Source of the DNA: Selenomonadaceae bacterium
GTDB lineage: Bacteria; Bacillota; Negativicutes; Selenomonadales; Selenomonadaceae
Length of the DNA: 36,108 nt
Assembly: GCA_017446845.1 (NCBI GenBank)
Contig: JAFSOQ010000067.1
Location: forward strand, 1 to 36,108
Reading direction: 5' to 3'
The notes below the pieces were generated by a model. That model was not told the origin of the DNA. It was given only the letters and a program-made list of their open reading frames with translations, and ran no database searches. This document shows positions 1-36,108 of this stretch, piece after piece. Positions within the stretch are counted from its first letter, which is position 1. The number at the start of each line of letters is the position of its first letter. The translations under genes were made by a program, and so were the position numbers.

Positions 1-56
1 AGCAAATTTTTCTGCTTAACGTAAGAGTTGAGCGTCCCGATTGTCGCAAAATCCAT
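1..56 (-). CDS. 5' end of an unrecognised leftward gene, cut by the window edge
   Basis: An ATG at 56-54 on the minus strand is preceded by a textbook AGGAGG (65-70, spacing 8), and the frame stays open to the window edge for 18 codons. The visible start reads MDFATIGTLNSYVKQKNL. The pattern of a short hydrophobic start followed by LNSYVKQ recalls the beginning of exodeoxyribonuclease VII large subunits (xLxxLNxYIKxxL), but 18 residues are too few to name it. The gene is divergent from the MFS transporter to its right and shares the 57-219 spacer with it. Confidence 0.6.
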   Translation of the reverse strand, partial: MDFATIGTLNSYVKQKNL

Positions 57-152
57 TTTAATCGCCTCCTTGGCAAATCAAAAAAAAATCCTAAACTGCA
101 ATCACATTTTACAAGACAGCGCACAAGTTCGCAACTAAATTTATTTAAAGTC

Positions 153-181
153 TTGCAATTTTTTTGCTCGTAAAATAAAAT
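153..181 (+). promoter_or_regulatory. Putative promoter of the MFS transporter gene
   Basis: TTGCAA (153-158), 17 bp, TAAAAT (176-181) matches the sigma-A consensus well. The predicted transcript would start about 30 nt ahead of the TTG start codon at 220. Seen in sequence only; no operator is evident. The rest of the 57-219 spacer holds nothing else recognisable. Confidence 0.45.
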
Positions 182-219
182 GCAATTCGTTTGAAAAAGA
201 TTCTAAGGAGAGGTTTGAA

Positions 220-1563
220 TTGATACTTGAGCGACTTGAAAATTTGCCGGTCGGCTCGTTCCATTACAAACTTTTGGTCGTGACGGGACTGGGCTGGCTG
301 TTCGATTCTATGGACACGGGCTTGATTTCGTTCGTTTTGCCGATTTTGGCAAAGGAATGGGGCTTATCGCCCGAACAGGTCGGCTGGATTGGCAGCGTCG
401 GATTAATCGGCATGGCATTGGGTGCAGTGCTCGCCGGAACGATTGCCGACAGATTCGGGCGCAAAAATGTTTTCGCGGCGACAGTAATTTTATACAGCGT
501 GTCAACAGGATTGTGCGCGGTGGCGTGGAGCTATGAATCGCTGTTGGTATTCAGATTTTTGGTCGGCTTCGGTTTGGGCGGCGAATTACCTGTTGCAGCG
601 ACTCTTATGAGTGAATACGCGCCAAGTCATCTGCGCGGACGATTTATAGTTTTGCTGGAAAGTTTTTGGGGCGTGGGCTGGCTCGTGGCGGCTCTGATTT
701 CTTATTTGCTGATTCCGAAATTCGGCTGGCAAATCGCGTTCATAATCGGAGCATTGCCCGCGCTCTACGTCTTCTTAATCCGCCTGCACATGCCCGAATC
801 AATCCGCTATTTAATTTCAAAGGGCAAAGTCGAAGAGGCTCGCCAAATAATTTTGACGCTGGAGAAAAAATTGGGCGTCGTAAGCAAACCGTTCGACAAA
901 GAATTTTTGGACGAGGCGACACCGATTTTCAAACTGAATGTTTTCACTCTGTGGAATAAAATTTTCAGAGTTCGGACGCTGATGTTGTGGATTGCGTGGT
1001 TCGGAATCGTCTTCAGCTATTACGGAATATTCATGTGGTTGCCGTCGATTGTCTTCGCGCAAGGTTTTGAAGTCGTGAAAACTTTCGAGTATGTTTTGAT
1101 AATGACGCTGGCGCAATTACCGGGCTACTTCGCGGCGGCATTTCTTGTCGACGTTATCGGGCGACGTTATACGCTGTCGAGTTTCCTTTTGATGTCGGGA
1201 GTGTGTGCATACTTTTTCGGCAACGCGGAAACTGCAAGTTCAATCCTTATGTGGGGCGCGGCGATGAGTTTCTTTAATCTCGGAGCTTGGGGCGTCATTT
1301 ACACTTACACACCCGAACTTTATCCGACGGCAATTCGCGCACTCGGTTCAGGTTGGGCGGCAGGTTTCGGGCGTATCGGCGGCATGTTGGCTCCAATGCT
1401 CGTAGGTGTCCTGCTTGCCGGCGGCGTTCACATGAATTCAATCTTTTTAATGTTCGCGTCGGTCTTCATCATCGTTTCGATTATCATTTTGAGTTTGGGC
1501 ATTGAGAGCAAGAAAAAATCTCTGGAAGAAATTGATTCCTCGTTTAAAGTTAAGACGACTTGA
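220..1563 (+). CDS. niaP: MFS transporter, NiaP-like (probable niacin/nicotinate uptake)
   Basis: The 447-residue inner-membrane protein has about 12 hydrophobic segments and the MFS loop 2-3 signature (ADRFGRKN, near residue 77). The first half, GLGWLFDSMDTG and then GFGLGGELPVAATLMSE and ESFWGVGWLVAALIS, closely resembles Bacillus subtilis YceI/NiaP, a proton-coupled niacin permease; length also fits. Substrate assignment is inference from that resemblance. The start is TTG at 220, chosen because AAGGAG (205-210) sits 9 nt upstream. The 3' end overlaps the next gene by 4 nt (TTGA), which suggests translational coupling. Another small carboxylate or aromatic acid could be the substrate, since this MFS subfamily is broad. 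Confidence 0.8.
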   Translation: MILERLENLPVGSFHYKLLVVTGLGWLFDSMDTGLISFVLPILAKEWGLSPEQVGWIGSVGLIGMALGAVLAGTIADRFGRKNVFAATVILYSVSTGLCAVAWSYESLLVFRFLVGFGLGGELPVAATLMSEYAPSHLRGRFIVLLESFWGVGWLVAALISYLLIPKFGWQIAFIIGALPALYVFLIRLHMPESIRYLISKGKVEEARQIILTLEKKLGVVSKPFDKEFLDEATPIFKLNVFTLWNKIFRVRTLMLWIAWFGIVFSYYGIFMWLPSIVFAQGFEVVKTFEYVLIMTLAQLPGYFAAAFLVDVIGRRYTLSSFLLMSGVCAYFFGNAETASSILMWGAAMSFFNLGAWGVIYTYTPELYPTAIRALGSGWAAGFGRIGGMLAPMLVGVLLAGGVHMNSIFLMFASVFIIVSIIILSLGIESKKKSLEEIDSSFKVKTT

Positions 1564-2066
1564 TTAATTTGCGACGCTTGACGACGAACGCGCTTTTAAT
1601 ATCGTTGTCGCTGATTTTATTTTTTGTCGAAGGATTTTTGCCGCCGCTGATTTTACCGCCCGGCGCGAAGTTCGGCTTGGCAAACGTCGTGACGCTTGTC
1701 GCGCTGTATTTGTTATCAGATTTCGACGCGCTGACAATTTTATCGACAAGAATTTTTTTGGCAGGAATATTTGCAGGCTCGCCGACGGTGATTTTGTTCA
1801 GCTTGAGCGGCGGGCTTTTGAGTTTGGCGGCGATGATTTTGCTTAAGCGCACAAAAAAATTTTCAATAATCGGAGTAAGTGCGGCGGGCGGATTTTTTCA
1901 TAACGTCGGACAAATTTTGGCGGCGATAATTTTCATGAGCAGTCAAAAAATTTTTCTCTACCTGCCGATTTTGGGGACGTGCGGAATTTTTGTAGGCGTG
2001 TTAATCGGTTTGCTCGCGAAAGAAATTTTGCGTAAAATTTTTTTCTTGACAACGTGCGGCAAATAG
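1560..2066 (+). CDS. Gx transporter family / heptaprenyl diphosphate synthase component I-like membrane protein
   Basis: This 168-residue, very hydrophobic protein has five or six membrane segments and the family-typical stretches FLPPLILPPGAKFGLANVVTLVAL and GxxAGSPTVILFSLSGGLLS, followed by a glycine-rich FFHNVGQI segment. These match the Pfam Hpre_diP_synt_I family (PF07456). Despite its name, that family looks like an ECF-type S-component or small transporter rather than a prenyl synthase, so the function is open. It starts at TTG 1560 inside the stop of the preceding gene (4-nt overlap), so it is probably translated by coupling with the MFS gene; no separate Shine-Dalgarno sequence is clear. 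The last codons contain the promoter of the tRNA gene. Confidence 0.8.
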   Translation: MINLRRLTTNALLISLSLILFFVEGFLPPLILPPGAKFGLANVVTLVALYLLSDFDALTILSTRIFLAGIFAGSPTVILFSLSGGLLSLAAMILLKRTKKFSIIGVSAAGGFFHNVGQILAAIIFMSSQKIFLYLPILGTCGIFVGVLIGLLAKEILRKIFFLTTCGK

Positions 2067-2074
2067 TTTAAGAT
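2046..2074 (+). promoter_or_regulatory. Promoter of tRNA-Ala, overlapping the end of the upstream CDS
   Basis: TTGACA (2046-2051), exactly 17 bp, TAAGAT (2069-2074) is a near-perfect sigma-A promoter. The expected start (about 2081) lies just before the mature tRNA 5' end at 2086. The -35 element and most of the spacer lie in the last codons and stop of the membrane protein gene ending at 2066. Confidence 0.75.
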
Positions 2075-2085
2075 AGCCGCGCTGT

Positions 2086-2161
<76 letters not shown>

Positions 2162-2175
2162 AAATTGAATTATTT

Positions 2176-2195
2176 CCGCCTCAGGCGGTTGTTTT
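2176..2195 (+). terminator. Probable terminator after tRNA-Ala
   Basis: CCGCC (2176-2180), a 3-nt loop, GGCGG (2184-2188), then TTGTTTT. The stem is short (5 bp) but all GC, and the T-rich tail starts at once. It lies 15 nt after the tRNA CCA. Confidence 0.6.
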
Positions 2196-2268
2196 CGTTT
2201 ATAGGACAAAATTTTTTTCTCGCGCCCATTAAAGAAAAAATTAACGTAATTTACAAACAATCCCCTAA

Positions 2269-2297
2269 TTGAAATGTTAAATAGTCTATGCTAGAAT
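2269..2297 (+). promoter_or_regulatory. Promoter of birA-MATE operon
   Basis: TTGAAA (2269-2274), 17 bp, TAGAAT (2292-2297), 20 bp before the ATG chosen for birA. Strong sigma-A match. No palindromic BirA-type operator (TTGTAAACN14-16GTTTACAA-like) is visible around it. Confidence 0.65.
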
Positions 2298-2317
2298 TTT
2301 ATGCGAGGTGATTGAAT

Positions 2318-3286
2318 ATGCGAAAGACGATTGTTGAAATGTTAAAGAATGCCGGTGAAAGTTTTATTTCGGGCGAGAGCATCGCCGGTGAGTTGGGAAT
2401 TTCCCGCACGGCCGTCTGGAAACATGTTCAGAAACTTCGCGAAAACGGCTACGAAATTCTCAGCTATGCTCGTTGCGGCTACAAACTCAAAGACGCGCCC
2501 GACTTGCTTTTGCCAAGCGAAGTTCAAATCGGACTCGACACGAAAATTATCGGCAAGCAAATGGAATATTATCCTTCCGTCGATTCTACAAACCGTGCGG
2601 CGAAAGCTTTGGCATATCACGACGCGGAAGACGGAACCATTGTTGTTGCCGAAGAACAAACCGGCGGCAAAGGTCGGCTCGAAAGAAAATTTTTTTCGCC
2701 GCGCGTCAAAGGCATTTGGTTTTCGATTGTTTTGCGTCCGAATTTTTCTCCGCACGATGCACCAAAATTTACTTTAATGTCGGCAGTCGCGGTCGTCGAA
2801 GCGATGAAACGTTTCAATCTCAAAGCGGGAATCAAATGGCCGAATGATATTTTATTCGACGGGCGAAAACTCGTAGGAATTTTGACGGAAATGACGGGCG
2901 AACTCGGAAAAATATCTTATCTGGTGATTGGCGTCGGAATTAACGTCAATATAAGCCGCGAAGAATTCCCCGAAGAACTTCGAGATATTGCGGTATCATT
3001 GTCGGAAATTAACGGCGAAGAAATTCCCCGCGTAAAATTTTTCCGCGCGGTGCTTGAGGAGTTCGACAAACTTTATGTCGAAGTCAACGACAGAGGTTTT
3101 GATAAAGTTCTCGAACGTTGGAAGGAATACAACATAACGCTCGGAAAAAATATTCATGTCATATCGGCGGGCGACGGCGAAAATTTTGACGGCAAAGCTG
3201 TCGACTTGAATTCGGAAGGTGCGCTCGTCGTCGAAACTGAAAACGGACTTCGGACGGTTTACGCGGGAGATGTCTCCATAAGATGA
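2318..3286 (+). CDS. birA: Biotin-[acetyl-CoA-carboxylase] ligase / biotin operon repressor
   Basis: BirA activates biotin to biotinyl-5'-AMP and transfers it to the carrier lysine of carboxylases. The form with an N-terminal helix-turn-helix also represses biotin genes. The HTH lies at residues 21-45 (SIAGELGISRTAVWKHV). The biotinyl-AMP loop is GGKGRLERKF (116-125), slightly diverged from GRGRRGR, followed by KWPNDI (173-178) and GRKLVGIL with the conserved Lys184. A C-terminal BPL_C barrel ends the protein. The 322-residue length is usual for the bifunctional class. The ATG at 2318 is preferred over TTG 2312 because GAGGTG (2305-2310) is 7 nt from the ATG. The 3' end overlaps the MATE gene by 4 nt (ATGA). 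Confidence 0.93.
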   Translation: MRKTIVEMLKNAGESFISGESIAGELGISRTAVWKHVQKLRENGYEILSYARCGYKLKDAPDLLLPSEVQIGLDTKIIGKQMEYYPSVDSTNRAAKALAYHDAEDGTIVVAEEQTGGKGRLERKFFSPRVKGIWFSIVLRPNFSPHDAPKFTLMSAVAVVEAMKRFNLKAGIKWPNDILFDGRKLVGILTEMTGELGKISYLVIGVGINVNISREEFPEELRDIAVSLSEINGEEIPRVKFFRAVLEEFDKLYVEVNDRGFDKVLERWKEYNITLGKNIHVISAGDGENFDGKAVDLNSEGALVVETENGLRTVYAGDVSIR

Positions 3287-4635
3287 AATTTAACACACGC
3301 GATATTGACATGCTCCAAGGCTCGCTGTGGGACAAAATAATTTTATTTGCGTTGCCGCTGGCTTTGACGGGCGTCATGCAACAGTTGCTGAACGCGGCGG
3401 ATGTCGTGACGCTCGGCAAATTCGTCGGCAAAAATGCAATGGCGGCAGTCGGAAATAATATTTCGATGGTCGGGCTGATTGTCAGCTTGATGATGGGCTT
3501 GAGTTTGGGCGCGAACGTCGTCATTGCTCAAAATATCGGTGCAAAAAGAATCGACCGTGCTCACGCGGCAGTGAACACGGCTTTTGTTTTGGCGATAGCG
3601 GCGGGATTTTTTTTCTGCTTACTCGGAGAACTTTTGGTCGAGCCGATTTTTTATTTCCTTGAGGTGCCGAAAATCGTCGTGAACATGGCGGAAAATTATC
3701 TGCGGATATTTTTACTCGGCTTGCCCGCGATAAGTCTTTACAATTTCGAGGCGGCGATTTTTCGGAGCAAAGGCGACACGCGCACGCCGTTAATTGCATT
3801 GGCGACGGCAAGCGGCGTAAATATTTTGCTGAACTTAATTTTTGTCCTGCAATTCGGTTGGGGAATAGAAGGAGTTGCGGCGGCGACCGTCATTGCCCAC
3901 GTCATCAGCGCAATAATTTTATTCGTGGAGCTTTTAAAATCGGAAGGCGTCATAAAACTTGACTTGAACGCAATGCACATCGACAAGGAAGAACTTTTCG
4001 AGATTGTGCGAATCGGATTGCCGGCGGGAATTCAAGGCATGGTTTTTTCCCTGTCAAATCTTTTGATTCAAGCGGCGATAAACTCACTGGGCGCGGACGC
4101 AATGGCGGCTTCGGCTGCAGCGTTCACAATTGAAATAAATGTTTTCTGCGTCGTCAACGGTTTCGGACAGGCGGCAACGACCTTTGTCGGACAAAACTAC
4201 GGCGCGAATAATATTCCTCGTTGCAAGCGGGCAACTTGGGTTTCAATGGGCTTGAGTGCAATTTTTATGCAAACGCTCAGCTTTTTTATTTTGTTCTTTG
4301 CCGAAGAAATTTTGAGCCTTTTCAACAGCGACCCCGAAGTTATTCGGCTCGGTGTAATTCGACTTTGGTATATCGTCTTGCCCGAATTAATTAACGTGGC
4401 AATGGAAGGTTTATCGGGAGCAATGCGCGGCTACGGAATTTCTTTGACGCCCGCCGTTATAACTTTAATTTGCGTGTGCGGCGTGCGACTAATCTGGGTT
4501 TTCACGGCGTTTGCCAAAATTCCGATTTATGCGACGCTCATGGCGGTTTATCCGATAAGTTGGTTCATCACGACGATATTTTTAATCGCGGCGTATTCTT
4601 ATCACATTAAGCGGCTCAAACCTGCGCGGGCGTAA
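3283..4635 (+). CDS. MATE family efflux transporter
   Basis: The 450-residue membrane protein has twelve predicted helices in two homologous halves. The start DMLQGSLWDKIILFALPLALTGVMQQLLNAADVVTLGKFVG is typical of MatE domains, and the second half opens with LFEIVRIGLPAGIQGMVFSLSNLLIQ. MATE proteins export cationic drugs or metabolites using a Na+ or H+ gradient; the substrate cannot be told from sequence. ATG at 3283 overlaps the birA stop by 4 nt, so it is translationally coupled to birA. No functional link between biotin control and this exporter is obvious. It is followed by a strong terminator. Confidence 0.92.
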   Translation: MKFNTRDIDMLQGSLWDKIILFALPLALTGVMQQLLNAADVVTLGKFVGKNAMAAVGNNISMVGLIVSLMMGLSLGANVVIAQNIGAKRIDRAHAAVNTAFVLAIAAGFFFCLLGELLVEPIFYFLEVPKIVVNMAENYLRIFLLGLPAISLYNFEAAIFRSKGDTRTPLIALATASGVNILLNLIFVLQFGWGIEGVAAATVIAHVISAIILFVELLKSEGVIKLDLNAMHIDKEELFEIVRIGLPAGIQGMVFSLSNLLIQAAINSLGADAMAASAAAFTIEINVFCVVNGFGQAATTFVGQNYGANNIPRCKRATWVSMGLSAIFMQTLSFFILFFAEEILSLFNSDPEVIRLGVIRLWYIVLPELINVAMEGLSGAMRGYGISLTPAVITLICVCGVRLIWVFTAFAKIPIYATLMAVYPISWFITTIFLIAAYSYHIKRLKPARA

Positions 4636-4658
4636 AAAAATAAGACGCAAAAAATTTT

Positions 4659-4690
4659 CTTTCCGAAACCGGAAGGGAATTTTTTTTTTA
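4659..4690 (+). terminator. Intrinsic terminator of the birA-MATE operon
   Basis: CTTTCCG (4659-4665), loop AAAC, CGGAAGG (4670-4676) with one G-T pair, followed by a run of about ten T from 4680. Placed 24 nt after the MATE stop. Confidence 0.85.
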
Positions 4691-4714
4691 TAAAGAATGA
4701 CTTCAACATAGCAT

Positions 4715-4766
4715 TTTTCCGGAAAACAAAGTTCTTTTTTGAAAGACTTTTTATAGTTCATATACG
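4715..4766 (+). promoter_or_regulatory. Promoter region of the first TadG-like gene with an upstream palindrome
   Basis: TTGAAA (4739-4744), 16 bp, TATACG (4761-4766) is a plausible sigma-A promoter. Just upstream lies a perfect 12-bp palindrome, TTTTCCGGAAAA (4715-4726), placed where an activator or repressor could bind. The ribosome binding site GGAGGGAG (4778-4785) is 9 nt before the ATG. Regulation is inferred only. Confidence 0.4.
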
Positions 4767-4794
4767 AAAAATTTAGCGGAGGGAGTGTCAAATT

Positions 4795-6996
4795 ATGAGA
4801 TTCGATAAAATTATCCCTTCAAGAATAAATTTTCGACAGCACGGACAAGTTATGGCTTTGTTCGCGTTGCTCGTCCCGGTCTTGTTCATATTTGCCGGCG
4901 TGGGAATGGATCTCGGCTGGTATTATTTAAACGTGTCGCGACTGCAGAACGCGGCGGACGCGGCTGCTCTTGCCGGTGCTCGTGCGCTGATTGAAACAAA
5001 CGATACATTATCCGAGTACAAAGGCGTTCAGCTCATTGACAAATTTTATGCCGAAGATGATACCGGCATGGGCAGTGACGACGAAGGAAACATCGATACC
5101 GTGTCAGGCGACGAAGCGGCGGCGGCTTATGTGCTGAGAAATCTCTCTTCCGACGAAAACTGGACGGGCGGCACCGGCAACTACACGATGAACAGCAACT
5201 GGGGCGTCGGTAATTCTAAAATAATAATGGCACCTTCTCTGTACAAATACGGCGGCAATTTTTATTACGTCGTGAACATTAAGGAAAGTGTTCAACATTT
5301 CTTTATGCCCGGCTTGGATTGGTTGGATTCCATGAACGCGCCCGTCATTGCCGTCGCCATGCTGACAAAAAATAGCGGCGGTACAAGCACAGACACCGTT
5401 GCCGAAACTTATACGCCTGTAGAAATTGTATTTGATGCAAACGGCGGCGTTTTCAGTGACGGCACTACTGCCAGTACAAAATCAATTAAAAATCCTGATT
5501 CAATGGAAGATGATGAAGTATCCGAATCGCTGACACCCGACACAGGAACACCGACTTACGAAAGCAATACCAAATCAAGTGTCAAAGAATTTAAAGGCGT
5601 CTGGAGCACCAATCCGAATCCGACCGAGGGACAAATCATCGACATTTATCAAGACGGCGCACAGTTGACCAAAACCGAGCTTGCAAAACTTTTCGGCGAC
5701 AATGAAACCGTTACGCTTTATGCCGTGTGGGAAGAAGTCCTCCCGCACAACAACAGGACGCTTTGGGAGCAAATGCATTACTTAATCGCCAAATACGTCT
5801 ACGACCCCGACTGGAATGTTTCCGTAAATAAATACGGTGGCAAGCTTCATGACCTCAATTTCATTCCGACGGGCAACGCCGCAGTTTTGAAGAACAACAA
5901 AGTCGTTTATATAAACATGGCGGCGAATACTAAAGCCAATAACAGCGGCGAATACATAAAAGACGTTGACAGATTGTTCCTCGACTTCAGACCCGACGGC
6001 TTTATTATTCGGGTGCATGCGCTGATAAACGTAAATGCGGCGTATGATGTTCGTTCGGACAGAGCTGACGACCCGTTGTATATCCGAATCGAAGCCGAGC
6101 CGAAAATTGGCAACACGGGTAATGAGCCGCAACAAATCATCATCAACATCAATGCGGACAATACGGCTGATTCAAAACGCCCGCTGTTCTTCTACTACGA
6201 CGGACCGCTGACTTACAACGGGACTTATCCCGACCGCGTGACGCAACCCGTTATCTTGAATATGACCACGGATTTTAAAGGCGTGTTGTTTATGCCCGAA
6301 GTGCCCGTAGTCATTCACGGCAACGGTCACAAATTCGAGGGATTTATTGTCGCGAGCGAATTCCGTTACGCCGCCACTTCCGGCAAGAAAACCGCCAAAT
6401 ACACGCAGAACGGACTTGCCGCGTATTATTACATTGACGACAGCAACAATATCCAAACCGTTTTGGCGGACGGCAATAATGCACTTGAACTCTACAATTA
6501 CAACGCGGAAAACTCAAACCGATTCAATTTGGGCAAAGAATCTAAGTTTAGAAATTTTACGGCGGAGGTCAATGTTAACTTTATGTACGTTTACTACGAT
6601 TACAATTACGTTATGGACTCGTCGCCGTTTTATCTCAACACCGGTGACTTGATTCCGCTTTATAAACTCGTCAACGGCAAGCAGGTTCGCGTCACGAAAT
6701 GGGACGACGTGAATCTTTACGACAATCCTGCGAACGTTTCAAGTAGGCAACTTATTCCGAAAATCGTGACCGACACAACCAAGAAAGGTACTGTTCGTTT
6801 GACGAACGGCAGCCCGTCGCCGCTTTATGACGAGGCAGGCAACCCCGTATATTTCTGCGACGATTACGTTAATCTGACGGGCACATACACGGTCTTTACT
6901 TTGGACAGAGTGGCTGACGGCACTCGCGACGAAAAAGAATTTTTATTGACTAAGACCGACGAATTAAACGTATCCAACACAGACGATTGGAAATAA
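4795..6996 (+). CDS. TadE/TadG-type surface protein with InlB-like repeat (paralog 1)
   Basis: The 733-residue protein begins like the N-terminus of Flp pilus-assembly TadE/TadG proteins: GQVMALFALLVPVLFIFAGVGMDLGWYYL as a single membrane segment (about residues 18-45), then SRLQNAADAAALAGA. Residues about 210-310 form one InlB/Listeria-Bacteroides repeat (FDANGGVFSDG to TLYAVW), somewhat degenerate. A conserved C-terminal region starts at about 318 (NNRTLWEQMHYLIAKYVYD) and looks beta-rich, with FKGVLFMPEVPVVIHGNGH. No sortase motif or von Willebrand A motif was seen. No tadA, tadB, tadC or prepilin gene is in the window. The protein is probably anchored by its N-terminal helix with the bulk outside; this is inference. 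It shares overall architecture with the next gene. The function is unknown. Confidence 0.8.
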   Translation: MRFDKIIPSRINFRQHGQVMALFALLVPVLFIFAGVGMDLGWYYLNVSRLQNAADAAALAGARALIETNDTLSEYKGVQLIDKFYAEDDTGMGSDDEGNIDTVSGDEAAAAYVLRNLSSDENWTGGTGNYTMNSNWGVGNSKIIMAPSLYKYGGNFYYVVNIKESVQHFFMPGLDWLDSMNAPVIAVAMLTKNSGGTSTDTVAETYTPVEIVFDANGGVFSDGTTASTKSIKNPDSMEDDEVSESLTPDTGTPTYESNTKSSVKEFKGVWSTNPNPTEGQIIDIYQDGAQLTKTELAKLFGDNETVTLYAVWEEVLPHNNRTLWEQMHYLIAKYVYDPDWNVSVNKYGGKLHDLNFIPTGNAAVLKNNKVVYINMAANTKANNSGEYIKDVDRLFLDFRPDGFIIRVHALINVNAAYDVRSDRADDPLYIRIEAEPKIGNTGNEPQQIIININADNTADSKRPLFFYYDGPLTYNGTYPDRVTQPVILNMTTDFKGVLFMPEVPVVIHGNGHKFEGFIVASEFRYAATSGKKTAKYTQNGLAAYYYIDDSNNIQTVLADGNNALELYNYNAENSNRFNLGKESKFRNFTAEVNVNFMYVYYDYNYVMDSSPFYLNTGDLIPLYKLVNGKQVRVTKWDDVNLYDNPANVSSRQLIPKIVTDTTKKGTVRLTNGSPSPLYDEAGNPVYFCDDYVNLTGTYTVFTLDRVADGTRDEKEFLLTKTDELNVSNTDDWK

Positions 6997-7019
6997 AATT
7001 TTTCAGATGAAAATTTGAC

Positions 7020-7048
7020 TTGAAAATTTAAGTCGTATATGGTATTTT
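7020..7048 (+). promoter_or_regulatory. Putative promoter of the second TadG-like gene
   Basis: TTGAAA (7020-7025), 17 bp, TATTTT (7043-7048). If used, transcription would start near 7055, after the ATG at 7039, which supports the internal ATG at 7090 as the true start. The match at -10 is only moderate. Confidence 0.4.
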
Positions 7049-7089
7049 TATCCATAAAATTTTCATTTAAAGGAAGTATCAAGTGCATC

Positions 7090-9678
7090 ATGATTCAAAA
7101 ATTTTTTCAAGAACGCGGACAAGCAATGGTCTTGTTCGTGTTATTTATTCCCTTACTTTTTATTTTCGCAGGTATTGGAATTGATTTAGGTTGGTATTAT
7201 TTAAATGTGTCGCGCTTGCAAAATGCGGCGGATGCGGCTGCCGTTGCCGGAGCATATGAAATGATTAAAGACGAGGCAAGCTTCAAAGATTATGACATTA
7301 TACTCGTTGATAACAAATTTTCTATTTATCCCGAACCTGACGCAAATATTGACACGACGCCGGGCGATATAGTTGCCGCCGATTATGCAAGAAAAAATTT
7401 GTCTTCGGACGACGCAGTTACTGCAATCATAGGAAACGATAATATCGCTTATGCTTACACAATGACGGACGACTGGAGCAGAGAAGAAAAATCAAAAGTT
7501 ACAATGACACCTTACTTGGGGCAAAACGGTGAGGATTTTTATTACGTCGTTCATCTTGTGGAAGATATTCAGCATTTATTCATGCCCGGCAGATATGACC
7601 CGATGGCTGCGCCTGTCGTGGCTGTTGCCAAAGTCACCAAAGCAACAAACTCCTCCGGCGGCAATCCCAAAGTCGTATTCGACCCGAACGGCGGACATTT
7701 TGTTAATCCGGACGATGGCTCGACCACCGAATCATCTCTGTCAATAGGCGACATAACTAAAACAATAAAAGAAAGCGGCTCGATAGCCGTGATAGTTCCC
7801 GACGGTTATTCTTCGACACCCGAACGTGACCAATATGAATTCTTGAGATATTGGACGAACGACAACGGCTTAATCGTTCCCTACGGCACGGTTCTGACGG
7901 CGGATAATGTCGAAGAGTTCTTTAAAAAATATGACCCCAACGCCCAAGATAATGACGATTACGACTGGGAAAACGCCGAAATTACTTTGTACGCTCAATG
8001 GGTAAAAGTCAAATATAAACCTGTTAATTTGATTTTCGACCCGAACGGCGGCACTTTCAGCGACGGAACAAACACGCCCGATTCAAAACAAATTAAAGCT
8101 CCGAAAGAAATGAAAGACGACGAGACAACAGACCCCATAACTCCGAACAAAGGCACGCCCGGTCGCGAAGGCTACGAGTTCTACGGCTGGAGCACAGATA
8201 AAAATGCAGATGCAAATTCTCTGGTAGCCAACTACATTTCGGACGGCAAACAACTGACCAAAAATGAAATCAGTAATCTTTTCGGCAACAATACCTCCGT
8301 TACCTTGTATGCCGTGTGGAAAAAGATTAATCCGACTGTTACTGAAGAAGAGATTAAGCCTCACAACAATAAGACACTTTGGGAACAAATGCAGTATCTT
8401 ATCGCCAAGAACGTTTACGACTACAACTGGAGGATTTCTACAATAAAATATGGTTTCGGTAAGTTGACGCACAATTCCTTTGACACAAGCAAAACAGACG
8501 CAGAGAGATATATTAACAATCATTACTACACGGAATACATCAACTTGGGAAATACGGATGCCAACGGTCGTGCCATTAAAGATGAAACGCAATACTTTAT
8601 CGACTTTCACGAGAACAACTGGTTTGTGGCATATCGCGACAAACTTTCCTATGCATGGACAAACTACAGAGTTCATTCGCTGTTTAACGTGAATACAGCT
8701 TATGCTGCTCGTTCAGGGTACAATGATGACCCGTTGTATCTGCGCATTGAAGGAGAGGACGGCACGGGGGCTGACACGCCCATTCGTCAAATTGTCCTCA
8801 ACATAAACGTTTCCAATTTAGCTGACGGCTTGCGTCCGTTGTTCTTCTTCTATGACGGTCCGAACAAAGAGAATGCAGGCGCAAATGCCGAGCCTCAACC
8901 CGTTATCTTGAATCTCAACGCGGACTTTAAGGGCGTGTTGTTTATGCCCGATGTCCCCGTCGTGATTAACGGCAACGGTCACACCTTCGAGGGCTTCATT
9001 ATCGCCAAAGAATATCGCTACCTTTCCACAAGCGGCACGAAAGTAAAATACAGCATAACAGGGCAAACAAATCAATCTTATTCTAACAATAAAATCTACG
9101 TCAATACGAGTACCGGCAATGTCAACAGCACGGTTGCGACCGGAGCCAATGCGTTTGCTACTTACAATTCATACGCAACAAAAACCACGAACGGATTCAA
9201 TTTGAGCAGCAGCTCGAAGTTCAGAACGTTTACGGCAGATACCGACGTCAATTATATGTATGTCTTCTACGACAACAGCAAGACGCTGGACGAAACACCT
9301 TTCCACGAATATTGCGACCTCACCAAAGATTTGATTCCAATGTATAAGCTTGACGACGCCGGCAACCAAGTTCGCGTCACGAAATGGGAAGATGTGAAGC
9401 TTTACGACAGCGACGACTTCAACACAAGAAATGAAATTCCCAAGCAACTCACGGACACCAACAAGATAAGAACCGTTCGCTTGGATTCTAACGGCAATCC
9501 GGCTCCGCTCTACGACGAGGCAGGCAATCCCGTTTATTTCTGCGATGATTATATTAAGTTGACCGGCACATATACAGTTTTCACTCTCGACAAAGTGACA
9601 GAGGGCATTCGTGACCCGAAAGAATTTTTGTTGACGACCGTCCCCGAAAACGTTTCCGACACAGACGATTGGAAATAA
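7090..9678 (+). CDS. TadE/TadG-type surface protein with two InlB-like repeats (paralog 2)
   Basis: The 862-residue paralog of the preceding gene begins MIQKFFQERGQAMVLF and has the same membrane segment and SRLQNAADAAAVAGA. It has two InlB-type repeats rather than one: about 195-303 (FDPNGGHF to TLYAQW) and about 313-409 (FDPNGGTF, GYEFYGWS, TLYAVW). The shared C-terminal domain begins near 424 (NNKTLWEQMQYLIAKNVYD), and both proteins end in DTDDWK-like sequence. The frame opens at ATG 7039, but that would add a charged, non-homologous extension; ATG 7090 keeps the paralog alignment. AAAGGAAG (7069-7076) is 13 nt ahead, a rather long spacing. It ends before a two-way terminator. The extra repeat suggests duplication within this copy or loss in the other. 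Confidence 0.8.
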   Translation: MIQKFFQERGQAMVLFVLFIPLLFIFAGIGIDLGWYYLNVSRLQNAADAAAVAGAYEMIKDEASFKDYDIILVDNKFSIYPEPDANIDTTPGDIVAADYARKNLSSDDAVTAIIGNDNIAYAYTMTDDWSREEKSKVTMTPYLGQNGEDFYYVVHLVEDIQHLFMPGRYDPMAAPVVAVAKVTKATNSSGGNPKVVFDPNGGHFVNPDDGSTTESSLSIGDITKTIKESGSIAVIVPDGYSSTPERDQYEFLRYWTNDNGLIVPYGTVLTADNVEEFFKKYDPNAQDNDDYDWENAEITLYAQWVKVKYKPVNLIFDPNGGTFSDGTNTPDSKQIKAPKEMKDDETTDPITPNKGTPGREGYEFYGWSTDKNADANSLVANYISDGKQLTKNEISNLFGNNTSVTLYAVWKKINPTVTEEEIKPHNNKTLWEQMQYLIAKNVYDYNWRISTIKYGFGKLTHNSFDTSKTDAERYINNHYYTEYINLGNTDANGRAIKDETQYFIDFHENNWFVAYRDKLSYAWTNYRVHSLFNVNTAYAARSGYNDDPLYLRIEGEDGTGADTPIRQIVLNINVSNLADGLRPLFFFYDGPNKENAGANAEPQPVILNLNADFKGVLFMPDVPVVINGNGHTFEGFIIAKEYRYLSTSGTKVKYSITGQTNQSYSNNKIYVNTSTGNVNSTVATGANAFATYNSYATKTTNGFNLSSSSKFRTFTADTDVNYMYVFYDNSKTLDETPFHEYCDLTKDLIPMYKLDDAGNQVRVTKWEDVKLYDSDDFNTRNEIPKQLTDTNKIRTVRLDSNGNPAPLYDEAGNPVYFCDDYIKLTGTYTVFTLDKVTEGIRDPKEFLLTTVPENVSDTDDWK

Positions 9679-9690
9679 AATCTCAGACTA

Positions 9691-9732
9691 AAAAAAATTT
9701 CCCCTCGCATTTGAGAGGGGATTTTATTTTTT
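9691..9732. terminator. Bidirectional terminator between converging genes
   Basis: CCCCTC (9701-9706), 8-nt loop, GAGGGG (9715-9720) with one more T-A pair. A runs (9691-9697) lie on the left and T runs (9722-9732) on the right, so either strand gives a hairpin plus U-tract. It serves the rightward TadG pair and the leftward ndh-transaldolase pair. Confidence 0.85.
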
Positions 9733-9740
9733 CTTGACGA

Positions 9741-10424
9741 TTAATTAAAGTCGAGCATGGATTTATCTTTGCCCGCGAATGATTCAAAGTCGGCGATAAA
9801 ATTTTCTACGGCGTCATCAATCGCAGAATTTTTTACCAACGCGAAGAAAATTTCGGGGGCAACGGTCGCCGCGCTTATTCCCAACTTGCAAAGTTCCAAG
9901 ACTTGCTGAGAATTTTTGAAACTCGCCGCGATAACTTCCGTCTCCATACGATTGCTTGAAAAAATTTGTTGAATCTCTTGCGCCACTCTCAAGCCGTTAA
10001 AGCCCATGTTGTCGATTCGGTTGATGTAGGGAGCCGCATAACTCGCGCCGCATTGTCCCGCGATAAAAGCTTGCATGGGCGTATAAATCGCAGTCGCCGT
10101 GAAAAGAATTTCGCTGGTGTCGACCAAAATTTTCATTGCCTTGAAACCTTCGGGGACGGCGGGAATTTTTACATAAGTATTCGCGCCCAAAATTTTGACG
10201 ATATGTTTTGCCTCGTCGACGATTTTATCTGCGCGGCGGCTGACGGCTTGAACGTGCAAATCAGCATCCTCGCCGATAAAGTTGCGAATTTTCTTGAGCG
10301 TGTCGAAGGGATTGCCGCCGATTTTGGAAAGGATTGTCGGATTTGTTGTCACGCCGCTGACGGGAAAAAACTCATAAACTTTTTTTATTTCGTCAAGGCG
10401 GGCGTCGTCAATCAAAAGTTTCAT
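9741..10424 (-). CDS. Transaldolase / fructose-6-phosphate aldolase family protein
   Basis: A 227-residue TIM-barrel enzyme of the small transaldolase (TalC/FSA) class. The family start MKLLIDDARLDEIKK, SGVTTNPTIL (23-32), HVQAVS (57-62) and the Schiff-base lysine in YVKIPAV (Lys86, equivalent to E. coli FSA Lys85) are all present. GQCGASYAAPYINRIDNMG follows. It acts in the cytoplasm on sugar phosphates, either as a pentose-phosphate transaldolase or as a fructose-6-phosphate/dihydroxyacetone aldolase; sequence alone does not decide. The ATG at 10424 is chosen over GTG 10433 because GGGGTGA precedes it with about 7 nt spacing. It lies 15 nt after ndh and is probably co-transcribed with it. 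Confidence 0.88.
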   Translation of the reverse strand: MKLLIDDARLDEIKKVYEFFPVSGVTTNPTILSKIGGNPFDTLKKIRNFIGEDADLHVQAVSRRADKIVDEAKHIVKILGANTYVKIPAVPEGFKAMKILVDTSEILFTATAIYTPMQAFIAGQCGASYAAPYINRIDNMGFNGLRVAQEIQQIFSSNRMETEVIAASFKNSQQVLELCKLGISAATVAPEIFFALVKNSAIDDAVENFIADFESFAGKDKSMLDFN

Positions 10425-10439
10425 GCGAATCACCCCAAA

Positions 10440-11711
10440 TTACTTCATCGGGTCTAAGCTGATGTTCGTGATGATTCGTCCGAGTCGCGCGCTCGTCAAG
10501 AAATTCAACGCCCATTTAAACATAACAGTCATATTCGTATAGATTCCCGCAAGCCTCATCAAGTGAACGAGCATCCACGCGCACCACGCCATAAAGCCTG
10601 TCATCTTCGGCTTGTCGACAACTGCCTCGCCCTTACCGATTGTCGCCATTGCTCCCAAATCTTTGTAGACGAATTTTTCAAGATTGGTGTCGCCCTTGAT
10701 TAACTTCATAATATTTTTATGCGCGATTTTCGCCTGCTGAGTAGCAACCGGTGCAACTGTCGGCAGTGGACGTTTCATATCTCCGTGCATAAACGCCGCG
10801 CAGTCGCCGATAGCAAAAACATTCTTGTGAACCGCGCCGCGCACCATTAAATCTTCCTCAATCCAAACGCGTCCGTCGCGAGCACATTCGGCACCGCAAT
10901 TTTTCATCATGTCGACCGCACGAACACCCGCCGCCCAAATAACCGTCGTCGTCGGGATTTTTACACCGTTCTTGAGCGTCAAAATATGACCGTCATAATC
11001 AACAACCTGAGTATTGAGCATGACTTCGACGCCTTTTTTCTCCAAAACTTTGACGGTGTGCTTTTGTAAATCTTCGGAAACCATCGGCAAAAGTCTTGGC
11101 GTCGCCTCAATTAATTTTATGCTTACGTCGTTGAAGTCCAGCAGGTGGAATTCTTTTTTCTGAATTGCAATCAGCTCGGCAATCGCGCCTGCCTCTTCGA
11201 CGCCCGTCGGACCGCCGCCGACTACGACAAAAGTCATGCGCTTTTTACGGTCTTCGGGCGTGCGATACGGTTTTTCGGCGCGCTCGAATTCGTGAATGAC
11301 GTGGTTGCGAATGTGAACCGCCTCTTGCAAAGTCTTCATGCCGAATGAATGTTCCTCAACGCTTTTCATCCCGAAAAAGTTAGTGGTCGCACCCGCTGCA
11401 AGAACCAGATAATCGTAGTGGATTTCGCCATGATTGGTTATGACGACGTCGCGTTCCTGGTCGATGCCTTGCGCCTTTGCCATGTAAAGATTGATGTTTT
11501 TGTTATCGCGGAAGAAAGCGCGAATCGGATAAGCGACCTCGCCGGTTTCCAAAACCGCAGTCGAAACTTGATACAAAAGCGGTTGGAAAAGGTGGAAATT
11601 GTGACGGTCGATTAAAGTGACTTCGACGTTTTCTTTGGCGAAGAGCTGACCGATTTTTATTCCGCCGAAACCGCCGCCTACGATTACTATATGGGGCTTG
11701 CCGTTTGACAT
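10440..11711 (-). CDS. ndh: Type II NADH dehydrogenase (NDH-2), FAD-dependent
   Basis: The 423-residue flavoprotein has two Rossmann dinucleotide folds. FAD binds at HIVIVGGGFGG (7-17), and NADH at FVVVGGGPTGVEEAG in mid-protein. FAIGDCAAF is the second FAD contact. The C-terminal tail, about 60 residues with MTGFMAWCAWMLVHLMRLAG, is amphipathic to hydrophobic and would dock on the inner membrane face. NDH-2 passes electrons from NADH to quinone without pumping protons. AGGAGG lies 9 nt before the ATG. A leader of about 130 nt with inverted repeats separates promoter and start. A related pyridine nucleotide-disulfide oxidoreductase is the alternative. Confidence 0.92.
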   Translation of the reverse strand: MSNGKPHIVIVGGGFGGIKIGQLFAKENVEVTLIDRHNFHLFQPLLYQVSTAVLETGEVAYPIRAFFRDNKNINLYMAKAQGIDQERDVVITNHGEIHYDYLVLAAGATTNFFGMKSVEEHSFGMKTLQEAVHIRNHVIHEFERAEKPYRTPEDRKKRMTFVVVGGGPTGVEEAGAIAELIAIQKKEFHLLDFNDVSIKLIEATPRLLPMVSEDLQKHTVKVLEKKGVEVMLNTQVVDYDGHILTLKNGVKIPTTTVIWAAGVRAVDMMKNCGAECARDGRVWIEEDLMVRGAVHKNVFAIGDCAAFMHGDMKRPLPTVAPVATQQAKIAHKNIMKLIKGDTNLEKFVYKDLGAMATIGKGEAVVDKPKMTGFMAWCAWMLVHLMRLAGIYTNMTVMFKWALNFLTSARLGRIITNISLDPMK

Positions 11712-11764
11712 TTTTAAAAACCTCCTGAAACTTGCAGTGAAAATTTTAACTTAACGGGCTAAAA

Positions 11765-11977
11765 ACATTTCGGGAAGATTTCCCGTCTCTATCTTGAATT
11801 TTGTAAACTGCGCTTACCACAACCCCCTAACCCGTTGTCTTTGCGTATGATAGCATAAATTTTTTAAATTTCAATAGACAAGTCTTCCGTTAGGGCGAAA
11901 AGATTTGCAATCCTGTCCCCTATCGTGCGGACGATTTTTAATATCGTCACATATCGCAGAGAAATCTTCCCGAATGT
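11765..11977. repeat. Pair of 17-18 nt inverted repeats flanking the ndh promoter
   Basis: The left copy (11765-11782), ACATTTCGGGAAGATTTC, is matched in inverse by the right copy (11961-11977), GAAATCTTCCCGAATGT, differing by one base insertion. The left copy is itself part of a perfect palindrome, CGGGAA-GAT-TTCCCG (11771-11785). Between them lie the ndh promoter and a GACGAT/ATCGTC hairpin (11930-11948, loop 7). This accounts for most of the 299-bp spacer 11712-12010. They may be two operator sites, leader RNA structure or the ends of a tiny mobile element; no target duplication is evident. Confidence 0.6.
11847..11874 (-). promoter_or_regulatory. Promoter of ndh-transaldolase
   Basis: On the minus strand TTGAAA (11874-11869), 16 bp, TATCAT (11852-11847). 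It gives a 5' leader of about 130 nt before ndh. In that leader AACGGG near the 5' end can pair with CCCGTT near the 3' end, around the CGGGAA/TTCCCG hairpin, so a structured leader is possible. Confidence 0.6.
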
Positions 11978-12010
11978 GCAGGTTGTTGTTCAAAAATTTT
12001 TTTAGTTTAA

Positions 12011-13678
12011 TCAGAATAAGCCGCTGATAACTCCGTCGGGCGTGATGTCGATTTTCTCGGCGGCGGGACGTTTCGGAAGTCCGGGCATCGTCATAATATT
12101 TCCGCTCAACACGACGACGAAGCCCGCGCCCGCAGAAATTTTCAGCTCGCGGACAGTCACGTTGAAATTTTTCGGGCGACCGAGTTTAGTCGCGTCGTCG
12201 GATAAAGAATACTGCGTCTTTGCAATGCAAATCGGCAAATTTCCAAAACCGAGCTTTTCAATCTCCGCAAGTTGTTTCTTCGCGGCAGGAGCAAAGGTCA
12301 CGCCGTCCGCGCCGTAAATTTTCTTCGCGACCGCTGAAATTTTTTCGGCAATGCTCTCGTTGTCCGCGTAGGTGAATTTAAAGTTCTTAGCGTCGTCAAA
12401 ACTTTCCTCGACGGCTTTGGCAAGTTCAATGCCGCCCGCGCCGCCTTCGGCAAAAACTTTCGACCGAGCAAAGCGAACATTTTTAGCCGCGCAGATTTTT
12501 TCTACGGAGGAAATTTCTTCGTCGGTGTCAGTCGGAAAATCATTCAGCGCGACAATCGCGGGAAGTCCGAAGCATTGAATGTTCTCGATATGTTTTTCCA
12601 AATTCTCCAGCCCGCGCTCGACTGCCTCGACGTTCGGTTCGGAGAGATTTTTTTTGTCAACGCCGCCATGCATTTTCAGCGCGCGAATTGTCGCGACGAT
12701 AACCACCGCGTCGGGACGCAAGCCGCTCATGCGACACTTGATGTCCAAAAATTTTTCTGCGCCCAAGTCTGCACCGAATCCGGCTTCCGTGACAACAATG
12801 TCCGCAAGTTTCAAAGCATATTTCGTAGCATTGACCGAGTTGCAACCGTGAGCAATGTTCGCAAAAGGTCCGCCGTGAATCAGCGCGGGCGTTCCTTCCA
12901 AAGTCTGAACGAGGTTGGGTTTAATCGCATCTTTGAACAGCAACGCCAACGAGCCTGTAACTTTTAAATCGTTCGCCGTGACAGCTTTGCCGTCGACCGT
13001 GTACGCCACGATTATTTTTCCGAGCCGTTCCTTTAAGTCGGCAAAATCTTTCGCCAAACATAAAATCGCCATCATTTCCGACGCAACTGTTATGTCAAAG
13101 CCCGTTTCGCGCGGCACACCGTTAATTTTTCCGCCTAAACCGACAATCACGTTGCGTAATGCGCGGTCGTTCAAGTCCAAAACCCTTTTCCACACCACGC
13201 GCCGCACATCAATCCGCAATTCGTTGCCCTGCTGCAGGTGATTGTCCAAAACCGCCGCCAAAAGGTTATGCGCCGTCGTTATCGCGTGAAAATCGCCCGT
13301 GAAATGCAAATTTATATCCTCCATCGGCACAACTTGAGCGTATCCGCCGCCCGCCGCGCCGCCTTTTATCCCAAAACACGGTCCCAAGCTCGGTTCGCGC
13401 AACGCAACGCAAATTTTCCTGCCCATTTTCGCGAAAGCGTCCGCCAAACCGATTGAAGTCGTAGTTTTGCCTTCGCCCGCAGGAGTCGGAGTTATCGCCG
13501 TCACCAAAATCAATTTGCCGTCGGGATTTTTCTCAACGCGCTTCCAAACGTCGGGAGAAATTTTCGCCTTGTACTTCCCGTAAAATTCCAAATCATCTTC
13601 CGTCAAGCCGAGCTTAGCCGCCGCCGCCGTAATTTTCTCAACCTTCGCGCTCTGTGCAATTTCAACGTCAGTCAACAA
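12011..13678 (-). CDS. fhs: Formate-tetrahydrofolate ligase
   Basis: This enzyme makes 10-formyl-tetrahydrofolate from formate, THF and ATP, feeding purine synthesis and, in acetogens, the Wood-Ljungdahl methyl branch. The P-loop is [11 protein letters not shown] (65-75), followed by [36 protein letters not shown], all nearly invariant in the family. The C-terminus [26 protein letters not shown] is also canonical. The length of 555 residues is normal. TTG at 13678 is chosen as start because GGGGAG (13692-13687) lies 8 nt upstream; GTG 13687 overlaps that sequence and would add three residues. It stands alone, without folD or fchA next to it. Confidence 0.96.
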
Positions 13679-13763
13679 ATTAATCACTCCCCAAAATTTT
13701 TATAAAGTTCAAGCGCGGTCGCAAAGCTAAATTTTTTTGTCACGTTTCGGCGCGCTTGCAGGA

Positions 13764-13780
13764 TGCAACGTCACGTTGCA
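13764..13780. promoter_or_regulatory. Perfect 8-bp inverted repeat in the fhs upstream spacer
   Basis: TGCAACGT (13764-13771), one base, ACGTTGCA (13773-13780). It lies in the 13679-13887 spacer between divergent fhs and an unknown gene, a usual place for an operator. The spacer also holds a TTGACA at 13804-13809 but no convincing -10 paired with it, so no promoter is called. Confidence 0.4.
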
Positions 13781-13887
13781 AATTTTAATCGTTGGCAGAT
13801 AATTTGACAAGAACCGCCGTAAAATTTTAGCCTCGCGCCCGAAATTTCGATAACATGTTCAGAAAGATTTTTTGGAGCGTGATTAAT

Positions 13888-14361
13888 ATGGGTATTTGGG
13901 AAGTCAATACGATTTCGGTCACGACCGGCAAGACTTCATACAAAACTGCTTCAAGCGGCGGCGTTGCCTCGGAGTATTCGAAAATCCTCGCCGAAAAAAT
14001 GGCTAACGTTAAACGTGACGTTCGGGAAATGGAAATTATTCAAGAACAACTCGACGAGATTCGCGACTTGCACGAAGAATTGACGGGCGAAGTTAAAATC
14101 GATGAGGATTCGGGCAATGCCAATCGCGACAGCGGCAGCGTAACAAAAACCGTTGAGATTGAGACTATTAAACGTTTCATGCCCGACGGCTCGATAATGG
14201 TGACGACTTACGAAAACGGGAAAATCACCGAGCAAGTCAGGCATAAACCGCACATGATGGTTGTCCCCGACTACACCGCGCCGCCCAAACCCGACGGCTC
14301 ACCCGCGACGGAATTAAAACCGTATCAGAATTTGGATTTGGAAATGCTGCTGATGATGTAA
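13888..14361 (+). CDS. Hypothetical protein, soluble, coiled-coil centre
   Basis: I do not recognise this 157-residue protein. It starts MGIWEVNTISVTTGKTSYKT and has no signal peptide or membrane segment. Residues about 25-60 (SKILAEKMANVKRDVREMEIIQEQLDEIRDLHEEL) look like a coiled coil. A middle part (KTVEIETIKRFMPDGSIMVTTYENGKITEQ) resembles paired beta strands, and the tail is proline-rich and ends LEMLLMM. The frame opens at ATG 13855, but the ATG at 13888 has TTTGGAG 10 nt upstream and is preferred. It is transcribed alone, divergent from fhs, and ends at a strong terminator shared with the converging gene. The codon pattern and open length support a real gene. Confidence 0.65.
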   Translation: MGIWEVNTISVTTGKTSYKTASSGGVASEYSKILAEKMANVKRDVREMEIIQEQLDEIRDLHEELTGEVKIDEDSGNANRDSGSVTKTVEIETIKRFMPDGSIMVTTYENGKITEQVRHKPHMMVVPDYTAPPKPDGSPATELKPYQNLDLEMLLMM

Positions 14362-14368
14362 ATCTGCT

Positions 14369-14412
14369 AAAAAAAAAACTCCTTCCGACTTCGGAAGGAG
14401 TTAATTTTTTTT
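14369..14412. terminator. Bidirectional terminator
   Basis: ACTCCTTCCG (14378-14387), loop ACTT, CGGAAGGAGT (14392-14401): a perfect 10-bp stem. The A-run to the left (14369-14378) and T-run to the right (14406-14412) let it work for both converging genes. The leftward gene's stop is at 14411, so the right part lies at its very end. Confidence 0.9.
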
Positions 14413-15337
14413 AAAGCGCGGTGATAACCCAGAGATAATTTTTCATTGAGATTTCGTTGACTTTTTCAATCTGCGCGGGCGTGAGCTTGTTGAAAATGTA
14501 AAGATTGGGCATCACGGTGAAGAGCGGATATTTTACTGCGCGAAGTCCGTGCACTTTCAAAAATTCCATTGCCTCTTGTTCGTTCTGTAAGTCGTCGTCC
14601 AAAATTTTGTCCTCGAAAACTTTTTCGTACATGGCTTTGGTCTCGTTGTAAATCGTCGCGGAATTTTCTTCGCCGTAGAGAGCAGCCGCCACGTCCGTAA
14701 AATATTTTTTCTGCGTGAAGTCGGAAGTTATCATGCAGCCGCCGTGCTTTTTGAGGACGTCGCGAATATTGTAAAACATTTGAGAGCGAACTTCCGGAGT
14801 AAGATAAATGATAACGCCTTGTTCGATAATGCAAATTTCGCCATTGAACTTGTCGGCACTCGCCATCATACCGCGTCTGTCTTGAAGCCAAAATGCATCG
14901 TAGCTGACATTTTTCTTGGCTTTTTTACCGAACTCATCAACGCACCAATCGCCGATAAGACAAACGGTTTGCAATTCGCCGACAACGACTTTGCGCCCCT
15001 CATCGCCCAAAAGCATTGCTCGCGGGGACAAAGAGCACGCCAAATCAAAAACATTCTGATAATTTTTTTCGCGGACGAATTCCATTGCGGCGTTCATGTT
15101 CAGTTCCTGATAAAGCGCGTTCGCCATTTCAAGCCGCTTGAAGTCGTTGAGATTGTCCGCAGTAAAAAATACGGGACGTTCAATCAGTTTCAAAAAGTTT
15201 TGCGCTTCGGGAATACCCGCCGCCGCCAACCATTGCAACTTGACTTGCGCGGAGTATTCGACCATTTCAAATTCCGCTGCCCGCGCCGTCGTCGTCAACA
15301 TCAGCGCGAACATTATCACGGCTAAAAATTTTTTCAT
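14411..15337 (-). CDS. Putative exported LCM-type methyltransferase-like protein
   Basis: The 308-residue protein starts with a clear Sec signal peptide (MKKFLAVIMFALMLTTTARA, cleavage near 20-21). The mature part has marks of the leucine-carboxyl-methyltransferase (LCM/PPM1) branch of SAM-dependent methyltransferases. NVFDLACSLSPRA (95-107) stands where soluble relatives have D-G-C-G-x-S/T-x-R. CIIEQGVIIYLTPE (169-182) matches the family's E-G-x-x-x-Y-L motif, and GGCMITSDF follows. The motif I glycines are altered (ACS in place of GCG), so catalysis may be lost. SAM is not expected outside the cytoplasm, which makes the signal peptide odd. GGAGG lies 8 nt before the ATG at 15337; the upstream TTG at 15352 overlaps it. 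A lone enzyme-derived binding protein is an alternative. Confidence 0.55.
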   Translation of the reverse strand: MKKFLAVIMFALMLTTTARAAEFEMVEYSAQVKLQWLAAAGIPEAQNFLKLIERPVFFTADNLNDFKRLEMANALYQELNMNAAMEFVREKNYQNVFDLACSLSPRAMLLGDEGRKVVVGELQTVCLIGDWCVDEFGKKAKKNVSYDAFWLQDRRGMMASADKFNGEICIIEQGVIIYLTPEVRSQMFYNIRDVLKKHGGCMITSDFTQKKYFTDVAAALYGEENSATIYNETKAMYEKVFEDKILDDDLQNEQEAMEFLKVHGLRAVKYPLFTVMPNLYIFNKLTPAQIEKVNEISMKNYLWVITAL

Positions 15338-15352
15338 CGGCAACACCTCCAA

Positions 15353-15424
15353 TTAGGGAAAAGGGACATGGGACAAGAGTTTTGAGTTTTAAACTTGTTC
15401 CTTGTTCCTAAATCCTTGTTCCTT
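15353..15424. repeat. Heptanucleotide repeat hairpin between ilvB and the methyltransferase-like gene
   Basis: Left arm of seven-base units TTAGGGA, AAAGGGA, CATGGGA, CAAG (15353-15377). Right arm CTTGTTC, CTTGTTC, CTAAATC, CTTGTTC, CTTA (15394-15425). The arms are largely complementary and in seven-base phase. The right arm runs into the ilvB stop. Confidence 0.7.
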
Positions 15425-17093
15425 ATTTAAACTCGACGAACTCATTGATATTTGCGCCGCCCTTAGTCATCGGCTCGACAAAACTGCGCCAGACGTTCAG
15501 GACAATGACGCGGGGATTTTCCGTGTCGTCAAGTGCTGTATTCAACGCGTGAGCAAAATCTTCCTGCGTGGAGACCGCCTCGGCTTTAATTCCGAAACTC
15601 TGCGCATAAGCGACGTAATCCGGCTGATAATCCAATTCGCAAGCAATGAATCTTTCCTTGTAAAAAACTTTTTGCAGCTGACGAATCATGCCGAGACTCG
15701 TGTTGTTGACAATCAAAGAAATAATCGGCAGTTTCAAGCGGGCGATAGTGTAATATTCGTTGCCCGTCATTTTTATGCCGCCGTCGCCGCTGACGCAAAT
15801 GACACGACGATTTTTTCCGTAGGCAAGCTGAGCACCCATGGCGGCGGGCAAGCCGAATCCCATTGTTCCGAGTCCGCCCGAAGTAAACCAAGTTCGCGGC
15901 TCCTCAACGTGCAAATGCAATGCCGCCCACATTTGATGTTGACCGACGTCGGTGGCGTAAGCAAAATTTTTTCCCGCAGTCTTTTTGGCAATTTGATTCA
16001 TCGCCCAAGGAACCGTCAAGCGGTCAACTTGATAATCGTAGTCGTATTCTTCCTGCCAACTTTCAATCTGCCGCCACCACTCGACGCGCGGTTTATTTGC
16101 CTCATGACGCATTAAAAGTTTCAAGATAACTTGCATATTGCCCGCGAGTCCGAGACTGCCTTCGATATTTTTATCAATCTCGGCGGGGTCAATGTCAATG
16201 TGAATAAATTTTTTTGAGCGCGTGTATTTTGCTACGTTGCCGGTCTGTCTGTCGCCGAAACGACTGCCGACCGCAATAACCAAATCCGCTGCCGCGATTG
16301 CGTGATTGGCAGCTTTTTTGCCGTGCATACCCGCGAAGCCCAAATTTTGCGGATGACTTCTCGGAACCGCTCCGATACCCATGAGCGTGTTGACGACGGG
16401 CAAATTAAATTTTTCAATGAACGCGATAATTTCTTTGGACGCGCCCGCCGAAATTGCTCCGCCGCCCACGATTACTGCAGGACGTTCAGCCTTTGCAATT
16501 TCTTCTGCCGCCTCCGCCGCGCAGATTATAAAATCGGCGTCGGGTTGCGCGGAGATTTTTTCTTTGACTTCTTGCGGACGATAATCGACTTCCGCGAAAA
16601 ATAAATCTCTGGGCACGTCGACGAGCACCGGACCGCGTCTGCCGCTCATTGCAATTTCAAACGCCTGCCGAATCGTCGGGACTAAAAGTCGCGCTTCCTT
16701 GACTTTGAAGTTGTGTTTTGTTATCGGCATGGTTATATCGAGTATGTCGGTTTCTTGGAAGGCGTCGCGCCCCAAAAGTTTTGTGTCGACCTGTCCGGTT
16801 ATCGCAACCAGCGGAATTGAATCCATGAACGCCGTCGCAATTCCCGTGACCAAATTCGTTGCGCCGGGTCCCGATGTCGCCATGCACACTCCGACTTTGC
16901 CGGTCGCCCGCGCATAACCGTCCGCCGCATGTGCTGCATTTTGTTCATGCGTAACCAAAATTTGTTTGATTTCTTTTTCGTCAAAGAGCGCGTCATACAT
17001 CGGGAGAATCATTCCGCCGGGGTAGCCGAAAATTATATCGACGCCCCGTTCGCGCAGGCACTCGACGATTGCCCTCGCGCCTGTCATTATCAT
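15423..17093 (-). CDS. ilvB: Acetolactate synthase, large (catalytic) subunit
   Basis: This TPP- and FAD-dependent enzyme joins two pyruvates, or pyruvate and 2-oxobutyrate, in branched-chain amino acid synthesis. The 556 residues contain FGYPGGMILPMYDAL, the catalytic Glu50 in THEQNAAHAADGYA, SGPGATNLVTGIA, and the central domain with GSRFGDRQTGNV. The TPP motif GDGG...NN lies near 430-460. The ATG at 17093 (MIMTGARAIVECL) has GAGGTGA just upstream; the open frame extends 64 residues further, but that part is unlike the family. No ilvN small subunit adjoins, so the regulatory subunit must be elsewhere. The presence of FGYPGG and overall length favour the anabolic over the catabolic (AlsS) form. 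Confidence 0.93.
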   Translation of the reverse strand: MIMTGARAIVECLRERGVDIIFGYPGGMILPMYDALFDEKEIKQILVTHEQNAAHAADGYARATGKVGVCMATSGPGATNLVTGIATAFMDSIPLVAITGQVDTKLLGRDAFQETDILDITMPITKHNFKVKEARLLVPTIRQAFEIAMSGRRGPVLVDVPRDLFFAEVDYRPQEVKEKISAQPDADFIICAAEAAEEIAKAERPAVIVGGGAISAGASKEIIAFIEKFNLPVVNTLMGIGAVPRSHPQNLGFAGMHGKKAANHAIAAADLVIAVGSRFGDRQTGNVAKYTRSKKFIHIDIDPAEIDKNIEGSLGLAGNMQVILKLLMRHEANKPRVEWWRQIESWQEEYDYDYQVDRLTVPWAMNQIAKKTAGKNFAYATDVGQHQMWAALHLHVEEPRTWFTSGGLGTMGFGLPAAMGAQLAYGKNRRVICVSGDGGIKMTGNEYYTIARLKLPIISLIVNNTSLGMIRQLQKVFYKERFIACELDYQPDYVAYAQSFGIKAEAVSTQEDFAHALNTALDDTENPRVIVLNVWRSFVEPMTKGGANINEFVEFK

Positions 17094-17124
17094 AAAATCA
17101 CCTCGAAAAATTTTTACTCGGCAA

Positions 17125-17153
17125 ATTTTATCACAGAAAATTTTCCCGCGCAA
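17125..17153 (-). promoter_or_regulatory. Putative promoter of ilvB
   Basis: On the minus strand TTGCGC (17153-17148), 17 bp, TAAAAT (17130-17125), about 32 nt before the ATG. No T-box or leader peptide is visible in the short 17094-17196 spacer. Confidence 0.45.
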
Positions 17154-17190
17154 AAAAAAATCACCCGTCAAATTGTCGGGCAACGTTGCC
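17152..17190 (-). terminator. Probable terminator of the che/fli-glycosyltransferase operon, with an adjacent palindrome
   Basis: On the minus strand a CCCG/CGGG stem (17180-17177 with 17167-17164) is followed by TGA and nine T (17160-17152). The stem is short with a mismatch inside. The perfect palindrome GGCAACGTTGCC (17179-17190) directly precedes it and could form its own stem or be a protein site. Confidence 0.5.
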
Positions 17191-17196
17191 ACAAAA

Positions 17197-18192
17197 TTAT
17201 TTATTAAGAATTCGTTCGTTATAGAGACAAGCGTTGACAAAATTTTTTCCATAGGTATTAAGTTCGGGATTTTGGAGTTCTTCAATTAAAATGCTTTGTA
17301 CTTCATGTGGATTACGTGCGATTTTTAAAAAACTAAACTCTAAATCTATCGTCCATTTAAGAACGTCGAAATGAACAACAGGATTAGCTTTAAAAAATTC
17401 CAGCTTGCGCATAAATTCATCGAGAATACCAATTTTCAAGTACAAAATCTTTAACCACGATTGAATTATTTCTCTAAATCCTGAAACCGAATTGGAAGCG
17501 GAAGGTATACCGACTCTGTGAATATTGGTTAAATATGGAACGAGAATATATTTTTTAGCCAGACACAAGCATTTAAAGAAAAATACAAAGTCTTCGCCAT
17601 ATTGCATTTGAGCAGGGAAATCGATTTTATTTTTGATTAAGAAGTCGCGCCGAAAAAATTTTCCCCAAGGCAGACAATAAAATTTTCCGGTCATTAAATG
17701 CTGCATCCTGTAGTTAAGGTCAACGGGTTCAAACGTCGGTTCATCAACAAATTTTCCGGGCAGAGCGCCCTGAAAATCTAATATCAAATTTTTGCTGTTA
17801 AACTCTTTATTAAAGATAAACCATTTCTCTGTATGAAGGACTTCCGCGCCATAAAGTTCCGCAGTTTCAAAAAATATTCCGAGGGCGTCCGGCAAAATCA
17901 TATCGTCATTGTCGATAAAGGTGACATACTTGCCCGACGCATTTTTTATTCCGACAGTTCTCGGAAGACCCGGACCACCCGAATTTTTTTCCGTAGAAAA
18001 AATTTTCAAGCGTCCGTCAAAGTACGGCGAAAGCTTTTTTACTTCGGCAAGGGAGTTATCGGTTGAGCAATCGTCCACGACGAGAAGTTCATAATCTTGA
18101 AACTTGGAGGCAAGCACGCTGAGCAAACATTCGCGAATATATTTTTCAGCGTTGTAGAGCGGGATAATCACTGAAATTTTCGGCTCGTTCAT
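17197..18192 (-). CDS. Family 2 glycosyltransferase (GT-A fold)
   Basis: The 331-residue cytoplasmic enzyme has the GT2 opening ISVIIPLYNAEKYIRECLLSVL, nucleotide-sugar contacts VVDDCSTDNS (38-47), and the metal-binding acidic cluster FIDNDDM (93-98). The usual C-terminal membrane helices of processive synthases are absent, so it probably adds single sugars. AAAGGAAA lies 6 nt before the ATG. It is the last gene of the leftward flagellar run, 51 nt after the swrB-like gene. Glycosylation of flagellin or of a surface glycan is a reasonable guess from position, but the acceptor and sugar are unknown. Confidence 0.85.
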   Translation of the reverse strand: MNEPKISVIIPLYNAEKYIRECLLSVLASKFQDYELLVVDDCSTDNSLAEVKKLSPYFDGRLKIFSTEKNSGGPGLPRTVGIKNASGKYVTFIDNDDMILPDALGIFFETAELYGAEVLHTEKWFIFNKEFNSKNLILDFQGALPGKFVDEPTFEPVDLNYRMQHLMTGKFYCLPWGKFFRRDFLIKNKIDFPAQMQYGEDFVFFFKCLCLAKKYILVPYLTNIHRVGIPSASNSVSGFREIIQSWLKILYLKIGILDEFMRKLEFFKANPVVHFDVLKWTIDLEFSFLKIARNPHEVQSILIEELQNPELNTYGKNFVNACLYNERILNK

Positions 18193-18243
18193 AAAAAGTT
18201 TCCTTTCAAAAAATTTCCGCCCACCGAGATGATGAGCGGCGTA

Positions 18244-19455
18244 TTATCTTCTGTCAAGTTGTCGTCTGGTCAATCGTTGCACCAATTCTATTGCATTGCG
18301 TCCGAGTCCCGTTTCGCGCGAAATTTCTTCGATTGTCATGCCCGACAGCAACATTTCTTTGATTATCGCCGAATTTACCGTTTCAAGTTTCAAGTCGCGG
18401 CGTTCGGGCAGTTGTTTTTTTGCGGGCGCAACTTTGACTTGCGGTTTTTCGACGGGTTTTACATTGGATTCGCTGCTTTGTTCCGCTGCTCTTATCGCTT
18501 CGACTGCTGCCCGTCTTACGTCGCGTGCCGAACGTGAGCCGCGCCGTTTTCTTTGCAGAGATTGTGCTTGATTGCCTTCGGATTCTGCCGCAGAATGTTT
18601 TGCCATTTCCGCCGAAGCTTCGGTTAATCTTTTCCTCGTCGCCTCGATTTTCACGGGGTCTGCGTCGACGACCGCCATCGGCTGTTTGTTTTCGGGCGAC
18701 AGGACGATTGATTTTCTCGGCGGCGGCGGAGTCTTTTCAAGCTTTGACGATTCGGAAATTGATTCTTCCAAAATTTTATCGAAGTTTTTATCTTCAACTT
18801 CCGCTTTTGGTTCGGGCTGTGCAGGGCGATTAATTTGCGGCATCGTGATTGGTCCGAGCGGATTGACAGGTTCGGCGGGCGGTGTCGTCACCTGCGCGGC
18901 GGGCGCAGTTTTTATCGGAGTCGGCGCGGGCGGTATCGGTTGTGCGGGCGTTCTCTGAACAATCGGCGGCGGAGTTATCGGCGGGATTATCGGCGGGACA
19001 ATCGGCGAAGTCATTTGCGGAATTGAAACCGGCTGTTGAATCGGTATGGGTGCCGCCATCGCCAAATTTAATTTCCGTTCGACGACGTCCATTTTCCGTT
19101 GCATTGTATTGACTTCATCGCCCGCGTCTTCCAATCGCGCAAGCAAGTCGCGTATCTCGCCCGATTGTCCTTCACTTCGCTTGAGCAACTTTTTCAGCTC
19201 GGAGACACGTCCTTCAAGTTGTGTGCGATTGCGTTCGGATTCGTCCAAAACTTTTTCCAAATGCGTGACGTGATTTTCCATGCGCCCGATAATTTCGTTC
19301 GCCGTCCGTTCCAATTCCTGCTTGAGCTTACCCGTCGAATCCTCGACTTCCCTGCGCTCCAGAATATCTTGCTTGCGTCTGCGCGTATTCGACCAAGCTA
19401 CAAAGACGATTCCCGTGCCGAGCACAATCAACAGCAACATTAATTCTGTAATCAT
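18244..19455 (-). CDS. SwrB/DUF6115-like membrane-anchored flagellar regulator
   Basis: The 403-residue protein has one N-terminal membrane helix (about 4-22) followed by a positive patch (RRRKQ). A long coiled coil spans about 36-130. Proline-rich low-complexity sequence covers about 137-215, then basic and acidic stretches. The C-terminal 40 residues form a helix-turn-helix-like unit (MLLSGMTIEEISRETGLGRNAIELVQRL). This plan matches DUF6115 proteins such as B. subtilis SwrB (YlxL), which lies just after sigD and promotes assembly of the flagellar export gate. Here the gene also lies after fliA, though fapA and a small ORF intervene, and it is longer than SwrB (about 170 residues). It starts 4 nt after the upstream stop with no clear Shine-Dalgarno sequence, suggesting coupling. 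Confidence 0.7.
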   Translation of the reverse strand: MITELMLLLIVLGTGIVFVAWSNTRRRKQDILERREVEDSTGKLKQELERTANEIIGRMENHVTHLEKVLDESERNRTQLEGRVSELKKLLKRSEGQSGEIRDLLARLEDAGDEVNTMQRKMDVVERKLNLAMAAPIPIQQPVSIPQMTSPIVPPIIPPITPPPIVQRTPAQPIPPAPTPIKTAPAAQVTTPPAEPVNPLGPITMPQINRPAQPEPKAEVEDKNFDKILEESISESSKLEKTPPPPRKSIVLSPENKQPMAVVDADPVKIEATRKRLTEASAEMAKHSAAESEGNQAQSLQRKRRGSRSARDVRRAAVEAIRAAEQSSESNVKPVEKPQVKVAPAKKQLPERRDLKLETVNSAIIKEMLLSGMTIEEISRETGLGRNAIELVQRLTRRQLDRR

Positions 19456-19459
19456 GATT

Positions 19460-19783
19460 TTATAAAGAAATGTCTAAGAAATGCCCGCGCCTGGGGTCGA
19501 CGGCGTAATTTTCTTCTTCTTCCTCGTATTCTTCTTCGCGCTGTTGACTGCGATAATAATAGCCGCCCTGTCTTTGTCTGCGGTCGGGGTCGTCTTTGAT
19601 TAAACGTCCTTCCGCCTCTTCCTTATCGCGAACTTGTTTTTGCTTAAGTTGAGCATCTTCTTTCTCGCGCACTGTCTGGAACGCGTTTTGCAATGCCGAG
19701 GCGTTGTTCATGTCGTGCTGAACTTGAGCCGCGTTATTTGCGTTCGCATATGTCATTTGTACTCCAACCGGTGCAAGTTCCAT
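19460..19783 (-). CDS. Small hydrophilic hypothetical protein in the flagellar operon
   Basis: The 107-residue protein is not recognised. It begins MELAPVGVQMTYANANNAAQVQHDMNNA and continues with a charged helix (VREKEDAQLKQKQVRDKEEAEGR), then RQGGYYYRSQQ, an acidic EEEYEEEEE block, and ends in GHFLDISL. No signal or membrane segment. GGAGG lies 8 nt before the ATG. It sits between fapA and the swrB-like gene, 4 nt from the latter, so a role in flagellar assembly or regulation is likely by position only. Confidence 0.75.
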   Translation of the reverse strand: MELAPVGVQMTYANANNAAQVQHDMNNASALQNAFQTVREKEDAQLKQKQVRDKEEAEGRLIKDDPDRRQRQGGYYYRSQQREEEYEEEEENYAVDPRRGHFLDISL

Positions 19784-19790
19784 TTTTTAT

Positions 19791-19838
19791 TCCTCCAAAC
19801 TCCAATATACTAACCAGTTCCCAGTTCCCGGTTCCTAT
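19791..19838. repeat. Heptanucleotide repeat, single arm, after fapA
   Basis: Units CAGTTCC (19815-19821), CAGTTCC (19822-19828), CGGTTCC (19829-19835), with a degenerate CTCCAAA/CTCCAAT stretch in front. Only the CC arm is present. It runs into the fapA stop (TCA at 19838-19840 on the plus strand). Confidence 0.5.
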
Positions 19839-21499
19839 CAATAAGTTCCGACTTCGACTTCGCCTTGGTCGTTGAGCGAAATACTGCAGCGTTTATACTC
19901 CGACTGAATACTTTTTAAAACGTTGTTGACCGAAAGACGCACGCCGGGATAAATTATGTCGCTCACGCGGATTTTGCCGTTCTTCATGTTCGTCAGCTTG
20001 GCTTCGATTTCCAAAATTCTTTTCTCGTCGCGCTTGATTTGTCCCGCCAACGGGAATTGAGAGCGCGTCAAGGCGTTTATCGATTCGACACGACTTTTGG
20101 GCAATTTGTTTATGTCAATCTTCGACAGCGTGTTGAGTGTCTGCATTATGTGCGTCAAGCGTTTTTTGGATTCTTTGTAAGCTTTGCGCAACGTCTGATA
20201 TTCTCTCTGTAAATTCGGGTCGACGCCGACGGAAACTTTCGTGACGACAAAGGACGAGTTGCCGATAATTTTAACGCTGACTTCTTCGCCCGCGACGGCA
20301 TGTCCTCCGGTAATTTGTCCGTGCTTGCTTTCCATGACCAGACGCTTGCCGGCTCTGATTTGAGAATGCAACGCGATATCCGCAATGAAAACGTCGTTGC
20401 CCGCCTCAATCAAAGCATTTTCTGCAAAAGCCGTGCGCACGTCGTTTTCGGCGAAAACTTTTGCTCTGTCCGCGCCGGTGATTCCGCCGCTTATGTAAAC
20501 ATTTCTGCCCGTGACTTCCGCGCCGTTGATTGAACCTTTTATTTCGATGTCGCCTGTCGCTTTGACTTTGAAACCTTGTTCGACGTCGCCTTTTATCTGG
20601 ATTGTGCCGTCGAAGTCAATATCGCCCGTTTGTACGCCGACACCGCCTTTTATTTCAAGACGCGGGTCAACGCTTATGCGTGCGCCCTTGTCGACAATCT
20701 GACCGTTCACCGTGGCAATCAATCTGTGTTCGCCGACGACTTTTGTATTTTTACCTTCGGGCATGGGAATCGGGCGACCGTTCTGCGCGGGAACAGGTTC
20801 ACCCAAAATATTTTTACCGGGCGTGCCTTTTGTCTGCGGAATACGGATTGCCAGCGTTTGATTTTCTTTGGCGAGCACGAAAAGATTTAAGTCTTTATAA
20901 TCCGCCTTTCCGTACTCGTCGATAATCGGCTTGCCTTGTACGCCCAAATTAAATTTTCTGTCGATGTAAGCGTTTTCGCCGGGAATCGGCAGGAGACCTT
21001 CGGCGACAACAAACGGCGTCAAACTTCTGATACCCATTTCGATTGCGCCTTCGTCAATGCCGTAAACGACGCCCGCATCATTCAACGCCTCCATAATCAT
21101 TTCTTTGGTCGGAAGGCGTGCGCCGTCCCGCGTGTCGTATTTTATGGTTGCTTTCATTCTGTCACGAGTCATTTCTACGATGATTCGGGCATAAGGTTCC
21201 TCTTCCTCAATACCGGTATAAATTTTTTCGCCGCCGACTGCCGCCGATAATTCTTCCGCAGTGATTTGCACAGGCTCGGAAATTTTTTGCGGACGACCGT
21301 TCGCCTCGCGCATTGTCCGAGAAAGTGTTCCGACATCATAATCTAAAACTTTACAGTCACGCAGAATTTGGCGCATATCGGACAGCTCGAAAAGCCGTTC
21401 GCCGTCCACATTGGGATAAACCGTAAAATAAACGCCGTCCGGTCTGAATTCGTATCTGTAACCGGATGCCGGACCGCCCAAGATAAGATTTTCGCTCAT
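19838..21499 (-). CDS. fapA: FapA family protein (DUF342, flagellar assembly protein A)
   Basis: The 553-residue cytoplasmic protein has an N-terminal alpha/beta region and a central right-handed beta-helix built of short repeats. An example is GGVGVQTGDIDFDGTIQIKGDVEQGFKVKATGDIEIKGSINGAEVTGRNVYISGG (described here by its IKG/GDV pattern at about 285-345). A C-terminal coiled coil follows near 430-500 (LRKAYKESKKRLTHIMQTLNTL). This is the layout of FapA/DUF342 (PF03961), found beside fliA in many Firmicutes and Vibrio. In Vibrio, FapA affects polar flagellum placement with the phosphotransferase system; its role here is unproven. GGAGG lies 7 nt before the ATG. Confidence 0.9.
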   Translation of the reverse strand: MSENLILGGPASGYRYEFRPDGVYFTVYPNVDGERLFELSDMRQILRDCKVLDYDVGTLSRTMREANGRPQKISEPVQITAEELSAAVGGEKIYTGIEEEEPYARIIVEMTRDRMKATIKYDTRDGARLPTKEMIMEALNDAGVVYGIDEGAIEMGIRSLTPFVVAEGLLPIPGENAYIDRKFNLGVQGKPIIDEYGKADYKDLNLFVLAKENQTLAIRIPQTKGTPGKNILGEPVPAQNGRPIPMPEGKNTKVVGEHRLIATVNGQIVDKGARISVDPRLEIKGGVGVQTGDIDFDGTIQIKGDVEQGFKVKATGDIEIKGSINGAEVTGRNVYISGGITGADRAKVFAENDVRTAFAENALIEAGNDVFIADIALHSQIRAGKRLVMESKHGQITGGHAVAGEEVSVKIIGNSSFVVTKVSVGVDPNLQREYQTLRKAYKESKKRLTHIMQTLNTLSKIDINKLPKSRVESINALTRSQFPLAGQIKRDEKRILEIEAKLTNMKNGKIRVSDIIYPGVRLSVNNVLKSIQSEYKRCSISLNDQGEVEVGTY

Positions 21500-21519
21500 C
21501 CCGCGTCCTCCTTTCTATC

Positions 21520-21596
21520 AATTAGGAATTAGGAGTCAGGAGCCGTGAAGTAAGGGAGAAGTCCCTAAATCCTAACTCCTAAATCCTAACTCCTAG
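21520..21596. repeat. Heptanucleotide repeat hairpin between fliA and fapA
   Basis: Left arm ATTAGGA, ATTAGGA, GTCAGGA, GCCGTGA, AGTAAGG (21521-21555). Right arm has CCTAAAT and CCTAACT units (about 21564-21594). The arms pair in seven-base phase. The final CTAG of the right arm contains the fliA stop (TAG on the minus strand, 21595-21593). Confidence 0.75.
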
Positions 21597-22339
21597 AATA
21601 ATTCTTCTTTGCTTTGCGCCAAATAGCCGCGCATTCTTAAAATCGCTTTGGTGTGCAGTTGAGAGATTCGCGCCTCCGTCAGGTGCAAAACCAAACTGAT
21701 TTCCTTAAGCGTCATTTCTTCATAATAATAAAGCGACACGACAATCCGTTCCCGTTCGGGCAGTCGTTCGATAGCTTTGGCGAGCGTCTCTCTCAGCTCA
21801 AAAAGTTCCGTCGAATTGTTTGTATCGATTGCCTCGGAGGCGTCTGTTTTGAGATAATCTTCAAGCGGAATGACCGTCGCCGAATTGCATTGATTGATCA
21901 GCGTTTGAAGTTCCTCATTTGAAATTTCCAACGCGTCCGCAATTTCTTCATCAGTCGCCGCTCGTCCCAATTCATTTTCCAGCCGCGAAACCGTCTGCTC
22001 GTATTTGCGAATCCTCTGACGCATGGAAACGGGTATCCAATCTTTTGAACGGAGATAATCAATCATTGCGCCGCGAATCCGAACGCCCGCATAAGTTTCA
22101 AATTTTATATTTCGCGTGATGTCGAAACGGTCAATCGCGTCGAGCAATCCGAAAAAGCCGCTGCTCAAAAGGTCGTCCTTGTCCAGATGTTGCGGCAAGC
22201 TGACTGCCAAACGCCCGCAAACAATTCTGACGAGCGGCAGATAATATTCGGCTATTTCGTTCCGAAGTTCTACGGTTTTATTTTCTCTGTACTTTAACCA
22301 TAACGCCGTCATATCTTGTGTATTCGCGTCACTTTCCAT
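21593..22339 (-). CDS. fliA: RNA polymerase sigma factor FliA/SigD (sigma-28)
   Basis: The 248-residue sigma factor directs RNA polymerase to late flagellar, chemotaxis and motility promoters. Region 2 is at about 25-100 (HLDKDDLLSSGFFGLLDAIDRFD, IKFETYAGVRIRGAMIDYLRSKDWIPVSMRQR, a FliA hallmark). Region 3 is at about 105-160 (LGRAATDEEIADALEIS). Region 4 with its HTH is at about 185-245 (LPERERIVVSLYYYEEMTLKEISLVLHLTEARISQLHTKAI). A weak AAGGA/GGTG ribosome binding region precedes the ATG. It is embedded after cheD and two small ORFs, as sigD follows cheD in Bacillus. No FlgM is in the window. Confidence 0.96.
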   Translation of the reverse strand: MESDANTQDMTALWLKYRENKTVELRNEIAEYYLPLVRIVCGRLAVSLPQHLDKDDLLSSGFFGLLDAIDRFDITRNIKFETYAGVRIRGAMIDYLRSKDWIPVSMRQRIRKYEQTVSRLENELGRAATDEEIADALEISNEELQTLINQCNSATVIPLEDYLKTDASEAIDTNNSTELFELRETLAKAIERLPERERIVVSLYYYEEMTLKEISLVLHLTEARISQLHTKAILRMRGYLAQSKEELF

Positions 22340-22375
22340 AGTTGATTCACCGTCCTTCGCTCGCGCTTAAAAATT

Positions 22376-22627
22376 TTATTTAACCAAATCATTCGCTTCA
22401 TACGTCTCAACGAAAATTTTTGCCGCCTTGTAAAGTTCCGTTTCAGGCTTTTTGAGGAAAGGTTTCAAAGCTGCTTTTACGGCATTTTCTGCCGCGAGCT
22501 GTTCTTCTTTTTTAACAATCTCTTTCATCGTTCTGACGCACATATCTTGAAATTTATGTTGAGCCATTTGAAATTGCATTGCTTTGAAATAAAAATCCTC
22601 AAACGCAAGTACACTCTTATTCGTCAT
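22376..22627 (-). CDS. Small hypothetical protein between cheD and fliA
   Basis: The 83-residue protein is not recognised. It is mostly alpha-helical (SVLAFEDFYFKAMQFQMAQHKFQDMCVRTMKEIVKKEEQLAAENAVKAALKPFL), with no signal or membrane segment. GGAG lies 7 nt before the ATG. It is 36 nt after the upstream gene and 36 nt before fliA, all on one strand. The helical, charged character and position resemble small flagellar chaperones or the anti-sigma factor FlgM, but no FlgM motif is visible. Confidence 0.75.
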   Translation of the reverse strand: MTNKSVLAFEDFYFKAMQFQMAQHKFQDMCVRTMKEIVKKEEQLAAENAVKAALKPFLKKPETELYKAAKIFVETYEANDLVK

Positions 22628-22663
22628 GATTTGTCTCCAAGATTTTGAGTGTCAAAAAATTTT

Positions 22664-23083
22664 TTAATTCTGATTGGAGAAGTTTGCAAAATTCATCGGG
22701 TGGAAATTATTATCTTCCGCAGTCTCGACCATTTCCACGGTTGCGGGTTCTTCCTCTTCGTGAAGATATTCTTTGCGGTTGAAGTTTTCTTCGGTTTCCT
22801 CAACTTCCGCGTCGTCAATGAAATGTTCAAGCTCGCGCTTGGTTGTGAAAATCGCGTATTCCTCGCAACTCATCATAAAAATAAAAGTCATCAAACTTGT
22901 AAAAGAAAAGGCTGAAAAAGTTCGTGACGCGACAGTTGCGCCGCTCACGAAATCGCTCGTCAGCCCGGAGATAAGTACGATAATTAATGAAACCATGCCG
23001 ACTGCCAAAGAAATTATAATTCTTTTGAAGGGCATGACGCTTTCAAGCCAGCCGTAAAATCCTGTTGTCAAAATTTTCACCAC
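22664..23083 (-). CDS. Small two-helix membrane protein between cheD and fliA
   Basis: The 139-residue protein is not recognised. Two membrane helices are predicted (about 21-42, RIIISLAVGMVSLIIVLISGL; about 55-75, FSAFSFTSLMTFIFMMSCEEY). They are followed by a strongly acidic cytoplasmic tail (DDAEVEETEENF, EEEEPATVEMVETAEDN). The start is uncertain: GTG 23083 and the next GTG both touch the GAGG, whereas TTG 23071 has GAGGTG at 9 nt; the mature protein is little changed. It lies in the chemotaxis-flagellar run, 58 nt after cheD. A receptor-associated or motor-associated role is conceivable but unsupported. Confidence 0.7.
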   Translation of the reverse strand: MVKILTTGFYGWLESVMPFKRIIISLAVGMVSLIIVLISGLTSDFVSGATVASRTFSAFSFTSLMTFIFMMSCEEYAIFTTKRELEHFIDDAEVEETEENFNRKEYLHEEEEPATVEMVETAEDNNFHPMNFANFSNQN

Positions 23084-23086
23084 CTC

Positions 23087-23141
23087 GGCGGCAGATTAGG
23101 GAAAAGATTTTTCTAATCCCTAATCCCGATTCCCTACTGCC
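23087..23141. repeat. Heptanucleotide repeat hairpin after cheD
   Basis: Left arm GGCGGCA, GATTAGG, GAAAAGA (23087-23107). Right arm CCCTAAT, CCCGATT, CCCTACT, GCC (23118-23141). ATTAGGGA in the left arm pairs with TCCCTAAT, and GGCAG with CTGCC. It abuts the cheD stop (23142). Confidence 0.7.
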
Positions 23142-23627
23142 TTAAATATTTTTCTCGCCGCGGTCGATTGTTTTGACTTTGTAAGAGCCTGTCGCCAAGT
23201 CGATTGAAACTGTGCGCCCGTAATTGCCGCCCGTGTCCTCTGCGACGATTTTAATGCCGTTGCGTCTGAGAATTTGCTTGCAAGTTTCGGCGTTGCGGTT
23301 TCCGACTTTCATAATGTCGCTGGCGTTGGAAAAAGCAAACATCTGCGCGCCGCCCGCGATTTTTGCCACGAGTCTGGCTTTTGTCGCGCCGAGTGCAACA
23401 ACGTCATTAATCATGAGCGGAATGCCCGTATCCGCAAATTTTGCAGGATTATCACTTGCTCTGGCCTGCGTGCTGTCGGGCAACATGATATGCAAAAGCC
23501 CGCCGATTTTTCTGATTGGGTCATAAAGAGAAACGCCGATACATGAACCTAAACCATAACTTATAAGGGTAGACGGACTGCGCCCGACCTTGTAATCAGC
23601 CATTCCGACTTTGATAAGGTCTGCCAT
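23142..23627 (-). CDS. cheD: Chemoreceptor glutamine deamidase CheD
   Basis: The 161-residue enzyme deamidates receptor glutamines and, in Bacillus-type systems, binds CheC to raise its phosphatase activity. The catalytic Cys29 lies in YGLGSCIGVSLYD and His46 in GGLLHIMLPDS, with the family's GGAQMF and RNAETCKQILRRNGI stretches following. Length is typical. It begins 2 nt after the cheC stop, the usual tight cheC-cheD pair. Confidence 0.95.
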   Translation of the reverse strand: MADLIKVGMADYKVGRSPSTLISYGLGSCIGVSLYDPIRKIGGLLHIMLPDSTQARASDNPAKFADTGIPLMINDVVALGATKARLVAKIAGGAQMFAFSNASDIMKVGNRNAETCKQILRRNGIKIVAEDTGGNYGRTVSIDLATGSYKVKTIDRGEKNI

Positions 23628-23629
23628 AA

Positions 23630-24244
23630 TTATTCAACTCCCACTGCCTTGACCAGAGTGCCGAGCGAACCGGGGTCGGGCACAAGGAAGAAGTGTCCTT
23701 GTACGCTGTCGTCTTCAGCCAAGAATTTTGTTTCGATAACCATTGCATAATCACCCATTTGCCCCAGCTGAACGAGAACAATGTTTAAAATTGCGCCCGC
23801 CATATCCATTGCCATTGACGGTATCGACGGAATCATTGCTATGTTCGTGAAGTGGAAAAAGGAATTAAGATAAGAGCCGGTTAAAATATTTCCGACTTCC
23901 TTGAGGGCGGAAACTTCCATTTCGCCGAGTTCTTGAGTAGTGCCGTGCGGTCTGCCCATCAAATCATCAACCATGAAGAAAGCATTTTCTTTGGGCATGA
24001 GGAAAAGAATATTGCCGGGGGCTTTACCGTAGACGCGCAAGAAAACAGCGACAATCAATGCGTCGGGACCGCCCACGAGGTCGGGAACATCTTCAATCGG
24101 AACGAGCGAAACTTTCGGGACGTTCATATCGATTTTTTTGTTAAGCACTTGCGAAAGAGCCGTTGCCGCATTACCCGCGCCGACGTTGCCGATTTCGCGC
24201 ATGGCGTCGAGCTGATTCGGAGTCAAGTCAAATTCATCAATCAT
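23630..24244 (-). CDS. cheC: CheY-P phosphatase CheC
   Basis: The 204-residue protein carries two intact phosphatase sites of the D/S-x3-E-x2-N type. The first is D13-A-M-R-E17-I-G-N20 and the second is SALKEVGN near 115, as in B. subtilis CheC, so both halves may be active. It lowers CheY-P and helps adaptation with CheD. The ATG at 24244 (MIDEFDLTPNQLD) is chosen since GGAG lies 9 nt upstream; the in-frame ATG at 24259 precedes that sequence. Confidence 0.93.
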   Translation of the reverse strand: MIDEFDLTPNQLDAMREIGNVGAGNAATALSQVLNKKIDMNVPKVSLVPIEDVPDLVGGPDALIVAVFLRVYGKAPGNILFLMPKENAFFMVDDLMGRPHGTTQELGEMEVSALKEVGNILTGSYLNSFFHFTNIAMIPSIPSMAMDMAGAILNIVLVQLGQMGDYAMVIETKFLAEDDSVQGHFFLVPDPGSLGTLVKAVGVE

Positions 24245-24264
24245 TAAAATCATCTCCATAAAAA

Positions 24265-24347
24265 TTTAGGTAGCAGGTGTTAGGTAGCAGGCAGTAGGTG
24301 TTAGGGATTTTTTCCCCTAAATCCTAAATCCTAAATCCTAAATCCTT
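24265..24347. repeat. Heptanucleotide repeat hairpin between cheW and cheC
   Basis: Left arm: GG-phased units such as GGTAGCA, GGTGTTA, GGTAGCA, GGCAGTA, GGTGTTA, GGG (24269-24306). Right arm: four CCTAAAT-type units (24314-24345). The longest array in the window. On the transcribed (minus) strand the CCTAA end is followed by AAATTTTT, so weak termination or RNA processing between cheW and cheC is possible. Confidence 0.8.
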
Positions 24348-24827
24348 TTAACTTGCGTTGACAATTTCCTCAAGATTGAGCATGGTAACCAATCGTCCGT
24401 CGATATTGCCGATACCGCTGAGGAATTTTTCCATAGCCCTATCGCTGACAGTTTTTTTCGGGTCGACGAGTTTTGTGCGGATAGTCAAAACTTCGGTTAC
24501 GGCGTCAACCAACATGCCGACTTGCAAATCGCCGACGATAACGGTAACGATTCTGGTTGTGGCACTGTAGGGCGTTTCCTCAATGCCGAGTCTTTTTTTG
24601 AGGTCGATAACGGGCATGACGGAACCGCGCTGATTGATAACACCTTTTATAAAACTTGCCGCAAAAGGCACGCGAGTTATATCAACAAGATTGTGAATTT
24701 CTTGGACATGGAAAATATTCACGCCGTATTCCTCATCGCGCAATTTGAAGGCGACAACCTGCATTGCAGTAACTTGCTCCTCGTCATCGACTGAAGCGGG
24801 TTTATTCGCTACGCTGTCTTTAGCCAT
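24348..24827 (-). CDS. cheW: Chemotaxis coupling protein CheW
   Basis: The 159-residue scaffold links chemoreceptors to CheA at the membrane array. After a short acidic lead it shows the CheW fold: QVVAFKLRDEEYGVNIFHVQEIHNLVDITRVP, then FIKGVINQRGSVMPVIDLKKRLG, then VGMLVDAVTEVLTI. AAGGAGG lies an ideal 7 nt before the ATG. It sits between cheA and cheC. Confidence 0.96.
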   Translation of the reverse strand: MAKDSVANKPASVDDEEQVTAMQVVAFKLRDEEYGVNIFHVQEIHNLVDITRVPFAASFIKGVINQRGSVMPVIDLKKRLGIEETPYSATTRIVTVIVGDLQVGMLVDAVTEVLTIRTKLVDPKKTVSDRAMEKFLSGIGNIDGRLVTMLNLEEIVNAS

Positions 24828-24839
24828 AAAAATACCTCC

Positions 24840-24888
24840 TTAGGAACTGGGAACTGGGAACTAGGAACTAGTTCCTGATTCCTAATTT
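24840..24888. repeat. Heptanucleotide repeat hairpin between cheA and cheW
   Basis: Left arm GGAACTG, GGAACTG, GGAACTA, GGAACTA (24843-24870). Right arm GTTCCTGATTCCTAATT (24871-24887). The TTAG of the last unit on the minus strand contains the cheA stop codon TAG (24884-24882). Confidence 0.75.
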
Positions 24889-27014
24889 AACATCGTTGCT
24901 ACGTCAAGAATCAATGCAACGCGACCGTCGCCGAGCACCGTTGCGCCCGAGAACATCTTCAAGCCCATGAACAGATTGCCCAGCGTCTTGATAACAATTT
25001 CTTGCTGTCCGATTAATTTATCAACGACGATACCCGCCTTGGAGTCGCCCGCGTGCACAACGACCACGAACAGTTCTTTGGTATCTTTCACGTGTGGAAC
25101 CATTAAAGATTCTTCCATGCGGATTATCGGAATAATTTCGCCGCGCAGAACGATAACTTCATTATTTTGCACGGTACTTATATCACTCGGCTGAATGCTC
25201 AAGGTGCTGTCGATTGAGGCGAGCGGGATTGCATACATTTCTGCTTGAACTTGAACGAGCATTGCCTGGATAATTGCCAAAGTCAGCGGCAATTTAATTT
25301 TGAAAACGGAACCTTCATTGACGCGGGTTTCAACGTCGACTTGACCGCTTAAAGATTCGATTTTACTTTTAACAACGTCCATGCCGACGCCGCGTCCGGA
25401 AATGTCGGAAATTTTTTCTGCGGTCGAAAAACCCGGCAGGAAGACGATTCGGACGGCGTCCGCGTCATCCATGGAGTCAACTTCTTCTTGACTGAAAAGC
25501 CCTTTCTCGACAGCTTTGCGACGAATAATATCGGCGTCAATGCCTTTGCCGTCGTCGGTGACCATGATGACGACGTTGTTGCCTTCGTGGCGTGCGATAA
25601 GTCCTACTTCGCCGATACGCGGCTTACCTTTAGCCTCGCGCTCGTCGGGCATTTCAATTCCGTGGTCAAGGGAATTTCTGAGCAAGTGCATGATAGGATC
25701 GCCGATTTCGTCGATAACCGTGCGGTCAAGTTCGGTGTCCTCGCCCTCGATTGTCAAGTTGATTTCCTTATTGAGTTCCTTGGTGACATCGCGAACCATG
25801 CGCGGGAAACGGTTAAAGACTTGGCTTACGGGAACCATGCGGACTTTCATAACGATATTTTGCAAGTCGGTCGTTACTCTGTCCATTTGCTCCAAAGTTT
25901 CGGTGAGTTCGGAAAGTCTGTGCGTTTGACCGATTTGCTCAAGACGAACTTTATTTATAACCAACTCGCCCATTAAGTTCATGAGCGTATCTAGTTTTTC
26001 AATGTCGACACGGACGGATTGTCCCGCATGACTTTTTTTCTGAGCCGCCGCAGCTTGTCCGGCGTCGCTCGCTGCAGGTTTATTTGCAGGTGCGGAATGT
26101 TTAGGGGCAGGCGCGGGAGCCGGTGCAGTTGCCGGTGCAGTCGACGCAGATTTTTGTTCGGCGACGGGTGGGGGAGTCGGTGCAACAGGTGCGGGCGCAG
26201 AACTTGTGCCGCCGGTAACATCTATGACTTGCGTTTCCGCCGTTTCGATTTCCGAAATATTCATGACGACTTCTTGAATGTGTTCTTCCTCGGAGGCGGT
26301 TATTAAAATTACCTCAAACGAATGCTCGAAAGCCTCCTGCTCCAAATCTTCGGCGGGCGGGATTGTCCGAATCACTTCGCCAACTTCTTCCAACGCGTTC
26401 ATTACCATATACGACCGCGCAGATTTCAGCAGACAAGATTCCGTCAACGTGACTTTGAGATAAATTCCGTGCATACCGCTTTTGATTGCCTCGGTTATGA
26501 TATTTTTTTCCGTGTCCGACAAATCGACGGGCAAACCGGCAGAGGCAACGGCAGTTTCTGCAGCAGATGCACCTGCGGCGGGCGCGGGAGCCGAATCTTG
26601 TTCAGCCTGTTTGGGAGCAGCGGGAGCACCTTCGCCGCGCATTATCGCAGTTAATTTCGCAACCAAATCCGATACATCGATAAGGTCTTCGGGGTCGCCG
26701 TTTGCAACGTTGTTAATCATTTGCTCCAGCGAATCAATACACTTGAACAGCGTATCGATAATGTCGCCGTTTACTGCCAGCTGCTCCTTGCGCAACATGT
26801 CGAGCACGTCTTCCATCTCGTGAGTAAGTTCGGCGATTTTGTTATAACCCATAGTCGCCGACATGCCCTTGAGCGTGTGCGCGTTTCTGAAAATTTCATT
26901 CAGAATGGATAAATCTTCGGCATCGTCTTCCAAGCCGAGCAAGCCGTCGTTGAGCGATTGCAAATGTTCACGCGACTCGTCGAGAAACATATCCATATAT
27001 TGATTGGTTTCCAT
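24882..27014 (-). CDS. cheA: Chemotaxis histidine kinase CheA
   Basis: The 710-residue kinase phosphorylates CheY and CheB in response to receptors. Hpt domain 1-110 with phosphorylated His46 (NAHTLKGMSATMGY). The P2 docking region is at about 165-275, flanked by Ala/Pro-rich linkers (about 130-160 and 278-330). Dimerisation lies at about 335-400 (VRVDIEKLDTLMNLMGELVINK). The ATPase domain has the N box HLLRNSLDHGIE, the G1 box DDGKGID and GRGVGMDVVK. The CheW-like domain follows from about 570. AGGAGG is 7 nt before the ATG, and the gene follows cheB by 34 nt. Confidence 0.97.
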   Translation of the reverse strand: METNQYMDMFLDESREHLQSLNDGLLGLEDDAEDLSILNEIFRNAHTLKGMSATMGYNKIAELTHEMEDVLDMLRKEQLAVNGDIIDTLFKCIDSLEQMINNVANGDPEDLIDVSDLVAKLTAIMRGEGAPAAPKQAEQDSAPAPAAGASAAETAVASAGLPVDLSDTEKNIITEAIKSGMHGIYLKVTLTESCLLKSARSYMVMNALEEVGEVIRTIPPAEDLEQEAFEHSFEVILITASEEEHIQEVVMNISEIETAETQVIDVTGGTSSAPAPVAPTPPPVAEQKSASTAPATAPAPAPAPKHSAPANKPAASDAGQAAAAQKKSHAGQSVRVDIEKLDTLMNLMGELVINKVRLEQIGQTHRLSELTETLEQMDRVTTDLQNIVMKVRMVPVSQVFNRFPRMVRDVTKELNKEINLTIEGEDTELDRTVIDEIGDPIMHLLRNSLDHGIEMPDEREAKGKPRIGEVGLIARHEGNNVVIMVTDDGKGIDADIIRRKAVEKGLFSQEEVDSMDDADAVRIVFLPGFSTAEKISDISGRGVGMDVVKSKIESLSGQVDVETRVNEGSVFKIKLPLTLAIIQAMLVQVQAEMYAIPLASIDSTLSIQPSDISTVQNNEVIVLRGEIIPIIRMEESLMVPHVKDTKELFVVVVHAGDSKAGIVVDKLIGQQEIVIKTLGNLFMGLKMFSGATVLGDGRVALILDVATMLN

Positions 27015-27048
27015 GTAAAAGCCTCCTGTTTATTTATCGGTAAAGCCG

Positions 27049-28191
27049 CTATCTCCTGACCGCGTCGACGATAGCTTCGGCAATTTTATCTAAAGGACGA
27101 ATTTCATCGGCAAGCCCCGCGTCGACAACAGCTTTGGGCATTCCGTAGACAACGCAACTGTTTTCGTCTTGCGCGATTGAATAGCCGCCGGTCGCTTTAA
27201 CTTTTTTCATGCCCTCGCAACCGTCCGAACCCATGCCGGTCATAATCACGCTGACCAAATCCCTGCCGAATTGCGACGCGGAATCGAACATGTAATTGAC
27301 GGTTGGGCGAAGATTACCGACGCGCGGTTCTTGGCTCAAAGCAATTTTTCTTTCGCCGCCGCCTGCGGGCACAATTCGTAAATGATAATCGCCGGGCGCA
27401 ATGTAAACTTGCCCCGGTTTGATAATTTCGTCGTGCTCTGCCTCTTTAACCGCGATTTCGCTGATTGAGTTCAATCTTTCCGCCAAAGACTTCGTAAAAC
27501 CTGCGGGCATGTGTTGGACGACGACGACGCCGCAAGGCAAATTTCCGGGCAGACGAGTTATGACAGCTTGCAGAGCCTGGGGACCGCCCGTCGAAGTTCC
27601 AATCGCCACAATTTTTTTGCCCGTACCCGGAATAATTCTTTTGACGGGAGCAGTTGCAGCGGGAACGCGATTTATCGTCGGCTTTTGTCCGAGAACAAAT
27701 CCTGTTCGGCGTTTTACTTCGACTCGTCTTGTTGTCGGTTCAGCTGTCGTTGCGGGTTTGTAGACGAGCGGTTTACTTGCGGCGAAATTTCTTCGAGCGT
27801 GCGTCTTTGCTGCCAATCTGCACTTTACCAAAATTTCGTCTTTAATCGTGTCGATTTTGGAAATGGCACCGCCCGCCTTGCTGACAAAATCCACCGCGCC
27901 GAGAGCAAGTGCTCGAATAGTTTCGTTGGTTCCCTTTTGCGTAGTGGAACTGACCATGACGACCGGCAACGGGCATTGCTCCATGATGACTGCCAGAGCG
28001 TTCAGCCCATCCATTACCGGCATAATAACATCAAGCGTCAACACGTCGGGTTGAAATTTTTTTACTTTCTCTATGGCGTCTTGACCGTTCACCGCCGTGC
28101 CGACGACCTCGAAGTCGCTTTGACTCTTAAATAAATCAGAGAGGACTTTTCGCATAAAAGCCGAGTCATCAGCAATCAAAACACGAATCAC
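27049..28191 (-). CDS. cheB: Protein-glutamate methylesterase/deamidase CheB
   Basis: The 380-residue enzyme removes methyl groups from receptors. The receiver domain 1-120 has acidic pocket D8-D9 and phospho-acceptor D54 (LTLDVIMPVMDGL). A linker of about 60 residues follows. The catalytic domain holds Ser in GTSTGGPQAL, His in VQHMPAGFTK and Asp in MTGMGSDGCEGM, the family triad. GTG start; GGAGG is 8 nt upstream. It is the first gene of the leftward run, directly behind a good promoter. CheR and CheY are not in the window. Confidence 0.97.
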   Translation of the reverse strand: MIRVLIADDSAFMRKVLSDLFKSQSDFEVVGTAVNGQDAIEKVKKFQPDVLTLDVIMPVMDGLNALAVIMEQCPLPVVMVSSTTQKGTNETIRALALGAVDFVSKAGGAISKIDTIKDEILVKCRLAAKTHARRNFAASKPLVYKPATTAEPTTRRVEVKRRTGFVLGQKPTINRVPAATAPVKRIIPGTGKKIVAIGTSTGGPQALQAVITRLPGNLPCGVVVVQHMPAGFTKSLAERLNSISEIAVKEAEHDEIIKPGQVYIAPGDYHLRIVPAGGGERKIALSQEPRVGNLRPTVNYMFDSASQFGRDLVSVIMTGMGSDGCEGMKKVKATGGYSIAQDENSCVVYGMPKAVVDAGLADEIRPLDKIAEAIVDAVRR

Positions 28192-28219
28192 TTTGGACGC
28201 CTCCCCTTGTCCGAAAAGT

Positions 28220-28247
28220 ATTTTACTTCGACAATTTTCACTGTCAA
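28220..28247 (-). promoter_or_regulatory. Promoter of the cheB-cheA-cheW-cheC-cheD-fliA-fapA operon
   Basis: On the minus strand TTGACA (28247-28242), 16 bp, TAAAAT (28225-28220). A close sigma-A match 29 nt before the cheB GTG, indicating vegetative rather than sigma-28 transcription of this run. Confidence 0.65.
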
Positions 28248-28310
28248 TCGTTTCAAAGCAATTATTAGCTAATATTCGCTTGACTTGTTAAAGTTCCTTC
28301 ATTGCCGCGC

Positions 28311-28349
28311 AAAAAAAGATTAGGGATTAGCTTTCCTACTCCCCAATCT
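28311..28349 (-). terminator. Terminator after the AT3-CapA-SGNH gene, built from a heptamer-type repeat
   Basis: Read on the minus strand, AGATTGGGGA (28349-28340), 13-nt loop, TCCCTAATCT (28326-28317), a 10-bp stem with one G-U pair, then six or seven T. The sequence contains GATTAGG/GATTAGC units of the heptamer family, suggesting that a repeat has been used as a terminator. Confidence 0.7.
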
Positions 28350-28373
28350 TTATGCAAAGCCTCTGTTAAAAAT

Positions 28374-31319
28374 TTACGGACGTTGTTTGTAAGCAAGAAC
28401 AGCTTCGGCGTAAAGTTCAACGCCTTTGTCGGCGTTCGGGTGAATGAAGTCGACGAGATAATTTTTGTTCGGGAAAATTTTCAATCGAGCTTCGATGTAA
28501 GGATTGGTGTTGATGAAAATTTCGTTCTGCGCGGCGCACCAATTTTCCAACGCGGCGGAATATTCGTCGTTGAGTTTAATTTTTTCGTCGAAAGATAATC
28601 GGCTGATAAAATCTCCGTCAGTGGAAGTCCAGGGCGCGATAAAAATAAATTTTGCGGTCGAGATTTTTTCTTTAACGGCGTCGCGAAGTTTTTGCAAGTC
28701 GGCAACGTATTCTTCGGGCGTCATCGAGCAAATTTCTTCGTCACGATAGCGCACGTCATTTGTCCCGACTGCCACGACAAATAAATCGGCATTGCTCTGA
28801 ATCATTTCTTCGAGACGGTCGAGTAAAATTTTGGTCGTCGCGCCGCCTTGAGAGACGTTGAAAATTTTTCCGCGTATCAAATGTTCAATCGGTTCAAAAT
28901 ACGGGACGCCGCCGTTACGCGTGCCCTCCGTCAAGCTGTCGCCGACAAAGCAAACATTTTCCGCCGCCGTCAACGCCTTATAAAAATCGCCGCGCAGGTC
29001 GTCGGAAATTTCAAGCGGCTTAACTTTGTTGCGCATAAAACCATCCTTATCAAAAAAATATTTCTGCTGAGTGAAATTAATTTCTTCGCCGAGCATAATT
29101 TTGGTAATGTGCTTTAAAACTTCGTCGACGCGTTCAAAGTCGCGAGTACTTATTTCGCCGCGCAATTTTTTGTTCGTGAAAATTTCGTTCGTCGGCAAGG
29201 CGCGATAATTCCCGTCGAGTTTCGATTCAGTCCACAGCGGAATAATCGAGCCGCCGATAATTTTTTTCGTCGTGCGGTCGATATAAACTTCAACCAATGC
29301 GCTTGCGTCGCCGTTGTGTTCGCGGTAGATGTTCGCAAAATTCCCCGGACAAAACAGCGTAAAATTTTTCCCGTCGAATTCAATCGGTTGGACGGAATGT
29401 GTATGGTCGCCGAAAATTATATCCGCGCCGCAATCGATAAAAATTTTCTGCCACGTCCGCTGAAATTTATCGGGCGCGTAGACAAATTGCGTACCCCAAT
29501 GCGGCAAAACAATTATCAAGTCGGGAGAAAAACTTTTCGCCAAAGTGAAATCTTCTTTGACCGATTTGACAACTTTTTTAAAGTTCGGGCTGTCCTCTCC
29601 GACGATAAACGACGTCACGAAAGAATTTTCGCCGCCGATAAGTTCGTCGGTGTCGTGATAATTTGTGCCGTAGGTGTAAGCCAAAATCGCGAGCTTGATT
29701 CCGTCGCGCTCCAAAATTTTCACGCGGTGATTTTTTTTATCGTCAAGACTTGAATACGAGCCGATAAAATCAATTTGCTTGTCGTTGAGGATTTTAATTG
29801 TGCGAAGTGCGCCGCTGATGTCCATGTCGAGCAAATGATTGTTGGCAGTCGTCACGAGGTCGAAGCCCGCATTTTTAACGGCGTCGGCAAATTCGTCGGG
29901 GAAGTTCAGATAAAGTTTTTTGCCGTCGTCGAAGTTGCTTTGAGAAAAATTTTTACTCGTGCCGCCGAGAGGTCCTTCAAAAACTCCGATTGCAAAATCT
30001 GCGCGGGAAATGTAAGGCGTCGCGTACTCGAAAATTTCCGCAAAGTCGTAGCCGTTGCCGTTGAAACCGCGCTTAACTTGGTCTTCAAGCAAAATTAAAT
30101 CGCCGCAAAATAAAATCTTGAACGAGTTATCAAATTGCGTCGCCGTCTCCGAATTCATCACGCGATAAATTTTATCGGGAGTACTCGGCGCGGAAATTCT
30201 TACAAAAATCGGCAGGCAAAAAATCGTTATCACGAACGACAAAAAAATTATTCGGAACGCCGCGCCCTTGACGGTTGTCAACGATTCGACAATGCCGTTT
30301 AAAAATTTTTTAAGCAGGTCGCTGAATTTATCCGAGCCGAAAATCAGCGTCATCAGAAATGTTGCGACAATCGCCGCGCAGATTTGGAATTCGGTCGAGC
30401 TTGCCGAAAAATTATCCGAGAACCAAAGCGTAAACGGTCTGTGCAGAAGATAAATCGCCAAAGAATTTTTGCCCGCCTTGGTCAGCAACGGGATATTTTT
30501 TTCCTCCGAGGCGAGCAACAAAATTACAATCGACAACGCGGAAATAATTATCAGCGCGATTCTTCCGAACAATCCGTTGAATGTTGCATAAGTATTCGGC
30601 AAAAGGTCGCGGTCAGTCAAGTTAAATGTTTCGTGCGCTAAAAAACCCGCGCAGATTGTCACGAGCAATAAAAGCAATCCGAGCGGGAAAAATTTTTTCT
30701 GTTGAAGTTCCGTCACCGATTCTTTTGAGAACAGATAACCCGCCATGAAATACGGGAAAAACACGACGATTTTTACCGCCGCGAATGTCATGTTTATATC
30801 CGTCCAAAAACCCGCCGCCAATGAAAATAAAATCAGCAGCGGCAAAATATTTCTCAGGCGTTCAATCAGCGGGATTGTCAAACGCCAGACAATCAGCGCG
30901 AGCAAATACCACGCCGAAAAATACGGATTGACGAGCGATAAATTACCCCCCCCCATGAATATTTCGCGCGTCAAGAAAAATCCGTTCAGCAAGATAAATG
31001 CAATGACCAAATTCATCATCGGGAAGAACGAGCGCGAGTGATCGCTTTTGCTGAAAAATCCCGACACGAATACGAAAGCCGGCATATGGAACATGTAGAT
31101 TGCGTCGACGATAAAATTATTGAGCGGTCGATTTTGCAAGGCAAACAGGCAATGCGCGAACACGACCAAAATTATCAGAAAGCCCTTGATGTTGTCCCAA
31201 TATGCCAGCCGCTTTGAAAGCGGCGGAACAACTGTCGCGTTGCAACGTTGCGATGATTTTGAGGTTGTAGCCGCGTCCGTACGAAATGCCTGCGCATTTC
31301 TAGCCTCATTATCCAACAT
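28374..31319 (-). CDS. Three-domain surface-polymer enzyme: acyltransferase-3, CapA and SGNH hydrolase fusion
   Basis: 981 residues. Residues 36-340 form an acyltransferase-3 membrane domain with about ten helices (AYWDNIKGFLIILVVFAHCLF, conserved His56; YLLHRPF near 290). A further membrane helix at about 354-375 leads outside. Residues 400-700 are a CapA/PgsA metallophosphatase-like domain: FCGDLILLED, TANNHLLD (491-498), LPHWGTQF (605-612), GDHTHSVQP (637-645), CPGNFAN. Residues 787-981 are an SGNH esterase/transferase: GDSLTEG (Ser794), GTND (852-855), DFIHPN (Asp957, His960). AT3-SGNH fusions (OatA type) O-acetylate peptidoglycan or glycans; the CapA insert is unusual. Nine consecutive G (30946-30954) encode part of residues 122-125. 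The ribosome binding site AGGA is 7 nt upstream and comes from a TTAGGAATTAG repeat. It follows the HIT gene. Confidence 0.88.
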   Translation of the reverse strand: MLDNEARNAQAFRTDAATTSKSSQRCNATVVPPLSKRLAYWDNIKGFLIILVVFAHCLFALQNRPLNNFIVDAIYMFHMPAFVFVSGFFSKSDHSRSFFPMMNLVIAFILLNGFFLTREIFMGGGNLSLVNPYFSAWYLLALIVWRLTIPLIERLRNILPLLILFSLAAGFWTDINMTFAAVKIVVFFPYFMAGYLFSKESVTELQQKKFFPLGLLLLLVTICAGFLAHETFNLTDRDLLPNTYATFNGLFGRIALIIISALSIVILLLASEEKNIPLLTKAGKNSLAIYLLHRPFTLWFSDNFSASSTEFQICAAIVATFLMTLIFGSDKFSDLLKKFLNGIVESLTTVKGAAFRIIFLSFVITIFCLPIFVRISAPSTPDKIYRVMNSETATQFDNSFKILFCGDLILLEDQVKRGFNGNGYDFAEIFEYATPYISRADFAIGVFEGPLGGTSKNFSQSNFDDGKKLYLNFPDEFADAVKNAGFDLVTTANNHLLDMDISGALRTIKILNDKQIDFIGSYSSLDDKKNHRVKILERDGIKLAILAYTYGTNYHDTDELIGGENSFVTSFIVGEDSPNFKKVVKSVKEDFTLAKSFSPDLIIVLPHWGTQFVYAPDKFQRTWQKIFIDCGADIIFGDHTHSVQPIEFDGKNFTLFCPGNFANIYREHNGDASALVEVYIDRTTKKIIGGSIIPLWTESKLDGNYRALPTNEIFTNKKLRGEISTRDFERVDEVLKHITKIMLGEEINFTQQKYFFDKDGFMRNKVKPLEISDDLRGDFYKALTAAENVCFVGDSLTEGTRNGGVPYFEPIEHLIRGKIFNVSQGGATTKILLDRLEEMIQSNADLFVVAVGTNDVRYRDEEICSMTPEEYVADLQKLRDAVKEKISTAKFIFIAPWTSTDGDFISRLSFDEKIKLNDEYSAALENWCAAQNEIFINTNPYIEARLKIFPNKNYLVDFIHPNADKGVELYAEAVLAYKQRP
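30946..30954 (-). repeat. G9 homopolymer tract inside the AT3-CapA-SGNH gene
   Basis: Nine C on the plus strand, nine G on the coding strand, reading ATG GGG GGG GGT AAT. One extra G gives GGG GGG GGG TAA, an immediate stop; one fewer shifts the frame. It is a candidate slipped-strand switch. It is the only long G/C run seen in the window. Confidence 0.85.
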
Positions 31320-31338
31320 TACTAATTCCTAATTGAAC

Positions 31339-31686
31339 TCAGCCGGGCGGCCAAGTCATTTTTCTGCCGCCGAGTAAGTGAACGTGCAAATGATGAACGG
31401 TTTGTCCGCCGTCGTCGCCGGTGTTCACGACAATTCTGAAACCTTTGTCAGCAACTCCGAGTTCGGCGGCGAGTTTCGGAACCACGTCAACGAAAATGTG
31501 CGCGGCAAGTTCTTTGTCCTCCGCTTTGAATTGCGCAATGCTTTGAATATGTTTTTTCGGGACAATCAAAACGTGGACGGGAGCTTTCGGACTCAAATCT
31601 TTGAACGCAACAACGCTGTCGTCCTCGAAAACTTTTTGCGAGGGAATTTCGCCCGCCGCAATCTTACAAAAAATACAATCAGCCAT
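31339..31686 (-). CDS. HIT family nucleotide-binding hydrolase (HINT-like)
   Basis: The 115-residue protein has the histidine triad HHLHVHLLGG (98-107; His99, His101, His103), CIFCKIAAGEIPSQKV at the start with a Cys4/Cys7 pair, and HVLIVPKKH. HINT-type enzymes cleave adenosine phosphoramidates and similar nucleotide conjugates in the cytoplasm; the true substrate is unknown. AAGGAG lies 8 nt before the ATG. It lies between the membrane protein gene and the fusion gene, with a heptamer repeat on the upstream side. Confidence 0.95.
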   Translation of the reverse strand: MADCIFCKIAAGEIPSQKVFEDDSVVAFKDLSPKAPVHVLIVPKKHIQSIAQFKAEDKELAAHIFVDVVPKLAAELGVADKGFRIVVNTGDDGGQTVHHLHVHLLGGRKMTWPPG

Positions 31687-31716
31687 GAAAAAATCTCCTT
31701 TCGGTCGATTTTTAGA

Positions 31717-31783
31717 AAGTAGGAACTAGGAACTAGTTTCTAATCCCTACTAGTTCTTAGTTCCTAATTCCTAATTCCTTAAT
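31717..31783. repeat. Heptanucleotide repeat hairpin between the membrane protein gene and the HIT gene
   Basis: Left arm GTAGGAA, CTAGGAA, CTAG (31719-31736). Right arm TTTCTAA, TCCCTAC, TAGTTCT, TAGTTCC, TAATTCC, TAATTCC (31737-31778). AACTAG/CTAGTT pair across the centre. It fills nearly the whole spacer. Confidence 0.75.
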
Positions 31784-33213
31784 TATTCCAAAACCGCAAT
31801 GACGTGTTTAACGCCGTAATATTGTGCGACGCAAGAATTTCTGCAACTGTTCAATTTCGGCTCGATGCCCGCAAAATAATCCAGTTCGGAGGCAGCACTC
31901 CTGTCGCCGTGAATTTCTTCAAAGCGATGTCGAATTTGCATTTTCGGCATGGGAATCGGGTCAAGGGTGGCATTGCGTTCAATGTATCGAACTTGTCGAC
32001 GCGCCGCATTGAAAATCGAAATGTCGACGTAAATCAGCGTGGCAAAGTAGGAGACAAAACACACGGTCAAGACAAGCGACACGCCGCGCAGAAATTTTTT
32101 CGGCAAATTCAGAGCGGCTTTTAAATTTTGTCGTTCCAATTCCAAAATCGCACTGCTCGACGCAACCAAGATAAATGACAGCGACGTTATCGAAATGCGG
32201 GAATTATATTCGGGCGAGAACATCAGCGCAATCGGAACCAAAAATCCCGTCGCCGTGAATGCCAACATTAAAATTTCTGCCATGGTTATCTTTGCCGATT
32301 TGCGTCGCAGGAAGTAAATAAACATCGGAATCAGCGCGATAAGGTCAGCCGCAATTACTCGCAAAAATCCGTTCGACATGTGCGACATAAAAAGTTCTTT
32401 GGTGTAAACAAAATTCGGGTGAGCAAATTCCATGCGCACGAAATTTCCGGGCGCGAGAAGCATGAACGCACAGCCGACGCTTATTGCCAAAAATCCCGCA
32501 ATCATCCACGGACGGAAGACGCCTTGCACTTTGCACATGACCAGTAAAAAAAATGTCAGGCAGACCGTCGCCAAAGCTCCTGCTTCGTTCGACCAACCCG
32601 CGAATAATCCCAAAATAATCATCAACACGACGTTTATCGCGGAATTTGCCGCCTCGTGCGAGCGTAATGCTTTTACATACGGCGTCAAGAAAAATAATTG
32701 GAAAAATGTCATCCACATATAATTGCAGGAACCCGTAAGCCAAAGCGTGCTCATCATCGACGACGCCATTAAGAAAAACATCGTGAAGAAAATCCACAGC
32801 AAAGCAGCCCGCGATATTTTCAGCCACGTGTTCGATAAATTTATTATCGTCAGCACCAAAAAGACAAAAATTATCGTGTTGGCAATGTCAAAAACAGGTT
32901 TGCCGACCCAGATAAAAAATTGAACAAAAGCATGAGCAAAAATTCTTCCGCCCCAATCAAAGTAATGCGACGTCAGCGATTTAAAAATATCGCTAAAAGA
33001 TTCGATTCGGTCGCGGTGTTCAATTTCGGGCGAACCGAATTGCATTGCCTCCAAGTTGCCGCCGTGTGCGCCGTCCCAAATGAATGCGTAGCCGTAATCG
33101 TCATGGCTCAAAGGGCATAAAGCCGTTCGCACGAAAAAAAATCCTGCGAATGCCGCAAATAAAATCATCGACCGCGAAGAATCCATCGTTTGAACCAAAC
33201 GTTGAAAGCTCAA
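31783..33213 (-). CDS. Polytopic membrane protein, possibly DUF6056 / GT-C glycosyltransferase
   Basis: The 476-residue protein has about ten to twelve membrane helices. After the first helix comes an outward loop with LSHDDYGYAFIWDG (about 35-48). Such paired acids in the first loop mark GT-C glycosyltransferases using lipid-linked sugars. A second loop has HYFDWGGRIFAHAF, and LWLTGSCNYMWMT and LFAGWSNEAGALAT lie later. These features resemble DUF6056 proteins; family assignment is tentative. The soluble tail of about 80 residues lies at the C-terminus. TTG start, with AAAGGAGG 8 nt upstream. It lies 15 nt after the Sir2 gene, whose stop precedes its Shine-Dalgarno. A role in surface glycan building would fit the neighbouring acyltransferase fusion. 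Confidence 0.7.
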   Translation of the reverse strand: MSFQRLVQTMDSSRSMILFAAFAGFFFVRTALCPLSHDDYGYAFIWDGAHGGNLEAMQFGSPEIEHRDRIESFSDIFKSLTSHYFDWGGRIFAHAFVQFFIWVGKPVFDIANTIIFVFLVLTIINLSNTWLKISRAALLWIFFTMFFLMASSMMSTLWLTGSCNYMWMTFFQLFFLTPYVKALRSHEAANSAINVVLMIILGLFAGWSNEAGALATVCLTFFLLVMCKVQGVFRPWMIAGFLAISVGCAFMLLAPGNFVRMEFAHPNFVYTKELFMSHMSNGFLRVIAADLIALIPMFIYFLRRKSAKITMAEILMLAFTATGFLVPIALMFSPEYNSRISITSLSFILVASSSAILELERQNLKAALNLPKKFLRGVSLVLTVCFVSYFATLIYVDISIFNAARRQVRYIERNATLDPIPMPKMQIRHRFEEIHGDRSAASELDYFAGIEPKLNSCRNSCVAQYYGVKHVIAVLE

Positions 33214-33228
33214 AAAAATAATCCTCCT

Positions 33229-33966
33229 TTAACTCGACAACGCAACCGCTTTTGCAAGAGTTTCGCCGATATTTTCGCGGATAACAAGTTCGGCGTCGGC
33301 GTCGGCATGTGTGGCAGTTTTATTAATCAAAATCAGATGACGACCGCGGAAATAATCAATCAGTCCCGCCGCAGGATAAACAATCAAACTCGTGCCGCCG
33401 ACAATTAAAGTATCGGCTTTGGCAATGGCGTGAATCGAATTGGAAACGGTTTCGTTGTCGAGCGACTCGCCGTAAAGAACGACATCGGGTTTGACAATGC
33501 CGCCGCATTTTTCGCAGTACGGTATCGGAATATTTTTCATGATGAATTCCACATCGTAACTCGCGCCGCATTTTACGCAATAATTGCGCCGAGTCGAGCC
33601 GTGCAGTTCGTAAACGGTTTTGGAGCCTGCGATTTGATGAAGCCCGTCAATATTTTGTGTGACGACCGCTTTTAAATTGCCGCGACTTTCCAACTCGGCA
33701 AGTGCAAAATGTCCCGCATTTGGTTTTGTGTCGAGATAAACAAGACGCTTGCGGTAAAAATCGAAAAATTCTTCGGTATGTCTTACGAAAAAATTATACG
33801 ATGCCATTTCTTCGGGCGAAAAAGTTTGATTGAGTTTCTGATTGTAAATGCCGTTCACGCCCCGAAAATCGGGAATGCCCGATTCGGTCGACATGCCCGC
33901 ACCGCCGAAAAATACTGCGCTCGTGCTGTGCGACAAAATTTCACCGAGCTTTTCAATATTCGTCAT
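33229..33966 (-). CDS. NAD-dependent protein deacylase, Sir2 family
   Basis: The 245-residue sirtuin removes acyl groups from lysines with NAD+, as in control of acetyl-CoA synthetase. GAGMSTESGIPDFRG (22-36), TQNIDGLH (103-110), catalytic His122 in YELHGST, and a zinc site Cys130, Cys133, Cys151, Cys154 are all intact. GGTSLIVYPAAGL is the second NAD contact. Thr and Glu in MSTESG fit the bacterial U-type/class near CobB of Thermotoga. GGAGG lies 8 nt before the ATG. First gene of its leftward run. Confidence 0.95.
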   Translation of the reverse strand: MTNIEKLGEILSHSTSAVFFGGAGMSTESGIPDFRGVNGIYNQKLNQTFSPEEMASYNFFVRHTEEFFDFYRKRLVYLDTKPNAGHFALAELESRGNLKAVVTQNIDGLHQIAGSKTVYELHGSTRRNYCVKCGASYDVEFIMKNIPIPYCEKCGGIVKPDVVLYGESLDNETVSNSIHAIAKADTLIVGGTSLIVYPAAGLIDYFRGRHLILINKTATHADADAELVIRENIGETLAKAVALSS

Positions 33967-33979
33967 CTCGTTCGCCTCC

Positions 33980-34016
33980 GTTTTAGCTTTTAGATTTGTC
34001 CCTTATCCCTTAAAAG
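33980..34016. repeat. Degenerate heptanucleotide repeat in the Sir2-MetQ spacer
   Basis: TTTTAGC, TTTTAGA, then TTTGTCC, CTTATCC, CTTAAAA. Seven-base phase is kept, but pairing of the arms is weak. Lies in the leader of the leftward Sir2 gene. Confidence 0.4.
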
Positions 34017-34045
34017 ATTTTAATTCAAGGCAAGACTTTTGGCAA
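34017..34045 (-). promoter_or_regulatory. Promoter of the Sir2 gene run
   Basis: On the minus strand TTGCCA (34045-34040), 17 bp, TAAAAT (34022-34017), about 50 nt before the ATG. Confidence 0.5.
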
Positions 34046-34062
34046 CGTCTGAAAAATTTTTG

Positions 34063-34090
34063 TAGACAAAATTTTTTCGTTTGATATAAT
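34063..34090 (+). promoter_or_regulatory. Promoter of metQ
   Basis: TAGACA (34063-34068), 16 bp, a perfect TATAAT (34085-34090). The transcript would include the heptamer hairpin at 34107-34175 in its leader. No S-box or T-box pattern is visible. Confidence 0.65.
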
Positions 34091-34106
34091 TCGCGGCGTA
34101 AAAGGA

Positions 34107-34175
34107 GTGATTAGTGATTAGTGATTAGCGATTAGAATTTTCATTCCTAATTCCTAATTCCTAATTCCTCATTGA
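34107..34175. repeat. Heptanucleotide repeat hairpin in the metQ leader
   Basis: Left arm GTGATTA three times, then GCGATTA, G (34107-34135). Right arm ATTCCTA three times, then ATTCCTC, ATTGA (34143-34175). It lies between the predicted transcription start and the GGGAGG ribosome binding site (34181-34186). Confidence 0.8.
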
Positions 34176-34196
34176 TAAAAGGGAGGAAAATTTTTT

Positions 34197-35030
34197 ATGC
34201 GAGGAAAATTTTTAGCCGCACTGACATTGGCGGCGACACTTTTTATGACGGGTTGCGGCGGCGGAGACGCTCCCGCCAAAACTGAAGACAAGCCCGCTGC
34301 CGGTTCCGAAGTCACTTTGAAAATCGGTGCAACGCCTGTACCGCACGCGGAAATTTTGGAAGAAATCAGACCCGACCTCAAGGAACAGGGAATCAATCTT
34401 GAGATTATCGAGTTTAACGACTACGTTCAGCCGAATATCGCGCTTAACGACAAAGAACTTGACGCGAACTTCTTCCAGCACGAGCCTTATCTGAATGACT
34501 TCATCAAAGAGCACAAAGACGTTAAGCTCGCGAACGCGGGCGGCGTACATATCGAGCCTATGGGAATTTATTCCAAGAAGATTAAGGACTTGAAAGACCT
34601 TGTCGACGGCTCCGGAGTTTCAATCCCGAATGACCCGACCAACGGCGGACGCGCTCTGCTCCTCTTGCAAAAAGCCGGCTTGCTCAAACTTAAAGACGGA
34701 GTCAACGAAATGGCGACCGTCCAAGATATTGCCGAGAATCCCAGAAATTTGGTAATTCAAGAAGTCGAAGCGGCTCAACTCCCGCGCACGCTTGAAGACG
34801 TTGACATTTCGATTATCAACACGAACTTTGCAATGAATGCCAACCTTAATCCGATGAACGACGCGCTTTTTATCGAGGATAAGACTTCGCCCTACGTCAA
34901 CATAATTGCCGTTCGCGAAGGCGACGAGAATAACGAAAACATTAAAAAACTTTTGACGACGATTAGATCCGACAAAGTTAAGAAATTTATCGAGGACAAA
35001 TACAAGGGCGCGATTGTTCCCGCGTTCTAA
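34197..35030 (+). CDS. metQ: D/L-methionine ABC transporter substrate-binding lipoprotein
   Basis: A 277-residue lipoprotein of the NlpA/MetQ family. Signal MRGKFLAALTLAATLFMTGC with lipidated Cys20, a Gly/Ala/Lys linker to about 40, then TLKIGATPVPHAEILE, FNDYVQPNIALNDKELDANFFQHEPYL, and GSGVSIPNDPTNGGRALLLLQKAGL, all hallmarks of methionine-binding proteins. It delivers methionine to MetI/MetN. Neither metN nor metI is adjacent, unlike in most genomes. GGGAGG lies 10 nt before the ATG. Related proteins bind other amino acids, so methionine is likely but not certain. Confidence 0.92.
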   Translation: MRGKFLAALTLAATLFMTGCGGGDAPAKTEDKPAAGSEVTLKIGATPVPHAEILEEIRPDLKEQGINLEIIEFNDYVQPNIALNDKELDANFFQHEPYLNDFIKEHKDVKLANAGGVHIEPMGIYSKKIKDLKDLVDGSGVSIPNDPTNGGRALLLLQKAGLLKLKDGVNEMATVQDIAENPRNLVIQEVEAAQLPRTLEDVDISIINTNFAMNANLNPMNDALFIEDKTSPYVNIIAVREGDENNENIKKLLTTIRSDKVKKFIEDKYKGAIVPAF

Positions 35031-35103
35031 AAATCAACGGACGTATTCACACTATGGCGAACAGCAAAAGAAAATGAATTTTTTGACTGACGCTGTTGAA
35101 CTA

Positions 35104-35119
35104 CTCCCGCCTGCGGGAG
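35104..35119. repeat. Hairpin at the right end of the IS200/IS605-type element
   Basis: CTCCCG, loop CCTG, CGGGAG: a perfect GC-rich hairpin 22 nt beyond the tnpB stop. IS200/IS605 ends carry subterminal hairpins, and in this family the tnpB 3' end plus the right end gives the guide (omega/re) RNA. The exact element boundary is not determined. The 35031-35103 stretch otherwise holds only an AACAGC/GCTGTT inverted repeat (35063-35068, 35092-35097). Confidence 0.55.
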
Positions 35120-35140
35120 ATTCATGAGAAGTTTAATAGC

Positions 35141-36108
35141 CTAAGCCACTCTTATTCTCAAAGGTCTGTCCAAAAGACCCACACACAGTCGCTCAAAATT
35201 GAGGTTCTGCTTACTTTTTCTTAAAATATTTGCCGCGCCGTTCACGTCTGCATTTATCAGTATGCCGCTTTTCGACCTATACAAGCCGCGCTGAATTCTC
35301 TTGCCGCTGAATGTTCCGGAGTATGGCGTTTCCGCGTCAAATACCGGCAGTTCGTCCAAATCCAAAAAGCTTGCCTTAGACGTGTAACTCTCTTCCTGCT
35401 CAATGTAATTCATTCCGTAGCGCGTGCATAGATTTTCTAACTGTCGACGTAACGCACCGAAACTTATCTGCGTGAATTGCTGATTAATTTTCTTGCCAAG
35501 ATTTATTCCACGTTTGAAGTCGGGATTATAGCCGCAAATTATCGTTCCTATGTCGTTAGCTATGCAAAAATTGATGATATAGCGAGCAGTTTTCTTCAAG
35601 CAGTCATTGATTCGGTTGTTTCTTTTCAGCGTGATTCGCTCAATAAGTCGCGAAGAATATTTGCCTTGTTTCATAAGGATTGATTGCAAATAAGCGCGGC
35701 GTTTGTTCCAATTTCGATTGATTTGTTTGATTTTACGTCCGTCCATTAGGAACGAAGTCCCAAAATTGGTTACACACGTCGCCAAATTATCCAGCCCGAT
35801 ATCAATCGCCAATGAATTTTCTCGGTTCAATTTCAAATCTTCCTCATTGACTTCGTAGCAGTAAGCGATTTTAAATGCACGACCTTTATACAGCGGAATG
35901 ATTTTCACTTCCTTAATTTTCTTTCCGATTAATCGTTCGGGCACTTTGATTCGGATTCTGTGACTGATCAAAACGCTCGTGTAAGTCCGGCTTTGCGGCA
36001 CGGTCAAATATCCGTCTTGAATGCTTACACTGTTGCCGGTGATGATTAAGTTGTACAAGCCGCCTTTTTTGTGATAGCGCGGCGGTCGTGCAGTTTTAAC
36101 TTTGCCGA
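35141..36108 (-). CDS. tnpB: TnpB-type RNA-guided nuclease (IS200/IS605 OrfB), N-terminus beyond the window
   Basis: The frame is open to the right edge: 16 codons before the TTG at 36058 read in family style (ARPPRYHKKGG), so the gene is cut by the window, not truncated. The RuvC-like sites are AIDIGLDNLATC (first Asp), EQEESYTSKAS (Glu) and LINADVNGAANI (last Asp), all present, with NWNKRRAYLQSILMKQGKYSSR as a bridge region. The usual zinc-finger CxxC pairs between the Glu motif and the last Asp are missing; in their place is SFLDLDELPVFDAETPYSGTF and GKRIQRGLYRSKSG. This is a known zinc-less TnpB variant by my recollection. No tnpA is visible. The 3' end and the hairpin beyond may encode the guide RNA. 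Confidence 0.88.
   Translation of the reverse strand, partial: GKVKTARPPRYHKKGGLYNLIITGNSVSIQDGYLTVPQSRTYTSVLISHRIRIKVPERLIGKKIKEVKIIPLYKGRAFKIAYCYEVNEEDLKLNRENSLAIDIGLDNLATCVTNFGTSFLMDGRKIKQINRNWNKRRAYLQSILMKQGKYSSRLIERITLKRNNRINDCLKKTARYIINFCIANDIGTIICGYNPDFKRGINLGKKINQQFTQISFGALRRQLENLCTRYGMNYIEQEESYTSKASFLDLDELPVFDAETPYSGTFSGKRIQRGLYRSKSGILINADVNGAANILRKSKQNLNFERLCVGLLDRPLRIRVA

Follow-up and report, generated by a model that had tools for sequence, protein, structure and literature searches.

The window analysed here, a 36,108 nucleotide stretch of Selenomonadaceae DNA, carries at 28374-31319 on the minus strand a single open reading frame of 981 amino acids without internal stops. Pfam assigns three domains to the encoded protein: an acyltransferase-3 domain (AT3; Acyl_transf_3, residues 39-325, E 1.6e-22), a CapA domain (PGA_cap, residues 401-663, E 1.6e-56) and an SGNH domain (Lipase_GDSL_2, residues 791-963, E 3e-14). 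Each match lies above its own curated Pfam cut-off; NCBIfam returned only sub-threshold matches to MslH and NolL. Along the chain the AT3 domain is followed by an extra membrane helix, the CapA domain and the SGNH domain, with the catalytic residues intact. The original prediction of three intact domains on one chain was thus borne out by the open frame, the Pfam matches and the complete motifs. Its placement of CapA between AT3 and SGNH held as well, but not its CapA boundary at residue 700, since the fold continues to about residue 760 (see below). Upstream on the same strand, 19 bp from the fusion gene, lies a HIT-family gene (31339-31686, minus strand) and beyond it the gene of a DUF6056 membrane protein (31783-33213, minus strand; Pfam E 2.4e-94), both assigned by Pfam and by synteny, for the HIT gene with the loci L035, L038, L040 and L044. 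At the window edge (35141-36058) a TnpB-type (IS605 OrfB) gene is located.

A database search for the three-domain order yielded 16 intact full-length proteins in which this order is identical, such that a chance joining or a sequencing error is ruled out. Counting the window, eight Selenomonadaceae carry a full-length copy, and others are found in an Oscillospiraceae lineage and in one further Bacillota family. In a scan of species genomes, relatives from Selenomonadaceae metagenome-assembled genomes (MAGs), several of them from sheep rumen and goat omasum and including Quinella sp. 1Q7, were 72-81% identical, and full-length relatives from Oscillospiraceae/Clostridia MAGs 46-49% identical. 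A search confined to the window's family recovered the same copies, in genomes that were assigned to its genus, which makes a Quinella-like source organism probable. More full-length proteins were found in the family f11 (L064) and in the L042 family (L112, L113, L116, L118). The CapA-SGNH pair was present in 4 of 398 sampled Bacillota genomes, in 6 of 198 genomes of the L042 family and in 2 of 6 genomes of f11; among 250 genomes sampled from the class it was seen in the window's own genome only. Rather than being widespread and already characterised, the fusion is conserved yet rare. Its confinement to one genus within the Negativicutes suggests, as far as such a distribution can tell, horizontal transfer among gut Firmicutes. 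No plasmid record covered 80% of the fusion query, and no relative of the fusion was found on viral contigs. Every domain is under purifying selection: in pairwise comparisons among the window's relatives, dN/dS came to about 0.08-0.25 for each of them, and likewise for the segment that joins CapA to SGNH. In three loci (L037:7956-10818, L063 and L065) the fusion copy is split by a frameshift or stop, which probably reflects gene decay or assembly faults.

The AT3 domain (30345-31205, minus strand) scored 80.4 bits against PF01757, for which the cut-off is 31, and is also recognizable from its motif and its hydropathy. The R/K-x10-H motif of the first transmembrane helix is present as K45-x10-H56 and is invariant in the alignment of the 16 full-length proteins, as are R37, H78 and R294. 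The RxxR motif, which in the AT3 family is found on the third transmembrane helix (TMH3) and is highly conserved though not universal, does not occur in residues 1-345. A sequence search of the AT3 part against solved structures gave no match. Hydropathy revealed membrane segments across the AT3 part and one further segment at residues 357-375 (30195-30251, minus strand; predicted helix 350-376), which lies between AT3 and CapA and is likely TMH11. In OafB and OatA an 11th helix places the fused domain outside (PMC9833829). By analogy, the CapA and SGNH domains of the AT3 form likely lie outside the membrane, a topology that supports the original prediction. An initial AlphaFold model of the full-length protein, based on 11 sequences and with an average pLDDT of 68, served only for the topology and a first fold search, and the soluble part was modelled with a pLDDT of 78.

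The CapA domain (Pfam extent 29331-30119, minus strand) scored 192 bits against PF09587 with a cut-off of 27. Its metal core D/E/NNH/H/HxH is found in the motifs GD407, E448, N494-H495-x2-D498, H607 and H639-x-H641, and all of D407, E448, N494, H495, D498, H607, H639, H641 and N660 are invariant in the 16 full-length proteins. The closest solved structure in Foldseek and VIA-align was the lasso-peptide epimerase MslH (8gq9), to which the CapA model aligned with Z 28.7 over 308 residues at an rmsd of 3.3. The aligned model positions 12-377 correspond to residues 395-760 (29040-30137, minus strand), such that the apparent linker after residue 700 largely belongs to CapA. The next structural matches were YmdB and purple acid phosphatases (Z 14-16) as well as 5'-nucleotidases.

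MslH is a peptide epimerase of calcineurin fold, in which H88/D91 and H295/D11 carry out catalysis and E44, N87, H259 and H261 bind calcium (PMC10406935). In a profile alignment both His/Asp dyads are kept in CapA, as H495/D498 and H641/D407, and so are three of the four calcium ligands (E44, N87, H259), where the equivalences of D11 and E44 rest on motif order. The position of H261, in contrast, is taken by Gly609, and the fusion adds H639 where MslH has Gly. With both changes taken together the metal site looks like the canonical two-metal type, unlike the one-calcium site of MslH, a single-chain enzyme that has neither AT3 nor SGNH. CapA could be imagined as a phosphoesterase with two metals, acting on a phosphate or phosphodiester group, e.g. 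of an acceptor that is lipid-linked or of teichoic type, either ahead of acylation or following it. All canonical ligands including H639 and H641 are at hand for this, and the phosphatases, YmdB and nucleotidases are the next structural neighbours; however, the MslH fold is far closer and the neighbouring genes suggest no phosphoester substrate. We regard such an activity as unlikely.

Taking the fold similarity literally, CapA would be an extracytoplasmic metal-dependent epimerase, and one protein would both invert an amino-acid centre and acylate the same envelope peptide or glycopeptide. Both catalytic dyads of MslH, the structure closest in fold, are kept, which agrees with this, as does the existence of AT3-alanine racemase proteins (VanT) as a known second AT3 fusion type (PMC9558356). 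In B. subtilis, omission of PgsA shifts the D/L ratio of PGA from 75/25 to 5/95, for which the authors propose an interaction with a racemase or a conformational effect (PMC6029982). This result fits a stereochemical role of CapA proteins and, by the lowered share of D-Glu, links CapA-type proteins to peptide substrates. The loss of a calcium ligand at Gly609 makes the metal site differ from that of MslH, though, and no epimerised product is known here, which leaves an epimerase distinctly unlikely.

Compared with 20 stand-alone CapA proteins, which were among the best-scoring ones and are not a sample of the whole family, the fusion CapA domains differ consistently at positions 411, 611, 612, 663 and 665, with substitutions including H411L, E611Q, Y612F and S663N. 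These differences suggest a CapA substrate distinct from that of the stand-alone proteins. In the same genus, proteins that join CapA to a Mur ligase have Arg at position 411; H411 is thus not universal among CapA proteins, and the difference at this position alone is weak evidence.

A sister clade of four genomes from the same genus (L050-L053) carries CapA-SGNH at 57-60% identity without AT3. In three of the four the N-terminus is an in-frame hexapeptide (left-handed beta-helix) acyltransferase. In L050 this acyltransferase ends just upstream of CapA-SGNH in another frame, i.e. the gene is split or frameshifted. The catalytic residues of CapA and SGNH are invariant also in the four hexapeptide forms. 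A tree of CapA domains that took in the 20 stand-alone proteins, and was rooted on them, placed all fusion CapA domains on one side, apart from stand-alone CapA (100/100). The hexapeptide clade (99/98) nests among the AT3 forms, and a tree of CapA-SGNH gave the same grouping. The simplest history would be that an AT3-form ancestor lost its AT3 domain and gained a soluble acyltransferase. CapA-SGNH is thus the constant core of these proteins, combined with an exchangeable acyl donor. The attachment of either an AT3 or a hexapeptide enzyme to the same pair points to an acyl-CoA-type enzyme as the feeder in both cases. No signal or membrane helix was found in the hexapeptide-form proteins, by which CapA-SGNH would apparently be able to work in the cytosol as well; this weakens a purely envelope-based reading. 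Glycosyltransferase or RgpF genes are located close to two of the four hexapeptide forms, which speaks weakly for a surface glycan or a precursor of it. One could further imagine that acyl export is coupled to stereochemical editing, with CapA epimerising one amino-acid residue in an envelope peptide or glycopeptide outside, AT3-SGNH acylating the same molecule, and the sister lineage carrying out this CapA-SGNH reaction inside the cell by means of its soluble hexapeptide enzyme. We consider this combination improbable. In L050 (6393-7331) and L051 (6189-7175), the gene immediately upstream of hexapeptide-CapA-SGNH codes for a protein of about 310-330 amino acids that looks secreted; the L051 copy gave no Pfam match.

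The SGNH domain (28431-28949, minus strand) contains the motifs GDS795, GG825-826, GTN854D and D957-x-x-H960. Blocks I, II, III and V correspond to S795, G825, N854 and H960 and are invariant in 20 sequences; together with D957 these residues are also invariant in the 16 full-length proteins. The structure resembles acetylxylan esterases (Z about 16) and sialate O-acetylesterases. In the fusion, no match to SGNH_AT3 (PF19040) was obtained but only matches to GDSL_2, GDSL and, weakly, DUF459, DUF4886 and FCH up to E 10. Given this assignment and the esterase-like fold, the domain may remove acyl groups instead of transferring them. AT3 alone would then acylate the acceptor, and SGNH would act as an editing esterase that removes or trims the acyl group after CapA processing. 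Many AT3 proteins indeed act without an SGNH domain (PMC9558356), and close relatives of this SGNH domain exist as free-standing proteins. Its fold and catalytic residues are shared by Axe2, an acetylxylan esterase, and by related esterases of the GDSL type; Axe2, however, is free-standing and hydrolytic, whereas the SGNH domain here forms one chain with a membrane domain that exports acyl groups. In OatA, OafA and OafB, which are characterised AT3-SGNH fusions, transfer depends on the SGNH domain, and its constant fusion to acyltransferases (AT3, hexapeptide and, in L026, GNAT) suggests a joint synthetic step. An editing function thus appears unlikely. The L026 protein (1435-2721) joins a GNAT acetyltransferase to an SGNH domain that shares 47% identity with the one in the fusion. 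A free-standing SGNH relative is encoded at L056:8565-9251, on the same strand as a flagellin-like gene and just downstream of it.

The original prediction had further proposed a surface-polymer locus in which CapA builds or handles a poly-amino-acid or teichoic-like chain and the protein adds acyl groups to it. For this speak the name of CapA, the DUF6056 gene adjoining in close relatives, and the glycosyltransferase or RgpF genes near two of the hexapeptide forms. The arrangement of DUF6056, HIT and fusion gene is, however, kept in the closest relatives only (L035, L038, L040, L044). In the remaining carriers the neighbours are alpha-amylase, ABC-transporter, gyrA/parE, trp or aspS genes, where genes without a profile scan were named from reading of their sequences. 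With a neighbourhood that is not conserved, the polymer locus was rejected as a general context. Among the carrier neighbourhoods examined we found no biosynthetic cluster that would name the acceptor. CapC/PgsC (PF14102) was absent from the window's own genome (74% complete) and from 14 others with the protein or its hexapeptide form, while the same search found it in B. subtilis as a positive control; a polymer built by CapA is therefore unsupported. The only other PGA_cap match in the own genome was a 5'-nucleotidase-like protein. Nor did soluble CapA and AT3-SGNH genes adjoin in relatives: no AT3 or SGNH gene was seen within about 8 kb of stand-alone CapA in 20 loci, using home-made profiles from few sequences that may miss weak matches. 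As the CapA domain also falls into a clade apart from stand-alone CapA, with consistent substitutions, we consider a role in such a polymer very improbable.

Our preferred reading, to which we assign a probability of roughly 0.4, is that of an AT3-SGNH-type envelope acyltransferase with a built-in CapA metal enzyme. From acyl-CoA in the cytoplasm, the AT3 domain would pick up an acyl group (acetyl in the simplest case) and present it at the outer face of the membrane. There, the external SGNH domain would accept it on Ser795, using an Asp957/His960 relay and an oxyanion hole of Gly825 and Asn854, and pass it to a hydroxyl of the acceptor. CapA, with its two-metal calcineurin-like site, would bind and process the same acceptor, such that processing is coupled to acylation. 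The acceptor itself would probably be a peptide-bearing or glycan envelope component, e.g. peptidoglycan. For OafB, the SGNH triad has been found essential for acetylation (PMC9833829). This reading is further supported by the conserved single chain with its invariant catalytic residues, the helix after AT3, the donor exchange in the sister clade, and the MslH-like fold and PgsA result that tie CapA-type proteins to peptide substrates. Against it stand the esterase-like GDSL_2 type of the SGNH domain, the missing RxxR motif of AT3, the hexapeptide form without signal or membrane helix, and neighbourhoods that point to no acceptor.

With OatA, OafA and OafB the fusion shares the N-terminal AT3 domain, the additional helix, a C-terminal SGNH domain with intact triad and the predicted extracytoplasmic action. 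It differs by the roughly 360-residue CapA domain inserted between AT3 and SGNH, by an SGNH domain of the esterase-like GDSL_2 type instead of PF19040, and by an AT3 domain with K for R in R-x10-H and without RxxR. From CapA/PgsA proteins, with which it has in common the fold, the complete metal and catalytic core and the predicted extracytoplasmic location, its CapA domain is set apart by the separate clade, the fusion to acyl-transfer domains and the lack of a CapC partner in the genomes tested. VanT (PMC9558356) resembles it in that there, too, the partner of AT3 is a domain with a possible effect on stereochemistry; the racemase is of an unrelated type, and VanT has no SGNH domain. According to reviews, AT3 proteins come in stand-alone, AT3-SGNH and AT3-alanine racemase forms (PMC9558356, PMC9833829). 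We found no description of an AT3-CapA-SGNH fusion in the literature covered, which leaves out most subscription journals, and the architecture may stand uncommented in domain databases. The protein is a real variant of AT3-SGNH, conserved but rare and apparently not described before, and adds a further AT3 fusion type to those with SGNH and alanine racemase. To our knowledge, there is no agreement on what CapA/PgsA proteins do biochemically, and the way in which AT3 domains pass acyl groups on to their partners is still a matter of debate. The natural AT3-CapA chain and the donor exchange in the sister clade suggest that CapA chemistry and acyl transfer share a substrate, and the role of CapA becomes testable with one recombinant protein.

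Other CapA fusions occur in the same genus. Two proteins, with 1586 and 991 amino acids (L059:7546-12303 and L060:6738-9710), each combine CapA with a domain of Mur-ligase type, much like a CapA and a CapB-like ligase merged into one chain. On the same strand, upstream of the CapA-Mur ligase gene, L059 encodes a 1657 amino acid protein (1664-6634) that combines CapA with a GT4-type glycosyltransferase.
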